From Prolixibacter sp. SD074 (GTDB lineage: Bacteria > Bacteroidota > Bacteroidia > Bacteroidales > Prolixibacteraceae), in the NCBI RefSeq assembly GCF_009617895.1, contig NZ_BLAW01000001.1:115001-179000 (forward strand): 64,000 nt of DNA. The letters are read 5' to 3'. Below are positions 1-64,000 of this stretch, piece by piece; the first letter of the stretch is position 1; each line of letters starts with the position of its first letter. Both the position numbers and the translations under genes were made by a program. Below the pieces are notes generated by a model, which worked only from the letters and a program-made list of their open reading frames with translations, did not search any database and was not told where the DNA came from.

Positions 1-240
<240 letters not shown>

Positions 241-458
241 TCCATGCCGGTTTTAGAAATTGGTGTTTTTGTTGTAATGAAGTGTTTTCTTCCAGGGTTC
301 ATGTCAGTAAAATAAGTGAGAAGTAAAAAGGCAAAAGTGAGAAGTAAAAAGGCAAAAGTGGGGAGTAAGCATAACTACTTCACACCTAAAACCTAAAACC
401 TAACACTTACCACTGTTTTACAAAAAGATATTGTATAGCTGAAAAGCAAGCTGAAAAC
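241..458. repeat. 23S-5S spacer with tandem repeats
   Basis: This rRNA spacer contains two exact, directly adjacent copies of a 21-bp unit (315-335 and 336-356, core GAGAAGTAAAAAGGC) followed by a degenerate third start at 357. At 384-403 a short CCTAAAA-type repeat follows. The second block read on the other strand partly resembles the first, so the spacer could form an imperfect long hairpin. No tRNA is visible in the spacer. Confidence 0.7.
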
Positions 459-570
459 TTTAGGTGGCTACAGCGACGGGGCCCCACCTCTTCCCATACC
501 GAACAGAGAAGTTAAGCCCGCCAGCGCCGATGGTACTGCAGAAATGTGGGAGAGTAGGCCGCCGCTTATT
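459..570 (+). rRNA. rrf: 5S ribosomal RNA
   Basis: The stretch has the length of a 5S rRNA (about 110 nt). It begins TAGGTGGCTACAGCG, contains the loop region CCGAACAGAGAAGTTAAGC and ends AGTAGGCCGCCGCTT, which pairs with the 5' end. It follows the 23S gene in the usual order. Ends are placed by pairing of the terminal helix and may be off by a few bases. Confidence 0.95.
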
Positions 571-578
571 TTAAACGT

Positions 579-614
579 AAAGCCCGGTTCCTTGATTGGA
601 GCCGGGCTTTTTTG
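579..614 (+). terminator. rRNA operon terminator
   Basis: A perfect 9-bp stem AAAGCCCGG / CCGGGCTTT closes a 13-nt loop and is followed by a T-run, just after the 5S gene. This is a classic intrinsic terminator. Confidence 0.9.
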
Positions 615-619
615 GTCCC

Positions 620-1040
620 TGATAAAGGCACCAGGGGAGAGACAAAAGACAACGGGCGTGATATTTAAGATATTGTATACCCTGAAAGGATTGATTAGTG
701 AGTTCCGGTAAATGCCGGGAAAGGCTAGGAGTGTTGTGTGTGTGAAGGTGGCCAGATGGCTGCCTTTTTTTTTGACGGGAGGAGTCGAGGCTGTTGGAGA
801 AATATTATGTAGGCCCGATGCCTACAGTGTAGAATGAAACCAAACTATTTTCTAACTCGTTTCTGATTAACGAACTACACAAATTGGTCAGATATTCTGT
901 GCGTTTGGTGAAATAAATTCATATTGGCTACCGTTTTCCTTTTATCTCATTCTGGTTACATAAAGATCAGAGGCGTTTGAATTATTTTTTAGAAGCATTG
1001 GTTATAAAGTACTTTATAAGGTCACAAATACTACGTACTA
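620..1040. other. Gene-free stretch downstream of rRNA operon
   Basis: I find no convincing gene here. A second terminator-like hairpin lies at about 742-773 (AAGGTGGCC / GGCTGCCTT with two G-T pairs, then nine T's). A small hairpin GTAGGC-CCGAT-GCCTAC lies at 810-826. A 12-bp word AGATATTGTATA occurs both here (668) and in the rRNA spacer (427). A short transcript ending at 773 is possible, but nothing in the sequence shows what it would be. Confidence 0.5.
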
Positions 1041-3380
1041 TTGGATAGAAAATACTACAAGTCAATATATTCATTATCAGTAACTGAACTTGTATTTATT
1101 GTTCTTTTACTATTTCTTACTGGTTGTCACAGCAAAAATGATAATGGGCAACAACTGGTGCAGTCATCAGGAGAATTGCACCTGCTTGTCAAAAAATATG
1201 ACAGGTATTTGACAACCGCTTACGACTCTTCCCGGTTAATTTTGCCTGAATTGTTGCAAAAGCTGGATTCGACAACTTCAGTTAATCCCGATTCTGCGGT
1301 TGCGGTAATGGCGTATATTGCCGGACGGGAAGTGATTAAGGGGAATATTCATCTGTCGGACAGTTTGTCAAACTTGGCAGAGACCTATGCCAAACATTTA
1401 AACGATTCATCATTGCTTGCGGTTGTATTGAATGCCAAAGGCAAAGTTATGCAGTTAAAAGGACGGCGCGATTCTGCCTTTTATTACTACAGCAAGTCTT
1501 TGCATCTGGCACAATTACGTCATGATTCCGTGGCTGCATTACCTGCGATGATTAATCTGGGAAATGCAATGATAGACCGGCATAACTCTGAAACGGGTAT
1601 TAATTACCTGAAAGAAGCTTTGGAGCTTGCCAAAAAACGGAACAATAAGAAGTTCATGGCAGTCCTCTATAATAACCTCGGGAAAGCATACGATATTCGG
1701 GGAAGTTATGCAATGGCGCTGCAGTATTACCGTGCTGCCATCGATACGCTTGAGAAAATGGGGAGCCGGGAGTATTACCTGGAACCATTGAATAACCTGG
1801 CCAATATTTATCTCTATTTGGGAAACGATTCACTGGCTATGGAATATTATCAAAAGGTCAGTGATTTATCTGATTCTTTGAATTATCGAAATATGCAGGC
1901 TACTGCCCTGATTAATATAGGGAATTTGAACTATGAAAATAATCAGAATAAAACGGCTTTAAAATATACCAACGAGGCAAAAGCCTTACTTTCAGGACAA
2001 TGTGAATCGTATTTGCATTCCATCATTTACCTGAATTTGGGGCTCATTCAACGAAATCTGGGTGAGACGGAAAAGTCCTTCAATGAGTTGACTAAATCAA
2101 TTGCCCTGGCGCGTAAGTTTCATATTTATGATGTGTTGGCTGAGGGGACGACGCAAATGGCAAAGTATTATGAGAATCGTATGAAATTTCATATAGCTGC
2201 CAGGTTTGCGAACGAGGCATTCCAACTTGCTACCGAAAATAATATGTTACACCTCTTGCCTGGAATAACGAAGTTGCTGGCTGATAATTATCGTGATACA
2301 GGAAATGCTTCCCAAGCATTAAAGTTTTACGATTTATACAGTAAGTACAACACGCAGTATCAGGACACCATCAATAATAAGACTACCCGTAACTTTGCTT
2401 TTCTTTATGAGTTGCAGAAAAAGGAAGCGACCAATAAGATTCTGATGCAGCGCCAGCAACTCGATAAACAGGCCTTGACCAATGTTCGCCTGAAACTGGG
2501 ACAGCAAAAGATTTTGATACTTCTTTCCATCGTCATTGTCATCAGCGCCCTGCTTATATCGATTTTGTTGTTCTATCGCTCGCGATTGAAATCAAGGTTG
2601 AATCAGGCATTAATTTCAAACAACAATGAAATCACCGAACAAAATAAACTGTTGGAGAAGGAAAATGCTTTCAAGAATAAACTGATCTCCATTATTTCGC
2701 ACGACATTAAAACTCCGTTGATGTCACTTTATAATATTTTGGAATTACTTTCAGCGGATGAATTATCGGAAGAAGAAAAGCGCGAACTTATCCGGGACAA
2801 CATGCAGTTGACGGACCGTGCATTGAACATGGTGGAAGATCTTTTATCGTGGACCCGGCAACAGTTGAATACAACAACGGTCAACTACACTACTATCAAC
2901 GTATATGATTTGGGAAATGAGATTATTACGTTCTTCCAGCCGGATGTCCGTGAAATGAATATCAACCTGGTGAATGCCTGTTCACCGGAAACTACTGTAT
3001 ATAGCGACTATCAGATGCTCAAGATGGTCATTCGTAATCTGTTTTCCAACGCAATGAAGTTTACCCCTTCAGGTGGATATATCGAAATGGGAGTTTCCAA
3101 AACAAATGGTACTGTTATTTTGTATGTAGCCGATACGGGCGTTGGAATAAAACCCGAGGATCAATCGAAAATCTTCAACGAAGAAAAGTATTTTACGACC
3201 AATGGCATTCGGGGTGAGGAAGGAAATGGACTTGGTCTTAAACTTTGCAGTAATTTTGTGAAGAAAAGTGGTGGAAAAATATGGCTGGAAAGTAAACCGG
3301 GCGAGGGTTCAACCTTTTTCATCGAAATAAAGCGAACCAGCGATTCACCTTCTCCCGGAGCTGTCTCCTCTAACTTTTAA
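1041..3380 (+). CDS. TPR-containing lipoprotein sensor histidine kinase
   Basis: A membrane sensor kinase of a layout common in Bacteroidota. Residues 1-29 form a lipoprotein signal ending in the lipobox LTGC. About 100-430 is a series of tetratricopeptide repeats, a transmembrane segment lies at about 490-512, and a coiled linker leads to the kinase core. The H-box ISHDIKTPL puts the phospho-accepting histidine at 554; the N-box NLFSNAMKF (~666), G1 box DTGVGI (698-703) and G2 box GNGLGL (729-734) follow, so the ATPase domain looks complete. The start is a TTG; it is preferred because it gives a complete signal peptide, and there is no ATG nearby. No response-regulator gene is adjacent, so its partner is unknown. 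Stimulus unknown. Confidence 0.85.
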   Translation: MDRKYYKSIYSLSVTELVFIVLLLFLTGCHSKNDNGQQLVQSSGELHLLVKKYDRYLTTAYDSSRLILPELLQKLDSTTSVNPDSAVAVMAYIAGREVIKGNIHLSDSLSNLAETYAKHLNDSSLLAVVLNAKGKVMQLKGRRDSAFYYYSKSLHLAQLRHDSVAALPAMINLGNAMIDRHNSETGINYLKEALELAKKRNNKKFMAVLYNNLGKAYDIRGSYAMALQYYRAAIDTLEKMGSREYYLEPLNNLANIYLYLGNDSLAMEYYQKVSDLSDSLNYRNMQATALINIGNLNYENNQNKTALKYTNEAKALLSGQCESYLHSIIYLNLGLIQRNLGETEKSFNELTKSIALARKFHIYDVLAEGTTQMAKYYENRMKFHIAARFANEAFQLATENNMLHLLPGITKLLADNYRDTGNASQALKFYDLYSKYNTQYQDTINNKTTRNFAFLYELQKKEATNKILMQRQQLDKQALTNVRLKLGQQKILILLSIVIVISALLISILLFYRSRLKSRLNQALISNNNEITEQNKLLEKENAFKNKLISIISHDIKTPLMSLYNILELLSADELSEEEKRELIRDNMQLTDRALNMVEDLLSWTRQQLNTTTVNYTTINVYDLGNEIITFFQPDVREMNINLVNACSPETTVYSDYQMLKMVIRNLFSNAMKFTPSGGYIEMGVSKTNGTVILYVADTGVGIKPEDQSKIFNEEKYFTTNGIRGEEGNGLGLKLCSNFVKKSGGKIWLESKPGEGSTFFIEIKRTSDSPSPGAVSSNF

Positions 3381-3444
3381 TTCGATATAAACCGGACGAT
3401 TACCTGGATTGCCCATTATGAAATTTGTGAAATCTTTCTGATAT

Positions 3445-3476
3445 TTTGTATTTTAATTCCGGGCTGGTTACCTTTG
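3445..3476 (+). promoter_or_regulatory. Bacteroidota-type promoter of guaB
   Basis: TTTG (3445-3448), a 20-bp spacer and TACCTTTG (3469-3476) match the Bacteroidota sigma consensus TTTG-N19-21-TAnnTTTG exactly. Transcription would begin around 3483, leaving a leader of about 40 nt before the ATG at 3525. This argues against the longer reading frame that opens at a TTG inside this promoter. Confidence 0.75.
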
Positions 3477-3524
3477 CGAAATTTTTTAAGCAAAAGGTGT
3501 GCTAATAACAACAATCCAATCGAT

Positions 3525-5018
3525 ATGGCCCAGTATTTTAATGAAGTATCCCGGACGTTTAATGAGTATCTTCTGATTCCCGGGCTCACGACTAAAGAAT
3601 GTACTCCCAATAATGTCTCTTTGAAGGCTCCACTGGTAAAGTACCGGAAAGGAGAAACGCCCTCCCTTGAACTGAATGTCCCCTTTGTTTCGGCTATTAT
3701 GCAGTCGGTTTCCGACCATAATTTGGCAATCGAGCTGGCACGAAACGGAGGCTTGTCCTTCATTTTTGGTTCTCAGCCCATCGATTCGCAGTCTGATATG
3801 GTGCGGAGGGTAAAAAAATTCAAAGCAGGTTTTGTGGTAAGTGATTCAAACCTTACTCCCGAACATACGCTGGCTGATATTATTGCGTTGAAGAGAAAGA
3901 CCGGTCATTCTACGGTAGGCATTACCAACGACGGTACAGCGAACGGTGTACTGATGGGGGTAGTAACCAGCCGCGATTATCGTGTTTCAAAAGATAGTCT
4001 CGATAAACAGGTAAAAGAGTTTATGACTCCTTTTTCTGATTTGTTTGTCGGCCAATTGGGCATCTCGCTGAATGAAGCCAACGATATTATTTGGGACAAC
4101 AAGTTGAATAGTCTGCCGATTATCGACGAAAAACAGAAGCTACAGTATTTCGTATTCCGAAAGGATTATGACGATCACAAGGACAATCCCAACGAATTAT
4201 CGGACATTAATAAAAAACTGATGGTTGGAGCAGGTATCAATACCCGTGATTTCAAAGAACGGGTCCCTGCATTGCTCGAAGCTGGCGCTGATGTGCTCTG
4301 TATTGATTCATCCGATGGTTTTTCGGAGTGGCAGGGCGAAACGCTTCAGTACATCAAAAAGACTTATGGCGACGATGTAAAAGTAGGTGCCGGAAACGTG
4401 GTCGATAAAGAAGGTTTCCGTTACCTGGTGGAAGCTGGTGCTGATTTTGTGAAAGTTGGAATTGGTGGTGGTTCAATTTGTATTACCCGCGAAACAAAAG
4501 GTATTGGACGTGGACAGGCAACTGCCCTGATTGAGGTGGCCGAAGCCCGCGACGAGTATTTCCGGGAAACCGGTATTTACATTCCGATTAGCAGTGACGG
4601 TGGTATTGTTCACGATTATCATATGGTGCTGGCGTTGGCGATGGGAGCAGATTTCCTGATGATGGGACGTTATTTTGCCCGTTTCGACGAAAGTCCGACA
4701 CGGAAACTGAAAGTTGGTAACAACTATGTGAAGGAGTATTGGGGCGAAGGTTCGAACCGTGCCCGGAACTGGCAACGATATGACATGGGCGGCAGCGAAA
4801 ACCTGAAGTTCGAGGAAGGTGTTGACAGCTATGTCCCGTATGCCGGGAAACTGAAGGATAACCTGGATATTACACTGGGGAAAATCAAGTCGACCATGTG
4901 CAGCTGTGGTGTTTTGTCTGTTAAAGAGTTGCAGGAAAATGGTAAGGTAACGTTGGTTTCGTCGACCAGTATTGTGGAAGGTGGAGCGCATGATGTGATT
5001 TTGAAAGACCAATCGTAA
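3525..5018 (+). CDS. guaB: Inosine-5'-monophosphate dehydrogenase, Tritrichomonas-like type
   Basis: Oxidises IMP to XMP with NAD, the committed step to GMP, in the cytosol. From the ATG at 3525 the protein is 497 aa. A TIM-barrel is interrupted by a CBS-like insert (~95-230). The catalytic loop is GGGSICITR with the nucleophilic Cys at 319, and the mobile flap ARNWQRYD carries Arg418 and Tyr419. These three numbers are the same as those used for the Tritrichomonas foetus enzyme, and the segment [11 protein letters not shown], the YFARF stretch and the [13 protein letters not shown] tail also agree with it from memory. This is the divergent branch, not the common bacterial GSICTTR form. A strong promoter lies just upstream and a shared terminator just downstream. 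Confidence 0.93.
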
Positions 5019-5033
5019 TACGTTAGCGAGATA

Positions 5034-5080
5034 CAAAAAATGCCGGTCGGGAAGTTCATGCTTCCAACCGGCGTTTTTTA
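5034..5080. terminator. Bidirectional terminator between guaB and rlmD
   Basis: A GC-rich hairpin (GCCGGT...GGAAG / CTTCC...ACCGGC, one bulge) is flanked by an A-run on the left and a T-run on the right. It can therefore end transcription of guaB on the plus strand and of rlmD on the minus strand. Confidence 0.8.
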
Positions 5081-5082
5081 TT

Positions 5083-6525
5083 TTATTTCGCAAAGCGGAA
5101 ATTAGCGGATTCGTTTTCTCGCTTTTCGAGCAACACAACGTTTTCGACATGGTGCGTGTGCGGAAACATATCAACCGGCTGAACTTTCACTACGCGGTAT
5201 CCCTCATCGAGTAAGGTCAAATCGCGGGCTTGCGTGGCCGGGTTGCAGCTCACATAAACAATCTTCTTAGGCGCCGCCAGAAGCATTACTTTCACCACAT
5301 CGTCATGCATTCCGGCACGTGGCGGATCGGTGAAGATGACATCCGGTTGTCCGTTTTTTTCGATGAACTCCGGCGTAAGAGTGGCCTTCATGTCGCCCGC
5401 AAAAAAGGAGGTATTCTGAATATCGTTCAATTCAGAGTTGACTTTTGCGTCTTCGATGGCTTCGGGTACATATTCGATTCCCACCACTTTTTTGGCTTCC
5501 CCGGCTACAAAATTGGCGATGGTCCCGGTTCCGGTGTACAGGTCGTAAACCACTTCATCTCCCGTAAGGGAAGCATATTCACGTGCAATTTTGTATAATT
5601 CGTAAGCCTGTTTAGAGTTGGTTTGGTAGAACGACTTGGGACCGATTTTGAACCGTAACCCTTCCATTTCTTCAAAGATGTGGTCGCGTCCGGAAAAACA
5701 AATGATTTCCTGGTCGGTGATGGTGTCGTTGGCTTTCTCGTTAATCACATACATCAGCGATGTGATTTCCGGGAATTTCGTTTTTACATGCTTCAGCAAA
5801 CCAATTCGTTCCTCTTCACTTTCGTGGAAGAAGGAAATAATGACCATGAGTTCGCCGGTGCTGGCGGTTCGTATAATCAGGTTGCGCAGCAAGCCTTCCT
5901 GGTTTCGGATATCGAAGAATGAAAGATTATTTTTCAATGCATACGCCCTGATTTCGTTCCGTATGTCGTTCGACGATTCGGTCTGAAGCCAGCATTTCTC
6001 AATGTCGAGCACCTTGTCGAACATCCCGGGAATATGAAATCCCAGTGCATCCATGTTCTCGAAATTTTTTCCTGTATCAATCTCGTCCTGCGTGAGCCAG
6101 CGTTTATTCGAGAAAGTAAACTCCAGTTTGTTCCGGTAAAAAGTAGTTTTATCGGAACCCTTGATGGGCGTAATTTCAGGCAGCTCTAAATGTCCGATAC
6201 GCCGCAGCTGTTCTGTCACCTGTTTTTCTTTGTAGAAAAGTTGTTTGTCGTAGGGTAAATATTGCCACTTACAACCGCCGCAGGTGCCAAAGTGCTGGCA
6301 AAACGCATCGGTGCGTTCGGACGAATATTCATGAATGTTCACAACCCGTGCCTCCATAAACCGGCGCTTTTTCCGGAATACCTGCAAATCGACTATGTCG
6401 CCGGGAACCACATGTGTGGTGAAAATAACAATATCATCAACCTTGGCAACGGCCTTCCCTTCAGCTCCTACATCCGCAATGGTTACCCTTTCGAATAAGG
6501 GAAGCGGTTTTTTTCTTCTGCCCAA
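5083..6525 (-). CDS. rlmD: 23S rRNA (uracil-C5)-methyltransferase, RlmD/RumA family
   Basis: SAM-dependent m5U methyltransferase of 23S rRNA. The N-terminal ~65 residues form a TRAM RNA-binding domain. The cysteine cluster CQHFGTCGGC plus a later Cys (EKCWLQ) fits the [4Fe-4S] site of this family. The C-terminal Rossmann domain has the SAM motif DLYTGTGTIANF, the FTDPPRAG motif and the catalytic cysteine in YVSCNPAT. The frame starts with TTG at 6525; the next in-frame ATG (residue 57) would cut the TRAM domain, so the TTG start is preferred. Which uridine is modified cannot be told from sequence alone (RlmCD-type activity is possible). 480 aa. Confidence 0.88.
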   Translation of the reverse strand: MGRRKKPLPLFERVTIADVGAEGKAVAKVDDIVIFTTHVVPGDIVDLQVFRKKRRFMEARVVNIHEYSSERTDAFCQHFGTCGGCKWQYLPYDKQLFYKEKQVTEQLRRIGHLELPEITPIKGSDKTTFYRNKLEFTFSNKRWLTQDEIDTGKNFENMDALGFHIPGMFDKVLDIEKCWLQTESSNDIRNEIRAYALKNNLSFFDIRNQEGLLRNLIIRTASTGELMVIISFFHESEEERIGLLKHVKTKFPEITSLMYVINEKANDTITDQEIICFSGRDHIFEEMEGLRFKIGPKSFYQTNSKQAYELYKIAREYASLTGDEVVYDLYTGTGTIANFVAGEAKKVVGIEYVPEAIEDAKVNSELNDIQNTSFFAGDMKATLTPEFIEKNGQPDVIFTDPPRAGMHDDVVKVMLLAAPKKIVYVSCNPATQARDLTLLDEGYRVVKVQPVDMFPHTHHVENVVLLEKRENESANFRFAK

Positions 6526-6540
6526 AATCTTCTGTTTTTA

Positions 6541-6728
6541 ATTTCTCCAAAGATATAAATTCATCTTGTATGGAAAACCTTGGTTTTGGGCGGCCAAAGT
6601 GATTGGTTCAACGTCCGTAATTTGGTGCCGGAAAAGAATGAGGATCAAGGCTGATAATCGGAAACAACCAGTGGCCTCCCCTGTAATTTCTGTTATCTTT
6701 GTCCCAATTTTAGAAGAAGTAGTGTTTT
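6541..6728. promoter_or_regulatory. Divergent intergenic region with abc-F promoter
   Basis: A TATCTTTG box at 6694-6701 matches the Bacteroidota -7 element TAnnTTTG and would give a leader of about 20 nt before the ATG at 6729. No clear -33 TTTG is at the expected distance. The leftward rlmD promoter is not obvious. Confidence 0.5.
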
Positions 6729-8681
6729 ATGATTTCAGTTGAAGATTTACACCTGGAGTTTGGTGGATTTGAGTTATTCAAGCAGATAAGTTTCATCGTG
6801 AATCCGCGGGATCGGATTGGTTTGGTTGGACGAAATGGTGCAGGTAAATCAACGCTGCTGAAAATTTTTTCCGGACAGTTGCAGCCAGGTTCAGGCCGGG
6901 TGGTAGCACCCCGGGACGTGCGGGTTGGTTATTTGCCGCAGCACATGATTACGGCAGATGGTAAAACAGTGATGGAAGAGGCTGTTGCTGCCTTCGACGA
7001 AATTGTAGCGATGGAAAAGCGAATTGAGTATCTGAATCATCAACTGGCTACCCGCGAGGATTATGAATCGGATGCTTATCACAAAATAATTGATGAGGTT
7101 ACCGAAGCCAATGACCGTTTTCAGTTGTTGGGCGGTGGGAATTTTCACGCCGATATTGAGCAAACCCTGGTTGGACTTGGATTCAAACGTTCTGATTTCG
7201 ACCGGCAGACAACCGAGTTTTCCGGAGGTTGGCGAATGCGTATCGAGCTGGCTAAGATTCTATTGGCTAAGCCGGATGTTTTCCTTCTCGACGAGCCGAC
7301 TAACCACCTGGATATCGAATCGATTCAATGGTTGGAGAATTTCCTGAAAGATTATGCCGGAGCAGTAGTATTGGTTTCGCACGACCGGGCATTTCTCGAT
7401 AATGTAACCAATCGAACGGTCGAAATTTCACTTGGTCAGGTATACGATTACAAAGTTGGTTACTCGAAATATGTTGAATTGCGTAAAGAACGCCGTGAAC
7501 AGCAAATGGCTGCATACCGCAATCAGCAAAAAATGATTCAGGATACGGAGGAATTTATCGAACGTTTTCGCTACAAGGCAACGAAAGCAGTTCAGGTTCA
7601 GTCGCGGATCAAACAACTGGAAAAGGTTGACCGCATTGAAATTGACGAAGAAGATGTTCGTTCATTGAACATCAAGTTTCCGCCATCTCCCCGCTCTGGT
7701 AATGTGGTCTTTGAAGCGAAACAGATGAGCAAGCGTTATGGCGACAATATGGTGCTGAATGATATTGATTTGACCATTGAGCGTGGTGACCGAGTTGCTT
7801 TCGTCGGCAAGAATGGCGAAGGAAAGACCACCCTGGCGCGAATCATTATGCAGGAGCTCGAATTTGACGGGCACGCTAAATTAGGGCACAACGTAAAAAT
7901 CGGGTACTTTGCCCAGAACCAGGCTTCGTTGCTGGATGAGAGCGCCACGGCGTTCGACACCATTGACCGGATTGCTGTTGGCGATGTCCGGACCAAAATC
8001 CGCGATATTCTTGGAGCATTTATGTTTAGCGGCGAAGATGTCGATAAGAAAGTAAAAGTGCTTTCCGGTGGAGAACGGTCGCGTTTAGCCATGATTCGCT
8101 TGTTGCTGGAGCCGGTTAATTTCCTTGTTCTCGATGAGCCGACCAACCACCTGGATATGCATTCGAAGGATATTTTGAAGCAGGCGCTTCAGGATTATGA
8201 CGGAACCCTGTTGCTGGTTTCGCACGACCGTGAATTTCTGGATGGGCTGGTCAATGTTGTTTATGAATTTCGTGATAAGAAAATAAAACAACACCTGGGC
8301 GGTATTTATGAGTTTCTTCGCCGGAGGAAGATGGATTCGCTGAAAGAGTTAGAGCGGAAAAATAATGAGCCTGTTCAGCGAGTCGTTGAACAGGAAGAAA
8401 AACGAAATGACGGACCGGAGCTCAACTATGAAGAGCGCAAAGAGGTTAATCGCACCATTTCACGACTGGAAAAACAATTGAACGAAACAGAGGCGAAAAT
8501 TATTTCGCTGGAAGCCGAAATTGAAGAAATGGACGGGCGATTAGCCAATCCTGATAATGAAGATATGGAGCAATTGCTCGAAAAATATTCCCTGAAAAAG
8601 AAAGAGTTGGATAAGAAGATGGAAGACTGGGGAAAAACAACGGAGGAACTGGAAGAATGGAACGCAAAAAAAACGTGGTAA
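6729..8681 (+). CDS. ABC-F family ATPase (ribosome-associated)
   Basis: Soluble protein with two ABC ATPase domains and no membrane segment, the plan of the ABC-F family that acts on ribosomes (Uup/YheS/EttA relatives). Walker A motifs are GRNGAGKST (~35) and GKNGEGKTT (~358). Signature motifs are FSGGWRMR and LSGGERSR, and each half has LLDEPTNHLD or LVLDEPTNHLD. The linker between the halves is charged and coiled (about 240-310), as expected for the arm that enters the E site. The last ~90 residues form a further coiled coil, as in Uup-type members. 650 aa. It overlaps rlmB by 25 bp, so the two genes are co-transcribed. Which ABC-F subfamily it belongs to cannot be settled here. Confidence 0.88.
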   Translation: MISVEDLHLEFGGFELFKQISFIVNPRDRIGLVGRNGAGKSTLLKIFSGQLQPGSGRVVAPRDVRVGYLPQHMITADGKTVMEEAVAAFDEIVAMEKRIEYLNHQLATREDYESDAYHKIIDEVTEANDRFQLLGGGNFHADIEQTLVGLGFKRSDFDRQTTEFSGGWRMRIELAKILLAKPDVFLLDEPTNHLDIESIQWLENFLKDYAGAVVLVSHDRAFLDNVTNRTVEISLGQVYDYKVGYSKYVELRKERREQQMAAYRNQQKMIQDTEEFIERFRYKATKAVQVQSRIKQLEKVDRIEIDEEDVRSLNIKFPPSPRSGNVVFEAKQMSKRYGDNMVLNDIDLTIERGDRVAFVGKNGEGKTTLARIIMQELEFDGHAKLGHNVKIGYFAQNQASLLDESATAFDTIDRIAVGDVRTKIRDILGAFMFSGEDVDKKVKVLSGGERSRLAMIRLLLEPVNFLVLDEPTNHLDMHSKDILKQALQDYDGTLLLVSHDREFLDGLVNVVYEFRDKKIKQHLGGIYEFLRRRKMDSLKELERKNNEPVQRVVEQEEKRNDGPELNYEERKEVNRTISRLEKQLNETEAKIISLEAEIEEMDGRLANPDNEDMEQLLEKYSLKKKELDKKMEDWGKTTEELEEWNAKKTW

Positions 8682-9442
8682 GGCACCGCGCCCCGATTGA
8701 TAAAAGCAGCTTCGTATTTGGAACACGATCTGTCATCGAGGCGATTAAGGCTGGTAAGGAAGTCGAGAAAATCCTGGTAAGGAAAGGCCTTTCCAATGAA
8801 TTATCGCGTGAACTGTTTTCGCTTGTCCGCGAGATGGATATTCCGGTCCAGAATGTTCCGATAGAGCGCATCGACCGGATTACACGGAAGAACCATCAGG
8901 GCGTTTTGGCATTTCTTTCTCCAATCACCTATCAGAAAATTGAAAATGTGATTCCCGGAATCTATGAAAAGGGTGAAGTACCTTTGGTACTGGTGCTCGA
9001 TAAAATTTCCGATGTGCGGAATTTCGGTGCGATAGCCCGCTCTGCAGAAGTTGCCGGAGCGCATGCTATTGTTATTCCTGAAAAAGGTGCGGCCCAGATT
9101 AATGCTGATGCACTGAAAACTTCTGCCGGGGCCTTGAATATTATTCCGGTTTGCCGGGTGAAAAGCCTTTCTGATACCATTATTTTTCTGCGCGAGAGTG
9201 GGTTGAATGTTCTGGCCTCGACTGAAAAGGGAGAGAAGAATTACTTCGAAACTTCGATGCAGGAACCAACAGCCATTGTTATGGGGGCCGAGGACAAAGG
9301 AATAGAGTCGGAGTTACTGAAATTAGCTAATGCGTGGGTGAAAATTCCGCAATTTGGACAAATTGCTTCGTTGAACGTTTCAGTGGCCGCTTCGGTATTG
9401 ATTTTCGAAGCCGTTCGTCAACGCATACAGGCTCATTCCTGA
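8657..9442 (+). CDS. rlmB: 23S rRNA (guanosine-2'-O)-methyltransferase RlmB / TrmH family
   Basis: SPOUT-class 2'-O-methyltransferase of 261 aa. A substrate-binding N-terminal domain is followed by a knotted SAM domain with the three family motifs: NFGAIARSAEVAGA, VMGAEDKGI and IPQFGQIASLNVSVA. By homology it methylates a guanosine in 23S rRNA; tRNA methylation (TrmH) is less likely because the N-terminal domain is of the RlmB kind. The start lies inside the abc-F gene (25-bp overlap). The 3' end overlaps the convergent lrp gene by 10 bp, leaving no room for a separate terminator. Confidence 0.88.
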   Translation: MERKKNVVRHRAPIDKSSFVFGTRSVIEAIKAGKEVEKILVRKGLSNELSRELFSLVREMDIPVQNVPIERIDRITRKNHQGVLAFLSPITYQKIENVIPGIYEKGEVPLVLVLDKISDVRNFGAIARSAEVAGAHAIVIPEKGAAQINADALKTSAGALNIIPVCRVKSLSDTIIFLRESGLNVLASTEKGEKNYFETSMQEPTAIVMGAEDKGIESELLKLANAWVKIPQFGQIASLNVSVAASVLIFEAVRQRIQAHS

Positions 9443-9909
9443 TTTTTATAAATGGGGACTTGCCGGTTGAACGTTTCTTCCAGCGAAACAAAGGTTTCTG
9501 TACTCGAAATTCCCGAAATCCGCTGAATCTGGTCATTCAGAATTTCTTTTAAATGCTCATTGTTTTTGGCATAAACCTTGGCAAAAATCGCGTATTGACC
9601 TGTAGTATAATGGCATTCAACAATTTCACGAATTGACATTAATTCCCGGGCAACCTTATGATACAGTTCACCTTTATTCAGAAAAATTCCAATGTAGGTA
9701 CACGTGTGGTAATCCACTTTTTTCGGATCGATATTGTATCCTGAACCGGTGATGACCTCCATCTCAATCATCCGGTTGACCCGTTGATGTACCGCAGCGC
9801 GCGAAATTCCGCACTCCGAAGCAACGTCTTTAAAGGGTATACGGGCATTCTGACTGATAATATCCAGAATTTTCAGATCGATTTCGTCAAGATGGTGTTT
9901 GTGTGTCAT
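9433..9909 (-). CDS. Lrp/AsnC family transcriptional regulator (copy 1)
   Basis: DNA-binding regulator of 158 aa. A helix-turn-helix of the AsnC type (LKILDIISQNARIPFKDVA, then GISRAAVHQRVNRM) is followed by the RAM ligand/oligomerisation domain. The ATG at 9909 is preferred over an upstream TTG at 9933. It is very close in sequence to the regulator at 15701-16204: both share NARIPF, TTGQYAIF and a TETF-SLE stretch. The effector is unknown; family members usually sense amino acids. It faces rlmB and ends within it. Confidence 0.88.
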   Translation of the reverse strand: MTHKHHLDEIDLKILDIISQNARIPFKDVASECGISRAAVHQRVNRMIEMEVITGSGYNIDPKKVDYHTCTYIGIFLNKGELYHKVARELMSIREIVECHYTTGQYAIFAKVYAKNNEHLKEILNDQIQRISGISSTETFVSLEETFNRQVPIYKNQE

Positions 9910-10246
9910 GGCAGCAAATTTTTCCTGTTCCAAAATTAAGATAAATGTTTATAAATCTTCAATAAACAATCCATCTTTATCATTATTTGTAACAATTATT
10001 AACTTTTTGTCAGTAAAAGCCGGTATTTAATTTTGGTTGAAGGACAATGGCAGTGCGCCCAATATTTATTTCTCTTTCTTTCAGGTTCCGGAATGCAATG
10101 CCCGACGGGAAAAATTGCTGTGTGAATTTGGATTCAATATGAATTAAGCTCTTCTGATAACCAGAACATTATTGCTTTGTCAAATGTTTTGGGAGGCAGG
10201 TAAAAATATCTTAATTCGTGTAAATATTATTTAGTTAAACATATCA
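9910..10246. other. AT-rich divergent intergenic region
   Basis: About 340 bp between the leftward lrp gene and the rightward transglutaminase-like gene. It is AT-rich next to lrp (TTTATAAATC and similar words near 9950, plausible Lrp-type sites) and must hold promoters for both genes. I see no unambiguous promoter and no gene in it. Confidence 0.4.
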
Positions 10247-11443
10247 ATGTATCGAATACTACCCCTCTTACTAATTGCCGGTTTTATGACCTCCTGCCAT
10301 GATTCATGGCACCGTGACCTGAGCCGACAGGAGACGCAGCTTGTCCGTAACGCATTACGCAAAGCAGACGATAACCGGAAAGAGTTGAAGATTGCACTGG
10401 AAGATGCCAGTCATGACGAAAAGCCAGCCATGGCATTTTTAATCGGGTACATGCCCGAGCGTGATTTGAATAGCCTTTCAGCCGAGTTCCTGATCGAAAA
10501 TGTGGATAAAGCTTATGAAGCACGCGATAAATTTAAATGGACCGCCGCGTTACCCGATTCTATTTTTTATAATGAAGTTTTGCCGTATGCCGTTCTTTCC
10601 GAAAAGAGAGAACGTTGGCGAGCGGATTTTTTCAAATGGTTCGCGCCCCTGGTTAAAAAAGCGCCTGGTATGCTGGCTGCTGTTGACAGCGTAAACCGCC
10701 ATATAAAGGATATCCTGAAGGTGGAATACAACACCAGGCGCAAGAAAGTCGATCAGGCGCCTTATGAGTCGATTCAGCAGGGAATGGCAACCTGTACCGG
10801 CCTGTCGATTTTGCTTGTCGATGCTTTTCGGTCGGTTGGAATCCCTGCGCGCATTGCCGGTACGCCCATGTGGACCAATATGCGGGGAAATCATACTTGG
10901 GTGGAAGTTTGGATCGACGGGAAATGGTACTTTACCGGATACTATATGGACGCGCTGAATAAGAGCTGGTTCTTGGCCGATGCCGGAAAAGCGGACCCGG
11001 GACAGCCCGAACATCGCATCTATGCTACATCATATAAACCTACCGGGATGAAGTATCCGTTGGTGTGGGATGAGCAGGCCGGTTATGTGCACGGAGTTGA
11101 TGTAACTCAGCGTTATATTGACCTGTATAGGAAACAACTTACCGATGAACAATTGGGCGAAAACGAATTGTGGGTGAAGGTGGTCGTTCTGAAAGATTCA
11201 ACAACTGCAGCCGATGACAGCAATAACCGGGTACACGAGAAGGTAACGGTTACTCAAAACGGTGAGAAGGTTGATTTTGGGTTTTCTCCATCGTCTACGG
11301 ATGATTTGAACCGGCTTTTGCCTTTTCGACTGAAGAAAGAAACAAGCTACCAGTTCGGGTATGAGGGGATAAATGGTGAGTTGATAAAGAAGACAATTAC
11401 AACGGGTAATAGCGACGAAGAAATATTACGCCTTTATCAGTAA
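10247..11443 (+). CDS. Transglutaminase-like lipoprotein
   Basis: Predicted envelope lipoprotein: the signal peptide ends in the lipobox MTSC (Cys 17). The middle of the protein is a transglutaminase/protease-like (papain fold) domain: Cys183 in GMATCTGLS, a conserved stretch GIPARIAGTPMW, His216 in GNHTWVEVW and an Asp in the following YYMDALNKSW region make a plausible Cys-His-Asp triad. The N-terminal ~150 residues are helical, and the C-terminal ~100 look like a beta-rich domain. Family members cleave or cross-link peptides; the substrate here is unknown. 398 aa. The 3' end touches the nitroreductase remnant on the other strand. Confidence 0.78.
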   Translation: MYRILPLLLIAGFMTSCHDSWHRDLSRQETQLVRNALRKADDNRKELKIALEDASHDEKPAMAFLIGYMPERDLNSLSAEFLIENVDKAYEARDKFKWTAALPDSIFYNEVLPYAVLSEKRERWRADFFKWFAPLVKKAPGMLAAVDSVNRHIKDILKVEYNTRRKKVDQAPYESIQQGMATCTGLSILLVDAFRSVGIPARIAGTPMWTNMRGNHTWVEVWIDGKWYFTGYYMDALNKSWFLADAGKADPGQPEHRIYATSYKPTGMKYPLVWDEQAGYVHGVDVTQRYIDLYRKQLTDEQLGENELWVKVVVLKDSTTAADDSNNRVHEKVTVTQNGEKVDFGFSPSSTDDLNRLLPFRLKKETSYQFGYEGINGELIKKTITTGNSDEEILRLYQ

Positions 11444-11719
11444 AGGGAGCAATCCCCTACCCAAACATCGCTCTTTTCCTGAGAACCTAAAATAATAATG
11501 GCTAATGGGGTGTTGGCCAGGAAAGAAGAGCCGTAGTGCCTGGAATAAGACAGCACATTGAGTTTCTCCGGCTCATCAACAATTAAAAACTTTCAGGGGC
11601 GGTTATTCTTGGAAGAAGGGGCCAGTAAGCCTGCGGTTATGAGTTGTTTAATTTTTCAACTTCAACCGGTTTGTCGAGAAATTTTCCCGTGCTGCGACGG
11701 TGGTACAAAAGTCAATCAT
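11437..11719 (-). pseudogene. Nitroreductase remnant, frameshifted and truncated
   Basis: Read on the minus strand from an ATG at 11719 the three frames together give a recognisable N-terminal nitroreductase. One frame gives MIDF, a second gives GKFLDKPVEVEKL, and a third gives QLITAGLLAPSSKNNRP, a TGA where the family has Trp, then KFLIVDEPEKLNVLS and SSFLANTPLAIIILG ending near SDVWVGDCS. At least two frameshifts and one nonsense change are needed, and the C-terminal half of the flavin domain is gone. An intact nitroreductase lies at 37751-38290, but it belongs to a visibly different branch. This is a dead gene, not an expressed one. Confidence 0.75.
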
Positions 11720-11780
11720 AGATGTATTATTTTAGCAAAAATATAATCTTTCTCACAACTGTGTATCGTCTCCCGCACAT

Positions 11781-11812
11781 AAAAAAGCCTCCCGGTTACG
11801 GAAGGCTTTACA
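11781..11812 (-). terminator. Terminator of the secreted-protein gene
   Basis: On the minus strand AAAGCCTTCC, a 6-nt loop and GGGAGGCTTT form a 10-bp stem with one G-T pair, followed by a T-run. It sits 23 bp beyond the stop of the gene ending at 11835. Confidence 0.85.
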
Positions 11813-11834
11813 TCGTTTAACCTCGTGTGAATAC

Positions 11835-12314
11835 TTACTGTAAAATGTGCTTATAATTGTTGTTAACCAACTCAGGCAGGTATGCTGCTATGAGACTGAG
11901 CGCTGTTTGGTCATTTACAGGTTCTGAACTGATAATGCGTTGTTGCTTAACGGCATCCAGGTTGATAACGTTATCGCGGATGGCGCTTGGGACTTGTGCT
12001 TCAGATTCTTTAATCAAACGGGCGCCGAAACCTTTCTTGGAAGAAACATAGCGAACTTCGAGGAATTCTCCGCGAACGATGTACTGAGTTACTCCCTTTT
12101 CAACTGATTTTACAATGTTGATGTTTTTTGCTGAATTGGAATATTCCAGGTTCCAAACATCGGTATGGCTCGTTCCGATATTTTCAACAGGTGTGATTTT
12201 AAAGCCATTTAAATCATTGCTGTTTTTATTACCAATGGCAAATGTTGTACTGCTGAAAAGTGATATAACCAATGCCATGATTGTAATTGCGAAATATTGT
12301 TTCAAGTTTTTCAT
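11835..12314 (-). CDS. Secreted protein of unknown function
   Basis: 159 aa with a clear Sec signal peptide (Lys-rich start, hydrophobic core, likely cleavage after STTFA). The mature ~133 residues are probably periplasmic and mixed alpha/beta, with no motif I recognise and no cysteine. Monocistronic, with its own terminator. The ATG is preceded by an AT-rich leader without a ribosome binding site, as usual in this genome. Confidence 0.65.
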   Translation of the reverse strand: MKNLKQYFAITIMALVISLFSSTTFAIGNKNSNDLNGFKITPVENIGTSHTDVWNLEYSNSAKNINIVKSVEKGVTQYIVRGEFLEVRYVSSKKGFGARLIKESEAQVPSAIRDNVINLDAVKQQRIISSEPVNDQTALSLIAAYLPELVNNNYKHILQ

Positions 12315-12871
12315 GACCTCGAATTTTTTATCTGTTTAACTAGTTTTAAATTGTAATTAACGATACAAATCAACTGCTTTTTTTGCATTCTGCAATCACT
12401 TTTCGAAAGGTAAAATGCGGTCTGTATACATTACAGAAATGTGTCTATTTTATCTTTTAAATTAGGCGGTTCAGGTTTTTGATTTCTTAGAAGTATGCGG
12501 TGGATTTTTAATTTCGGTTGTATTCCTTTTTGTTCTTTTGTGTAACAAATTGAAAGTTATATGTTGTACAGCATGTAGATGACTGCATTGTCCTGTAATG
12601 TGCAATAAATCAATATATGAATATGTATTACAAATATGGAAGAACGGGCTTTTATCTTGATGGTAATCGAAATTAGTCAAGGTTTAGTTTATTAAAAAAG
12701 CTGGTAACAAACGACCACACATATTTCAGGTTAATACCGGAAATAGATTGTGTCGCAACGTCTCGTCCTTCACCCTTCAGTAACTCGAAAAGCTTCTTAC
12801 GTCCGGAGTTACATGTCCTTCCATTATATTCCTTCTCGGACACCCTCTTTTTTAGTTGTATTGAAACGTAA
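12315..12871. other. Long AT-rich intergenic region
   Basis: About 560 bp. The part next to 12315 is AT-rich and should hold the promoter of the leftward secreted-protein gene. The part from 12673 to 12843 contains a possible 56-codon minus-strand frame. At 12838-12857 the sequence CGGACACCCTCTTTTTT matches one end of the inverted-repeat element at 16203-16433. The rest shows nothing I recognise. Confidence 0.5.
12673..12843 (-). CDS. Possible small or truncated protein (56 aa)
   Basis: A minus-strand frame opens with GTG at 12843 inside the element-end sequence and reads 56 codons to a TAA. The protein has a charged, helix-like segment GRKKLFELLKGEG and ends SFVTSFFNKLNLD. It has coding-like composition but I recognise no family. 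Because it begins in the element end, it may be the 3' remainder of a gene cut by that element, not a complete gene. Weak call. Confidence 0.25.
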   Translation of the reverse strand: MSEKEYNGRTCNSGRKKLFELLKGEGRDVATQSISGINLKYVWSFVTSFFNKLNLD

Positions 12872-14149
12872 TTATTTGGTATACGTATCGATGGTCCGAA
12901 TGATGGCTCTTTTGCAAACAGGGCAAAAACCTGATGCTTCGTTAGACTTCATCCGGCAGTCTTCGTAAGGACTGTAAACTCCTTTATTCATGTAACCGCC
13001 ACCTTCGAAAGCACCTGTTTTATTATTATATTCAGGAGTGCGAGGTGTAGGGATTGGCGTAGAAGGAGCCACCATGTCTTTCCATTTTTTCCCAAAATCA
13101 ACTAATGTGGTCAGGTTGGGCTCCCATGGTTCCACTTTTAGATTGTAATAATCTTCATATGCTACGGCCGATGTGTAATATTCATCTCCAAGCCCGGCAA
13201 ATCCGTGTCCAAATTCGTGTACGAAAACCAGGTTTGACAGGTTATGGTCGGCTGTGCAGACATTAACGAAATTATAGAATCCGCCTCCACCGTATTTTAC
13301 GGAGTTAACCAGAACAATTACCTGATCATAAGGTACGCAGGCTGCAGCATCGCTAACCGATTTCATATCCGTCGTAGTTAAATAACGTGGCACATCAAAC
13401 GTGTAAAAGGTTGTATTGAAAGCTGTGTTCCTGTATATATGTTGTCCGGGAATGTCAGTCCCCGATTCAACCGATGGAGTTTCGACCGCATAAACATTGA
13501 ATTTGCTTTTGTTTTCAGAAAATGGTGATACGGCGAAGAGATAATCAGTCATACGGGTGGCGTCACGTACAAATTTGTCCATTTGGTCTGCGGTGTAGCC
13601 TTCAGCCAGAATCGCGATGTCTACATGATTTTCCGGTTTCCCCGAATGTAAAACATCTACTACTTTCTCTTTTGTAGGCGTTTCATTAATGATGAAATAA
13701 TCTTTCGGATCAATATCGGTTTGAAAAACCGGAACAAATTTACCATCCCAGTTTCGTTGATCAATTTCAAGTTTTACTTCGTTTTGAGGAAACGGAAAGC
13801 GGAGTGCCTGGTAGAATGAGCGTTCTTGTTTTTTTGCTTCCGGTGTGGTTTGCCATTCCTGGAAAAGCGGGGCAAACCCCCGGCTAAAAATCAACTTGCC
13901 GCTATTTTTGTCGAATACCCTGTAACGGTAAGCTCCTAAGTTTAATGTATCGACCAGGTAATTGTGTGAACCGCTCCAGAATTTTTCTCTTTTGGTGGCC
14001 GCCGGGAAAACCTGGACTGTTTTGTTGTTGCCTGCCAGTAGATAATCGAAGCGAAGGGCGCCTTCCGTAAAATATTGACCAAATCGGGGAAAAGCAATTC
14101 CCGAAAAAGGCAGTAATATGAAAAGTATGTTTAAAAGGATGCTTTTCAT
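12872..14149 (-). CDS. Secreted M64-family metallopeptidase (IgA peptidase-like)
   Basis: Predicted secreted zinc peptidase of MEROPS family M64. The zinc motif HEFGHGFAGLGDEY starts at about residue 311, giving two His ligands, the catalytic Glu and the third ligand Asp at ~322. An N-terminal M64-N beta domain occupies about 25-160. Near the C-terminus CRMKSN...FCPVCKRAI supplies conserved cysteines. The start at 14149 is chosen because it gives a clean signal peptide (MKSILLNILFILLPF); ATG 14179 and TTG 14197 in the same frame are possible. The family is named after a clostridial IgA protease, but the substrate here is unknown and need not be IgA. Confidence 0.85.
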   Translation of the reverse strand: MKSILLNILFILLPFSGIAFPRFGQYFTEGALRFDYLLAGNNKTVQVFPAATKREKFWSGSHNYLVDTLNLGAYRYRVFDKNSGKLIFSRGFAPLFQEWQTTPEAKKQERSFYQALRFPFPQNEVKLEIDQRNWDGKFVPVFQTDIDPKDYFIINETPTKEKVVDVLHSGKPENHVDIAILAEGYTADQMDKFVRDATRMTDYLFAVSPFSENKSKFNVYAVETPSVESGTDIPGQHIYRNTAFNTTFYTFDVPRYLTTTDMKSVSDAAACVPYDQVIVLVNSVKYGGGGFYNFVNVCTADHNLSNLVFVHEFGHGFAGLGDEYYTSAVAYEDYYNLKVEPWEPNLTTLVDFGKKWKDMVAPSTPIPTPRTPEYNNKTGAFEGGGYMNKGVYSPYEDCRMKSNEASGFCPVCKRAIIRTIDTYTK

Positions 14150-14221
14150 GTAGGTATCTTTGTTTATTTTTGCTTTCATGGTGGGAAAATTAATCAACCT
14201 TTTTTATTTAAAACTGTAAAA

Positions 14222-15493
14222 ATGTCAACATATTATTCCTGGTTAAAGAATCTTTTTCTCGATGTAGTTCATAATGAGCAAATGGCTGTGCTTTTTTCAG
14301 CCATAGTTGTGCTTTTCAGTATTGCTGCCATTTCCGGCATTTTTCATCTGATTTTGAGGTCTGCATTGCGGGGAGTATTTTCCAGAATTGTAAAACGTAC
14401 TCGTTTTGAGTGGGACGATATCCTATTTAAAAACCGGGTCTTTAACGTACTGGCACATATCGCTCCGGTTTTAATAATCCGGTGGGCGGCGAACTTTGCC
14501 GGAAATGATATTGGCTGGATGGCTGGGGCGCTTTTGGGAATAGCCAAAATTTATTTGATTATTGTTCTCATAGCTGTCTTTAACCGGTTGCTTAGTTCAT
14601 CACTCGATATTTATCAAACGTATCCTTTTTCCAAGGCAAGGCCAATAAAGGGTTATATACAGCTGATGAAGTTGTTGCTTTATTTTATTGGGGGCATTTT
14701 TCTGGTTTCGGTGCTCATTTCGAAGAGCCCCGGAAGACTATTTACCGGCTTGGGGGCAATGGCAGCTGTGTTGTTGTTCGTGTTTAAAGATGCCATTCTT
14801 GGTTTTATTGCCAGTATTCAGCTGGCTGCCAATAAAATGGTGAAGCCTGGAGACTGGATCTCGTTGCCCTCCTACAATGCTGATGGAACGGTAGAAGATA
14901 TTTCTCTCACGTCGGTAAAAGTGCAGAACTGGGACAAAACCATTACGACCATTCCGACATATGCCTTGGTTTCAGGCTCAATGACGAACTGGATTGGGAT
15001 GGAGGAATCTGGCGGACGCCGAATCAAGCGATCCATTAATATCGATATGACGACGGTACGTTTCGCCGATACTGAGTTGCTGGAGCATCTTCGTGAGTTC
15101 TCTCTTATTCGGGAATATGTAGAGAGAAAGGAAAAGGAAATTAAGGAATATAACCAGGCAAAACAACTTGATGATCGGGATTATGTCTCCGGTAGAAAAC
15201 AAACTAACCTGGGAATCTTTCGAAAGTATCTTGAAGCTTATTTACACAATCATCCGATGGTGCATGATGAGATGACATTTTTGATTCGTCATTTGCAACC
15301 AACTGAAAAAGGAATCCCTGTTGAAATATATGTATTTAGTAAAGATCAGCGTTGGGCAAACTACGAAGAATTGCAGGCTGATATCTTCGATCATATTCTA
15401 GCCGTATTACCTGAATTCGGACTACGGGTTTTTCAGAACCCTTCCGGCGAAGATTTTCGCAATTTGAAGCAGGTGAACAATAATGAAGCCTGA
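14222..15493 (+). CDS. Mechanosensitive ion channel, MscS superfamily (YbdG-like)
   Basis: 423-aa inner-membrane protein with about five hydrophobic segments (~22-45, 70-90, 95-120, 145-165, 172-200). The MscS pore and beta domain follow: a glycine-rich pore helix (GLGAMAAVLLFVFKDAILGF), then VKPGDWI, the beta-domain start. The topology and an extended cytoplasmic domain with a helical insert (~295-330) resemble YbdG/MscM-type channels more than the short MscS. It should release solutes on hypo-osmotic shock or modulate that response. It runs divergently from the M64 peptidase gene (72 bp between starts). Confidence 0.85.
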   Translation: MSTYYSWLKNLFLDVVHNEQMAVLFSAIVVLFSIAAISGIFHLILRSALRGVFSRIVKRTRFEWDDILFKNRVFNVLAHIAPVLIIRWAANFAGNDIGWMAGALLGIAKIYLIIVLIAVFNRLLSSSLDIYQTYPFSKARPIKGYIQLMKLLLYFIGGIFLVSVLISKSPGRLFTGLGAMAAVLLFVFKDAILGFIASIQLAANKMVKPGDWISLPSYNADGTVEDISLTSVKVQNWDKTITTIPTYALVSGSMTNWIGMEESGGRRIKRSINIDMTTVRFADTELLEHLREFSLIREYVERKEKEIKEYNQAKQLDDRDYVSGRKQTNLGIFRKYLEAYLHNHPMVHDEMTFLIRHLQPTEKGIPVEIYVFSKDQRWANYEELQADIFDHILAVLPEFGLRVFQNPSGEDFRNLKQVNNNEA

Positions 15494-15700
15494 ATTTTGT
15501 ATGTTTGCAGTCCTTTATAAAGCGTTGTTAATGTGATTTGGTTGCCGCGTATATTGCTCATCACTAGCGAGGTATTAGGCTGATCCTGCCCGCGAGGTGT
15601 TTTTTAATGTCGATTTATCGATGGATAAATGCCGATGTTTTATAACATTGGCTCTTTTAATATATAAAAAAAATAGCCAATTTTGTGACAAATCGAAAGT

Positions 15701-16204
15701 ATGGTAAAAAAGTATAATGCAGAAAATGAAGAGGAGTTTCAGGAGCAGATCATCCAGATCGATGATTTGGATAGGAAAATATTGAAGCTCATCACCACCA
15801 ATGCCCGTATTCCGTTTCTGGAAGTGGCCCGTGAGTGTGGTGTTTCCGGCGCTGCGATTCACCAACGTGTTCAGCGCCTGTTGAATTTGGGTGTAGTTAC
15901 CGGTTCTGAATTTATTGTGAGCCCGCAAAAGCTTGGATACAACACTTGTGCTTATATGGGGATATATCTCGAAAGAGCAAGTTACGATAGAAAAGTTGTG
16001 AAGCAATTGCGCGAAATCTCAGAAATTGTGGAGTGCCATCATACGACCGGTCAGTATGCAATTTTTATAAAAATACAGACCAAAACGAATAAGCACCTGA
16101 AGAAGATTATCGATACCGATCTTCAGGGTATCGATGGAATCTCCCGGACGGAGACTTTTATCTCATTAGAGCAGGAATTTAAAAGGCAAATTCCAATAAA
16201 ATAA
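15701..16204 (+). CDS. Lrp/AsnC family transcriptional regulator (copy 2)
   Basis: 167 aa: HTH of the AsnC type (RKILKLITTNARIPFLEVA, then GVSGAAIHQRVQRL) plus a RAM domain, and an acidic N-terminal extension of about 20 residues not present in copy 1 at 9433-9909. The two proteins are close paralogues across their whole length. The stop codon sits at the very edge of the inverted-repeat element 16203-16433. A leader of about 200 bp precedes the gene, with an AT-rich block (15655-15685) that may hold the promoter and an auto-regulatory site. Confidence 0.88.
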   Translation: MVKKYNAENEEEFQEQIIQIDDLDRKILKLITTNARIPFLEVARECGVSGAAIHQRVQRLLNLGVVTGSEFIVSPQKLGYNTCAYMGIYLERASYDRKVVKQLREISEIVECHHTTGQYAIFIKIQTKTNKHLKKIIDTDLQGIDGISRTETFISLEQEFKRQIPIK

Positions 16205-16433
16205 AAAAAGAGGGTGTCCGAAAAGTCCAAAGAGCATTTTCAGAACTATCAAATTGTAAGTACAGCTTTAGTTATTTACCCCTATTCCGAAGTATCGGAA
16301 CCCTGAAGGGGACTTTAAGCCTCACCTTTAGGGAGTCCCGATGTCCATCGGGAGGAGGGGTAAATCCAAGATTGCTTTCAATTTGAAAGTAAACACTTTT
16401 CCAATTCAACTTTTCGGACACCCTCTTTTTTTT
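16203..16433. mobile_element. 231-bp MITE-like element with terminal inverted repeats
   Basis: Perfect terminal inverted repeats of about 24 bp (16203-16226 and 16409-16433; core GAGGGTGTCCGAAAAGT) enclose a non-coding middle. The interior holds further perfect hairpins: TTCCGA-agta-TCGGAA at 16285-16300, TCCCGAT-gtcc-ATCGGGA at 16336-16353, and ATTTACCCCT/AGGGGTAAAT at 16274-16283 and 16356-16365. It fills the whole gap between two convergent genes, and both of their stop codons lie at its borders. No transposase is inside, so it would depend on one elsewhere. It could also end transcription from both sides. A single matching end occurs at 12838-12857. Confidence 0.65.
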
Positions 16434-16794
16434 AGAATGGCAAATCGCCGCCGTCATCCTCCGTTTCAGGCGGTATATCATTCTCGTTAAACGGTGGTGG
16501 ATTGAACCCTTCCGGTTCAGTATTCGCCTTATCAATGCGATAGGCATTTACATTATGGAACCACCTTCCATTATATTCTCTTGACTCCACACTAAACGAC
16601 ACTTCCACTTCCATGTTGCTGTTAAAGCCTTCCAGCAAGTTAATTTTGTCGTTGAATAAAGTAAAGCAAATTTTTTTTGGGTATTGTTCATCGGTCTGAA
16701 CGACAAACTCCTGTTTCTTCCATTCTCCTCTGGCACTGGTACCTGTTACAACCGGAAGCAACTGCTCAATCTGTCCCTTCACTTTAAAACTCAT
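16432..16794 (-). CDS. DUF3127 family protein with SSB-like acidic tail
   Basis: 120-aa cytoplasmic protein matching the Bacteroidota family DUF3127 (start MSFKVKGQIEQLLP). The core of ~90 residues is beta-rich. It is followed by a Pro/Asn/Glu-rich tail that ends EDDGGDLPF, almost the same as the end of the single-stranded-DNA-binding protein in this window (EEDDLPF). In SSB that tip recruits DNA-repair partners. The ATG at 16794 matches the family start; a longer frame to 16896 is unlikely. Function not known; an OB-fold-like, nucleic-acid-related role is my inference. Confidence 0.7.
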   Translation of the reverse strand: MSFKVKGQIEQLLPVVTGTSARGEWKKQEFVVQTDEQYPKKICFTLFNDKINLLEGFNSNMEVEVSFSVESREYNGRWFHNVNAYRIDKANTEPEGFNPPPFNENDIPPETEDDGGDLPF

Positions 16795-16916
16795 AATCTG
16801 GTTTCTTTTAAGTAACTGTTTATCGGTTGAAAAAGGCAAGACCCGGAAGGGCGTTGGCCGTTCCGAGTCCTGATTGTGTTCCTTTTTCCGGGCCAATATC
16901 AGCCCATTAATTTGGA

Positions 16917-17618
16917 TTATTTTTCAATTCCTAATAGGTGAACTTCAAAGATCAGGGTAGAATTAGGATCGATATCTTTACCTGCACCGCGCTTGCCGTA
17001 AGCCAAATCAGCAGGGATATAGAGCATCCATTCTGAACCAACAGGCATCATTTCCAAAGCTTCCGTCCATCCTTTGATTACGCGATCGACCTGGAAACTA
17101 ACCGGTTTGCCACGCTGAATAGAGCTGTCGAATACTTTTCCGTCAATCGTTTTTCCGGTGTAGTCAACTTTTACTTTTTGTCCTGCTTTTGGAACCGCAC
17201 CGTTACCTTGCTTGATGACTTTGTACTGCAGTCCGCTGTCAGTCGTTTTTACGCTGTCGTTCTTTGCGTTTTCTTCCAGGAATTTCTGCCCTTTTTCCAG
17301 GTTTTCCTGAGCTACCCGATCCTGAATTTTGCTGAAGAAAGCTTGAATAATAGTCCGCCCTTTTTCGGCAGGTACTTTCAGGTCATTGTCCATCAGCATA
17401 TCTTCAAATCCAGCCAGCATAATACTTGAATCAAGTTTTACACCACCCGGAGTATTCTTCAGGTTCATTTTTATGTTGTTTCCCAGATCGACGCCAATGG
17501 CGTAACTGGCAGAGTCAGCAGCTGTTTTGAGCGTAACATTGCGGCTTGCCTGCTGATTGCATGATGCCATCACCAATACTGCGGCAACAAGGATAAGTGC
17601 AATTTTGAGAATTTTCAT
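16917..17618 (-). CDS. FKBP-type peptidyl-prolyl isomerase, lipoprotein
   Basis: 233 aa. A lipoprotein signal ends in MASC (Cys 20). A Mip/FkpA-like helical dimerisation domain (~30-120) precedes a C-terminal FKBP domain (~140-233), with the typical YTGKTIDGKVFDSS strand, VIKGWTEAL and a closing IFEVHLLGIEK. It should help periplasmic or outer-membrane proteins fold by isomerising X-Pro bonds. It lies downstream of a non-secreted paralogue (17673-18287), with which it shares domain order and many residues. Confidence 0.88.
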   Translation of the reverse strand: MKILKIALILVAAVLVMASCNQQASRNVTLKTAADSASYAIGVDLGNNIKMNLKNTPGGVKLDSSIMLAGFEDMLMDNDLKVPAEKGRTIIQAFFSKIQDRVAQENLEKGQKFLEENAKNDSVKTTDSGLQYKVIKQGNGAVPKAGQKVKVDYTGKTIDGKVFDSSIQRGKPVSFQVDRVIKGWTEALEMMPVGSEWMLYIPADLAYGKRGAGKDIDPNSTLIFEVHLLGIEK

Positions 17619-17672
17619 AGTTGTTAAAATGTTAAGAATTTTAGTGCAAAGATTTTATAATTAAGCTTTTGA

Positions 17673-18287
17673 TTATTTTTCAATTTCCAATAATTCTACT
17701 TCAAAAATTAAGGTTGCATTAGGGCCAATTACACCACCTGCACCGTTTTCGCCGTAAGCGAGGTGCGGGGGAATAAACAGTTTCCACTTTGAACCTACGG
17801 GCATGAGCTGAAGAGCTTCCTGCCATCCCTGGATGACGCCGTTTACCGGAAACTGAGCCGGTTCGCCCCGCTCAATGGAGCTATCGAACACGGTACCGTC
17901 AACTAATGTTCCGTGGTAGTGACATTTTACGTTATCGGAAGCGGAAGGCAATTCGCCGTCTCCCTGGACCATCACTTCAAACTGCATCCCGTTGGGAAGT
18001 TCTTCGACGTGTTGGTTCTTTTTATTTTCTTCTAAATAGGCTTTTCCTGCATTCAGGTTTTCGTCTTTTTCTTTATCCTGGACCCGGCTGATATATTCCT
18101 GGATTATCTGATTGGCTTCGTCAGCACTTATTTTCGGTACGTGCCCTTCATAGGCATCTTCAATAGCCATACTAAAAGATTCGGCATCAATTGTTTTGAT
18201 TCCTGAACCGATTAGATTGCTTGCAATACTCAAACCAATGGAATAACTAAATTTTTCTACTTGTGAGTTTAACTCCTTTTTTGACAT
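17673..18287 (-). CDS. FKBP-type peptidyl-prolyl isomerase, cytoplasmic
   Basis: 204 aa, no signal peptide. An N-terminal helical domain (~1-95) resembles that of Mip/FkpA, and the FKBP domain (~105-204) carries YHGTLVDGTVFDSS, VIQGWQEAL and PHLAYGENGAG. It is the close paralogue of the lipoprotein gene that follows 54 bp downstream. The pair looks like a tandem duplication in which one copy kept or gained a secretion signal. Confidence 0.88.
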   Translation of the reverse strand: MSKKELNSQVEKFSYSIGLSIASNLIGSGIKTIDAESFSMAIEDAYEGHVPKISADEANQIIQEYISRVQDKEKDENLNAGKAYLEENKKNQHVEELPNGMQFEVMVQGDGELPSASDNVKCHYHGTLVDGTVFDSSIERGEPAQFPVNGVIQGWQEALQLMPVGSKWKLFIPPHLAYGENGAGGVIGPNATLIFEVELLEIEK

Positions 18288-18373
18288 AATAATATTGAGC
18301 TTTTTATGTCTTGCGAATATATACTTTTTCGATGAGGAGTCCTTTGGCTCGCTGTTAAAAAAACAAAAGATAA

Positions 18374-19039
18374 TCAGGGTTTTCTTCCCCTGAGCATTTC
18401 TCTTTTTCCCGGAGGCCCCGGAATTCTTTCCATCTGAAAACCTGCTGACTGCATGATCCGCCTCACTGTGCCCTTGGCGCTGTAGGTAACAAGTATTCCA
18501 TCATTCGCCATATGATTGAAAATGGCGGCAAATATTTTGGGTGACCAAAGTTGTGGTTGCTTATCGGGGGCAAATGCGTCGAAATAGACCAAATCGAATG
18601 GAGGAAGTGCCTGGAAATTGAAGTTTGTTAAATCGCCTTCTATTTTCTGTAGTTGAAATTTATCATCAATATGGTTTATCTTTTCCCATTGACAGTTATG
18701 GAGGTGGGTGAATAGTTGGCTGTCTTCATTATCTGTATCCTTTTCAGGGTTCAGGCTTTTCCATTCTTCTTCCCGTAAGGGAAATTTTTCGATGGTGTGA
18801 TAGGTGATCTTTCTTTGTTGATGCTTACTTTCCAAGGCTGTGAGAAATGCGTTCAATCCGGTACCGAAGCCTACTTCAAAAATGGTCAGTTCTTTCCCGG
18901 GATGGGCGTTCAATCCGGCTTCAATAAAAACATGCATCGATTCCTGCCTGGCCCCATGAATTGAGTGGTAATGCTCATCCATTTCGGGAACATACAGGGT
19001 ATGCGAACCATCTTCGGTTGTCAGTATTTGCCGTTTCAT
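18374..19039 (-). CDS. mnmD: tRNA 5-aminomethyl-2-thiouridine methyltransferase, MnmD type
   Basis: Stand-alone version of the methyltransferase half of MnmC; 221 aa. The SAM site is EVGFGTGLNAF (~55-65), and the DUF752-type signature VYFDAFAPDKQPQLW (~150) and TYSAKGTVRRIMQSAGF follow, as in MnmD/MnmC1. It should convert nm5s2U34 to mnm5s2U34 in tRNAs. The oxidase half (MnmC2) is absent from this protein, as in other bacteria with free MnmD. It starts 3 bp after the MATE transporter stop and is likely co-transcribed with it. Confidence 0.85.
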   Translation of the reverse strand: MKRQILTTEDGSHTLYVPEMDEHYHSIHGARQESMHVFIEAGLNAHPGKELTIFEVGFGTGLNAFLTALESKHQQRKITYHTIEKFPLREEEWKSLNPEKDTDNEDSQLFTHLHNCQWEKINHIDDKFQLQKIEGDLTNFNFQALPPFDLVYFDAFAPDKQPQLWSPKIFAAIFNHMANDGILVTYSAKGTVRRIMQSAGFQMERIPGPPGKREMLRGRKP

Positions 19040-19042
19040 TGT

Positions 19043-20476
19043 CTATTTGGTTTTTATTCCGAGAAATTGTTGCCTGATACGGTTTGGAATCAGACGAATG
19101 AACTGCAGCGGTCGCCCTTGCACGGCCAAATTATCGGGATGTTTAGTAACCAGCCGGTAAAACCAGACAAACAGAATGATACCTTTTAGGATGGACGTTA
19201 AAGAGAGGCTCCACCAAACGCCCAATAACCCTAATGATGTACCGAGCGCCAGCGCCAAGGCGAGGGGGATGCGCATGCCGGTTAATGTGATTCCGATAAT
19301 AGAAGGGGGCATGGTACGCCCGATTCCGTTAAATGCTCCGGATGTGGCAATTTCCATACACATGAATATTTGTGAGTAGCCCAGAATCTCAAGATACTTA
19401 CCTCCCATTTGGATGGCGTCCGGTTCGGGAATGAATATGGCAAATACCTGTTGCCCGAAACCGACAAACAGAATGCCGACAATAAAGCCAACGACACTGC
19501 TAAGTCCAACTGTGATGAGAAATCCTTTGTAAATGCGTTCCCATTTTGCTGCACCAAAATTTTGTCCGACAAAAGCGCCCAGGGCGGTGGCAAATCCACT
19601 GGCCGTCATCCAGCTTAGTGCCTCAATTTGCGCGCCAACACTCTGTACGGCGATAGGAAGCGCTCCCCAACGTCCAACAATGCGGGCCAGAATCATGGCA
19701 AAAATGGCGAACAAAATACTTTGCATTGCGACCGGTAAACCGAGTTTGAAAATTTTCCGCATGTACGGAAGATCCAAACCGGAAAGAATGCTGGCCTTGT
19801 TTAATGGCGACTTTCCGCTTTTTATTCGAATGATAAACAACAACAACACCAGCCCCTGTGAGGCAACAGTCGCATAGGCAGCGCCATCAGAACCCATTTG
19901 CGGAATGGGGCCAACGCCAAAAATAAGGAGTGGATCGGCAACAATATTCAGCAATAACCCGATGGAGTTAATCCGGAATGGTAGTTTGGAATTGCCAGCC
20001 CCGTTGAATACGCCGGAAAAAGTCGGATTGCTGTAATAGAGGAGGGAACCGGCAGAAATAATCCGGAGGTAAGAAACAGCGTTATGATTGACATCGGTGT
20101 TCGCCAACTTAAAAAAACCGATTAGTCCGGGGGCAAAAATATAGGTTAAAATCCCATACAAAATTGCCAGTGCCAACGCTCCTGTAAGCGATTGTTGCGC
20201 AAATGAGATAGCCCTTTTATTGTCTCCGGATCCGAGTGATTGCGAAACCCCTACTTCAGCTCCTGTACGGGTTATCAGCATGAGTGAAATACCGAGCCAG
20301 GTGAAGAACGAAGCTGCGCCGACAGCGGCTACGGCATCGCTGCCTACGCGTCCGAGCCAAATCATGTCGATCATGCTATAGGCCATCTGAATGAAAGATG
20401 TGCCCATAATGGGAACTGATAGCTTAATTATCTGTTGTGATATATGTCCGTGTGTCAGATCGGTTGACTGCTTCAA
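19043..20476 (-). CDS. MATE family efflux transporter
   Basis: Multidrug and toxin extrusion transporter with about 12 hydrophobic helices and the two-fold repeat of the family; the conserved start LTHGHISQQIIKLSVPIM is followed by QMAYSMIDMIWLGRVG. Cation-driven export of organic compounds is expected; the substrate is unknown. The start is uncertain. An ATG at 20563 lies only 15 bp from the start of the divergent YciO-like gene and adds 29 unconserved residues. A TTG at 20476 puts the start eight residues before the conserved region and leaves room for two promoters, so it is preferred here. Confidence 0.85.
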   Translation of the reverse strand: MKQSTDLTHGHISQQIIKLSVPIMGTSFIQMAYSMIDMIWLGRVGSDAVAAVGAASFFTWLGISLMLITRTGAEVGVSQSLGSGDNKRAISFAQQSLTGALALAILYGILTYIFAPGLIGFFKLANTDVNHNAVSYLRIISAGSLLYYSNPTFSGVFNGAGNSKLPFRINSIGLLLNIVADPLLIFGVGPIPQMGSDGAAYATVASQGLVLLLFIIRIKSGKSPLNKASILSGLDLPYMRKIFKLGLPVAMQSILFAIFAMILARIVGRWGALPIAVQSVGAQIEALSWMTASGFATALGAFVGQNFGAAKWERIYKGFLITVGLSSVVGFIVGILFVGFGQQVFAIFIPEPDAIQMGGKYLEILGYSQIFMCMEIATSGAFNGIGRTMPPSIIGITLTGMRIPLALALALGTSLGLLGVWWSLSLTSILKGIILFVWFYRLVTKHPDNLAVQGRPLQFIRLIPNRIRQQFLGIKTK

Positions 20477-20577
20477 AGCTGAAAATCTTTTATGGTTAAT
20501 CGCGGGCGAATTTAGTCTGAAAAAATTAATTTTAGGCAATCTTGCCGGATATTGCTCCGGCATCAAGCAGGAACGCT

Positions 20578-21192
20578 ATGTTGATACGCATTTATGAAGA
20601 AAATCCAAATCAGAAAGATATCCTGACGGTGGTTGATGTGTTGCGAAACGGTGGAGTCATCGTTTATCCAACCGATACAATTTATGGTATCGGTTGCGAT
20701 ATTACGCAACCCAAGGCAGTTGAACGGGTGGCCCGCCTGAAAAATATGAAACCGGAAAAAGCTGATTTTTCATTTATTTGTCATGATTTGAGCCATATAT
20801 CCGATTTTAGTAAGCCCATCTCCAATCCGGTTTTCAAGCTAATGAAAAAAAATCTTCCGGGACCGTTTACCTTTATTATTCAGGCTAATAGCCAGGTGCC
20901 AAAAATGTTTAAGAACCGGAAGAAAAGCGTTGGCGTCAGGGTCCCTGATAACAACATCATTTGCGAAATCGTCCGTGAATTGGGAAATCCGGTTATGTCG
21001 ACTTCGGTGCGTGATGAGGATGAAATACTGGAATATACGACCGATCCTGAACTGATTGAAGAAAAGTTTGGCGATTTGATCGATTTGGTTATTGACGGTG
21101 GATATGGTGATAATATTCCTTCTACGGTAGTGGATTGTACCGGGGATGTTCCACAAATTATTCGGCAGGGGAAAGGTGAATTACTCGAGTAA
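20578..21192 (+). CDS. YrdC-domain protein, YciO-like branch
   Basis: 204-aa Sua5/YciO/YrdC-family protein. YPTDTIYGIGCD near residue 35 is the family signature. The rest resembles E. coli YciO more than TsaC/YrdC: FSFICHDLSHIS parallels the YciO stretch FTLMCRDLSELS, and TFIIQA, VGVRVPDNNI and PVMSTSV also follow YciO. TsaC makes threonylcarbamoyl-AMP for tRNA t6A; YciO has the fold, but its physiological role is not settled. Genome annotation will probably call it L-threonylcarbamoyladenylate synthase. Starts at the ATG 20578. It converges with trkH (10 bp apart). Confidence 0.82.
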   Translation: MLIRIYEENPNQKDILTVVDVLRNGGVIVYPTDTIYGIGCDITQPKAVERVARLKNMKPEKADFSFICHDLSHISDFSKPISNPVFKLMKKNLPGPFTFIIQANSQVPKMFKNRKKSVGVRVPDNNIICEIVRELGNPVMSTSVRDEDEILEYTTDPELIEEKFGDLIDLVIDGGYGDNIPSTVVDCTGDVPQIIRQGKGELLE

Positions 21193-21202
21193 TTCTTTCG
21201 GT

Positions 21203-22284
21203 TTAATTTCTCCAGAAGAAAGGAGTGAACAGAATCAGGATGGTGAAGAGCTCCAAACGTCCGAGTAGCATCAGGAACGAAAGAAACCATTTACCGAAAG
21301 CTGGTACATGATAGAAATTCTCCGTAGGTCCCACATTGCCCAAGCCGGGGCCGATATTACCCAAACTGGTTGCAACAGCGCCAATAGCTGAACTTAAATC
21401 GGGTTCGATGAATGTGTAAATGACCACGCTTCCGAAAAAGACCAATACGTAAATTATAAAGAAGGCCAGAACATTCAGCATAATCTGATCGGAAACTGTT
21501 CGTTGATTGAATCGGACCGGAATAACCGCATTGGGATGAATAAGCCGGCGTAATCCGTACCACCTGAATTCTTCATTTGCCCATGCCTTTTTCAATTTCC
21601 CGTTAAGGACAAGATAGGAGAGAGAGAAATTAGTACCCGCCAGAAACATAAATATGGTTATAACATATTGAATGTATGGCGATGTGAAGAATGCGATACC
21701 TGCCTGTTTAGTTGAATAACCTCCTGTTGCCATGGTGGTAAAGGAGTGACAGACTGCATCGAACAATGGCACTTTCCCGATGTAGGGCAAGATGGTTTCC
21801 AGAACGGTAAATAGCACGTATATGCCCCATAATCGTTTGGCCGTCTGCTTAATCCGCGGATGTAACTTGTTTGGCGTTGGGCCGGAAACTTCAGCAACAA
21901 AAAACTGCATCCCTCCGATTCCTAATACCGGAAGAATTGCGAGAGAAAGAACAATGATTCCCATACCGCCCAACCATTGCGTCATACTACGCCAAAACAA
22001 TATCCCGTGAGGAAGTGCTAAGGCAGGCTTCCGAACAGGGAAAATACAATCCCGGTTAACGTAACGATGATATAGCCATCACGCTTGGCGATATTATTTG
22101 AGCTTTTTCTTCCGAATAGAAAAAGAATACCTCCGGAAATTACTGTAATTCCAATTGAATAGAGAAATGAATTTATGCCGGGCCCACCGTATCCAATTGC
22201 CACGAGTAGTGCAACAATCATGGCCGTTGCTTCTGCCACGAGAAGCAGTCCCATTATTTTTACGATGACCTTGAAGTTAAACAC
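21203..22284 (-). pseudogene. trkH: trkH potassium channel subunit with internal deletion and frameshift
   Basis: Two adjacent frames make one TrkH. Codons from the GTG at 22284 give the first 88 residues, ending SLFGSLP then a stop. The other frame, from 22000 to 21203, resumes at LPHGILFWRSMTQWLGG and runs to a normal C-terminus. In intact TrkH about 40 residues lie between these points, including the first pore loop (a TTTGAS-type sequence). They are absent from the DNA: only about 17 bp separate the two parts. Pore loops 2 to 4 (TMATGGYST, AGTNFSLSY, SLGNIGPGL) are intact. Without loop 1 and with a frameshift the gene should be dead, unless the lesion is an assembly error. It sits 30 bp after an intact trkA. 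Confidence 0.82.
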
Positions 22285-22314
22285 AGAATTTCTTCTCTTA
22301 GGCCGGGTGGAAAA

Positions 22315-23649
22315 TTATTTAAAGAATTTCGAAATTTTTTTCAACGCTGAGGGCAGGGTGAAAACAACAACCTTATCTCCTTCAATAAATTTTGTGTCGC
22401 CATTGGCAATATACCCCTGATTTTGCCTGATATATCCTCCAATAGTTGCATTTTCCGGGAAACTTAGGTCGCGGATGGTTTTTTGGGTTACCAGTGAATC
22501 TTTTTTCACGATGAATTCGAGAACTTCTGCATCTGAAGCAGCCAGGCACTTTACATGTGATACTTCGGCATTTAACGTAAAGCGATAAATATACGATGCG
22601 GCCAGCAGTTTCTTGTTGATCACACCACCGATACCAATTCGTTCGGCAAAGTCGATATAATCGATGTTTTCCACTTCGGCAATGGTCCGCTTGACACCTA
22701 CTTGCTTTGCCAACTGGCAGGAAAGAATATTGGTTTCGGAATTTCCGGTTACCGCAATAAAGGCATCCATCTGGTCGATTCCTTCGGTCTTCAGTAGATC
22801 CATATCGCGGCCGTCACCATGAATAACCAGGGCTTTGTTTGCTTTTTCAGAAACTTTCAGGCTGCGAGCTTTATCCTGCTCGATAATTTTCACATTGAAA
22901 TGCTCACCCAGTCGCATAGCCGTTTTCATTCCAATGCGGCTTCCGCCCATGATCATCACATTCTTTACTTCGAATCGTTTCTTACCGGCTTTTTCAAGAA
23001 TTGACGGAACAGTGGAAGGGCTCGATACAAAGAAAACGATGTCTCCAGCAAGAATCTGATCATCTCCGTGCGGAATCAGCGTCTCTGATTCACGAGTGAT
23101 GGCTACCGCCATGAACTCTTCTTTTCCCTGGGCTAACTCACGCAGCGTTTTGCCAACGATTTTATTATTCGAACGAATCTTGACACCAAACAGAATAAGC
23201 TTACCGCCCGAAAATTCATGAATCAGTCGCGTGCTGCTTTGTTTCAGGTAAGTAACAATCTCTTTGGCTGCCAGGTGTTCCGGGTAAATCAATTCGTCAA
23301 TACCCAGGCTGGCAAAGTATTCTCTGTTTTGTGGAAACAAAAATTCCTGATTATCAATTCGGGCGACTGTTTTGCGGCCCCCAAGATGTTTGGCCAACTG
23401 ACAGGCCACGATATTACGCTCCTCGTAGGGCGTTACCGCAATGAACAAGTCGGCGTGCTGAACATTGGCTTCCTTCAGATCACTGATTGATATGGCTGAC
23501 CCAAGAACAGTTAATACATCAAGCAAGGAGGAAATATTATTCAGCTTTTCCTCGTTGTCGTCCATTAGGACAATATCGTGATCTTCTTTTGATAACATTT
23601 TAGCGAGGTGTGTTCCCACCTCGCCGGCACCGGCAATTATAATTTTCAT
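22315..23649 (-). CDS. trkA: Trk potassium uptake system, NAD-binding regulatory subunit TrkA
   Basis: 444 aa with the doubled plan of TrkA: RCK_N (GAGEVGTHLAK at ~7, a Rossmann NAD motif), RCK_C, a second RCK_N (MIMGGSRIGMKTAMRL) and RCK_C. It is a cytoplasmic ring that gates the TrkH channel in response to nucleotides. The next gene downstream is trkH, which is damaged, so this TrkA may have no channel here unless another TrkH/KtrB is encoded elsewhere. It is 42 bp downstream of comEC in the same direction. Confidence 0.92.
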   Translation of the reverse strand: MKIIIAGAGEVGTHLAKMLSKEDHDIVLMDDNEEKLNNISSLLDVLTVLGSAISISDLKEANVQHADLFIAVTPYEERNIVACQLAKHLGGRKTVARIDNQEFLFPQNREYFASLGIDELIYPEHLAAKEIVTYLKQSSTRLIHEFSGGKLILFGVKIRSNNKIVGKTLRELAQGKEEFMAVAITRESETLIPHGDDQILAGDIVFFVSSPSTVPSILEKAGKKRFEVKNVMIMGGSRIGMKTAMRLGEHFNVKIIEQDKARSLKVSEKANKALVIHGDGRDMDLLKTEGIDQMDAFIAVTGNSETNILSCQLAKQVGVKRTIAEVENIDYIDFAERIGIGGVINKKLLAASYIYRFTLNAEVSHVKCLAASDAEVLEFIVKKDSLVTQKTIRDLSFPENATIGGYIRQNQGYIANGDTKFIEGDKVVVFTLPSALKKISKFFK

Positions 23650-23691
23650 AATTCTTTCAGCCTAATTTTAAATGCACCGCAAAGTAAATTA

Positions 23692-25803
23692 TTAATGAGT
23701 TATATATCCAATTTTGATGCCGTTTTTTTTGTTTTTATCTGAAATAAAGATGTTTGCGCGTAGCGCTCCTTTGTCAGGAAGAGAGTATACATTTCCCGGA
23801 AGGATTTTACTTTTTCCGGCTTTTTTCGATTTTTTATCAGGAAACGGTGGGGTGTTCGTAACAAATTGCATAACAGGATGTTCTTCTGCCTTGAATTTCG
23901 TGATGCCCTCAGGGTCGAATTTATACAAGTAAATCAGGTCGGCAGGTGGCATAAACGCCGGCATTTCTGCTTTTTCCGGGACCCATATTCTCATACCGGC
24001 GAAGTTTATCATGTCTTTTTTCTTGCGTAGAAAGGAAAACTGCCGGGCTCTTTTCCCGGATAACGGAATTATTACGGACGTGGTTGTACCATGCATCTGT
24101 TCGAAAGGCCCCATGTAAATGGCCATCTTTTTTTTGGTTGTGATTGAATCTTCCGATGAAATCCAAACGATGCTTTTGCCATGAATGGTAGCAATCAATG
24201 TTTTTCGGGGAATATTGAAGAATACGATTTCCCGCCGGGTTAGAAGTTGATACTTCTCGAAGGTTGTTATTCCCGATAAGATGATGAGTGAAAGTAGTGT
24301 CAGCTGAAGATATATCTTTTGTTTTACAGTAATGAACAGGGTAAGAAAGATGATAACCAGGATCGAAGTAACCAGCATTTGGGGGGGGAATGAAATATTG
24401 GAAATAATCGATCCGGGAAGCATGTTAACAGTCGACACTGCGTATAATAGGGCCTTTACCACAATGTGCAGGAGAAGTGCTATGACTTTCCCTATTACAG
24501 GAATGAAGGAGAGTGAAAGAAGTAGAAATGCGGCGTAAATGATGAGGGTGGTCAGGGGGATCGCAAATAGATTGGTCAGCCAGAAATAAACCGGGAATTG
24601 ATGGAAATAAAAGATAGAGAGAGGAGAAACACCAATTTGAGCCGCCAGGGAAACGGTCAGCAGTCCCCAAAGTTTATCGGGCCACCAGCTGCGTATGTAA
24701 ATGGTATGGTAAATTAATGGCTGAAAGAATACGATGGAAAGAACGGCTGCATACGACAGTTGGAATCCTACTTCAAACAGCAACATGGGATTGAAGAGTA
24801 ACAATAAAAAGGCTGATGCTGCCAGCGTATTGTAAACGTTGTTTTGGCGGTTGATATTTTCGCCAATAGCGATGAACGAAAACATGGTGGCTGCACGCAA
24901 AACAGAGGGAGATAACCCGGTAATAAACGCATAACCCCATATAACTGTGAGGAGTATGAAGAGCCTGGCAAAGCGGCCCTTACGGTATGTTTTTAGAAAA
25001 CGCAGCAGAAAGCTGAATACGAAGTAGATTATTCCGACGTGCAGGCCTGATACGGCCAGGATATGAATGGCGCCGGAATTGGTAAACTCTTCCTTTATTT
25101 CCGGATCAATATTTTCCCGGTCTCCTAAAACCAGTGCCGACAGTATGCTCATCTCGTTGCCGGAAAAACCGTAACGGACAAATACATTTTGCAGATGGTT
25201 GCGAATAACCAACGCTTTTTGACGGAGGTTCAGGCGGATTTTTGCGGTTGTAACGAAGTAATCTTCTGTGCTGAGATAGAGCCGGTAAGCAATGCCGTGC
25301 CTTATCATGTATTCCTGGTAATTGAATTCGCCCGGGTTGGTGGGAGGTGGGATGGAGGTTGGTCGGCGATGAAAGGCAATAACCTGTCCGGGAGTTAAAC
25401 TGGCAGCTATCGAATCTTTTTTCAGGTATGTTAGTATGGTTTGCTTGCCGGGAAGGATTTGTAAAACCGTTTTGTATGAATTGGTCTTTTCTTCCGGGAA
25501 ACCCGTTACTACGGCAAAGAGTGTTGTTTGCTCCGGAATAGGTTGGGGACGGCATTGTCGTTGTTGGTACCAGTACCATCCGAAGACGAATAGGAAAAAG
25601 TACAGGAGAGCACCGAACAAAGGTGCCACCCGGTAGCCCGATCGACGAAATGTTATCAGTAAGAAAAAAAGAATGGAGAGCCCGGCGAGGCCAATATACA
25701 AATGGAAGCCTTCTATGGAATAGCCGGACAGGATTCCGGCGACGAATGGAAGGAGAAAACGGAAGAAAGGAACTCGGCGAAGATGGTCAGTCAGGCTGGT
25801 CAT
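23692..25803 (-). CDS. comEC: ComEC/Rec2 family DNA-uptake membrane protein
   Basis: 703-aa polytopic protein. An N-terminal pair of hydrophobic segments and an OB-like DUF4131 region (~1-190) lead to the competence domain, which contains HILAVSGLHVGII (~250), the family hallmark, and about eight helices up to ~520. The C-terminal ~170 residues are soluble but show no HxHxDH motif, so the metallo-beta-lactamase nuclease domain of classic ComEC is missing, as in many short ComEC proteins. By homology it passes single-stranded DNA through the inner membrane. It lies between def and trkA. Confidence 0.85.
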   Translation of the reverse strand: MTSLTDHLRRVPFFRFLLPFVAGILSGYSIEGFHLYIGLAGLSILFFLLITFRRSGYRVAPLFGALLYFFLFVFGWYWYQQRQCRPQPIPEQTTLFAVVTGFPEEKTNSYKTVLQILPGKQTILTYLKKDSIAASLTPGQVIAFHRRPTSIPPPTNPGEFNYQEYMIRHGIAYRLYLSTEDYFVTTAKIRLNLRQKALVIRNHLQNVFVRYGFSGNEMSILSALVLGDRENIDPEIKEEFTNSGAIHILAVSGLHVGIIYFVFSFLLRFLKTYRKGRFARLFILLTVIWGYAFITGLSPSVLRAATMFSFIAIGENINRQNNVYNTLAASAFLLLLFNPMLLFEVGFQLSYAAVLSIVFFQPLIYHTIYIRSWWPDKLWGLLTVSLAAQIGVSPLSIFYFHQFPVYFWLTNLFAIPLTTLIIYAAFLLLSLSFIPVIGKVIALLLHIVVKALLYAVSTVNMLPGSIISNISFPPQMLVTSILVIIFLTLFITVKQKIYLQLTLLSLIILSGITTFEKYQLLTRREIVFFNIPRKTLIATIHGKSIVWISSEDSITTKKKMAIYMGPFEQMHGTTTSVIIPLSGKRARQFSFLRKKKDMINFAGMRIWVPEKAEMPAFMPPADLIYLYKFDPEGITKFKAEEHPVMQFVTNTPPFPDKKSKKAGKSKILPGNVYSLPDKGALRANIFISDKNKKNGIKIGYITH

Positions 25804-25889
25804 AAAAATGAGATTACCATAATCAGATGATTTAAATTACGATAATCTCACTAAAATACCTTGAATATTAGAAGCGAATTTACCCCCAA

Positions 25890-26447
25890 TTAGATTTTGG
25901 GAAGCTTTATCCGGTACGAAGGCTGTACTTTTCCTTTGGTAATCGCTGTCAACTTGCTTTTCAGCAAACGCTTTTTCAGCGGTGTAGCGTAATCGACAAA
26001 CAGGATTCCGTCGAGATGGTCGTACTCGTGTTGCAAAATTCTTGCAGTAAATCCTTCAAATACTTCGTCATGCTCCACCCAATTCTCATCGAAATACTTC
26101 ATGCGGATGCGGCTTTTCCGTTTCACCTCTTCCCGGATGAAAGGAATGCTCAAACAACCTTCTTCCATGAGAACTTCTTCACCGTCTTTTTCTATGATAT
26201 GGGGATTGATGAATGCTTTTTTGAAATCTTTTAACTCCGGTTCTTCGTCAGCTATGGGCGTGGCATCGACCACAAAAACACGGATAGACAAACCAACCTG
26301 TGGTGCGGCCAGTCCTACTCCCTCTGCATTGTACATGGTTTCAAACATGTTATCGATAAGTTCCTGCAGACCTTTGTAGTCTTTGTCAATGTCCGAAGCC
26401 ACTTTTCGTAAAACCGGGTCGCCGAAAACGGTTACAGGTAAAATCAT
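25890..26447 (-). CDS. def: Peptide deformylase
   Basis: Removes the formyl group from nascent proteins in the cytosol. 185 aa with the three metal-site motifs: GVGLAAPQVG (~43), EEGCLSIP (~95, metal Cys) and HEYDHLDG (~140, two His and the catalytic Glu). It starts at an ATG only 5 bp after ruvX, so the two are one transcript. Confidence 0.96.
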   Translation of the reverse strand: MILPVTVFGDPVLRKVASDIDKDYKGLQELIDNMFETMYNAEGVGLAAPQVGLSIRVFVVDATPIADEEPELKDFKKAFINPHIIEKDGEEVLMEEGCLSIPFIREEVKRKSRIRMKYFDENWVEHDEVFEGFTARILQHEYDHLDGILFVDYATPLKKRLLKSKLTAITKGKVQPSYRIKLPKI

Positions 26448-26452
26448 GCTGT

Positions 26453-26875
26453 TTATTTTTTGTATTTATTTTCTTCCAAATAAGATTGTAAAATGATGGT
26501 GGCACTTACGGCATCCACCATTGCTTTGTCCTGTCGCGATTTTTTTCGCAAGCCGGCATCAATCATACTTTGAAACGCTATTTTGGATGTAAAGCGCTCA
26601 TCTATTTGTTTAACGGGCATGTCAGGATAGAGTTTCCTGAATTTTTTCAGAAACGGATTGATGTACCGAATGGATTCAGAAGGTTCGTTGTTTAACTGCA
26701 CCGGATAACCGATTACAAGAGTTTCAACATCTTCTTTTTGTAAATATTCACTCAGAAAATCCCAGATTTCGTGTGTAGCTATGGTTGTAAGCCTACTGGC
26801 AATTAACTGAAGTGGATCGGTCACCGCTACTCCAATTCGCTTTCTGCCGTAATCAAGGGCCAGAATCCTTCCCAC
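26453..26875 (-). CDS. ruvX: Putative pre-16S rRNA nuclease / Holliday junction resolvase, YqgF family
   Basis: RNase H-fold protein of 140 aa. The family opens with MGRILALDYGRKRIGVAVTD, which supports a GTG start at 26875 over the TTG at 26899. The catalytic acidic residues are the Asp of LALDYG, a Glu in IDERFTS and an Asp in MVDAVSA. In E. coli YqgF trims the 5' end of 16S rRNA; a recombination role has also been proposed. First gene of a likely ruvX-def-comEC-trkA-trkH string. Confidence 0.88.
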   Translation of the reverse strand: MGRILALDYGRKRIGVAVTDPLQLIASRLTTIATHEIWDFLSEYLQKEDVETLVIGYPVQLNNEPSESIRYINPFLKKFRKLYPDMPVKQIDERFTSKIAFQSMIDAGLRKKSRQDKAMVDAVSATIILQSYLEENKYKK

Positions 26876-27258
26876 GTTTTTTTGATTTTGAGAAGGCAAA
26901 GATACATGTTTATTTGATTTTTTCTCATTTCAATATAAAGGATTGGCATAGTGATTTGTCGTTTCAGAAGATGGATCCGGTTTATATAAATCACCGTCAT
27001 TACAGAATTCCCTGCTACAACCGAAGATTAAGGGTTTATGCCCGGGCTCCCTGGGGACGTCGTCATCCGATGGTAACCAGGCATGAGCATTGAGATATCT
27101 ACTGTTTCGGCGGAAACTTCTACACTTATTGCCCCCCAATACGGAGATGTCAACTGTCATTAATCAATCAGAATAGCTTACATAAAGCAGCAAAAAGAAG
27201 GGTGCCCGTTCGGACGGCACCCTTTCCTTTTATTTTGAAAACAATAGTTGATAATGCT
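26876..27258. other. Intergenic region between ruvX and ppdK
   Basis: About 380 bp holding the ppdK terminator (27197-27236) and, next to ruvX, an AT-rich stretch that should carry the ruvX promoter. The middle (26930-27160) is richer in GC and open in several frames, but no product resembles anything I recognise. It may be a decayed gene. Confidence 0.4.
27197..27236 (-). terminator. ppdK terminator
   Basis: A GC-rich hairpin with arms GGGTGCC / GGCACCC around an 8-nt centre is followed on the minus strand by a T-rich run. It lies about 25 bp beyond the ppdK stop. Confidence 0.85.
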
Positions 27259-29967
27259 TTATCCTTGTTTCAGGTTGGCCTGAGCTGCTGCCAGACGTGC
27301 AATCGGAACGCGGTAAGGAGAACAACTTACATAGTCGAGGCCTACACTGTTGCAGAACTCAACAGAGCTCGGTTCACCACCATGCTCACCACATATACCC
27401 ACTTTCAGGTTCGGGTTAGTTCCACGACCACGTTTAGTGGCCATATCAATTAATTGACCGACTCCCTCCTGATCGAGGACCTGGAACGGATTCTGCTTCA
27501 GAATACCTTTCTTGATGTAAATCGGCAGAAATTTACCGGCATCATCACGCGAATAACCAAAGGTCATCTGCGTAAGGTCATTGGTCCCGAATGAGAAGAA
27601 TTCAGCGACTTCAGCAATCTCGGCAGCAGTAAGTGCAGCACGCGGAACTTCAATCATGGTACCAACTTTGTAATCGATGCGGTCACCTTTTTCCTGGAAT
27701 ACTTTCTCAGCCGTTTCATTAATGATGTCTGCCTGAAGTTTCAGTTCTTTCAGGGTACCTACGAGCGGGACCATAATTTCCGGACGGGCATCAATACCTT
27801 TAGCTTTCAGGTTTATTGCTGCTTCAATAATAGCACGAGCCTGCATCTCGGTGATTTCCGGATAGGTGTTACCCAAACGACAACCACGGTGTCCGAGCAT
27901 CGGGTTGAACTCTTCCAGCTCGGCTACTTTCGAACGGATAACGTCGATTGCAACACCCATTTCGCCAGCCAGCTCTTTCTGAGTTGCCTGCTGGTGAGGA
28001 ACAAATTCGTGAAGTGGCGGGTCAAGCAGACGAACTGTTACTCCGTAACCAGCCATGGCTTCGAAGATACCTTCAAAGTCTTCACGTTGGTAGGGGAGCA
28101 GCTTAACCAATGCTTTCCGTCTTCCTTCTTCATCTGAAGCCAGGATCATTTCACGCATGGCTTTGATACGCTCTCCTTCAAAGAACATATGCTCGGTACG
28201 ACAGAGGCCAATACCCTGAGCGCCAAAATTACGGGCAATCTGCGCATCTTTCGGTGTGTCGGCGTTGGTTCGAACATACATGCGGGTGAATTTATCTGAC
28301 AGCTCCATGATGAGGCCAAAGTCTCCACTCAGATCGGGAATTTTGGTAATTACTTTACCATCATAAACTTCTCCGGTAGTTCCGTTGAGTGAAATCCAGT
28401 CACCTTCTTTGTATGTTTTTCCGTTAGCAACGAAAGAGCGGGTTTTGTAGTCAATTTTAATGCCTCCGGTCCCGGAAACACAGCATTTACCCATACCGCG
28501 GGCAACTACAGCTGCGTGGGAAGTCATACCTCCACGTGCAGTAAGAATTCCACGTGCAACGTTCATCCCTTCGAGATCCTCCGGAGAAGTTTCGATACGA
28601 ACGAGAACGGAGTTTTCATATTTTTTGGCTTCATCAGCGAAGAAAACGACTTGGCCGGTAGCAGCACCGGGGGATGCCGGAAGGCCTTTTGCAATAACAG
28701 TTGCCTGCTCCAGGGCTTTGGTGTCGAAAATCGGGTGAAGAAGCTCATCGAGTTTGTTGGGTTCGAGGCGAAGAATGGCTGTTTCTTCGTCAATTTCTCC
28801 AGCTTTCAACATATCCATGGCAATTTTTACCATGGCTGCACCGGTGCGTTTGCCGTTACGGGTTTGGAGCAACCAAAGTTTGCCCTCCTGAATGGTGAAT
28901 TCCATATCCTGCATATCCTGGTAGTGCTCTTCCAGTTTATGCTGTATTTCGTCCAGTTCTTTGTAAGCTGTTGGCATTGATTCTTCCAGTGAAGGATATT
29001 TGCTGGCGCGTTCTTCTTCGCTAATGCCCTGGAGTTTTGCCCAACGGAGAGAACCCTCTTTGGTAATTTGCTGTGGAGTACGGGTCCCGGCAACAACATC
29101 TTCACCCTGCGCATTGATGAGGTATTCACCGTTAAACAGGTTTTCGCCGGTTGCAGCATCACGGGTAAAGGCAACACCGGTAGCTGAATTGTCTCCCATG
29201 TTACCGAATACCATGGCTTGAACATTAACGGCAGTTCCCCATTCTTCGGGAATGGAGTTCAGGCGACGATACAAGATTGCACGGTCGTTCATCCAACTGT
29301 CAAATACAGCCGTAATGGCCCCCCAAAGCTGCTCCCATGGATCCGTTGGGAATTCTTTGCCGGTTTCGTTTTTAATCGCTTCTTTAAAACGAAGAACCAG
29401 AACTTTCAGATCGTCAATGGTGAATTCGGTATCCTGTTCGATTCCTTTCTCTTCTTTCATCGCTTCGATGATTTCTTCGAAAGGATCGATATCTTCTTTG
29501 TTTTTCGGCTTCAGATCCATTACCACGTCACCATACATCTGGATAAAACGTCGGTATGAATCCCATCCAAAACGATTGTTGCCGGTTTTTTTTGACATCC
29601 CTTCCACTGCCATATCATTCAACCCAAGGTTGAGGATGGTATCCATCATACCTGGCATGGAAGCCCTGGCGCCTGAACGGACAGAAACCAAACACGGATT
29701 GTTTTTGTCCCCAAATTTTGTTCCGGTAAGCTCTTCAATGTGCGCGACAGCTTCTTTTACTTCATTATTGATTAGTTTGAGTGCTGCATCACGGCCTTCT
29801 TTGGTGTAAACGGTACATACATCAGTGGTAATGGTGAAGCCTGGGGGAACCGGTACTCCAATCAGGTTCATTTCTGCCAGATTGGCTCCTTTTCCTCCTA
29901 ACAGATTACGCATATCGGCACGGCCCTCCGCCTGTCCATTACCGAATTTGTATACATTTTTAGCCAT
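27259..29967 (-). CDS. ppdK: Pyruvate, phosphate dikinase
   Basis: 902-aa enzyme that reversibly makes phosphoenolpyruvate from pyruvate, ATP and phosphate. The N-terminal ATP-grasp domain (~1-340) includes GGKGANLAEM and SVRSGARASMPGMMD. The swivelling phospho-histidine domain has GGMTSHAAVVARGMGK, with the catalytic His just after the Ser. The C-terminal PEP/pyruvate TIM barrel ends with FGTNDLTQ and GICGEHGG, which carries the catalytic Cys. Length and motifs are those of full PPDK, not PEP synthase. Its upstream region carries TAGTTTTG-type -7 boxes. Confidence 0.96.
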   Translation of the reverse strand: MAKNVYKFGNGQAEGRADMRNLLGGKGANLAEMNLIGVPVPPGFTITTDVCTVYTKEGRDAALKLINNEVKEAVAHIEELTGTKFGDKNNPCLVSVRSGARASMPGMMDTILNLGLNDMAVEGMSKKTGNNRFGWDSYRRFIQMYGDVVMDLKPKNKEDIDPFEEIIEAMKEEKGIEQDTEFTIDDLKVLVLRFKEAIKNETGKEFPTDPWEQLWGAITAVFDSWMNDRAILYRRLNSIPEEWGTAVNVQAMVFGNMGDNSATGVAFTRDAATGENLFNGEYLINAQGEDVVAGTRTPQQITKEGSLRWAKLQGISEEERASKYPSLEESMPTAYKELDEIQHKLEEHYQDMQDMEFTIQEGKLWLLQTRNGKRTGAAMVKIAMDMLKAGEIDEETAILRLEPNKLDELLHPIFDTKALEQATVIAKGLPASPGAATGQVVFFADEAKKYENSVLVRIETSPEDLEGMNVARGILTARGGMTSHAAVVARGMGKCCVSGTGGIKIDYKTRSFVANGKTYKEGDWISLNGTTGEVYDGKVITKIPDLSGDFGLIMELSDKFTRMYVRTNADTPKDAQIARNFGAQGIGLCRTEHMFFEGERIKAMREMILASDEEGRRKALVKLLPYQREDFEGIFEAMAGYGVTVRLLDPPLHEFVPHQQATQKELAGEMGVAIDVIRSKVAELEEFNPMLGHRGCRLGNTYPEITEMQARAIIEAAINLKAKGIDARPEIMVPLVGTLKELKLQADIINETAEKVFQEKGDRIDYKVGTMIEVPRAALTAAEIAEVAEFFSFGTNDLTQMTFGYSRDDAGKFLPIYIKKGILKQNPFQVLDQEGVGQLIDMATKRGRGTNPNLKVGICGEHGGEPSSVEFCNSVGLDYVSCSPYRVPIARLAAAQANLKQG

Positions 29968-30620
29968 AAAGTGTTGAATATTAATTCGAATTAACTATGA
30001 TGAATTTGTTGCAAAACTAAACTTTATTTTCAATGGTAAATAAAACTAAACACAAAACTATGTTCTTGGTTTGAATGAAATTCACATCATTCCGGGAAGC
30101 AGATACTCATTTGTTCATAAATAATTTAACCTGCATATTAATAAATTTATTCAAAATCCGGAGGTTAACATTTTGATTGCATTTGGACACTAAAGTTAGC
30201 CAATAATTTTTTAAGGTATTTAATGTGAATTCAGCATTGTGCTGTGTTTTAAAACATGACGATAAAGCCATTAAAAAAGAAAGTTGCCCGTCGGGGATTG
30301 ACAGGCAACTGTTCATAAAAGACCAAGACAGATATGAGGAGGGATAATTACAGGTCACTTTTACTAACAGAACATAAAATTAAGAAATTTGTTTCAAACA
30401 ACCGTTTTCAGTAATCTCTTTTTTTAGTTGTTCTGTTTCTTGCTATAAATATATGAAATTATGATGTTCAATGCATCTACCGGATGAAAATTTATTGCGA
30501 ATTTCCAATGTAATGCGTTGGTTGTTTTATTCAATTATCAGTATTTCAGCGTTTAAAGAGTTTTTCAAGAGTGGTAATTTGTTAGACAAACCTTCGGTTC
30601 AGAATGACAGGAACCCGATT
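29968..30620. other. 650-bp AT-rich intergenic region
   Basis: Minus-strand -7 boxes (TAGTTTTG) for ppdK occur at 30012-30019 and 30053-30060. A minus-strand terminator lies at about 30277-30311. Between that terminator and nagB (30312-30620) I find no protein gene; the sequence is AT-rich and could carry a short non-coding transcript. A possible 83-codon minus-strand frame (30107-30358) runs through the terminator and has no coding character. Confidence 0.45.
30277..30311 (-). terminator. Isolated minus-strand terminator
   Basis: On the minus strand AGTTGCC, a 15-nt loop and GGCAACT make a 7-bp stem followed by TTCTTTTTT. The nearest upstream gene on that strand, nagB, ends 310 bp away, so this may end either a long nagB tail or an unannotated short RNA. 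Confidence 0.6.
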
Positions 30621-31454
30621 TTACCACCCTAAATTGCCGTCTTTCTCCCAAATTGCGTCGGGTGAAAGATTGTTTTTCTCAATATCTTTGAAATGTTTGC
30701 AGGTTCCTACTTTTAATTCAACGGTGGCATTTTCCTCACAAATAATGATACCACGCGGGTGAAGCTGCAAGGCGGTGATGGTCCACATATGATTGACCCC
30801 ACCTTCAATTGCCTGGTGCAAGGCACGTGCTTTGTTATGTCCGGTAACCAATACCAGTACTTCTTTTGCGTCCATCACGGTTCCCACACCAACGGTCAAA
30901 GCCAATTTGGGTACTTTATTAATGTCGTTGTCGAAAAAGCGGGAATTGGCGGCCCGTGTATCGTAATTCAGTTCTTTGTCTCGTGTTCGCGACACCAGAC
31001 TGGATCCCGGCTCATTAAATGCAATATGTCCGTCAGCTCCAACACCTCCCATGAATAAATCAATTCCGCCAACTGATTTGATCTTTTCTTCGTAACGGGC
31101 GCACTCGGCTTTTAGATCGTCTGCGTTTCCATTGAGAATATTGATATTTTTCTCTTGTATATCGATATGCTTGAAGAAGTTGGACCACATAAAAGAGTGG
31201 TAACTTTCGGGATGTTCTTCCGGAAGCCCGACATATTCATCCATGTTAAAAGTGACCACATGTTTGAATGAAACTTTTCCTTCCCGATGCAATCGTATCA
31301 GTTCATGATAAGTATTCAGAGGCGTACTTCCGGTGGGTAATCCCAGTACAAATGGCTTGTCAGCCGTAGGATTTGCCAGGTTGATTTTACGTACGATGTA
31401 GTTGGCTGCCCAACGGGCCACATCATCAGGTGCAGGTTGAATGATTAGTCTCAT
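30621..31454 (-). CDS. nagB: Glucosamine-6-phosphate deaminase
   Basis: Converts glucosamine-6-phosphate to fructose-6-phosphate and ammonia; cytosolic hexamer in the family. 277 aa, full length. Motifs: LPTGSTP (~40, phosphate loop), [10 protein letters not shown] with the catalytic Asp (~68-77), the stretch [17 protein letters not shown] (~137) and a C-terminal [12 protein letters not shown] minus-strand -7 box TAATTTTG lies at 31480-31487. No other N-acetylglucosamine genes are adjacent. Confidence 0.95.
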
Positions 31455-31785
31455 AGCAGATTTTTCGTGAGTCAGCGAACAAAATTAGCTGCAATTATTA
31501 TAAAAACGCTAAATAAATTTCTAAAATCCGAAGAAACAAGATTTTTACAAAGTGTGTTGTAGGAAAGCATTTTTTTTACCGAAAAATAGATATTATGTCG
31601 GTGGGTTATTTTGGGGCCATTATTTTCAGCTTGTTAGTGTCATTGGTTAATGCCATTTTAGGAGCGAAGGATCTACGCAAGTAACCGGATTATTCTTATT
31701 TTCGGACTTTCATTTTAACACTATTGCGATAAGTTTGCAGGTAATGAAAATCGCCTGCATTTGTATTATTGGATTGAGGAAATAA
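31455..31785. other. Divergent intergenic region between nagB and the EamA gene
   Basis: About 330 bp. It holds the nagB promoter at the left, a possible 29-codon frame at 31595-31684 and a rightward -7 box TAAGTTTG at 31730-31737 before the EamA gene. A short hairpin GCAGG/CCTGC (31736-31760) overlaps the predicted start of that transcript. Confidence 0.45.
31595..31684 (+). CDS. Possible small membrane peptide (29 aa)
   Basis: An ATG at 31595 opens 29 codons ending in TAA. The product starts MSVGYFGAIIF, has one hydrophobic stretch of about 20 residues containing several small and polar positions, and ends KDLRK. That is the shape of a single-pass micro-protein with a positive cytoplasmic end. 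I know no named family for it and there is no ribosome binding site, so it could be chance. Confidence 0.3.
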   Translation: MSVGYFGAIIFSLLVSLVNAILGAKDLRK

Positions 31786-32682
31786 ATGCAATATATCGGG
31801 GAAATAGCTGGCATTGCTACGGCCATGTTTTGGACTGTAACTTCCATGGCATTTCAGGTGGCCACACGCCGGGCCGGATCACTAAATGTCAATATTATAC
31901 GCCTTGTGCTGGCGTTTATTTTTTATGTGCTGTACATGCGCATCAGCCGTGGTATCTGGCTTCCTACCGACGCGTCTCCCGAAGCATGGAAATGGTTGGG
32001 CATATCCGGACTCATCGGGTTTGTTTTGGGCGATTACTTCTTATTTCGCTCCTATTCTTTTGTCAGTGCACGAATTTCCATGCTGATGATGTCGCTAGCC
32101 CCTCTTGTAGCAGCGCTACTTGGATACATTGTTTTAGGTGAACGTTTTACCCTGTTAAATACGGTTGGATTACTTCTGGTGTTGTCTGGGATTGCGATGG
32201 TTATTCTTAATCGCGGCGATAAAACGGAGAGTAATGGCCGGTTCAAATATTCTTTAAAAGGAATATTGTTGGCTTTTGGGGGAGCAGTGGGACAGGGCTC
32301 AGGAGCTGTTTTGTCAAAATTTGGAATGGCAAGCTACGACGCATTCTCGGCATCACAAATCAGGGTGATTGCCGGTGTATTAGGATTCTCGCTCATCTTT
32401 ACCTTAACCCGCAAATGGAAGGGCGTTTTCTCAACAGTTAAGGATATCAAAGCCATGAAGCCGATTTTAATAGGAGCTTTTTTCGGCCCATTTATTGGAG
32501 TTGGACTTAGCATGGTTGCCCTTCAACATACCTCAGCCGGAATCGCCTCCACACTGATGGCTACCGTTCCGGTATTTATTCTGTTGCCCTCTGTTCTGTT
32601 TTTTGGTGAGAAATTAACCTGGAGGGAAGTATTGGGTGCATTTATTACAGTTGGGGGCATTGCCGTTTTTTTCATCCATTAA
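31786..32682 (+). CDS. EamA/DMT family transporter
   Basis: 298-aa inner-membrane protein with ten predicted helices in two EamA repeats (~1-140 and ~155-298). The end of each repeat shows the family pattern (APLVAALLGYIVLGERFT and VPVFILLPSVLFFGEKLTW). Drug/metabolite exporter class; substrate unknown. It precedes a truncated TetR-type gene in the same direction. Confidence 0.88.
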   Translation: MQYIGEIAGIATAMFWTVTSMAFQVATRRAGSLNVNIIRLVLAFIFYVLYMRISRGIWLPTDASPEAWKWLGISGLIGFVLGDYFLFRSYSFVSARISMLMMSLAPLVAALLGYIVLGERFTLLNTVGLLLVLSGIAMVILNRGDKTESNGRFKYSLKGILLAFGGAVGQGSGAVLSKFGMASYDAFSASQIRVIAGVLGFSLIFTLTRKWKGVFSTVKDIKAMKPILIGAFFGPFIGVGLSMVALQHTSAGIASTLMATVPVFILLPSVLFFGEKLTWREVLGAFITVGGIAVFFIH

Positions 32683-32719
32683 GTTTTCTTATCCCTCATT
32701 TTTAGGATTTTTTTGTTTT

Positions 32720-32766
32720 TAACTTTGACCAATCGTTCAGTCAAAAAATGACCGTGCGTTCAGTCA
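32720..32766 (+). promoter_or_regulatory. Promoter overlapped by two TetR-type operators
   Basis: A TAACTTTG -7 box (32720-32727) is followed by two 18-bp imperfect palindromes, TGACCAATCGTTCAGTCA (32726-32743) and TGACCGTGCGTTCAGTCA (32749-32766), repeated 23 bp apart. The first overlaps the promoter box and the second the start codon of the TetR-type gene, the usual layout for autorepression. Confidence 0.6.
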
Positions 32767-33008
32767 TAAATAAGAATGCTGTGCCACCTACGCCCGAACA
32801 ATACGAACAGATGCGTCAGGAGAAGCGGCGCAAGATAATCGATGGGGCCCTTGAATTGTTTGCCAGCGAGGGGTATCATGCCACGTCGGTTGCCAAAATT
32901 GCTGAGAAGGCCTATATATCCAAAGGTCTGTTGTACAACTATTTCGAAAGCAAGGATGATGTGCTGAAAGAGATTGCTCAGGTCGGATTTTTCTTTCATC
33001 GACACTGA
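32748..33008 (+). pseudogene. Truncated TetR-family regulator
   Basis: 86 codons. A TetR DNA-binding domain is complete (KRRKIIDGALELFASEGY, then TSVAKIAEKAYISKGLLYNYF and ESKDDVLKEI), but the protein ends about ten residues later with GFFFHRH, where a further ~110-residue ligand/dimer domain should follow. The 490 bp downstream contain no continuation I can recognise in any frame. An in-frame ATG at 32811 is an alternative start. A free DNA-binding domain cannot dimerise in the normal way, so it is probably non-functional. Confidence 0.7.
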
Positions 33009-33501
33009 AAGGAGCTACGCTTCAATCATTGTTCAGTCCGATCGAATTCAATATTAGCCCGGTTCGGGACAGAATCGTAAAGTTATACGCAAAAAATGCT
33101 GCAGTTTGACATACTTTTTCTCACGGCACACCCTGAAATATGTTCTGGGTACATACTTTTTGTCCGGCAAAACCTGTTAAGCATACAAACTTTTTCCTGC
33201 GGCCTGTTTTTTTTTGATACTCTGAAAAGTGGGCGGTGACAAATCTGCAGATTGATTGCAGTATAGCAAATATGTATGAAACTTTCATGGTCCGGGCTTC
33301 CCGGAATCAACGAGAGATCCGTTTGTACAAATAAAAAAAAAGAGGGCTCTTTTCAATCCGGAATAAGTTCGTTATTTTAGACAGCTAAAATCCATGGCTG
33401 ATGTTACAATTATTTACTTTCATTTCTACATAGTTAGCAGGGCATTCGCTTTGTTTTTATCCCGAAGTTTCAAAATAAAATAATCTAAAACATAAATTAT
33501 T
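33009..33501. other. Intergenic region after truncated tetR and leader of the kdn operon
   Basis: About 490 bp. It holds three degenerate repeats with the core CATACTTTTT or ACAAACTTTTT followed by a GC-rich word (near 33109, 33152 and 33184). A compact palindrome AAAAGAGGGCTCTTTT (33340-33355) after a long A-run may be a terminator or regulatory hairpin. The last ~140 bp are the leader of the kdnA operon; a TTATTTTAG word near 33372 is a weak promoter candidate. Confidence 0.4.
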
Positions 33502-34698
33502 ATGGCCGGAACAGAACTTTTCGGTGCGGAGGAGAGAAAAGAGGTTATGGATGTCCTGGAGACAGGCATTCTCTTTCGCTATAATCATGATGACCAACGG
33601 AATAATATCTGGAAAGCAAAAACATTTGAACAGGAATTTGCCGGTTACCTGGGCAGTAAGCATGCTCATTTCTGCTCAAGCGGGACAGCGGCTGATGCCA
33701 TTGCTCTTGCGGTAAGTGGTGTCGGCGTTGGAGACGAGGTAATTGTCCCGCCATACACGTTTATTGCGCCCATTGAAGCGGTTTTAACGGCCGGCGGCGT
33801 ACCCGTTTTTGCCGATATTGATGAGACTTTGTGTTTGAGCCCTGAAGCCATCGAAAAGGCGATTACACCAAGGACTAAAGCCGTTCTGCTTATTCAGGTG
33901 TTCGGTTCAATGGGACGGATGGACGAGATTGTCGAAGTTTGTAAGAAACACAATCTGAAACTGATCGAAGATGCCGCTCCTGCATTGGGGGGAAGCTATA
34001 AAGGAAAAATGCTGGGAACATTTGGTGATGTTTCTGCGTTTTCATTTGACTTTTATAAGATCATCACTGCCGGTGAAGGTGGAGCTGTGGCCATGAACAG
34101 TGATGAACTGTATGAAAAGACACATATGTATGCCGATCATGGCCACGACCACATCGGAAACAACCGGGGTGCAGAACAACACCCGATACTCGGATTTAAT
34201 TTCCGTGGGTCGGAATTGCATGCGGCAGTTGCGTTGGCACAGTTGCGTAAATTGCCATACATTATTGAACAGCAACGGAAAAATCAGGCCGCGTTGAAAG
34301 AAATACTCGGTGAGTTTTCTGAAATTCAACTCAGGGAAGTACCTGACGAGGATGGTGATTCGGGCACATTCCTGAGTTTTTTTCTTCCGGACGCGAAAAA
34401 GGCACGGGCTGTTTTCGATGCTTTACAGGAACAAGGCATCGGTTCATCCTATTGGTATCAGAATAACTTCCACTATCACAGACAGTGGGAACATCTGAAA
34501 AAACTGAAATCGATTTATCCGCTGCCGTTGACGGCTGTGGACAATGTTCCGGATTACGAGAATCTTTCGCTACCCGTTACCGATGGCATTATGCAACGAC
34601 TGGTGATGGTTCAGATCATGGTAAACTGGAGTGATGAGAAATTGAAAGAATTGCAATTGAAATTAAGAACTGCACTGAATAGCGCACTAAATAATTAA
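33502..34698 (+). CDS. kdnA: 8-amino-3,8-dideoxy-manno-octulosonate aminotransferase (KdnA-like)
   Basis: 398-aa PLP enzyme of the DegT/DnrJ/EryC1/StrS aminotransferase family; the PLP lysine is K186 in FYKIITAGEGG. In Shewanella, KdnA transfers an amino group to 8-oxo-Kdo, giving Kdo8N, a Kdo variant that reduces the negative charge of lipopolysaccharide. The assignment rests on the neighbour: the next gene, 3 bp away, is the iron-dependent alcohol dehydrogenase that makes the 8-oxo substrate, and kdsA follows. The family also includes many nucleotide-sugar aminotransferases, so sequence alone would not be specific. First gene of a four-gene operon. Confidence 0.85.
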   Translation: MAGTELFGAEERKEVMDVLETGILFRYNHDDQRNNIWKAKTFEQEFAGYLGSKHAHFCSSGTAADAIALAVSGVGVGDEVIVPPYTFIAPIEAVLTAGGVPVFADIDETLCLSPEAIEKAITPRTKAVLLIQVFGSMGRMDEIVEVCKKHNLKLIEDAAPALGGSYKGKMLGTFGDVSAFSFDFYKIITAGEGGAVAMNSDELYEKTHMYADHGHDHIGNNRGAEQHPILGFNFRGSELHAAVALAQLRKLPYIIEQQRKNQAALKEILGEFSEIQLREVPDEDGDSGTFLSFFLPDAKKARAVFDALQEQGIGSSYWYQNNFHYHRQWEHLKKLKSIYPLPLTAVDNVPDYENLSLPVTDGIMQRLVMVQIMVNWSDEKLKELQLKLRTALNSALNN

Positions 34699-34701
34699 TG
34701 G

Positions 34702-35778
34702 ATGTTTAGGAATTATAAAGCTGTCGGCCGCGTACTTTATGGCCGGGATGCATTTGCTCAGTTAAATGACATTTTCGAACCGCTTCGTTTCGATGCAGGT
34801 TCTTATGTCCTTTTTCTTGTGGATGAGTATTTTGAAGGGAAAGAACTGGTACGCAGAATTCCGATGAAAGGAATGGATCTGATCCGGTTTATGAATGTGA
34901 CCGATGAGCCCAAAACCAAAGTAGTTGATGCGGTGGTTGAAGAGGTGATGAATGAGAAGGGTGCCCCTCCGGTATCTGTTGTCGGAATTGGCGGAGGAAG
35001 TTCGATGGATTATGCCAAAGCCATTCGGTTAATGTTTACGAATCCGGGGTCATCGGCTCGTTATCAAGGCTTGGATTTAATTAAAAATAAGGGAGTTCAT
35101 TGTACTGTTGTTCCTACCATTTCAGGAACCGGTGCCGAAGTTTCGATGACAACCGTTTTAACCGGTCCCGAGAAAAAACTGGGAATCAAAGGAGATTACA
35201 CTCCGGCCGATCAGGTGGTACTTGATCCCGATTTAATCAAGTCGGTACCCGACCCGCAACACTTTTATACGGGGATGGACTGTTACATTCACAATGTTGA
35301 GGCATTGAATGGAAATCGCAGAACGGTTATGGGAGCTTCACTTGGTCGCGAATCGTTACAATTGTGCCAGGAAATATTCCTTTCGGGAAATAGCCGGACG
35401 CCTGAGAATGACGAGAAGCTGATGGTTGCATCTTATCTTGGCGGATTGTCTTTGACCTATTCTGAAGTGGGTGCTTGTCACGCTATTTCATATGGTTTGG
35501 CGACCGTAACAGGAATTCACCACGGAATCGGAAACTGCATTGTGTTCAATCAGCTCGATGAGTTTTACCCGGACGAAGTGAACGAGTTCCGCAAAATGAT
35601 GGAGATTAATAAAGTCGATTTGCCAAAAGGTGTCTTGAAAGATTATTCTTCCGGGGATATCGAAAAAATGGTGGATGTGGCTCTTACATTGACTTTCATG
35701 TGGGCTCACGTGGCAGGTCCCGAGTGGGAAAGTGTAATTACCCGAGAAAAACTCAGGGATTTATACATGAAAATGTAA
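34702..35778 (+). CDS. kdnB: 3-deoxy-manno-octulosonate 8-oxidase (KdnB-like iron alcohol dehydrogenase)
   Basis: 358-aa group III metal-dependent alcohol dehydrogenase. GIGGGSSMDYAKA (~93-105) is the nucleotide-binding loop, and a PTISGTGAEVS stretch follows. Metal ligands are expected in GMDCYIHNVEALNG (Asp and His), GACHAISYG and GIHHGIGN (His). In the Kdo8N pathway KdnB oxidises the C8 hydroxyl of Kdo so that KdnA can aminate it. The 3-bp spacing from kdnA supports the pairing; iron ADHs in general have many substrates. Confidence 0.85.
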   Translation: MFRNYKAVGRVLYGRDAFAQLNDIFEPLRFDAGSYVLFLVDEYFEGKELVRRIPMKGMDLIRFMNVTDEPKTKVVDAVVEEVMNEKGAPPVSVVGIGGGSSMDYAKAIRLMFTNPGSSARYQGLDLIKNKGVHCTVVPTISGTGAEVSMTTVLTGPEKKLGIKGDYTPADQVVLDPDLIKSVPDPQHFYTGMDCYIHNVEALNGNRRTVMGASLGRESLQLCQEIFLSGNSRTPENDEKLMVASYLGGLSLTYSEVGACHAISYGLATVTGIHHGIGNCIVFNQLDEFYPDEVNEFRKMMEINKVDLPKGVLKDYSSGDIEKMVDVALTLTFMWAHVAGPEWESVITREKLRDLYMKM

Positions 35779-35788
35779 ATTTGATACC

Positions 35789-36622
35789 ATGGATAAGAAA
35801 ATAGTACACGTTGGTGATATTGCCTGTGGTTCCGATAAATTATTTTTGATTGCCGGACCCTGCGTAGTGGAAGACGTGAAAACAATGATGGTCACAGCTG
35901 AGTTTTTGGTTGATCTGTCACAAAAACTGAATATTCCGCTCGTCTTTAAATCGTCTTTTCAAAAAGACAACCGAAGTTCGCTCGAATTTTATTCCGGGCC
36001 CGGTATGGAACGAGGCCTTGAGATTCTGCGAAAGATTAAAGAACAATTTCAGGTGCCCATCATTACCGATGTGCATTATCCGGATCAGATTAAAATGGCA
36101 GCTGATGTGGTCGATATCATCCAGATTCCGGCATATCTTTGCATGCAAAGTACAATGGTTGTAGAGGCAGCCAAAACCGGGAAGGTGATTAACATTAAAC
36201 ATGGGCAGTTTCTGGCGCCTGAAAATATGATCAAGCCGGTTGAAAAGGCGGTCAGTTCAGGAAATGATCAAATCTTGCTGACGGAACGGGGTTATACTTT
36301 TGGGTACAACGATCTGGTTGTCGATCCCCGGAGCTTTTATCATCTGAGACAAACTGGGTACCCGGTTATCTTTGATGTAACGCATTCCATTCGGAAATAT
36401 GGTATTCCAAGTGCCGATCCGGCTGGAGGCGCAAGACAGTTCATTCCTACGCTGGCAAGGGCAGGTGTGGCAGCAGGTATTGATGGATTGTTCCTTGAAA
36501 CCCATCCCGATCCCTCAAGGGCGTTGTGTGATGCGGCCAGCCAAATGTGCATCGATGATGTGGAATCATTTTTGAAGCCGCTCATCGAATTCCATGACCT
36601 GGAAGTGAAATATCGTGATTAA
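35789..36622 (+). CDS. kdsA: 3-deoxy-8-phosphooctulonate synthase
   Basis: Condenses arabinose-5-phosphate with phosphoenolpyruvate to Kdo-8-phosphate. 277 aa, full-length TIM barrel. Visible motifs: LIAGPCVVED near residue 20, KSSFQKDNRSS (~52, substrate loop), TDVHYPDQ, NIKHGQFLAP (~133) and FDVTHSIRKYG. It lies 10 bp after kdnB, so Kdo synthesis and its conversion to Kdo8N are encoded in one transcript. Confidence 0.96.
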   Translation: MDKKIVHVGDIACGSDKLFLIAGPCVVEDVKTMMVTAEFLVDLSQKLNIPLVFKSSFQKDNRSSLEFYSGPGMERGLEILRKIKEQFQVPIITDVHYPDQIKMAADVVDIIQIPAYLCMQSTMVVEAAKTGKVINIKHGQFLAPENMIKPVEKAVSSGNDQILLTERGYTFGYNDLVVDPRSFYHLRQTGYPVIFDVTHSIRKYGIPSADPAGGARQFIPTLARAGVAAGIDGLFLETHPDPSRALCDAASQMCIDDVESFLKPLIEFHDLEVKYRD

Positions 36623-36645
36623 TTAAACAAATAAACTTACAAAGA

Positions 36646-37671
36646 ATGGAATTTTTCCTTGATTCAGCCAACTTCGAAGAAATTGAAGAAGCGCTTAAGC
36701 TTGGATTCATCGATGGCGTTACGACCACCCCGACTTTTATGCACCTGAATGGCCTGACAGATGTTGACGGCGCCATCGTGAAATTGTCGAAAATGGTTCC
36801 TGTATTGATGATCGAAGCGCTTGGTGAAAAAGCAGAGGACATTGTTGCAGAGGCTCACAGGCAATTGGCCCTGGGGTTAGATAAAAAGAAAACTGTTTTC
36901 AAGATTCCGGTATCCATGGAAGGAATCCGCGCCTGCAAGATGCTGCGCGACGAAGATATCATGGTGAATATTCATCTCGTTTACAATATTCAACAGGCAT
37001 TACTGGCACTTACGGCTGGTGCTAATTATGTTTGTGTCCTGGTTGGCCGTATGCAGGATCAGGGACACAATGCGCTGGAACTGGTTGGCGATATCGTCGA
37101 TACCATTAATCATTATGGTTACGATTCGAAACTGATGTTTTCATCAGTTCGTCATGCTGAGCACATCCGTAATGCGATGTTGTTGGGAGCACATAACATT
37201 ACCATCCCCTGGAAGGTAATGAAGAAACTGGCCGATAACAATTTCACGAAAGTGGGAACAGACCAGTTTATTGCCGATACACGAATGATTACCATGCAGG
37301 TGAAAGAAGTGATTTCCGATAAAAACCCGGTGATTGGGAAATCAGCAATTGTGATGGAAGCTTTGATTAAAATGAGTGAATCGGGGCTGGGCGCGGTATC
37401 AGTTGTTGATGGGGATGGTCAGCTGGAAGGTGTTTTCACTGACGGTGACTTACGGCGTCAACTGCGGGATAACGGTCAAGATATTCTGCACGAGCCGATT
37501 GAAAAACATATGACGGCAAATCCACTTTCCATCGATTCAAAGGCTATGCTGAAAGAAGCAGCTGGTTTGATTGAGGAAAGCCAGGTAGATAATCTTGTGG
37601 TTGTAGAGGAAGGCAAACCGGTTGGAATGCTTGATGTACAAGACTTAGTTAAGCTTGATTTACTGAAGTAA
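36646..37671 (+). CDS. Transaldolase/FSA-like domain fused to a KdsD-type CBS pair
   Basis: 341 aa. Residues 1-215 are a small transaldolase (fructose-6-phosphate aldolase type): MEFFLDSANF with Asp6, GVTTTPT (24-30), and the Schiff-base lysine K86 in VFKIPVSMEG. Compared from memory with E. coli FSA, Asp6 and Lys85 are kept, but Asn28 is Thr28 here, and the positions of Gln59, Thr109 and Tyr131 also differ. Residues ~222-341 are two CBS domains. The first carries GVFTDGDLRR (262-271), the hallmark of the CBS pair of arabinose-5-phosphate isomerase KdsD/KpsF, with the SIS isomerase domain missing. It follows kdsA by 23 bp and ends the operon. A role in supplying or sensing arabinose-5-phosphate is my inference. 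Confidence 0.8.
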   Translation: MEFFLDSANFEEIEEALKLGFIDGVTTTPTFMHLNGLTDVDGAIVKLSKMVPVLMIEALGEKAEDIVAEAHRQLALGLDKKKTVFKIPVSMEGIRACKMLRDEDIMVNIHLVYNIQQALLALTAGANYVCVLVGRMQDQGHNALELVGDIVDTINHYGYDSKLMFSSVRHAEHIRNAMLLGAHNITIPWKVMKKLADNNFTKVGTDQFIADTRMITMQVKEVISDKNPVIGKSAIVMEALIKMSESGLGAVSVVDGDGQLEGVFTDGDLRRQLRDNGQDILHEPIEKHMTANPLSIDSKAMLKEAAGLIEESQVDNLVVVEEGKPVGMLDVQDLVKLDLLK

Positions 37672-37689
37672 TATATCTTACAATTGATG

Positions 37690-37727
37690 GAAAAGCAGTT
37701 ACCGGTTATTGCGGTGCTGCTTTTCTT
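37690..37727 (+). terminator. Terminator of the kdnA-kdnB-kdsA-transaldolase operon
   Basis: AAAAGCAG-TT-ACCG pairs with CGGT-G-CTGCTTTT around a short loop and is followed by a T-rich stretch. It lies about 20 bp after the transaldolase/CBS stop and shows where the operon ends. Confidence 0.75.
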
Positions 37728-37750
37728 GTTTGTACCTAAATGATTCAGCT

Positions 37751-38290
37751 ATGGATTTTCTGCAATTGGTAACCACTCGTCAAAGCGACCGCTCTTATTC
37801 CGATAGAGCAATTGAACCGGTAAAACTGGAACGGATTCTGGAGTGTGCCCGGTTGGCTCCGTCGGCCTGCAACGCACAACCCTGGCACCTGATTGTAGTG
37901 GATGACGAGGATAAGCGGCACAGAATTGCAGAAGCTGCATCAAGTCGTGCGCTTGGAATGAATCATTTTTCATGGGAAGCGCCTGTTCAGATCGTCATTG
38001 TGGAGGAGAAGCCGAACTTTACCTCAAAGGCCGGTGGTTGGATTAAAAAGAAGCATTTCCCATTGATGGATATCGGAATTGTTGCAGAACATATTTGTTT
38101 AGCTGCAGCTGCTGAAGGATTGGGAAGTTGCATGATTGGCTGGTTCAACGAGGTAAAAGTCCGTAATACCCTGGGAGTTCCGGATAGTAAGCGTATACTT
38201 TTAATTATAACGATAGGGTACACGGACAAGCCGGTTCGAAAAAAGATTCGGAAAAATGTAGATGAGATTATTACCAGAAATCACTATTAA
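37751..38290 (+). CDS. Nitroreductase family protein
   Basis: 179-aa flavoprotein. RQSDRSYSD near the start and LAPSACNAQPWHLIVVDD (~35-52) form the FMN-binding start of the family, and AAAAEGLGSCMIGWF (~125) is the conserved helix. Short members of this class reduce nitro compounds, quinones or flavins with NAD(P)H; the natural substrate is unknown. The ATG at 37751 gives the family start; the frame extends to 37709 without support. It stands after the kdn operon terminator and ahead of an AraC regulator. Confidence 0.87.
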   Translation: MDFLQLVTTRQSDRSYSDRAIEPVKLERILECARLAPSACNAQPWHLIVVDDEDKRHRIAEAASSRALGMNHFSWEAPVQIVIVEEKPNFTSKAGGWIKKKHFPLMDIGIVAEHICLAAAAEGLGSCMIGWFNEVKVRNTLGVPDSKRILLIITIGYTDKPVRKKIRKNVDEIITRNHY

Positions 38291-38422
38291 TCACTAAATT
38301 GAAAAACAAGGATGATTTGTTATTAAACATATGCAGATATTATTTTAATTATATACAGTATATTGCATAAGTCATAAACCTTTTGGGTTTCAAGAGTGTT
38401 TTTTATCAAAAATGGGTGAATA

Positions 38423-39424
38423 ATGAACTTCCGTATTCAATCGATAAAGCTTAGAGACTGGCTAAGTGATTTTGCCAGGCAGACTGATGGTGAAATAAAA
38501 GGAAACAAGGTTATTATCCCTCAATCGATGGGTGAAGGCTCTTTTGAACTGGTGGAATTTACTCCGTCGTTCTATGCCGCCATCACAGAGTTGAAGCTTA
38601 AAGAACCTGTCCCTTCCATTTTATTGAAAGTTCCGTCTTTTATGGAAGGTTACTTTCAGATTCATCTCTTTAACCAAAAAGATCAGTCGGCACTGTTATA
38701 CAACGGTCAGCGTCTTGGTCCCAGTATGGTATCTGTCAATGGTGTTTTCTTTGGCTCGGCTGAACAAAGTCGTTTGCTGGGCTTTGAGGCCGGTAAAACC
38801 ACTTCAGTGGTTACGTTGCTGTTCTCTTCTCCGTCGGTGCGGGAGTTTTTTCCGGATATTGATAATGAATACCTCGAAGGTGTTTTCTATTCCGGCCGAC
38901 CATTCCTGATGCAACATCCGATTACACCCGATTTACAGAAAATATCGGCTAAGCTGATTTCTCCTTCCGTGAATTCTTCCGTAAAGGGAATATTTCTTCA
39001 CGGAAAGTCTCTGGAATTTATCAGTATGTTACTGGATAGTTTGGAAGAGAAGTACCAGGGAAAGTTCGATTTTACCGCCAAACCCGACGATATTACCCGG
39101 ATACTGAAGGTGCGCGAACAGATTTTGTCTGATTTAAATGCACATCCCGGTATACCGGAATTGGCTTCAATAGCCGTAATGAGCGAAAGCAAACTGCACA
39201 AAACTTTTAAGCAGGTATTTGGAAAATCGGTGTATCAATACCGGTTGGAGGCACGAATGGAAGTTGCACGCCTGCAACTGATTTCGTGTAAATATTCGGT
39301 GAAAGAAGTGGGTTATTCACTTGGCTATTCCAATATCAGCCAGTTTATCAAAGCATTTAAGAAAGCTTACGGCAAAACGCCCAAGAGCTATTTAAAGGAA
39401 TATTCGTTGGAAAGCGGGAAATAA
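38423..39424 (+). CDS. AraC family transcriptional regulator
   Basis: 333 aa. The C-terminal ~100 residues are a double HTH of the AraC/XylS type: GIPELASIAVMSESKLHKTF then VKEVGYSLGYSNISQFIKAF and a KKAYGKTPKSY end. The N-terminal ~215 residues are a PchR-like sensor region of unknown ligand. Preceded by a 132-bp AT-rich leader and followed by a strong terminator. Confidence 0.87.
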   Translation: MNFRIQSIKLRDWLSDFARQTDGEIKGNKVIIPQSMGEGSFELVEFTPSFYAAITELKLKEPVPSILLKVPSFMEGYFQIHLFNQKDQSALLYNGQRLGPSMVSVNGVFFGSAEQSRLLGFEAGKTTSVVTLLFSSPSVREFFPDIDNEYLEGVFYSGRPFLMQHPITPDLQKISAKLISPSVNSSVKGIFLHGKSLEFISMLLDSLEEKYQGKFDFTAKPDDITRILKVREQILSDLNAHPGIPELASIAVMSESKLHKTFKQVFGKSVYQYRLEARMEVARLQLISCKYSVKEVGYSLGYSNISQFIKAFKKAYGKTPKSYLKEYSLESGK

Positions 39425-39426
39425 AT

Positions 39427-39467
39427 AAAAAAGAGGATGGCCTCCATTGTTCATCCTCTTTTTTACA
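39427..39467 (+). terminator. Terminator of the AraC regulator gene
   Basis: AAAAAAGAGGATG and CATCCTCTTTTTT form a perfect 13-bp stem around a 12-nt loop, directly after the stop codon. Confidence 0.92.
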
Positions 39468-39730
39468 GCCCTAATCATTTTAAATAGCTTTAAGAATATC
39501 GCTGTAAAAATACATGTTCTCCGGGTTAAAAAGACTGAACATCTGTTGGATAATATTTCTTTTTCTACCATGCTACAACCTTTCCAATTAGTAAATATTG
39601 GGATAGGTGTCAAGAGGCGTCAGCTTGATTAACAGATGCTTAACGTTCGGTGAGACATATGTGTAATGGATTAGGCGCAAATAAGCCGGTTTGTATATTT
39701 CGGATTAACATATTTATTATGAGTGAGATG

Positions 39731-41365
39731 TTACTTTCTTACATTAATAATACTTCCTTTGGCAGCATTGGGCGGCATAATTCCCAGAAAATCGGCTACT
39801 GTGGGAACCACATCCATAATATTGGTGCGCTGGTTAAGGGTCCCGTGTTTTACATGTCCACCCCAAAAAATTAAAGGGACCTGGCTATTCTCGGTATAAT
39901 CAATGCGTTGGTATTTTTCTTTGGGTTGCCAACCTTCCTCAAATCGAAGTAAGATATCTCCCGATCGCTTGGGATTGTAGCTATTCTGGAAAGGAGCAAA
40001 AGCGCTTCCCAGCAAATTGACTGACTCGAGTTCGGATGCCGCGCGACAATTGGCTACCCCCTGAAATTGATTTAAGAAACTGGCTGCCTCCTTTTGTAGG
40101 GCCGCTAAATCAATTTTTCGCTCATTAATGAGGTCGCGATCGAAGTAAACCTGCTGGTTCATGTAGCTTTCTACATAGTTTCCTTGCCCGAATTTAATAT
40201 TGAGGTAGGCCTTTAACAACGCAACAGCTCCTTCGGGATTGAAGGTGCCGGACTGCATGTGAAATTCTTCCTTCAAATAGGAAGAAGGATAAGATTCGCT
40301 GGAAGTGCCCGTCAGAAAGACAACAACATTGTCTTTTCCAATGGTACGGTCAAGATAATTCAGCAAATGAGCAATATTCTGATCCATTCGCAGGTAAGTA
40401 TCTTCCATCTCAACAGAAGCCGGGCCAAAAGAATTCCGTTCATAATCCATTGATGAGAAGGTGACGGTCAACATATCCGGGACACTGTCCTGGCCAAGCC
40501 CCTCATTGGCAATTAGTGAAGTGGCAAAGTCCGAAACCATTAAATTTCCGTATGGTGTGGTTTTTAGTACGCGGTAGTCTTCCGTTCGTTTCTGTAACTT
40601 CGACAGTTCGTAAGGGAAAGTATTCCATTTATCGTAATAACCAGGCTCCAGAATATAACCGTCCTCAATACTTTCGGTGTAACTTGAAATGGGATACAGT
40701 GTTTCCCACTTACGGTGAATATAATCGTCAGCAAGTTTTTGGTTGTTGAAATTGAAAGCCCAATCCGGGAATGTTTCCACGTAATATGAACTGGAAATCA
40801 TGTTGCCGCTCTCGGCATCGAACCAGTATGCTCCATCCCCCGCATGGCCGGCAGAAAAAACTGCTGCGGGTGCATTTAGTGCCACACTATATACCTTCGC
40901 TTTTCCATTGGTCATTATTTTCAGTGCGTCACCAATGGTCGGCGTCATCAGTTTCATTGCCGACCGGTCGCCTTCCATGCTGTTTGAACCAACGGTTGTA
41001 TAATAATCGTCCTGGGTACAATCGATTACTTTCTTCCTAAGGCGGTCAATCCATTGATCGTTCACAATACCGTTGAACGAAGGAGCGGCACCGGTAAATA
41101 GTGTTGCCATCCCTACTGACGGACGTTGAATCAGGTTGTCGATATGATTGTTTCGGCACACAAATCCCTGGTTAACCAACCGGCGAAAACCGTCAGTCCG
41201 GAACTTATCCCAGTAACGGTCGAAGTAATCGGGACGAATGTCTTCCACCACAATCCCCACTAACAGTTTCGGGCGATAGGTTTTCCCGTTAGCGTGCGAC
41301 TGTGCATGCAGCAGAATGGGACTGAGTAATCCCAGGAAAAAAATTGCAAAACGTTTGATATACAT
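39731..41365 (-). CDS. PafA-like alkaline phosphatase superfamily protein, catalytic residues lost
   Basis: 544-aa secreted protein (signal peptide ending LLHAQ) that aligns along its whole length with PafA, the Elizabethkingia alkaline phosphatase, as recalled by me: LVGIVVEDIRPDYF, FTGAAPS, YWFDAESG, SFGPASVEMEDTYLR, VYFDRDL and VPLIFWG. The active site is not kept. In PafA numbering Asp38 is Glu, the nucleophile Thr79 is Pro, Asn100 is Asp, Lys162 is Asn, Arg164 is Pro, His309 is Asn, Asp352 is Thr, His353 is Ser and His486 is Gln; only Asp305 remains. It should not bind two zincs or hydrolyse phosphate esters. The reading frame is intact, so it may have a binding or structural role. Confidence 0.8.
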   Translation of the reverse strand: MYIKRFAIFFLGLLSPILLHAQSHANGKTYRPKLLVGIVVEDIRPDYFDRYWDKFRTDGFRRLVNQGFVCRNNHIDNLIQRPSVGMATLFTGAAPSFNGIVNDQWIDRLRKKVIDCTQDDYYTTVGSNSMEGDRSAMKLMTPTIGDALKIMTNGKAKVYSVALNAPAAVFSAGHAGDGAYWFDAESGNMISSSYYVETFPDWAFNFNNQKLADDYIHRKWETLYPISSYTESIEDGYILEPGYYDKWNTFPYELSKLQKRTEDYRVLKTTPYGNLMVSDFATSLIANEGLGQDSVPDMLTVTFSSMDYERNSFGPASVEMEDTYLRMDQNIAHLLNYLDRTIGKDNVVVFLTGTSSESYPSSYLKEEFHMQSGTFNPEGAVALLKAYLNIKFGQGNYVESYMNQQVYFDRDLINERKIDLAALQKEAASFLNQFQGVANCRAASELESVNLLGSAFAPFQNSYNPKRSGDILLRFEEGWQPKEKYQRIDYTENSQVPLIFWGGHVKHGTLNQRTNIMDVVPTVADFLGIMPPNAAKGSIINVRK

Positions 41366-41416
41366 CAGAATATGTGTCGAAAATAATCAATGAAATTCAG
41401 GTAAACTCACATGCTT

Positions 41417-41878
41417 TCACCATTTCGAAAATGGATTTCTGGCAAGATAGGAATTAAAATAATGCGTATTACCGGTTACTTCTTCTCCAATCCACGGAGG
41501 AAGTTCAAAATCTTCGTCTTCCGATTCGAGCTCAATTTCCGCTATAATCAGTCCTTCGTTAGCTCCAATAAACTCATCGACTTCCCATATTTTCCCTTCA
41601 AAGGGAATTTTGCTCCTGAATTTTTCCACCGGTTGGGTTACACTCAGGTTCATCAGTTCCCGGGCATCACTAACGGGGATTTCATATTCAAACTCAGGAC
41701 GGGTGAAACTCTCTACCTTGCCTTTGAGGGTCAGGTAACCACGATTTCCGGCGATCCGGATTCTTATTGTTCTTTCCGGATCGGTGGTTAAGTATCCTTG
41801 AATATAATGTACGGACGGTGCCATAATCCGCCAGTCGTCATTGGTAACGAGAAATTTCCGTTCAGTTTCTTGTGCCAT
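41417..41878 (-). CDS. CYTH domain protein (triphosphate tunnel metalloenzyme)
   Basis: 153-aa cytosolic protein of the CYTH/TTM family. It opens with ETERKFLV, the E-x-E-x-K signature, followed by alternating charged strands (RTIRIRIAGNRGYLTLKG, EFEYEIPV, KIWEVDEFIG, IIAEIELESEDE) that line the tunnel. Small bacterial members usually hydrolyse inorganic triphosphate or nucleoside triphosphates; class IV adenylate cyclase activity is less common. It lies 51 bp upstream of the PafA-like gene, on the same strand. Confidence 0.88.
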   Translation of the reverse strand: MAQETERKFLVTNDDWRIMAPSVHYIQGYLTTDPERTIRIRIAGNRGYLTLKGKVESFTRPEFEYEIPVSDARELMNLSVTQPVEKFRSKIPFEGKIWEVDEFIGANEGLIIAEIELESEDEDFELPPWIGEEVTGNTHYFNSYLARNPFSKW

Positions 41879-42074
41879 GTATTGTGATTTTGCCCAAAGG
41901 TAGAAATTATTTCAGGGGTAGTCTCATTTTAAAACCGCCATCTGGATGTAAAAACAGGAAGTTAATCCTTTCTTCATTTTGGCGAAAAACGGTTAACTTG
42001 TCCTTAACTATAATGCATTTAAAAAGCATTTGGGGTGCCGTTTTTTTGCTGTATTTTTAATAAAACATTTTGCT

Positions 42075-42428
42075 ATGGAACTCATTGTAACTGATCACGA
42101 CGAAAAAACCTGGGGCATGATGTGCCACTTTGCCTCATTCCTGGGTTTTGTTGTGCCCCTGGGGAATATTCTTGGGCCACTCTTGGTTTATCTGATGAAA
42201 AAGGATATTTACCGGTTTGTGGAAGAGCAGGGAAAAGAGTCGCTGAATTTCCAAATCACGATGACTATCTACCTGTTGATTTGTATCCCATTGATTTTTG
42301 TTATTATCGGGATTATTATTTTACCGGCGTTGCTTATTTTCTGGATAACAGTGGTGATTGTTGCTGTCGTGAGAAATTCGGAAGGTCGAAGCTTTCGTTA
42401 CCCGATAACCATCCGATTCATTCAATAG
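42075..42428 (+). CDS. DUF4870 (Tic20-like) membrane protein
   Basis: 117 aa with three or four hydrophobic segments. WGMMCHFASFLGFVVPLGNILGPLLVY and the following KKDIYRFVEEQGKESLNFQ are typical of DUF4870, a small inner-membrane family of unknown function. The start at 42075 gives the usual family N-terminus. It precedes the cutC remnant by 11 bp. Confidence 0.82.
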   Translation: MELIVTDHDEKTWGMMCHFASFLGFVVPLGNILGPLLVYLMKKDIYRFVEEQGKESLNFQITMTIYLLICIPLIFVIIGIIILPALLIFWITVVIVAVVRNSEGRSFRYPITIRFIQ

Positions 42429-42439
42429 GTTTATTTATT

Positions 42440-42742
42440 ATGAGTGTGCTGAAGGAAGTATGTGTGGAAAGTCTGTCCGAAGCGCTGAATGCAGTTCATG
42501 CAGGTGCTACCCGGATCGAACTTTGTGAAAACTTAGCCGTGGGAGGAACTACGCCATCGTACGGAACAATAAAAAAAAGCAAAGAGACTTTGCCGGTTCC
42601 CTTTATGGTTATGATACGGCCGCGTGGCGGTGATTTTGTTTACACCGGAAAAGTAACCAACGAGAATTTTGAGCAGGTAAAAAGTATGGTGCCGTCCGAT
42701 GAATTTCACGGAAGGGAATTGGTGGGGAATATTGCCTTGTAA
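42440..42742 (+). pseudogene. cutC: cutC remnant with large in-frame internal deletion
   Basis: 100 codons. Residues 1-~66 are the N-terminus of CutC (KEVCVESLSEALNAVHAG, RIELCENLAVGGTTPS, MVMIRPRGGDFVYT). It then jumps directly to what looks like the extreme C-terminus of the family (GKVTNENFEQVK...EFHGRELVG). Normal CutC is about 240 residues, so roughly 140-150 residues of the TIM barrel are missing without loss of frame. Half a barrel is very unlikely to fold. CutC was first linked to copper tolerance; its biochemical role is unclear. Confidence 0.8.
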
Positions 42743-42847
42743 ATAAATGGGAAACTACCGTGAAACTTAGTGGTTTCAATATTTTCTTTAATTTTGCAGT
42801 TTCTCAGAGAAAAGATAACGCAACGTAAAGAAAACCATATACAACTT

Positions 42848-44212
42848 ATGGCACAGAAACCTTCTATCCCCAAAGGAACACGTGATTTTTCACCAGAAGA
42901 AATGGTGAAAAGAAATTACATATTCGATACCATCAAACAGGTGTTTCGTTTGTATGGTTTTCAGTCCATTGAAACCCCGGCGATGGAGAACCTTTCTACG
43001 TTAATGGGCAAATACGGTGAAGAAGGGGATAAACTTCTTTTTAAGATTTTGAATTCAGGCGATTTCCTGTCGAAAGTAAACGACATCGAACTGGCAGGGA
43101 AAGACTCGATAAAACTTACCAACCAGATTTCGGGAAAAGGGCTGCGCTACGACTTGACGGTTCCATTTGCCCGTTATGTGGTGCAACACCGCAACGAAAT
43201 TGTTTTCCCGTTTAAACGCTTCCAGATTCAGCCGGTTTGGCGTGCCGATCGGCCGCAGAAAGGCCGTTACCGCGAATTCTTCCAGTGCGATGTCGATGTG
43301 ATTGGCTCCGGTTCATTGCTGAATGAAGTGGAATTGATTCAAATTGTGGATGAGGTTTTCCGGAGATTGAATATCAATGTGGTATTAAAGCTGAATAACC
43401 GGAAGATCCTTTCGGGAATAGCAGAAACCATTAATGAAATCGATCGGATTGTCGATATCACGGTGACTATTGATAAGCTCGATAAAATTGGTCTGGAAAA
43501 AGTAAATGCCGAGCTCGGAGAGAAAGGTGTTTCGACCGATGCCATTGCCAGGTTGCAGCCTATTCTGAAATTGAGCGGGACCAATGAGGAAAAACTGGAT
43601 CAGATTGAGCAGGTTATCGGTGGCTCGGAAACCGGACGCAAAGGTGTTGACGAAATTCGTACCATTTTTAGTTACCTGAAGCAACTCGATTTGGGGACTG
43701 AAGTGGAATTGGACCTGACGCTTGCCCGTGGCTTGAATTACTACACGGGTGCAATATTCGAGGTAAAAGCGAACGATGTTGAAATTGGTTCCATTACCGG
43801 TGGCGGCCGCTACGACGATTTGACTGGTATTTTCGGCCTGCCGGATGTATCGGGTGTTGGTATTTCGTTTGGCGCCGACCGTATTTATGATGTCATGACC
43901 CAACTCGATCTTTTCCCGAAAGACCGCATCGCGACCACACGGCTCATGTTTGTCAATTTTGGTCCGGAGGAAGAAAAATATTGCATGCCAATGTTGGCAA
44001 AGTTGCGGGCGGCCGGCGTGAATGCAGAAATATTTCCGGAAGCTGCCAAGATGAAGAAGCAGATGAACTACGCGAATAAGAAGGGAATTTTGTTTGTGGC
44101 TATGGCTGGTGAGAACGAGATTGCTGATGGCTTATTTACATTGAAAAATATGGAGACAGGTGGGCAGCAACAATTTGATTCCCGTCAATTGTTGGAAACC
44201 CTGACAAAATAG
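42848..44212 (+). CDS. hisS: Histidyl-tRNA synthetase
   Basis: Class II aminoacyl-tRNA synthetase, 454 aa from the ATG at 42848 (the longer frame to 42770 is unsupported). [11 protein letters not shown] opens the catalytic domain. Motif 2 is in [21 protein letters not shown], the histidine-binding loop is [14 protein letters not shown], and motif 3 is in [15 protein letters not shown]-terminal anticodon-binding domain (~355-454) follows. A -7 box TAATTTTG lies at 42789-42796. Confidence 0.96.
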
Positions 44213-44407
44213 GTTTTTTATCGTCAATAAGGTTCTTATTTTTCCGGTACCATGAAAAGGGGCCGGGAAAATAAATCATATCGAATGGTAAAACTGGCAG
44301 GAGGCGATATTCGCTTCCCGTGAATCCGTGTGAAATGTTAGCAGAATAGCGTATTCCGAGCAATGGGATACGGACGATTTATGTTTAACTATTTATCCGG
44401 AATTTTT

Positions 44408-45904
44408 ATGTCTGAAAATATTCATTACATCTCTCCGGCAAAACTTACGTTTGACGATGTTGAGGATTTGCTGGAAAACCATAAAACCCTCGCCCTTTCC
44501 GAGGAATCAAAAAAGCTGATAAACGACTGCAAAAACTGGCTTGATAAGAAGCTGGCCGGTAGCGAAGAACCGATTTATGGTATCAATACCGGGTTCGGAG
44601 CATTGTGCGATCGGGAAATCCCGAAGGATGATTTGAGCAAACTTCAGGAAAACCTGGTTTTATCTCATGCCTGTAATATCGGTCCTGAACTTCCTCACGA
44701 AGTAATAAAACTGATGCTGTTTTTGAAAGCGCATGCTTTGTCGTACGGTAAATCGGGGGTTCAGGTAAAAACCGTACAGCGCATTATCGACATGTTTAAC
44801 CACGACATTGTACCGGTGGTTTGCGAACAAGGATCGTTGGGTGCTTCTGGTGATTTGGCTCCGTTGGCTATGTTATTCCTTCCCCTTTTGGGGAGAGGGG
44901 AGGTTTACTATCGCGGCGAACGCATGGAAGCTTCCTATGTGCTTGAATCATTAGGTTGGGAACCGATTCGCCTGGAGGCGAAAGAAGGGCTTGCTCTTTT
45001 GAACGGAACGCAGTTCATGCTGGCTCATGGTATTTTCACACTGCTTAAGGCTTTCCGAATTGCTAAATACGCCGATATCATCGGGGCATTGTCGCTCGAC
45101 GCTTTCAATGGACTTATCGGACCATTCGAGGAGCGTATCCAGCGCATTCGTCCACATCACGGTCAGATTGAAACGGCACGTAATTTCCGATCCATCCTGT
45201 CTGGAAGTGAGCTGATAGAAAGACCCAAGAAACACGTACAGGATCCTTATTCATTCCGCTGTATTCCGCAGGTTCATGGTGCAGTGAAGGATGCTATTGA
45301 TTATGTGGCCAATGTTATTGAAGTGGAGATGAACTCGGTTACCGATAATCCAACCATTTTCCCGGAAGATGACATGATTGTTTCCGGTGGTAATTTCCAT
45401 GGTGAGCCGTTGGCGCTTTCACTTGACTTTTTGGCTATCGCCTTATCGGAGCTTGGGAGTATCTCGGAAAGAAGGACCTACCGGTTGATTTCCGGTGAAC
45501 GTGAATTGCCTGAATTCCTGGTGGCCAATCCGGGATTGAATTCCGGTTTCATGATTCCGCAATACGCGGCCGCTTCCATTGTGAGTCAGAGCAAGCAATT
45601 GTGTACGCCGGCGTCAGTCGATTCCATTCCTTCCTCGAACGAGCAGGAAGATCATGTGAGTATGGGAGGAAATGCGGCTACCAAGGTGTTGAAAGTAGCA
45701 GACAATACGTTGAAGATTCTTTCCATCGAACTGTATAATGCATCACAGGCGCTGGAGTTTCGCCGGCCGTTGAAGACCTCGCCGTACCTGGAGGATTTTC
45801 TGGCGCAATACCGGACTCGTGTTGATTTTGTAGAAGAAGACACCTTGATGTACGAAGGCATCAACCAAACCATCGATTTTTTGGATAAAGGCAGATTTGC
45901 CTGA
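44408..45904 (+). CDS. hutH: Histidine ammonia-lyase
   Basis: Converts histidine to urocanate, the first step of histidine breakdown. 498 aa from the ATG at 44408. The MIO cofactor triad is in GASGD (residues 145-149), YGINTGFG supplies the catalytic Tyr, and LSHACNIG has the Ser-His pair that marks histidine over tyrosine or phenylalanine as substrate. GSISERRTYRL and the SSNEQEDHVSMG segment are also family features. No other hut genes are next to it. It follows hisS by about 195 bp. Confidence 0.93.
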   Translation: MSENIHYISPAKLTFDDVEDLLENHKTLALSEESKKLINDCKNWLDKKLAGSEEPIYGINTGFGALCDREIPKDDLSKLQENLVLSHACNIGPELPHEVIKLMLFLKAHALSYGKSGVQVKTVQRIIDMFNHDIVPVVCEQGSLGASGDLAPLAMLFLPLLGRGEVYYRGERMEASYVLESLGWEPIRLEAKEGLALLNGTQFMLAHGIFTLLKAFRIAKYADIIGALSLDAFNGLIGPFEERIQRIRPHHGQIETARNFRSILSGSELIERPKKHVQDPYSFRCIPQVHGAVKDAIDYVANVIEVEMNSVTDNPTIFPEDDMIVSGGNFHGEPLALSLDFLAIALSELGSISERRTYRLISGERELPEFLVANPGLNSGFMIPQYAAASIVSQSKQLCTPASVDSIPSSNEQEDHVSMGGNAATKVLKVADNTLKILSIELYNASQALEFRRPLKTSPYLEDFLAQYRTRVDFVEEDTLMYEGINQTIDFLDKGRFA

Positions 45905-45910
45905 TAAAAT

Positions 45911-45946
45911 AAAAAAGCCGGAGTAAATTGCTCCGGCTTTTCTTTT
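45911..45946. terminator. Bidirectional terminator between hutH and the Spy-like gene
   Basis: AAAAGCCGGAG and CTCCGGCTTTT form an 11-bp stem around a 7-nt loop, with A and T runs on both sides. It touches the stop codons of hutH (plus) and the Spy-like gene (minus). Confidence 0.9.
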
Positions 45947-46400
45947 AGTCTTTATCGTGTTTCCTTTGATACTCTTTCATCAGGTAACTCCTAAATTTCC
46001 GCTCAGTGAAATAGAGTGTCACAACCTTATTGGCCGGAAGTACCTTTAGCAATTTGTCATTGTATTCTTTCATGATTTGTCCTTCACGAAGATGGATATC
46101 GGCGTATTTTTCTGCCATTTGACGAAATTGGGCATCGGTCATAGTGGTTGAATCGTTGTGAAACGCATCTTCCAGGTCCCTTTTCTCATGCCATATCTTT
46201 TCACGTTCACTTTCCAGCATGTTATATACTGGCCAGAAGTTTTGTGCTTCTTCAGGAGTCAATGACAATTGTTCTGTCAGGAAGGCAATTTTTTGGTTTT
46301 TGATGGCATCCCATCCGGGAAAATCTTTTTTTGAATGGTGTTGGGCAAAGAGCGAAGATGCGGAGAGGAACAATATTGCGATAAGTATTAGCTTTTTCAT
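45945..46400 (-). CDS. Spy/CpxP-like periplasmic protein
   Basis: 151 aa. Signal peptide (cleavage near SSLFAQ) followed by an all-helical, charged domain with LTPEEAQNFWPVYN and a later YNDKLLKVLPANKVVTLY, which recalls the LTxxQ-type repeats of Spy, CpxP and CnrX. Such proteins chaperone unfolded proteins or sense metals in the periplasm. It is the third gene of a sigma factor/anti-sigma operon, and the set recalls CnrH-CnrY-CnrX; that function is inferred. Confidence 0.7.
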   Translation of the reverse strand: MKKLILIAILFLSASSLFAQHHSKKDFPGWDAIKNQKIAFLTEQLSLTPEEAQNFWPVYNMLESEREKIWHEKRDLEDAFHNDSTTMTDAQFRQMAEKYADIHLREGQIMKEYNDKLLKVLPANKVVTLYFTERKFRSYLMKEYQRKHDKD

Positions 46401-46413
46401 TATTCCGGTATTT

Positions 46414-46905
46414 TTATTGATTGTAATTTCGAAGGATTTCCAAATCGGAGGAATTCATAACAATATAATCTTCTATTTGCTGCGACGTCAACGTGTCTGT
46501 TGACATCGTATTGTCGGCATCAGTGAGGGCGCTCAAAATCTGAAGATCGTCAGAGCTGGAGAAAACCTGGTAGTCCATCAGTGTTTCAAAATAACTGTCT
46601 CCGGGTGCATCAGTCTGAACCGTATTTCCCGGATGTTTGGCCAGGTAATTATTCCATATTCCCGGCAGGAAATTTTCAAGCGGGACATACAACAGGAAGA
46701 AAACTAACGCAAAACTGGCGGCCAGTCCCAGGACCGGCTTGAGTATACTTAACCACTGTAGCCTCGGGACAGGCTTCTCTTCTGCCCGGATGCGGCTGTT
46801 CAACCGTTTGGAGAAGGTCTCAAAATAAGCCTCCGGGGTACCGAACGGATTCTCCTTTTTAATATGGGAGAGTGGTGACTCTTTATGTTCGTTGTGCTCC
46901 TTCAT
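46414..46905 (-). CDS. Putative membrane anti-sigma factor
   Basis: 163 aa. A cytoplasmic N-terminus (~1-50) with NPFGTPEAYFETFSKRL is followed by one transmembrane helix (LGLAASFALVFFLLYVPL, ~59-77) and a periplasmic part rich in Asp, Ser and Thr. The N-terminal segment occurs in membrane proteins linked to ECF sigma genes in Bacteroidota. Between the sigma gene (62 bp upstream) and the Spy-like gene (13 bp downstream), an anti-sigma role is the natural reading, although there is no zinc-binding ASD motif. Confidence 0.65.
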   Translation of the reverse strand: MKEHNEHKESPLSHIKKENPFGTPEAYFETFSKRLNSRIRAEEKPVPRLQWLSILKPVLGLAASFALVFFLLYVPLENFLPGIWNNYLAKHPGNTVQTDAPGDSYFETLMDYQVFSSSDDLQILSALTDADNTMSTDTLTSQQIEDYIVMNSSDLEILRNYNQ

Positions 46906-46967
46906 CGGAATTTTAAGCTTTCGGAATTTTAGACACGATTCGCTACCAAAGGTTTAATCCACTATCG

Positions 46968-47513
46968 TTAATTGTTTTCAATGTATGCTTCAATTTTTTT
47001 TACAGCATGATGGTAGGAGGCTTTAAGGGCTCCTACTGATGTTTCCAGAATTTCAGAGATCTCCTGATATTTCATTTCATCGAAGTATTTCATATTGAAA
47101 ACCAACCGCTGTTTGTCGGGTAACGTGAGGATGGCTTTCTGTAATTTCAATTGTGCCTGGTCGCCGTCAAAATATTGGTCGGCTTCCAGTGTCGACAAAA
47201 GAAATTCGCTTCCTTCATCCAGTAAATGACGGGATTTTCGTTTGCGCTCGTTGATAAAACTTAACGCTTCGTTGGTGGCAATGCGGTACAGCCAGGTGTA
47301 AAGGCTCGAATCGGCCCGAAAATTTCCAACACTTTTCCAGACTTTCAAAAGGACATTCTGTAGTACATCATCAGCATCATCATGATTCACCACGATCTTG
47401 CGAACATGCCAATACAATCGCTCCTGATATGATTTTACCAGGATGTGAAAGGCCATGGCTCGCCTGGTTTCGTCCTTCAGATCGTTTATTAATTCCTTTT
47501 CGTCGATGTGCAT
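46968..47513 (-). CDS. ECF-type RNA polymerase sigma factor
   Basis: 181 aa. Region 2 (~20-90) includes HDDADDVLQNVLLKVWKSV and the DNA-melting TWLYRIATNEALSFI; region 4 (~125-178) contains LPDKQRLVFNMKYFDEMKYQEIS and a HTH ending GALKASYHHAVKKIE. It heads a three-gene operon with a membrane anti-sigma candidate and a Spy-like protein, which suggests an envelope or metal stress response. Confidence 0.9.
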   Translation of the reverse strand: MHIDEKELINDLKDETRRAMAFHILVKSYQERLYWHVRKIVVNHDDADDVLQNVLLKVWKSVGNFRADSSLYTWLYRIATNEALSFINERKRKSRHLLDEGSEFLLSTLEADQYFDGDQAQLKLQKAILTLPDKQRLVFNMKYFDEMKYQEISEILETSVGALKASYHHAVKKIEAYIENN

Positions 47514-47583
47514 GCAAATGCAGAATTCCCTTCTTATTCAGAAAAAATAAGACTGTGAATAAAGGTAAAGGTTTAACCGGTTG

Positions 47584-48330
47584 TTATACCCGGAATGAAA
47601 AACTTTGTTCTGCCAACATCTCATAAACCTTCTCATCGAACCTAAAAAGCCGGGCTGCACGGTGCGCAACGCCTGTTTGCATTTTCCCGGTGTCAACTAC
47701 CAAATGCATTTTTTGAATTTTTTTGCGGAAGTTCCTGGTGTCAAGTTCGATTCCCAAAACGGTTTCGTACAACTGCTGTAGTTGTGTGAGCGTAAACATC
47801 TCCGGAAGCAGATGGAATCCAACCGGCCTGATTTGCACTTCCTCGCGCAGGCGCTTGAGTGCTTTTTCAACCATCGCATTGTGGTCGAAAATCAATTCAG
47901 GAACTTTGTCGATATCGTACCATTCCAGCGATTTCAATAAGCTGGAACCACGAATGTTATAATGCTCTGGGTTAATCAGGGCGTAATAAACAACCGAAAC
48001 AACCCGCAGAAAGGAAACACGCTCGGTTTCGCCAAAGGCGCCCAATTGCTTCAAATAGATATCTTTTATCCCTGTTGCTGTTTCCAGGATATCTCTGGCA
48101 AAATCGTTAATGGAACGATCGACCGGAACATGGCCGCCAGGCAAACCGATGGGTTTTTCGTAAGGGAACTTTCCGTCAGGCTCTGTTTCTGCATATGGAG
48201 CAAAGGCATCAGGATTCTTGATCGGTGCGTCGAGTTGTTCCTTGTCGTATTCCAGTAATAACACTTTCAATTTCTTCTCGTGGAAGCCGAAGATCACACA
48301 ATCAATCGAGAGTGAAGGGATAATGTTCAT
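47584..48330 (-). CDS. Nudix-winged-helix transcriptional regulator (NrtR/AraR-like), copy 1
   Basis: 248 aa. An N-terminal Nudix fold (~8-150) has a degenerate Nudix box (GGHVPVDRSINDFARDILET) that has lost key acidic residues, so it should bind a ligand without hydrolysing it. A C-terminal winged helix (~165-245; FTLTQLQQLYETVLG, LDTRNFRKKI) follows. Members regulate NAD metabolism (NrtR) or sugar use (the Bacteroides AraR). A perfect palindrome just upstream of the start is a likely operator. A paralogue lies at 50334-51023. Confidence 0.82.
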   Translation of the reverse strand: MNIIPSLSIDCVIFGFHEKKLKVLLLEYDKEQLDAPIKNPDAFAPYAETEPDGKFPYEKPIGLPGGHVPVDRSINDFARDILETATGIKDIYLKQLGAFGETERVSFLRVVSVVYYALINPEHYNIRGSSLLKSLEWYDIDKVPELIFDHNAMVEKALKRLREEVQIRPVGFHLLPEMFTLTQLQQLYETVLGIELDTRNFRKKIQKMHLVVDTGKMQTGVAHRAARLFRFDEKVYEMLAEQSFSFRV

Positions 48331-48339
48331 ATTCTCACT

Positions 48340-48357
48340 TTTCTACAAAAGTAGAAA
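48340..48357. promoter_or_regulatory. Palindromic candidate operator of Nudix regulator copy 1
   Basis: TTTCTACAAAAGTAGAAA is a perfect palindrome with a 4-nt centre, starting 10 bp before the ATG of the regulator. Position and symmetry fit autoregulation; not proven. Confidence 0.5.
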
Positions 48358-48556
48358 TCCTCATTAAAATCTCATGATTTTCCCTTTAAATGATGTTCTT
48401 AAATAGGTTTACATATAAAAAAGAAGATGAATTAACATTGAAATTGTGATTTAGCGATGAATTAATTGATCCCATTGGATTGGAACGAGGACGCGCTTCT
48501 TCTCACAGAAAATAGTAACTTTGCCCACCGAAAATTTTAAACGTAAGGAGAATAAG

Positions 48557-49657
48557 ATGGCATTGCAATGTGGAATTGTTGGGTTGCCCAACGTTGGAAA
48601 ATCAACCTTGTTTAACTGTTTGTCGAACGCCCGGGCGCAATCGGCCAATTTTCCCTTTTGCACCATTGAACCGAATGTGGGTGTTATTACCGTTCCCGAT
48701 AAGCGGTTAATTGAGTTGGAGAAGATTGACAAACCGAAACGGGTTGTGCCCACTACCGTCGAAATAGTTGACATTGCTGGCTTGGTAAAAGGGGCGAGCA
48801 AAGGCGAAGGATTGGGCAACCAATTCCTGGCCAACATTCGTGAAGTGGATGCTATTATTCATGTTTTACGCTGTTTTGAGAACGATAATATTACGCACGT
48901 CGACGGTTCGATTGATCCGGTCCGCGACAAAGAGGTGATTGATACGGAACTTCAGCTGAAGGATCTGGAAACGGTTGAGAATCGTATTGCACGTTTACAA
49001 AAGCAGGCGCGTGTTGGGATGGATAGGGCGGCGATGAAGGCGTTGGCTATGGCCGAAAAACTGAAAGCTTCGTTGGAATCAGGAATTTCAGTGCGTGCCG
49101 TTGAACTAACTGATGATGAAAAAGATTTGATTCACGATTTCTTTCTCCTGACAGATAAGCCTGTGTTATATGTTTGCAATGTCGATGAGGCTTCTGCTGC
49201 TTCGGGAAATGCTTTTACAGAAAAGGTGAAAGAAAGTATTGCCGATGAGAATGCCGAAATCCTGATTATTGCAGCAGCTACTGAAGCGGATATTGCAGAA
49301 CTGGAAACATACGAAGAAAAACAACTATTCCTGGAAGACCTGGGATTGGATGAACCCGGTGTGAACAAATTAATTCATTCGGCATACCGATTATTGAACC
49401 TGCAGACTTATTTTACTACCGGAGCTGATGAATCACGGGCCTGGACATTCAAAGAGGGAACGAAAGCTCCGGGGGCGGCTGGTATTATTCACACCGATTT
49501 TGAAAAAGGGTTTATTCGGGCGGAAGTGATTAAGTACGATGATTATGTGCGCTTAGGTTCTGAGGCGGCCTGCCGCGATGCCGGTAAGATTGCTGTCGAA
49601 GGGAAGGAGTACGTTGTACAGGACGGAGATATCATGCATTTTCGGTTTAATGTTTAA
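48557..49657 (+). CDS. ychF: Redox-regulated ATPase/GTPase YchF
   Basis: 366-aa Obg-family P-loop protein, ribosome-associated. G1 is GLPNVGKST; the G3 region is DIAGLVKGASKGEGLG. The G4 position is YVCNVDE, not NKxD, the change that makes YchF prefer ATP over GTP. A coiled coil and the C-terminal TGS domain follow. The ATG at 48557 has a real Shine-Dalgarno (AAGGAG, 8 bp upstream), unusual in this genome, and a -7 box TAACTTTG at 48516-48523. Confidence 0.95.
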   Translation: MALQCGIVGLPNVGKSTLFNCLSNARAQSANFPFCTIEPNVGVITVPDKRLIELEKIDKPKRVVPTTVEIVDIAGLVKGASKGEGLGNQFLANIREVDAIIHVLRCFENDNITHVDGSIDPVRDKEVIDTELQLKDLETVENRIARLQKQARVGMDRAAMKALAMAEKLKASLESGISVRAVELTDDEKDLIHDFFLLTDKPVLYVCNVDEASAASGNAFTEKVKESIADENAEILIIAAATEADIAELETYEEKQLFLEDLGLDEPGVNKLIHSAYRLLNLQTYFTTGADESRAWTFKEGTKAPGAAGIIHTDFEKGFIRAEVIKYDDYVRLGSEAACRDAGKIAVEGKEYVVQDGDIMHFRFNV

Positions 49658-49680
49658 CGTTTATGCCCATTATCATATAG

Positions 49681-49712
49681 AGAGCCGGAAGCTAATGCAT
49701 CCGGCTTTTTTA
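49681..49712 (+). terminator. ychF terminator
   Basis: AGCCGGA and TCCGGCT pair around a 10-nt loop and are followed by a T-run, 25 bp after the ychF stop. Confidence 0.88.
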
Positions 49713-49882
49713 TTTGGTTACATTCTACATAAGCCGGACGGTTCAGTTTTACTGACTTTTCTTCTTTACAACGAGAAAGATATGTTTAATAACCTGCTGT
49801 TCAGGAGCATTTGTACTTCATTTATTCCCATTAATATATTAAATTACTGATATGTGGAATTAATCTATCAGGAGGTGCCAAC

Positions 49883-50209
49883 ATGAAAACAGTAACATTC
49901 AACTTCAGTATGACGCTGGATGAAAACGAATTTATCAAAGTAGAGGATCATCTTTTTACCACGCGTGATTCATTCAAGCGCGAAGAACCCAAAGTTGATC
50001 TGATTAATCCCCGTTGCCTGCGTATTCTGAAGGAATTTGAAGGCCGGCTGACGATGGCTGTCGTTCAGGAGTGGCTATTGCTCTCCCGGGCATTGGATCA
50101 AACCTGTAGCTATCACAGCAATTGGGATGATCACAAATTGCTCGAAGAATTGATTTCCGGCAGAAAACATCCGGTTTCATGGTACATTGAGAACTGCCAG
50201 GAAGTTTAA
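49883..50209 (+). CDS. Hypothetical protein (108 aa)
   Basis: Small soluble protein with no signal peptide and no motif I recognise. It is mixed acidic and basic, with a helical segment EGRLTMAVVQEWLLLSRAL and an aromatic C-terminal part. A strong Shine-Dalgarno (AGGAGG, 8 bp before the ATG) supports translation. It is monocistronic, between terminators, and flanked by the two Nudix-type regulators with ychF; a functional link to them is possible but not shown. Confidence 0.6.
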   Translation: MKTVTFNFSMTLDENEFIKVEDHLFTTRDSFKREEPKVDLINPRCLRILKEFEGRLTMAVVQEWLLLSRALDQTCSYHSNWDDHKLLEELISGRKHPVSWYIENCQEV

Positions 50210-50284
50210 CCATTACCGTAATGAAGAAAAGATTTCTGAGGTGGAATTTAGTATGTTAAATTAGTCCCTTATTCTGGATGAAAA

Positions 50285-50328
50285 TGAGCGGGGGTACGTT
50301 AAGAGATTCGTGCCCCGCTTAGTTTTGT
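50285..50328. terminator. Terminator between the 108-aa gene and Nudix regulator copy 2
   Basis: AGCGGGG-GTACG and CGT-GCCCCGCT form a strong stem around a 10-nt loop, with a T-rich tail on the right and a short A-rich run on the left. It probably ends both convergent genes. Confidence 0.75.
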
Positions 50329-50333
50329 CGCGG

Positions 50334-51023
50334 TTATACGGCAAAGCTGAAGCCTTCGCCAATTAACCGGCCGTATTTTTCTTTATCAAACTGATACAAA
50401 AATGCTCCCTTTCGAGAACTACTCTTATCCTTTTCCTCCAGTTTTTGGAGCAGTTCCATTGATAATATCTTTTTTCGGAAGTTCCGCTTATCAAGCTCGA
50501 TACCTAAAATAGTTTCGTATAATTTTTGAAGTTGCGGAATGGTAAACTTGTCGGGCAAGAGCTCAAAACCAATGGGCTGTGTACGACACTTCCGGCGTAA
50601 CCGTGCCAGGGCATGATCAACCATCGCTTTGTGGTCGAAAACCAGTTCCGGAATGTCGTCAATCTTGAACCACGTAGCATTATGTTTTTCCAATTGTTCT
50701 GAATCCTGGCGTTCGGTTTTCATCAAAGCGTAGTAGGCCATCGAAATTATCCGTCCATCCGAATCGCGGCCGGGTTGGCTGTAAAGTCGAAGTTGTTCGA
50801 GATACAAATCACCCAGCCCGGTTAGTTTGTGCAAAATCCGGTCGGCTGCCTGCTCCATATCTTCAGTTTCCTGCAAAAACCCGCCCATCAGCGACCATTG
50901 TCCTTTGCATGGTTCAAAACCTCTTTTGATGAGTAGTAACTTCAATCCTTCTTCGTCGAACCCGAAAATAATGACGTCAAGGGCTAATAAAAAGCGTTTG
51001 TGCCGAGAATAAAATTTCATCAT
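50334..51023 (-). CDS. Nudix-winged-helix transcriptional regulator (NrtR/AraR-like), copy 2
   Basis: 229 aa from the ATG at 51023 (a TTG at 51047 is possible). The same plan as the gene at 47584-48330: a degenerate Nudix box (GGFLQETEDMEQAADRIL) and a C-terminal winged helix (FTIPQLQKLYETILGIELD, RNFRKKI) with a conserved FDHKAMVDHAL linker. The two are clear paralogues. Ligand and targets are unknown, and no sugar or NAD operon is adjacent. A palindrome upstream may be its operator. Confidence 0.82.
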   Translation of the reverse strand: MMKFYSRHKRFLLALDVIIFGFDEEGLKLLLIKRGFEPCKGQWSLMGGFLQETEDMEQAADRILHKLTGLGDLYLEQLRLYSQPGRDSDGRIISMAYYALMKTERQDSEQLEKHNATWFKIDDIPELVFDHKAMVDHALARLRRKCRTQPIGFELLPDKFTIPQLQKLYETILGIELDKRNFRKKILSMELLQKLEEKDKSSSRKGAFLYQFDKEKYGRLIGEGFSFAV

Positions 51024-51040
51024 CGTCAAATGTATTTCAC

Positions 51041-51055
51041 GTGTCAAACGGACAC
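51041..51055. promoter_or_regulatory. Palindromic candidate operator of Nudix regulator copy 2
   Basis: GTGTCAAACGGACAC has perfect 5-bp arms and lies 18 bp before the start codon. It differs from the palindrome of copy 1, so the paralogues may recognise different sites. Confidence 0.4.
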
Positions 51056-51618
51056 TTTTATCACTACTACAAGTTTCTTCTTATTTTCTGAAAAATAAAA
51101 AGATAAATCGGTGGTTTCTGGTTGTAATATCCTGGCGATGTACCCGACTAACCGTGAAAACCAATTAGCTTATGAAACAGAAATCGTCCTTTTCCCGTCG
51201 TAGCTTCTTTAGATTATTATCAGCCGGAGGAATCAGAAGCTTATGGCATGATTGTCGATGGTCTCCTCAGGGGATATATGAAGGTGGCGCCGATTTATAT
51301 CCCGAATATGGCTTTCAAGATTAATGTTGTTACCATACCGGGTTTTGAAATAGAGGGCCATCCAACTACAGGTGGTTCTTTTTTATTTTTTAGTGGAAAA
51401 GTTTGCTATTGGCAACAAAAGTGACGATTTGACAGTATTTTTGTATGTCAGGTTAGGCGTCAGGACAATGTGGCGATTCTTGTGTTTTTAGTTTATGTTC
51501 ATGAAGTGAGGGGTGTAGCTGTTGAATCCATCAGGTGGTGGCAAGTTTGGTATGTCATTTGATATCGATACATCAATATATCTAAAAATATAGTTTATTC
51601 ATTAATTTAGTTGAAATC
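51056..51618. other. Intergenic region with a decayed gene
   Basis: About 560 bp between the leftward Nudix regulator and the thioredoxin-like gene. The centre (51172-51420) holds a broken Tat-signal gene. The last 150 bp form an AT-rich leader with no clear promoter. Confidence 0.5.
51172..51420 (+). pseudogene. Remnant of a Tat-exported protein
   Basis: The ATG at 51172 opens a 50-codon frame whose start, MKQKSSFSRRSFFRLLSAGG, is a textbook twin-arginine signal (SRRSFF), but the following residues are not hydrophobic and the frame stops at 51324. A second frame takes over (AYGMIVDGLLRGYMKVAPIY, then IPNM...TIPGFEIEG) and runs to 51423. Joined, they resemble the N-terminus of Tat-dependent calcineurin-like phosphoesterases, a weak resemblance from memory. 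The rest of the gene is missing. Confidence 0.5.
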
Positions 51619-51969
51619 ATGTTACAAACCAACTTGAAGCACATTATGACTGCTGATGAACATCGGAAGTTCATCGAAGAGAATGATAATGTAATGATTT
51701 GCTGTGGTCGTATGGGCCCCATGTGTATTCCGGTTTACGGAATTATGGAGGAGCTGGAAGATGACTATACTCACGTAACTTTTGCTGATATGGAATTCGA
51801 TAATCCTGAGTCAGCTGTCATTCGCAATGCTCCTGAATGCCGTGGATTTATGGGCCTGCCGTTTACTGTATATTACAAAAATGGCAAACTGGTAAAAGCT
51901 ACCAGCAGTATTCAGTCCATGGATCAGGTTACTGCTATTCTTAACGAACAGTTTGGCGAGCCGAAATAA
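51619..51969 (+). CDS. Thioredoxin-like protein without CxxC
   Basis: 116-aa thioredoxin-fold protein. The region GLPFTVYYKNGKLV holds the conserved cis-proline (~81) and following strands. Where a thioredoxin has WCGPC, this protein has MICCGRMGPMC: Cys28, Cys29 and Cys36, i.e. CC-x6-C. A further Cys is at 74. It lies 94 bp upstream of a thioredoxin reductase in the same direction, so the pair probably works together. Redox partner and targets unknown. Confidence 0.78.
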   Translation: MLQTNLKHIMTADEHRKFIEENDNVMICCGRMGPMCIPVYGIMEELEDDYTHVTFADMEFDNPESAVIRNAPECRGFMGLPFTVYYKNGKLVKATSSIQSMDQVTAILNEQFGEPK

Positions 51970-52063
51970 AATTTACAAAGCCAGCCTGCTGCTATATTTG
52001 ATTACGGCAGCAGGTTTAGCTTTCTTCCGGTTTGACCGGAAAACACTTTAAGATTGGAATCAG

Positions 52064-53029
52064 ATGAAAGAAGATACCATTTATGACGTCATTATTCTGG
52101 GGGCAGGAGCTGCCGGTTTAGCTGCCGGAATTTATACATCACGGGCGAAACTTAGCACACTTATTCTTAATGAGGGTACACCCGGTGGGCAATTGGTGTT
52201 GACACACGAAATTGCCAATTATCCCGGAGTTGAATCCACCAGCGGATATCAACTGGGAAATATTATGAGAAATCAGGCCAGGTCGTTTGGCTGTAAAATA
52301 AAATCGAACCTGCACATTACGGCAGTCGATTTGAAGAACAAAACTAAAACCGTTGAAGTCAATGGAAAAGATACATATGCTGCCCATACGGTCATTCTGG
52401 CACCGGGCGGTCGTCCACGCATGTTGAATGTTCCCGGTGAGGAGGGGTTAAAAGGGAAAGGTATTTCCTACTGCGCTACCTGCGATGGTGATTTTTTCCA
52501 GGACAAGGAAATTATTGTTGTTGGCGGTGGTAATTCAGCGTTGGAAGAAGCTGTTTCACTTACTAAATATGCCTCGAAAGTGACTATCGTTCACCAGTTT
52601 GATCATTTCCAGGGATTTGAGCATGCCATCCGCAATGCCCGCGAGAATGAAAAGATTGAGTTCGAGATGGAGTCCATGATTCAGGAATTTATCGGAACTG
52701 AAAATCTGGAAGCTGCCAGGGTGAAGAATATGCGGACAGGTGAGGAGAAGGTTATCAATGTGGAAGGTACATTCATTTTCATCGGTTACGTTCCGAATAC
52801 TGCTTTCTTTAAAGATGTAGTCGAGTTGAATGAATACGGCGAACTGCTTACCGACGAACGTATGAAAACTAATATTCCCGGTGTATTTGCTGCCGGCGAT
52901 AGCATTAAAAAGCCTTACCGTCAGGTGACGACAGCCGTTGCCGATGGAACCATTGCTGCGCTTTCTGCTGCCGAATATGTAAACGATTTAAAGCGAAAGC
53001 AGAAAGATTTATCTGAAGCAAAAACCTGA
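52064..53029 (+). CDS. trxB: Thioredoxin reductase-like flavoprotein
   Basis: 321 aa. FAD domain start GAGAAGLAAG (~13), GGQL, redox centre CATC (Cys137, Cys140), second nucleotide motif GGGNSALEEA (154-163) and the closing FAD motif PGVFAAGDS. In E. coli TrxB the stretch after the second motif is HRRxxFRA, whose arginines bind the 2'-phosphate of NADPH. Here it is HQFDHFQG (177-184), so NADPH preference is doubtful; NADH or another donor is possible. It is downstream of the atypical thioredoxin-like gene, and the coupling suggests a dedicated pair. Confidence 0.87.
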   Translation: MKEDTIYDVIILGAGAAGLAAGIYTSRAKLSTLILNEGTPGGQLVLTHEIANYPGVESTSGYQLGNIMRNQARSFGCKIKSNLHITAVDLKNKTKTVEVNGKDTYAAHTVILAPGGRPRMLNVPGEEGLKGKGISYCATCDGDFFQDKEIIVVGGGNSALEEAVSLTKYASKVTIVHQFDHFQGFEHAIRNARENEKIEFEMESMIQEFIGTENLEAARVKNMRTGEEKVINVEGTFIFIGYVPNTAFFKDVVELNEYGELLTDERMKTNIPGVFAAGDSIKKPYRQVTTAVADGTIAALSAAEYVNDLKRKQKDLSEAKT

Positions 53030-53037
53030 ACAGTTTC

Positions 53038-53095
53038 CCGTATACCGCTCACGGCCTAAATGCCCGGTAAGCGGTATGCGGTTGATAACTGTTTT
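53038..53095. terminator. Terminator region between trxB and pgl
   Basis: TATACCGCT and AGCGGTAT form a stem with an inner GGCC/GCCC-rich loop just after trxB; a T-run follows further right. Probably shared by the two convergent transcripts. Confidence 0.6.
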
Positions 53096-53824
53096 TTATT
53101 CCTTTTCCAGTTTTCCGGCTGCTGCCTGATCCACAAACCAGAATAATTCCCCTGCCGGGTGAATGTGGAAAGCAGGCAATAAACGGCCTTTATTTGGGCC
53201 GGAAAATATTTCCTGTAAACGCTTAGCCTTATTTTCTCCTGTTACCAGGAAAGCAGTCTTCTTAGCGCTGTTCAGCACTTTTCCCGTTAAGGTTATTCTT
53301 TTTTGTCCCGAAGAAGGATGTGTCGCTACTTCGCAAACATCGAGCGAATGGAGCAGTTCCATTTGATTCGGGAAGATAGACGCGGTGTGTCCATCGTCAC
53401 CCATACCCAGAATGATCAAATCAAAAGCCGGCCAGGTTTCCTTATCGGGAACCAGCGACTCTATTTCGTCACCGTAGCGGACTGACTCGGTTGGCGGATC
53501 TTCTTCTCCACGTATCCGGTGAATATTTCCTTCCGGAATGTCGATTTGAGAAAGCAACAATTCGTTAGTCATTTTGTAGTTGCTCTCATCATCATCGGGC
53601 GGGACCATCCGCTCATCACCCCACCAAAAGTGCACCTTACTCCACTCAATTGAGTTTTTGTAGTTGTCGGCTAAGTACCTGAATAGCAGCTTGGGCGTGT
53701 TTCCGCCCGAAAGGGCAATGTGAAAAAGGGGGTTTTTACTTTCTTCAATCCATTGAGCCATATGTTTAGCAAAAGCTTTGGTTACACCGGCTGCATTATC
53801 GTATATTTTTATTTCAGGTTCCAT
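53096..53824 (-). CDS. pgl: 6-phosphogluconolactonase
   Basis: 242-aa DevB-type lactonase of the oxidative pentose phosphate pathway. ALSGGNTPKLLF (~38) and HFWWGDERMVPPDDDESNY (~66) are the family signatures, and ILGMGDDGHTASIFP (~137) is the active-site loop. It follows zwf by 20 bp, so successive enzymes are made from one transcript. 6-phosphogluconate dehydrogenase (gnd) is not next to them in this window. Confidence 0.94.
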   Translation of the reverse strand: MEPEIKIYDNAAGVTKAFAKHMAQWIEESKNPLFHIALSGGNTPKLLFRYLADNYKNSIEWSKVHFWWGDERMVPPDDDESNYKMTNELLLSQIDIPEGNIHRIRGEEDPPTESVRYGDEIESLVPDKETWPAFDLIILGMGDDGHTASIFPNQMELLHSLDVCEVATHPSSGQKRITLTGKVLNSAKKTAFLVTGENKAKRLQEIFSGPNKGRLLPAFHIHPAGELFWFVDQAAAGKLEKE

Positions 53825-53844
53825 TAGTCCTGTTTGATTTTTAT

Positions 53845-55356
53845 TTATAATTCACAATACGTTCCGTCGTTGGATAAGTTCTTACAGGGGTACCGCCAGG
53901 TATCTTCACCTTCAATCAAATTGTCTGCTTCCTGTGGTCCCCACGAACCAGCCGGATATCCATATATCGGAAGTGACGGATTTTCTTTCCACGCATTGAG
54001 AATGGGTTGAACAAAGCGCCAGGCTGCCTCAACAGCGTCGCCTCGCAGATAAAGGGTTTGGTCACCCATCATACAATCGAGTAGGAGACGCTCGTAAGCG
54101 GTTGGTAATTCCACATCCGATAAATCGCTGTAATGGAAATCCATACTCACCGGTTGTACCCGGAACCCAGCTCCTCGTTCCTTCAATCCGAATCTGAGCA
54201 GAATACCTTCATCCGGTTGGATGCGAATAATCAACTGGTTCGTCACATGCGCTGTCACTCCGTCTTCCTGGAAAAGGTGGTGCGGAGTGGGACGGAATTT
54301 AATGACTACTTCCGTTACGCGTGTTGGTAATTTTTTCCCTGTACGGATATAAAAAGGCACACCAGCCCACCGCCAGTTGTCGATGTAAAATTTCATCGCC
54401 AAAAAAGTTTCAGTCCGCGATTTCGGATCGACACCTTTTTCGCTCCGATAACTATTGACCAACTCATTTTTGATATGCGATTCAACGTATTGGCCACGGA
54501 TGACATTGCTTCTTATTTCTTCCGGTTTGAGCGGCCTGAGCGACTGGAAAACTTTCAGCGTCTCGTTACGAATGGCATCTGCTTCGGCCACCACCGGAGG
54601 TTCCATTCCAACCATTCCGACCAATTGTAGAAGGTGATTTTGCACCATGTCGCGCAGGGCCCCGGATTGGTCGTAGTAACCGCCCCGTCCTTCCACACCG
54701 AGGCTTTCGGCCGATGAAATTTCCACACGTTCAATGAAATTCCTGTTCCAAATCGGCTCGAAAATTCCGTTGGAGAAGCGGGTCACCAACATATTTTGAA
54801 CGGTTTCTTTACCCAAATAGTGGTCAATACGGTAAATCTGTTTTTCGTCGAAATAGTTGAGTAGTTCCTTGTTCAGCTTTTGTGCTGTTTCCAGGCTATT
54901 CCCGAAAGGTTTTTCCACAATCAATCGTGTATAACCATCATTCTGCTGATTTAATCCGACCGATGCCAGGTTGGCCGGGATTATTCCGTACAACTTAGGC
55001 GGAGTGGAGAGGTAGAAAATGTAATTGCCGGGAATATCCAGTTTTTTTTTCAGTTTTTCCAACCGGTCTTTCAGTTTACCGTACTCATTGGCGTCAGCGG
55101 TTTCCAGTGGTTGATAATAGAGTTTTTCGAGGAATTCATCGCACTTGCAATGATCATCGCCCTTTGGAAGGAAATCGGTAACGCTTTCGCGGAACTCCTC
55201 ATCGGTCATTTCGGTACGGCTGGCGCCCAGAATGGCAAACTTCTCCGGTAATCTTTTGCCGTTATGCAACTTGCAAATAGCTGGGACCAGTTTTCTTTTG
55301 GTCAAATCTCCTGATGCGCCGAATATGATTAGAATAAGTGATTCGGGTGTATTCAT
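53845..55356 (-). CDS. zwf: Glucose-6-phosphate 1-dehydrogenase
   Basis: 503 aa, full length. Cofactor loop FGASGDLTKRKLVPA at ~13, EKPFG at ~150, and the substrate signature RIDHYLGKETVQN (~178) with the catalytic His. The first enzyme of the oxidative pentose phosphate pathway, upstream of pgl. Start ATG at 55356. Confidence 0.96.
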   Translation of the reverse strand: MNTPESLILIIFGASGDLTKRKLVPAICKLHNGKRLPEKFAILGASRTEMTDEEFRESVTDFLPKGDDHCKCDEFLEKLYYQPLETADANEYGKLKDRLEKLKKKLDIPGNYIFYLSTPPKLYGIIPANLASVGLNQQNDGYTRLIVEKPFGNSLETAQKLNKELLNYFDEKQIYRIDHYLGKETVQNMLVTRFSNGIFEPIWNRNFIERVEISSAESLGVEGRGGYYDQSGALRDMVQNHLLQLVGMVGMEPPVVAEADAIRNETLKVFQSLRPLKPEEIRSNVIRGQYVESHIKNELVNSYRSEKGVDPKSRTETFLAMKFYIDNWRWAGVPFYIRTGKKLPTRVTEVVIKFRPTPHHLFQEDGVTAHVTNQLIIRIQPDEGILLRFGLKERGAGFRVQPVSMDFHYSDLSDVELPTAYERLLLDCMMGDQTLYLRGDAVEAAWRFVQPILNAWKENPSLPIYGYPAGSWGPQEADNLIEGEDTWRYPCKNLSNDGTYCEL

Positions 55357-55567
55357 ATACAGATATGTTTTTTGCGAATGCTAAATTACTTCTATATAAA
55401 ACAGATCTCCCTTCATTTGTTTAGTCAGTAATGGAAAGTTTCTGTTAAAAGTAGTGAAACAAGATGTTCCAATCGGAAATAGAAGTATCCGATTTTTACA
55501 GCAAACCGTTAAGCTTTAGAATATCGTTTACGATTAGCATGTAAATCTGTTGCGGTTACTGTATGGT

Positions 55568-56209
55568 TTACTCGTAAAGTCCCCAAACCATCAGATTATC
55601 TTCAATGAATCGATAATTCAAGTCGATATGTTCGGTGCCAAAAATTCCCCTGAATAGTCCGGTAAATGAACCGTTTGAACCAGTCATCTCGAATGCGGGG
55701 ATTTGTATTTGCGTTGAGAATTCAACTCCCTGATGAGGAATCATTTTGAAGATGGCTTCTTTTGCGCACCAGTGCATAAATAACCTGATGTTTGAATAGC
55801 CGTCATTCGTCAGGCAGTTTTGCAGCTCCTCGGCCGAAAGGAAACGAGGTGCAACCTTGTCGATGGAACGTGACACGTTTTCAATATCGATGCCGGTTTG
55901 CATTTTCTTGTGTAGCAGAACAGCAGCGTATTCAGTCGAATGCGAAATACTGATGTGGTAGGGAGTATTTTCCAGTACCGGTTTGCCGTCCATAAGATGG
56001 CAGATTTCGAAAGACTCTTCGAGCATCTTTTGCAGCAGTGCCCGGGTGGCCAGCCATTCACGTTGCCTGCGTGAATTTGTGAAGGTTCTGAATTCTTTTT
56101 CTTCAGCAGGTGTCAGGGAAACCATTTGCCTTAATTCCTTAGGCGTTTCGGTTATCTCCCATAGTCCCAGAAGGGAATCATCTATGTTTTCAGCGGTAAA
56201 GAGAGGCAT
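55568..56209 (-). CDS. 4'-phosphopantetheinyl transferase (Sfp type)
   Basis: 213 aa. SISHSTEYAAVLL, TGIDIENVSR (magnesium site) and HWCAKEAIFKM (catalytic Glu-Lys) are the family motifs. It attaches phosphopantetheine to carrier proteins; the length suggests the Sfp/AcpT type and not the short AcpS. Its start overlaps the gldD stop by 1 bp, so it is the last gene of the mutY-ssb-gldE-gldD operon. Confidence 0.9.
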   Translation of the reverse strand: MPLFTAENIDDSLLGLWEITETPKELRQMVSLTPAEEKEFRTFTNSRRQREWLATRALLQKMLEESFEICHLMDGKPVLENTPYHISISHSTEYAAVLLHKKMQTGIDIENVSRSIDKVAPRFLSAEELQNCLTNDGYSNIRLFMHWCAKEAIFKMIPHQGVEFSTQIQIPAFEMTGSNGSFTGLFRGIFGTEHIDLNYRFIEDNLMVWGLYE

Positions 56210-56811
56210 TATTTAACGTCTTTCCATTCAGTTGATTCAACCAGTTGAAGAACATCTTGTTCCAGAAAGTTAATGACAGGTTGTAAGCTGTCAATATTAG
56301 GAATTTCGCGAATATACAATGCTCCGCGAATGAAGTGACGTGTGCTGTCTGTCAGGTAAAATTGCATGGGCGAGGCAACATTCCCTTTGATGTTGTATAG
56401 TGTTCCAAAGACCTTTTTCGCCCGGTTAACATATATTTTCTCATCGATAGCACTGGCTTTCTGAGCATGCTTGTAAGCCAGCATACGTGATTCTTCGGTG
56501 TATTTTGCCAGGTTACCGCGTATCGCTTTGTAACTGATGTGAATTGAAGATTTATTGGATGGTACATCAACGTTGATCCAGTAACGTTTTGCCTGGTAGT
56601 CAGAATCTTTCGAGACATTGGAATAATCGGGAATTTTAAAGGTGTAGGGAAGATCCTTATTCATTTGATGGTAAGCCTTCGCTGGGAACGCAATGCGAAA
56701 ATAGCCCCTCGGTTTTGGGGTATAGTCATGTTTGCACGAAATCATACTGATTGTTATTGCCATAAGGATAATGACGATTGGCAATTGCATCCTGTGAATT
56801 CTTCCTCCCAT
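56209..56811 (-). CDS. gldD: Gliding motility lipoprotein GldD
   Basis: 200 aa from the ATG at 56811, which lies 1 bp after the gldE stop (an ATG at 56790 is also possible). The signal ends in the lipobox MISC. The mature part opens YTPKPRGYFRIAFP, typical of GldD, followed by a beta-rich domain with YWINVDVPS and FYLTDSTRHFIRGALY. GldD is needed for gliding and type IX secretion in Flavobacterium; non-gliding relatives also carry it. Likely inner-membrane-anchored partner of GldE. Confidence 0.9.
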   Translation of the reverse strand: MGGRIHRMQLPIVIILMAITISMISCKHDYTPKPRGYFRIAFPAKAYHQMNKDLPYTFKIPDYSNVSKDSDYQAKRYWINVDVPSNKSSIHISYKAIRGNLAKYTEESRMLAYKHAQKASAIDEKIYVNRAKKVFGTLYNIKGNVASPMQFYLTDSTRHFIRGALYIREIPNIDSLQPVINFLEQDVLQLVESTEWKDVK

Positions 56812-56812
56812 A

Positions 56813-58159
56813 TCAGATATTTCCCCCCTTCTCATTATCACGTGTATCAAATACCCGAATACTTTTGATTCGGCGCGCGTCTGACTCTTCAATCTGAAAC
56901 AGAAAATCGGGGCACTCAATTTTCTCGTTTTTGGCCGGTATTTCTCCCTGAAGCTCCAGTATTAATCCGGCAAGTGTATCCGCGTCGCCCTTATTCTCAT
57001 CGAAAATATTATCCGGGACATCAAATACTTTGTAAAAGTCATTGAGCATTGTTTTTCCGTCGAACAGATACTCGTTTTCGCCAACGCGGGTATAATATTC
57101 TTCTTCTTCATCGAATTCGTCGGCAATATCACCGACAATTTCTTCCAAGACATCTTCCAGCGTTACCAGACCGGAGGTTCCTCCATATTCATCGACTACA
57201 ATAGCCATGTGGACTTTATTCTTTTGGAACTCTTCCAACAGTTCGTCGATTTTTTTTGATTCCGGGACGTAGAAAGGCGGTCGAAGCAGCGACTGCCACC
57301 GGAATGTATTACCTTTGGAGAGATGGGCGAGTAAATCCTTGATATACAGGACGCCACGAATATTGTCGAAGGTTTCCAAATAAACCGGAATACGGCTGTA
57401 TCCCGATTCATTGATCAGCCGCAGTACTTCGGCATAGTCGTCGCGTATATTAAGAGTTACCAAATCGACACGGGAACGCATAATATCGGTCACGCTTTTG
57501 TTTCCAAATTTTACAATCCCCTCCAGAATCTCCTTATCCTCGGTAAATTCCATTTCATCGGTTAGCTCAAGCGCTTTTGATATTTCATCGATGGACAGAT
57601 ATTTCCGGTGCTTTGTTGCCCGTTTGTTGACAAAGGCGGTCGACGAAATTAGAACATGGTTCAGTGGACGGGTTATTTTTCTGAGTCCGTTTAACATCGG
57701 AGCCATTCGTATGGCAAACGAACGCGCATATTGTGTTGCGTATACCTTTGGAATAATTTCACCAAACAGGAGCAATAAAAAGGTAATGACAACTGCCTGA
57801 AATATAAATCCCAGCGTGGGAACGGCTGAGAAATCAATCACCATATTGGTGATGTGGGCCGATAGAATAACAATTCCAATATTGACAAAATTATTCCCAA
57901 CCAGGATAGTGGCTAACAGTTGCTCAGGGATGGTAAGCAGTCGGAGAACAAGGGCATTGGAACGGCCCTTGTTCTCTTCCAGCTCGTGTTTATCTTTTGG
58001 GCCCAAAGAGAAAAATGCCACTTCGGATCCTGAAATTAATGCAGAAATGATTAGTAAAATTACCAGCACGAAGAGCCCAATTAACGTCTCGATCGTAAAC
58101 GGATAAAATTGAATATCTCCAAAATGGGCTCCCGCCGGAGGAACTATGTCTGTTTCCAA
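56813..58159 (-). CDS. gldE: Gliding motility-associated protein GldE (CNNM/CorC family)
   Basis: 448 aa. The N-terminal CNNM membrane domain (~25-195; SGSEVAFFSLGPKDKHELEE, LLLFGEIIPKVYATQYA) is followed by a CBS pair (~215-340; MRSRVDLVTL, SRIPVYLETFDNIRGVLYIKD, AIVVDEYGGTSGLVTLEDV) and a CorC/HlyC transporter-associated domain (~360-440). The position between ssb and gldD is the conserved gldE context. Related proteins move divalent cations; in gliding bacteria GldE supports GldD. Confidence 0.92.
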   Translation of the reverse strand: METDIVPPAGAHFGDIQFYPFTIETLIGLFVLVILLIISALISGSEVAFFSLGPKDKHELEENKGRSNALVLRLLTIPEQLLATILVGNNFVNIGIVILSAHITNMVIDFSAVPTLGFIFQAVVITFLLLLFGEIIPKVYATQYARSFAIRMAPMLNGLRKITRPLNHVLISSTAFVNKRATKHRKYLSIDEISKALELTDEMEFTEDKEILEGIVKFGNKSVTDIMRSRVDLVTLNIRDDYAEVLRLINESGYSRIPVYLETFDNIRGVLYIKDLLAHLSKGNTFRWQSLLRPPFYVPESKKIDELLEEFQKNKVHMAIVVDEYGGTSGLVTLEDVLEEIVGDIADEFDEEEEYYTRVGENEYLFDGKTMLNDFYKVFDVPDNIFDENKGDADTLAGLILELQGEIPAKNEKIECPDFLFQIEESDARRIKSIRVFDTRDNEKGGNI

Positions 58160-58177
58160 TCTTTAAAAGTTTTAATA

Positions 58178-58627
58178 TCAAAATGGTAAATCGTCTTCTT
58201 CAGCATCGCTCGGAGAATAGTCGAGTGGGGCATTGTTGCCATTTGGCTCATTCACGGTAGCCGAAGAGCGATCAGGTGCTGAGCCGTTCTGGAAATCATC
58301 CTTGCGGCCCAGCATTTGCAGCGTGTCGGCATAAATCTCCGTCATGTATCTTTTCGTTCCGTCTTGTGCATCGTAGGAGCGCGTACGAATTTTTCCTTCA
58401 ATGTACAGCTGTTTCCCTTTCTGAATGTACTTTTCGCATATATCGGCAAGACCGCGCCATGCTACAATATTGTGCCACTCAGTTGTTGTTACTTTCTCAC
58501 CGCTTTTGTTGGTGTAGGTTTCAGAGGTGGCTAATGGAAAATTGGCAACGGATACATTGTTGTCCAAGTGCCTGATTTCGGGATCTTTCCCAACGTTTCC
58601 GACTAAGATGACTTTGTTAATAGACAT
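58178..58627 (-). CDS. ssb: Single-stranded DNA-binding protein
   Basis: 149 aa. OB-fold core (~1-110): MSINKVILVGNVGKDPEIR, TTEWHNIVAWRGLADICEKY and YIEGKIRTRSYDAQDG. A flexible Gly/Asn/Pro tail ends in the protein-docking tip EEDDLPF. Between mutY and gldE, with a 90-bp gap to mutY. Confidence 0.96.
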   Translation of the reverse strand: MSINKVILVGNVGKDPEIRHLDNNVSVANFPLATSETYTNKSGEKVTTTEWHNIVAWRGLADICEKYIQKGKQLYIEGKIRTRSYDAQDGTKRYMTEIYADTLQMLGRKDDFQNGSAPDRSSATVNEPNGNNAPLDYSPSDAEEDDLPF

Positions 58628-58716
58628 ATTAAAAGCAATTTTAATGAATAAAATTAAATTTACGAAAACTGATCAACTTTTAAAAATCGATTTTCCACCT
58701 GTGTTTGTTAAAATTC

Positions 58717-59784
58717 TTACACTGATTGAGTTATTTGAATCTTCTCAGTCAGGTAATTTTCAATGAGCTTTGGTATGGCAAAATTAAAAATATCTTTCAA
58801 ATAAACCGGTTTTGCCGGATGTTGAACTTCGCCTTTTATCAATTGTATTTCATAAAAAAAGGCATGTATCTTTCGATGGCTTAGCATATGGATGATTTCG
58901 TTGGAAACCGAACGCACTTCAACTTGGGCGTTGTAAAAGATCGTCTGCCATTCCTTCGAGCGCAGAACCTGTTCGGGGAGTAGTATTTCGTATGATTCAA
59001 TCAGCGGAAGCTGGTACATGTTTTTCCAAATATCCTGGCCATTTCTCTTTTCCAGCCAAAGCCGGTCGTCTTTATACCTTATGAACAGATAGTGCATGTA
59101 GCGGTCGCGAACTTTGGCCTTCTTTTCTTTTACAGGATAATTTTGTACTCTATTCTTAATATAGGCCAGGCACATATCTGCGAGCGAACAGCTGGGACAA
59201 TCCGGACTGCGCGGGGTACACTGCATGGCTCCGAAATCCATAATGGCCTGATTAAACATTCCGGGAGCTTCTTTTGGAACCATTTCCGTCGCAAGTTGGG
59301 AAAAGAGCTTTTTGCCCTTGGTCGAACTGATTGGTGTATCTATTGCATAAAACCGCGACAGCACACGCAATGCATTCCCGTCGACTGCCGCATGTGGCAG
59401 GTTGTACGCAATAGATGCAATGGCTCCGGCCGTATATTCGCCAACACCTCTCAACTGTAATAACCCTTTGTAGGTGCGGGGAAACTGACCCTCAAATAGG
59501 TTCATAACCTGTTTGGCAGCGGCTAGCATATTGCGCGCCCTGGAGTAATAGCCCAGTCCCTGCCAAAGTTTTAATACATCATGTTCGTCGGCTGACGCTA
59601 ATTCAGAAACGTTGGGATATCGTTCAATAAAACGATGAAAATAAGCTGTTCCCTGGCTAATTCTTGTTTGCTGGAGAATGATTTCAGATACCCAAATCGT
59701 GTACGGATCACGGGTTTCGCGCCATGGAAGTTTACGCCCGTTGTGTTTATACCAGTTAATCAGATGTTTGGCGAATTTGTTCAT
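58717..59784 (-). CDS. mutY: A/G-specific adenine glycosylase
   Basis: Removes adenine mispaired with 8-oxoguanine. 355 aa. The catalytic Glu is in VSEIILQQTRI (~35), the helix-hairpin-helix-GPD is LRGVGEYTAGAIASIAYNLP then VDGNALRV, and the [4Fe-4S] cluster ligands are in C-x6-C-x2-C-x5-C (CTPRSPDCPSCSLADMC). A C-terminal Nudix-like 8-oxoG recognition domain (~230-355) follows. First gene of the operon that continues into ssb and gldE; divergent from the HU gene. Confidence 0.95.
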   Translation of the reverse strand: MNKFAKHLINWYKHNGRKLPWRETRDPYTIWVSEIILQQTRISQGTAYFHRFIERYPNVSELASADEHDVLKLWQGLGYYSRARNMLAAAKQVMNLFEGQFPRTYKGLLQLRGVGEYTAGAIASIAYNLPHAAVDGNALRVLSRFYAIDTPISSTKGKKLFSQLATEMVPKEAPGMFNQAIMDFGAMQCTPRSPDCPSCSLADMCLAYIKNRVQNYPVKEKKAKVRDRYMHYLFIRYKDDRLWLEKRNGQDIWKNMYQLPLIESYEILLPEQVLRSKEWQTIFYNAQVEVRSVSNEIIHMLSHRKIHAFFYEIQLIKGEVQHPAKPVYLKDIFNFAIPKLIENYLTEKIQITQSV

Positions 59785-59833
59785 ATATTGTTAAATAAAC
59801 TAAATTTTAGTTCAATAGGACAAAAATAATTGA

Positions 59834-59871
59834 TTTGTATTTCTTTAATCATACGAAAAAGTCTATCTTTG
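59834..59871 (+). promoter_or_regulatory. Promoter of the HU gene
   Basis: TATCTTTG (59864-59871) matches the Bacteroidota -7 box; TTTG at 59834-59837 is a possible -33 element, at a slightly long spacing (26 bp). The predicted leader to the ATG at 59917 is about 40 nt. Confidence 0.6.
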
Positions 59872-59916
59872 TTCACCAAAATTTTAAGAAAGAAGTGTAT
59901 AATTAAATTAATAGCA

Positions 59917-60201
59917 ATGACAAAGGCAGATATCGTAAACGAGATTTCGAAGAACACTGGTATCGAAAAAGTTACTGTACAGAAAACTGTTGAAACATTC
60001 ATGGAAACCGTGTCCGGTTCATTGGTTGATGGGGAAAATGTTTATTTGCGGGGCTTCGGTAGCTTTATCGTTAAAAAGCGCGCCGAGAAAACTGCCCGCA
60101 ACATCTCGAAAAATACCACGATTATTATTCCTGAACACTTCATTCCGGCTTTTAAACCTGCTAAGTCGTTCGTGAATAAGGTAAAGAATAATGTAAAATA
60201 A
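59917..60201 (+). CDS. HU family DNA-binding protein
   Basis: 94-aa nucleoid protein. MTKADIVNEISKNTGI opens the helical dimer part, and LRGFGSFIVKKRAEKTARN is the beta-arm segment; the proline at the arm tip region IIIPEHFIPAFKPAK is recognisable. The ATG at 59917 is the family start; the longer frame is unsupported. A tiny basic gene follows 17 bp downstream, on the same transcript. Confidence 0.93.
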   Translation: MTKADIVNEISKNTGIEKVTVQKTVETFMETVSGSLVDGENVYLRGFGSFIVKKRAEKTARNISKNTTIIIPEHFIPAFKPAKSFVNKVKNNVK

Positions 60202-60218
60202 TTTTAAAGCCTAAAATT

Positions 60219-60311
60219 ATGCCGAGCGGTAAAAAAAGAAAAAGACATAAGATGGCGACCCACAAGCGGAAAAAGCGTTTGCGGAAAAATCGTCATAAGA
60301 AGAAGAAGTAA
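60219..60311 (+). CDS. Tiny basic protein, AURKAIP1/COX24 (mS38/bS22-like) type
   Basis: 30 codons, more than half Lys or Arg: MPSGKKRKRHKMATHKRKKR continuing to a Lys run. The pattern KM-x-x-HKRKKR is that of the COX24/AURKAIP1 C-terminal domain, found in mitochondrial ribosomal protein mS38 and the mycobacterial small-subunit protein bS22. A ribosomal role is therefore likely. It follows the HU gene by 17 bp and is closed by a perfect terminator. Too short for standard gene finders. Confidence 0.75.
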   Translation: MPSGKKRKRHKMATHKRKKRLRKNRHKKKK

Positions 60312-60340
60312 ATAAGCTTTCGATAATGGTTTAACTATCG

Positions 60341-60381
60341 ATAAACCTAAAGTGCATGGGTGCTTTAGGTTTATTGTCTTT
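60341..60381 (+). terminator. Terminator after the HU-COX24 transcript
   Basis: ATAAACCTAAAG and CTTTAGGTTTAT form a perfect 12-bp stem around a 10-nt loop, followed by a T-rich stretch. Confidence 0.85.
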
Positions 60382-60397
60382 AAACTGAATTTGAATT

Positions 60398-60405
60398 TAT
60401 TTTTG
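60398..60405 (+). promoter_or_regulatory. -7 box of the rng promoter
   Basis: TATTTTTG fits the consensus TAnnTTTG and lies just after the terminator of the previous transcript and 18 bp before the GTG start of rng. The leader would be very short. Confidence 0.5.
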
Positions 60406-60422
60406 TAAAATGAGTAAAGGCC

Positions 60423-61970
60423 GTGAGTAATGAACTAATTATTGATGTATCACCCTCACACGTGGAAATTGCCTTACTCGAAAACAAAAGACTGGTTGAA
60501 CTCAATAGGGAGGACAGCAACGCCAAGTTCGCGGTAGGAGACATCTACCTCGGGAAAGTCAAAAAGATTATGCCCGGCTTGAATGCTGCCTTTGTTGATG
60601 TAGGCTATGAAAAAGATGCGTTCCTTCATTATTTGGATCTGGGACCGCAATTCCAGACACTGAACAAATTCCTGAAGCTTGCCGGTTCGAAGAAGAGCAA
60701 GTTTGTGCCCGTATCTAAAATCCAATCGGATCCGGACATTAACAAAGAGGGAAAAATAACCGAGGTGGTAAAACAAGGCCAGAGTATTCTGGTTCAAATT
60801 GCCAAAGAGCCCATCTCTACCAAAGGCCCCCGGTTAACCTCTGAAATTTCCGTCGCTGGCCGTAATATGGTGTTAATGCCATTCAGCGATAAAGTTTCTG
60901 TTTCGCAGAAAATTAAATCGGCCGAAGAGAAAAATAGGCTGAAAAAATTAATTCAAAGTATTCGCCCCAAGCGGTATGGGGTAATCATTCGGACAGCTGC
61001 TGAAGGAAAACGTGTTGCAGAATTGGATCAGGAACTGAAACGACTGGTGGCAAAATTTGAAAATGCCATGGCTAAATTAAGCCGGCATGTTGCTCCGTCG
61101 CTTGTTTTGGGCGAACTCGACCGTACTATTGCGATGATTCGTGATGTGTACACGCCAGACTTTGGTGCTATCATGATCAATGATCAGGAAGCTGCCATTG
61201 AAATAAAAGATTATCTGGGCACCATTGCGCCGGAAAAGAAAAAAATTCTAAAATATTACAGCGGTCGGGCCCCAATTTTTGAACACTTTGGAATTGACAA
61301 ACAGATCAAAGCATCTTTTGGTAAAACCGTCTCGTTTAAGAGCGGTGCCTACCTGATTATCGAGCATACCGAAGCATTCCACGTTATCGATGTCAATAGC
61401 GGGAATCGGTCAAAAAGCGGAAATCAGGAAACAAATGCCCTGGAGGTTAACATGGCTGCAGCCGATGAGATTGCGAGACAACTCAGGTTGCGTGACATGG
61501 GTGGCATTATTGTTATCGATTTTATCGATATGCACGGTAATGAAAACCGTCAGAAAGTTTTCGATAAGATGAAGGAGGCGATGGGTAGCGACAGAACAAA
61601 GCACAACATCCTTCCTTTGAGCAAATTCTGTCTGATGCAGATCACCAGACAGAGGGTGCGGCCCGAAATGAATATTGATACGACTGAGGTGTGTCCGGTG
61701 TGTAAAGGGACCGGAAAAGTAACACCAACCATTCTGTTTACAGAAGAAATCGAACAGCGGGTCAAATTCATTTTCGGTGAGCTGGCAAAGAAAAGATTGA
61801 CAATTCAGTTGCATCCTTTTGTGGCTGCCTATTTAAAGAAGGGATTTCCCTCGCGAAGGCTCCGATGGATGCTCGAATTCCGAAAACGGGTCGCCGTCGA
61901 CGAGGTTGGCTCGCTTAATTTCCTTGAATCGAAATATTTCGATGAAAACAGAGAGGAAATCGTATTTTAA
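60423..61970 (+). CDS. rng: Ribonuclease E/G family endoribonuclease
   Basis: 515 aa, RNase G size, without the long scaffold tail of RNase E. An S1-like RNA-binding domain (~35-125; VGDIYLGKVKKIMPGLNAAFVD), the 5'-sensor/RNase H region, the catalytic DNase I-like part with HVIDVNSGNRS and GGIIVIDFIDM (acidic metal ligands), and the zinc-link CPVCKG (Cys424, Cys427) are all present. Start GTG at 60423: the ATG a few bases upstream runs into a stop after six codons. Role: rRNA maturation and mRNA decay. Confidence 0.94.
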   Translation: MSNELIIDVSPSHVEIALLENKRLVELNREDSNAKFAVGDIYLGKVKKIMPGLNAAFVDVGYEKDAFLHYLDLGPQFQTLNKFLKLAGSKKSKFVPVSKIQSDPDINKEGKITEVVKQGQSILVQIAKEPISTKGPRLTSEISVAGRNMVLMPFSDKVSVSQKIKSAEEKNRLKKLIQSIRPKRYGVIIRTAAEGKRVAELDQELKRLVAKFENAMAKLSRHVAPSLVLGELDRTIAMIRDVYTPDFGAIMINDQEAAIEIKDYLGTIAPEKKKILKYYSGRAPIFEHFGIDKQIKASFGKTVSFKSGAYLIIEHTEAFHVIDVNSGNRSKSGNQETNALEVNMAAADEIARQLRLRDMGGIIVIDFIDMHGNENRQKVFDKMKEAMGSDRTKHNILPLSKFCLMQITRQRVRPEMNIDTTEVCPVCKGTGKVTPTILFTEEIEQRVKFIFGELAKKRLTIQLHPFVAAYLKKGFPSRRLRWMLEFRKRVAVDEVGSLNFLESKYFDENREEIVF

Positions 61971-61980
61971 GAAGTTTTAT

Positions 61981-62027
61981 GAACCGCCCGATTATTAGTC
62001 ACGTGATCGGACGGTTTTTTTTATATT
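61981..62027 (+). terminator. rng terminator
   Basis: AACCGCCCGAT and ATCGGACGGTT pair (one mismatch) around a 13-nt loop, then a run of eight T's. Confidence 0.88.
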
Positions 62028-62077
62028 TTTGAACTTATTCAATAATTTAAATACGTTAATAATAGAAACGTGACCCG

Positions 62078-64000
62078 ATGAAAAGATATATTCTGTTTAC
62101 ATTATTCCTGGTGTTGGGCTCAATGCCTGCTTTTTCTCAAATTCTCGAACCGGTAAAATGGACATTTGAGCAAAAACAGGTATCCGATAGTGTATACGAC
62201 CTGACATTCAAGGCGTCTATCGACCAGGGGTGGCATCTCTATTCTACTGACCTTCCGGCGGGTGGCCCGGTAAAAACCTCCATTAATATTAAACCTGGCG
62301 ATGGTTTCGAGTTGGATAGAAAACCGGATGCCAAAAGTCCCGTGATCAAAAAGTTTGATCAGACTTTCCAGATGGAACTGGAGTATTACGCTCATGAAGC
62401 AGTGTTTGTGCAACGTGTAAAACTTTTAACCAATAAGCCTTTGGAAATAAATGGCTCGGTTGAGTTCATGAGTTGTAACGACGAAACCTGCCTTCCGCCT
62501 ACCGAGAAGGATTTCTCTTTTTCGTTTAACGGAGGGGGAGAAAAAGGGGCGGTAGCTGTGCCCGCTGCTGAAAAAACAACACCCGGTGGGCCGATAGGGC
62601 CCGTTGGCACTCAGCATCACGGCTTGGGGTGGTTTTTCCTTTTCAGCTTTCTTGCTGGTTTGGCTGCCATTTTAACTCCCTGTGTATTCCCGATGATTCC
62701 GATGACGGTATCGTTTTTTATGCACAGCAGCGAGTCGAGAGTAAAAGCGAAAATGCAGGCACTTGTGTATGGGCTATCCATTATTGTGATTTACACGTTG
62801 ATCGGAACCATCGTGGCTGTCACATTGGGGCCTGGATTTGCCAACTGGCTCAGCACTCACTGGTTGCCGAATATCCTATTCTTTATCATTTTTCTTGTTT
62901 TCGCCTTCTCATTCTTTGGCGCATTCGAAATAGTATTGCCCAGTAGCTGGGTGAACAGGAGCGATCGCAAAGCCGACAGAGGCGGATTCGGAGGATCATT
63001 CTTCATGGCATTAACGCTGGTGCTGGTATCATTCTCTTGTACCGGACCGATTGTAGGAGCAATTTTAGTCGAATCGGCAGGAGGGATGATCCTGAAACCG
63101 GTGATTGGTATGTTTGGCTTTGCTCTGGCATTTGCCTTACCATTTACATTGTTTGCTTTCTTCCCGCAGTGGTTGAGCAACCTGCCAAAATCGGGTGGCT
63201 GGCTGAATTCGGTAAAGGTAGTTCTTGGATTCCTGGAACTTGCGCTTGGACTAAAATTTTTGAGTATCGCTGACCAAACTTATCACTGGGGAATTCTCGA
63301 TAGGGAAGTATACCTGGCCTTCTGGATTGTAATATTTGCCCTGTTAGGTTTCTACCTGCTCGGAAAGTTGAAGTTTGCACACGACAGTGACGTGCCGCAC
63401 GTAACGGTCCCACGCTTGCTTCTTTCAATAATAACATTCTCATTTGTCGTATATCTGGTTCCCGGTATGTTTGGTGCTCCACTGAAAGCAATTTCAGGGT
63501 ACCTGCCGCCTATGGCTACCCATGATTTTGATTTGCATAAAATTATTCGGGATGAAGTGAAACTGGTCAATAGCACCAGTGGTACTTATGATTTTAAGAA
63601 AGGAGAGTCAGCGCTTTGTGAAAAACCAAAATATTCCGGCTTCCTGGAGTTACCTCATGGATTGCAGGGATATTTTGATTACGACCAGGGAATGGCTTGC
63701 GCGAAAGAACAACACAAGCCGGTATTTATCGATTTCACCGGTCACGGTTGTGTGAACTGTCGTGAAATGGAAGCCAATGTTTGGTCCGATCCCCGGGTGT
63801 TGGGGCGTTTGGAAAACGACTACGTAATTATCGCGCTGTATGTGGATGATAAGACTAAATTACCGGAAGAGGATTGGGTGAAGTCAACCTATGACGGGAA
63901 GATTAAAAAAACGTTGGGAAGGAAATATGCTGATTTCCAGATATCCCGTTTTGGCGTGAATGCACAGCCTTATTACGTGTTACTTGATAACAGTGGGAAG
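62078..64000 (+). CDS. dsbD: Thiol:disulfide interchange protein DsbD (partial, runs off the window)
   Basis: 641 codons are visible without a stop; the C-terminus is outside. Signal peptide (cleavage near PAFSQ), then a periplasmic DsbD alpha-like domain (~22-160) with Cys133 and Cys138 (MSCNDETCLPP). About eight transmembrane helices from ~183 carry the membrane cysteines Cys202 (LTPCVFPMIPM) and Cys321 (SFSCTGPIVG). A C-terminal thioredoxin domain has GHGCVNC (Cys558, Cys561). It moves reducing power from cytosolic thioredoxin to the periplasm, for disulfide repair and cytochrome maturation. Start ATG at 62078 after the rng terminator. Confidence 0.93.
   Translation, partial: MKRYILFTLFLVLGSMPAFSQILEPVKWTFEQKQVSDSVYDLTFKASIDQGWHLYSTDLPAGGPVKTSINIKPGDGFELDRKPDAKSPVIKKFDQTFQMELEYYAHEAVFVQRVKLLTNKPLEINGSVEFMSCNDETCLPPTEKDFSFSFNGGGEKGAVAVPAAEKTTPGGPIGPVGTQHHGLGWFFLFSFLAGLAAILTPCVFPMIPMTVSFFMHSSESRVKAKMQALVYGLSIIVIYTLIGTIVAVTLGPGFANWLSTHWLPNILFFIIFLVFAFSFFGAFEIVLPSSWVNRSDRKADRGGFGGSFFMALTLVLVSFSCTGPIVGAILVESAGGMILKPVIGMFGFALAFALPFTLFAFFPQWLSNLPKSGGWLNSVKVVLGFLELALGLKFLSIADQTYHWGILDREVYLAFWIVIFALLGFYLLGKLKFAHDSDVPHVTVPRLLLSIITFSFVVYLVPGMFGAPLKAISGYLPPMATHDFDLHKIIRDEVKLVNSTSGTYDFKKGESALCEKPKYSGFLELPHGLQGYFDYDQGMACAKEQHKPVFIDFTGHGCVNCREMEANVWSDPRVLGRLENDYVIIALYVDDKTKLPEEDWVKSTYDGKIKKTLGRKYADFQISRFGVNAQPYYVLLDNSGK

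Follow-up and report, generated by a model that had tools for sequence, protein, structure and literature searches.

The gene at 39731–41365 on the minus strand of the window (the whole 64,000-nucleotide stretch of the Prolixibacter sp. SD074 genome that was analyzed) encodes a homologue of the phosphatase PafA that is almost certainly a pseudoenzyme. Judged from its sequence, the protein is a member of an order-wide group of pseudoenzymes homologous to PafA. The gene has probably been kept, despite the lost active site, for a non-catalytic task of which we found no description. The open reading frame list and the translation give an unbroken frame of 544 codons (P0001), which starts with a signal-peptide-like N terminus (residues 1–22, ending ...LLHAQ; 41300–41365, minus strand) recognized by eye in the translation. 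PafA (PDB 5tj3) aligns with residues 29–540 at an E value of 6.8e-96, so that the intact, secreted protein with full-length similarity to PafA described in an earlier note on this DNA is borne out.

What the window protein shares with PafA (PDB 5tj3 and 5too; NCBIfam model NF042991) is homology over the full length and secretion; what sets it apart is its active site and a score of 512.9 bits against the NCBIfam model, under the equivalog cut-off of 650. With the same model, three intact copies from families f56 and f58 score 689–706 and one canonical copy 775, while four other dead copies, meaning copies that have lost active-site residues, score 296–611. The top Pfam match of the window protein is Phosphodiest (PF01663). 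The alkaline phosphatases PhoK and 3q3q, which are named enzymes in the PDB, match it more weakly, in two pieces and with much lower similarity. A search of the window's genome at E values up to 1 recovered no second PafA-like gene, the sole other match scoring 9 bits. An AlphaFold2 model built from the window protein together with L032–L034 reached a pLDDT of 37.5, which is too low for use.

The ten active-site residues were taken as the earlier note had named them, their numbering was verified on the PafA chain, and the window protein was aligned with PafA by MAFFT. Nine of the ten are replaced, including the nucleophile and five of the six zinc ligands, which confirms what the earlier note had claimed. 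Asp38 of PafA corresponds to Glu41, the nucleophile Thr79 to Pro82 (codon 41120–41122, minus strand, as are all codons given here), Asn100 to Asp103, and Lys162 and Arg164 to Asn164 and Pro166 (40868–40876). Asp305, the sole zinc ligand kept, is Asp307, and His309 is Asn311 (together 40433–40447); the adjoining zinc ligands Asp352 and His353 are Thr354 and Ser355 (40301–40306), and His486 aligns with Gln486. The last site borders an alignment gap and its exact partner is uncertain, but the window protein has no histidine between residues 369 and 504, and therefore no small shift of the alignment restores it. Three genomes of the same genus (92–97% identical) also lack nine of the ten residues and carry identical replacements, except for an arginine instead of the glutamine at the His486 site. 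Since the loss recurs in these genomes and the gene is under purifying selection, sequencing error is an unlikely cause.

PafA-like matches were found in 50 of 61 genomes of relatives, in 95 of 149 genomes of the order, which we take to be the Bacteroidales in GTDB, and in 85 of 198 genomes of a phylum set, the window's genome being included each time. Of the 37 genomes in the window's family 35 gave a match, and every one of these carries a dead copy with seven to nine of the ten residues lost. Three of them (G002, G034 and G017) hold, besides the dead copy, a second copy that keeps every residue covered. The order sample was scored for 94 of the 95 matching genomes (G184 is the unscored one, and two extra pieces from G043 were left out); 86 have only dead copies, seven have an intact copy, and the copy of G042 is one residue short. 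Identical proteins were entered once, and two fragments from G512 aligned only partly. Outside the order, all ten residues are present in 68 of 69 copies (66 genomes examined, of 84 with a match), and the copy at L258, which is cut by a contig end, keeps nine of nine covered residues. At position 38, re-reading found an aspartate in all 20 outside-order rows (of 29) that the choice of start codon had first left gapped. The suspicion that a whole family of such dead phosphatases lies hidden thus proved right, every matching genome of the family having a dead copy and 86 of the 94 genomes scored in the order having no other kind. A canonical PafA copy at L053 (G017) keeps its catalytic residues in the part that was scored and is split into two reading frames; it was left out of the trees and of the canonical sets. 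The NCBI lineage of L034 is Marinilabiliales.

The ratio dN/dS of the window gene (Nei-Gojobori) is 0.032 and 0.033 against the two nearest named records, P. bellariivorans (97% identity) and P. denitrificans (92%), the second value being rough because synonymous distances are high. Seven neighboring genes range from 0.009 to 0.109, with hisS at 0.041 and 0.034 and hutH at 0.029 and 0.020. The dN/dS comparison that the earlier note had called for thus agrees with its picture of a pseudoenzyme under selection, at a level like that of nearby hisS. These values contradict the explanation that the gene is decaying and on its way out, to which the lost catalytic residues might point, together with ten genomes of the order that have Lnb (see below) and no PafA-like match. 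The frames are also unbroken throughout the window's family, the gene persists in nearly all of its genomes, and residues 370–444 are conserved more tightly than in working PafA, and we give decay next to no credence.

The catalytic columns themselves are among the looser parts of the dead proteins. Across 127 dead rows nine of them lie between the 48th and the 96th percentile of variability, and that of D38 at the 28th. Proline at position 79 occurs in 15 of the 127 rows, nine of which are Prolixibacter and near relatives, and Thr-Ser at 352–353 in seven. The old pocket drifts among the dead proteins: the replacements, whose conservation the earlier note wanted tested, are not conserved, and a shared new function carried by them is not supported. 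A shared new pocket at the old active site was accordingly rejected. Binding of a sugar or lipid, another suggestion of the earlier note, is unlikely as the common function of a repurposed pocket because the replacements are unshared and the pocket columns variable; single lineages may still use it in this way. A related alternative is that the pocket now binds or senses a ligand bearing phosphate, such as a phospholipid or a glycan headgroup. In its favor, a good part of the scaffold persists, with 63 columns conserved at 85% or more in dead rows, and Asp305 is retained in 39 of 127 rows. From family to family, however, the pocket columns differ and share no replacement, the one exception being position 38, with D or E in 110 of 126 rows, and we regard such a ligand site as improbable. 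Still less probable, to the point of being hard to credit, is that the protein remains an enzyme by way of other residues or another metal. Position 38 is still acidic (E or D), and position 305 still D, in most rows of the Prolixibacteraceae; in the window protein, however, the nucleophile is lost along with most of the metal ligands, and the ten sites show no other conserved set.

Constraint in the dead proteins is concentrated elsewhere. When 15-residue windows were compared between dead and canonical rows, all those with data before residue 370 and after residue 474 were less conserved in the dead rows. In the five windows over 370–444, by contrast, the dead rows are more conserved by 0.36–0.86 bits, and the difference fades to 0.16 over 445–459 and to 0.01 over 460–474. 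Relative to the rest of the protein, the entropy of 370–444 is 0.97, 0.80 and 0.97 in three dead groups and 1.59 in canonical PafA, the mean identities being 0.48, 0.42 and 0.40 for the dead groups and 0.45 for the canonical one. The part of PafA that is less conserved in canonical copies is thus the better conserved part in dead ones. As the only long stretch that is tighter than in working PafA, residues 370–444 (40034–40258, minus strand) are a candidate interaction face. Protein binding, which the earlier note had also suggested, comes close to the function that we propose, but it would take place at a site other than the old pocket.

Intact relatives within the order bear on when this second function arose. 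Family f56 keeps all ten residues in each of 10 genomes, and family f58 in each of 3. Three trees from which the ten columns were left out place the f56 and f58 copies among the dead rows and gather the canonical copies into one group. One tree requires nine losses if nothing is regained, but the AU test does not reject a single dead clade (p 0.169 and 0.076). Against a single loss, there is no site among the ten that differs from PafA in every one of the 127 dead rows, so that one founding lesion would need reversal. The three scored intact copies of f56 and f58 have 15–16 of the 16 residues of a 370–444 signature, for which dead rows average 14.4 (lowest 8) and canonical rows 7.6 (highest 13), a contrast that is partly built in, as the sites were picked for conservation in dead rows. 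Neighboring genes, clustered by BLAST with each cluster named from one member, also match: the intact copy at L178 has in common with dead copies an S8 protease, cluster c18, a GGGP synthase, a PPTase-like gene, GldD and GldE, and that at L176 an M14 peptidase and CrcB. Since intact copies in two families show neighbors of the dead type and the 370–444 signature, the second function may predate the loss of catalysis. Intact and dead relatives in matching gene neighborhoods amount to a natural experiment on the passage from enzyme to pseudoenzyme.

A possible identity for the second function comes from Lnb, which in Bacteroides is a lipoprotein N-acyltransferase (Armbruster et al. 2024, as cited in PMC13103446). 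Lnb (NF051878; PF13387 plus PF25221) is present in 77 of 149 genomes of the order, 41 of 61 relatives and 53 of 198 genomes of the phylum set; the single Lnb of the order that was scored against NF051878 reached 405.9 bits, under its cut-off of 550. Among the 67 order genomes that hold both, Lnb lies within 2.5 kb of the PafA-like gene in 25. The adjacent copies are all dead in the 24 genomes scored, the remaining one being G184. In the other 42 genomes the pair is farther apart than 2.5 kb, on different contigs in 38 and far apart on one contig in four, including the window's. Spacing between Lnb and the PafA-like gene at 23 loci runs from −64 to +62 bp, some of the negative values possibly being start-codon artefacts, and an exact 4-bp overlap occurs in eight. 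In 21 of these 23 loci SecA then follows on the same strand. L164 has neighbors of the size of Lnb and SecA and is a locus without a row in the neighbor map.

Moreover, a search of 120 genomes of family f41 found Lnb and PafA in one unbroken frame in at least nine genomes of six genera (G077, G402, G460, G416, G484, G410, G394, G480 and G399, of which G077 and G402 are identical). G494, which has a stop inside its match, was not counted. The domain order by Pfam in one fusion is Lnb_N, 5TMH_Lnb, Phosphodiest. All seven fusions that were scored have lost eight or nine of the ten residues and are dead, G480 and G399 falling outside the scoring. Several joints retain a hydrophobic stretch resembling the old signal peptide, which suggests that the fused PafA domain would sit in the periplasm. 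Single polypeptides with an Lnb periplasmic domain, a transmembrane domain and a dead PafA domain can be seen at L170:4968-7742 and in L204, L205 and L207–L211. The fusion links the dead family in a direct and testable way to the maturation of lipoproteins, on which the surface biology of these bacteria rests.

The association is far from strict. Co-occurrence of PafA-like genes with Lnb gives a Fisher p of 8e-10, on which no weight is placed because it takes no account of relatedness. Lnb is absent from 28 of the 95 order genomes in which a PafA-like gene was matched, and a PafA-like match is absent from 10 of the 77 that have Lnb. A second query of these ten genomes, run without a positive control, also gave no PafA-like match. 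In the window's family, eight of 37 genomes have a dead copy without Lnb (G004, G007, G008, G010, G011, G012, G026 and G028), and G015 and G022 have Lnb without a PafA-like match. Strict dependence on Lnb is ruled out by these genomes. The second lipoprotein enzyme considered, Lnt, is present in 84 of 149 genomes of the order. G092, G094 and G170, whose copies are intact, have Lnt but no Lnb, so Lnb is not necessarily the original partner. Of the 39 genomes that hold both Lnt and a PafA-like gene, G061 (f11) alone has them within 2.5 kb, with Lnt one small gene upstream. In the window's genome Lnb is neither adjacent nor fused but lies about 3.46 Mb from the window (G000 C1:3614142). At this locus (L198:6065-7258) an ABC-transporter ATPase gene stands upstream and a MutS-like gene downstream, both named by eye.

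We propose that the ancestral protein would have had two jobs, that of a phosphatase and a non-catalytic one carried at least partly by residues 370–444, and that most lineages would have dropped the first, perhaps more than once, and kept the second. After Sec export the dead protein would sit in the periplasm and there assist, as a non-catalytic partner, the enzyme by which lipoproteins receive their third acyl chain, serving as a factor for docking, presentation or stability. This enzyme would be Lnb in genomes that have it and perhaps Lnt in others; in the window's genome it would be the unlinked Lnb. Elsewhere in the order Lnb is operon neighbor and fusion partner of the dead group; here it is a separate, unrelated protein with an unlinked gene, and the role is for this reason carried over from relatives. 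Taken as a whole, with an order-wide pseudoenzyme, a two-job ancestor and a partner in lipoprotein N-acylation, this explanation is tentative and falls a little short of probable, and the periplasmic partnership by itself is possible but somewhat doubtful. A more sweeping form, in which a two-job phosphatase became an overlooked N-acylation subunit throughout the order, fused to Lnb in one family, its active site lost repeatedly because only the 370–444 face mattered, we consider rather unlikely.

Adjacency and fusion could instead reflect the operon history of one lineage. The dead proteins would then be general envelope pseudoenzymes, periplasmic chaperones or scaffolds for outer-membrane or surface proteins, a reading that we think rather unlikely. 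In its favor, outside the Lnb-linked group most mapped loci do not adjoin Lnb, many are convergent to GldD and GldE (genes for gliding and type IX secretion) or lie near proteases, and more than a quarter of the matching order genomes lack Lnb altogether. This reading would, however, need a separate reason for the adjacency in 25 genomes and for the single polypeptides.

Secreted pseudoenzymes that keep their fold, lose catalysis and take on a binding or scaffold role are known from other families. The general idea is the same here; in the open-licence literature searched, no PafA-derived family is among them, nor did we find one described there. PMC12578637 makes no mention of phosphatase or PafA, and PMC11885536 none of phosphatase, Lnt, Lnb or N-acyl. 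Where PMC8115612 deals with PafA, its presence is taken as a phylum-wide sign of constitutive phosphatase activity. A later study (PMC8812569) retained only those sequences that carry the key residues (423 isolate sequences, against 468 given for the isolate set) and so set homologues with lesions aside; its passages on this selection do not follow them up. Since most sampled matches in the order lack the residues needed, phosphatase activity deduced there from homology is likely overstated.

Elsewhere the dead genes have varied neighbors, among them GGGP synthase, a PPTase-like gene, GldD, GldE, an M14 peptidase and a CYTH protein. In the window, a gene for a CYTH-domain protein (41417–41878, minus strand; Pfam match of the L032 orthologue) lies 51 bp upstream of the dead PafA gene, and the pair recurs in L032, L033, L034, L037, L038 and L195, in several Prolixibacteraceae. 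Finally, a stretch at about 42440–42742 reads, by eye, like the start of the copper-homeostasis protein CutC, seemingly cut short before hisS.
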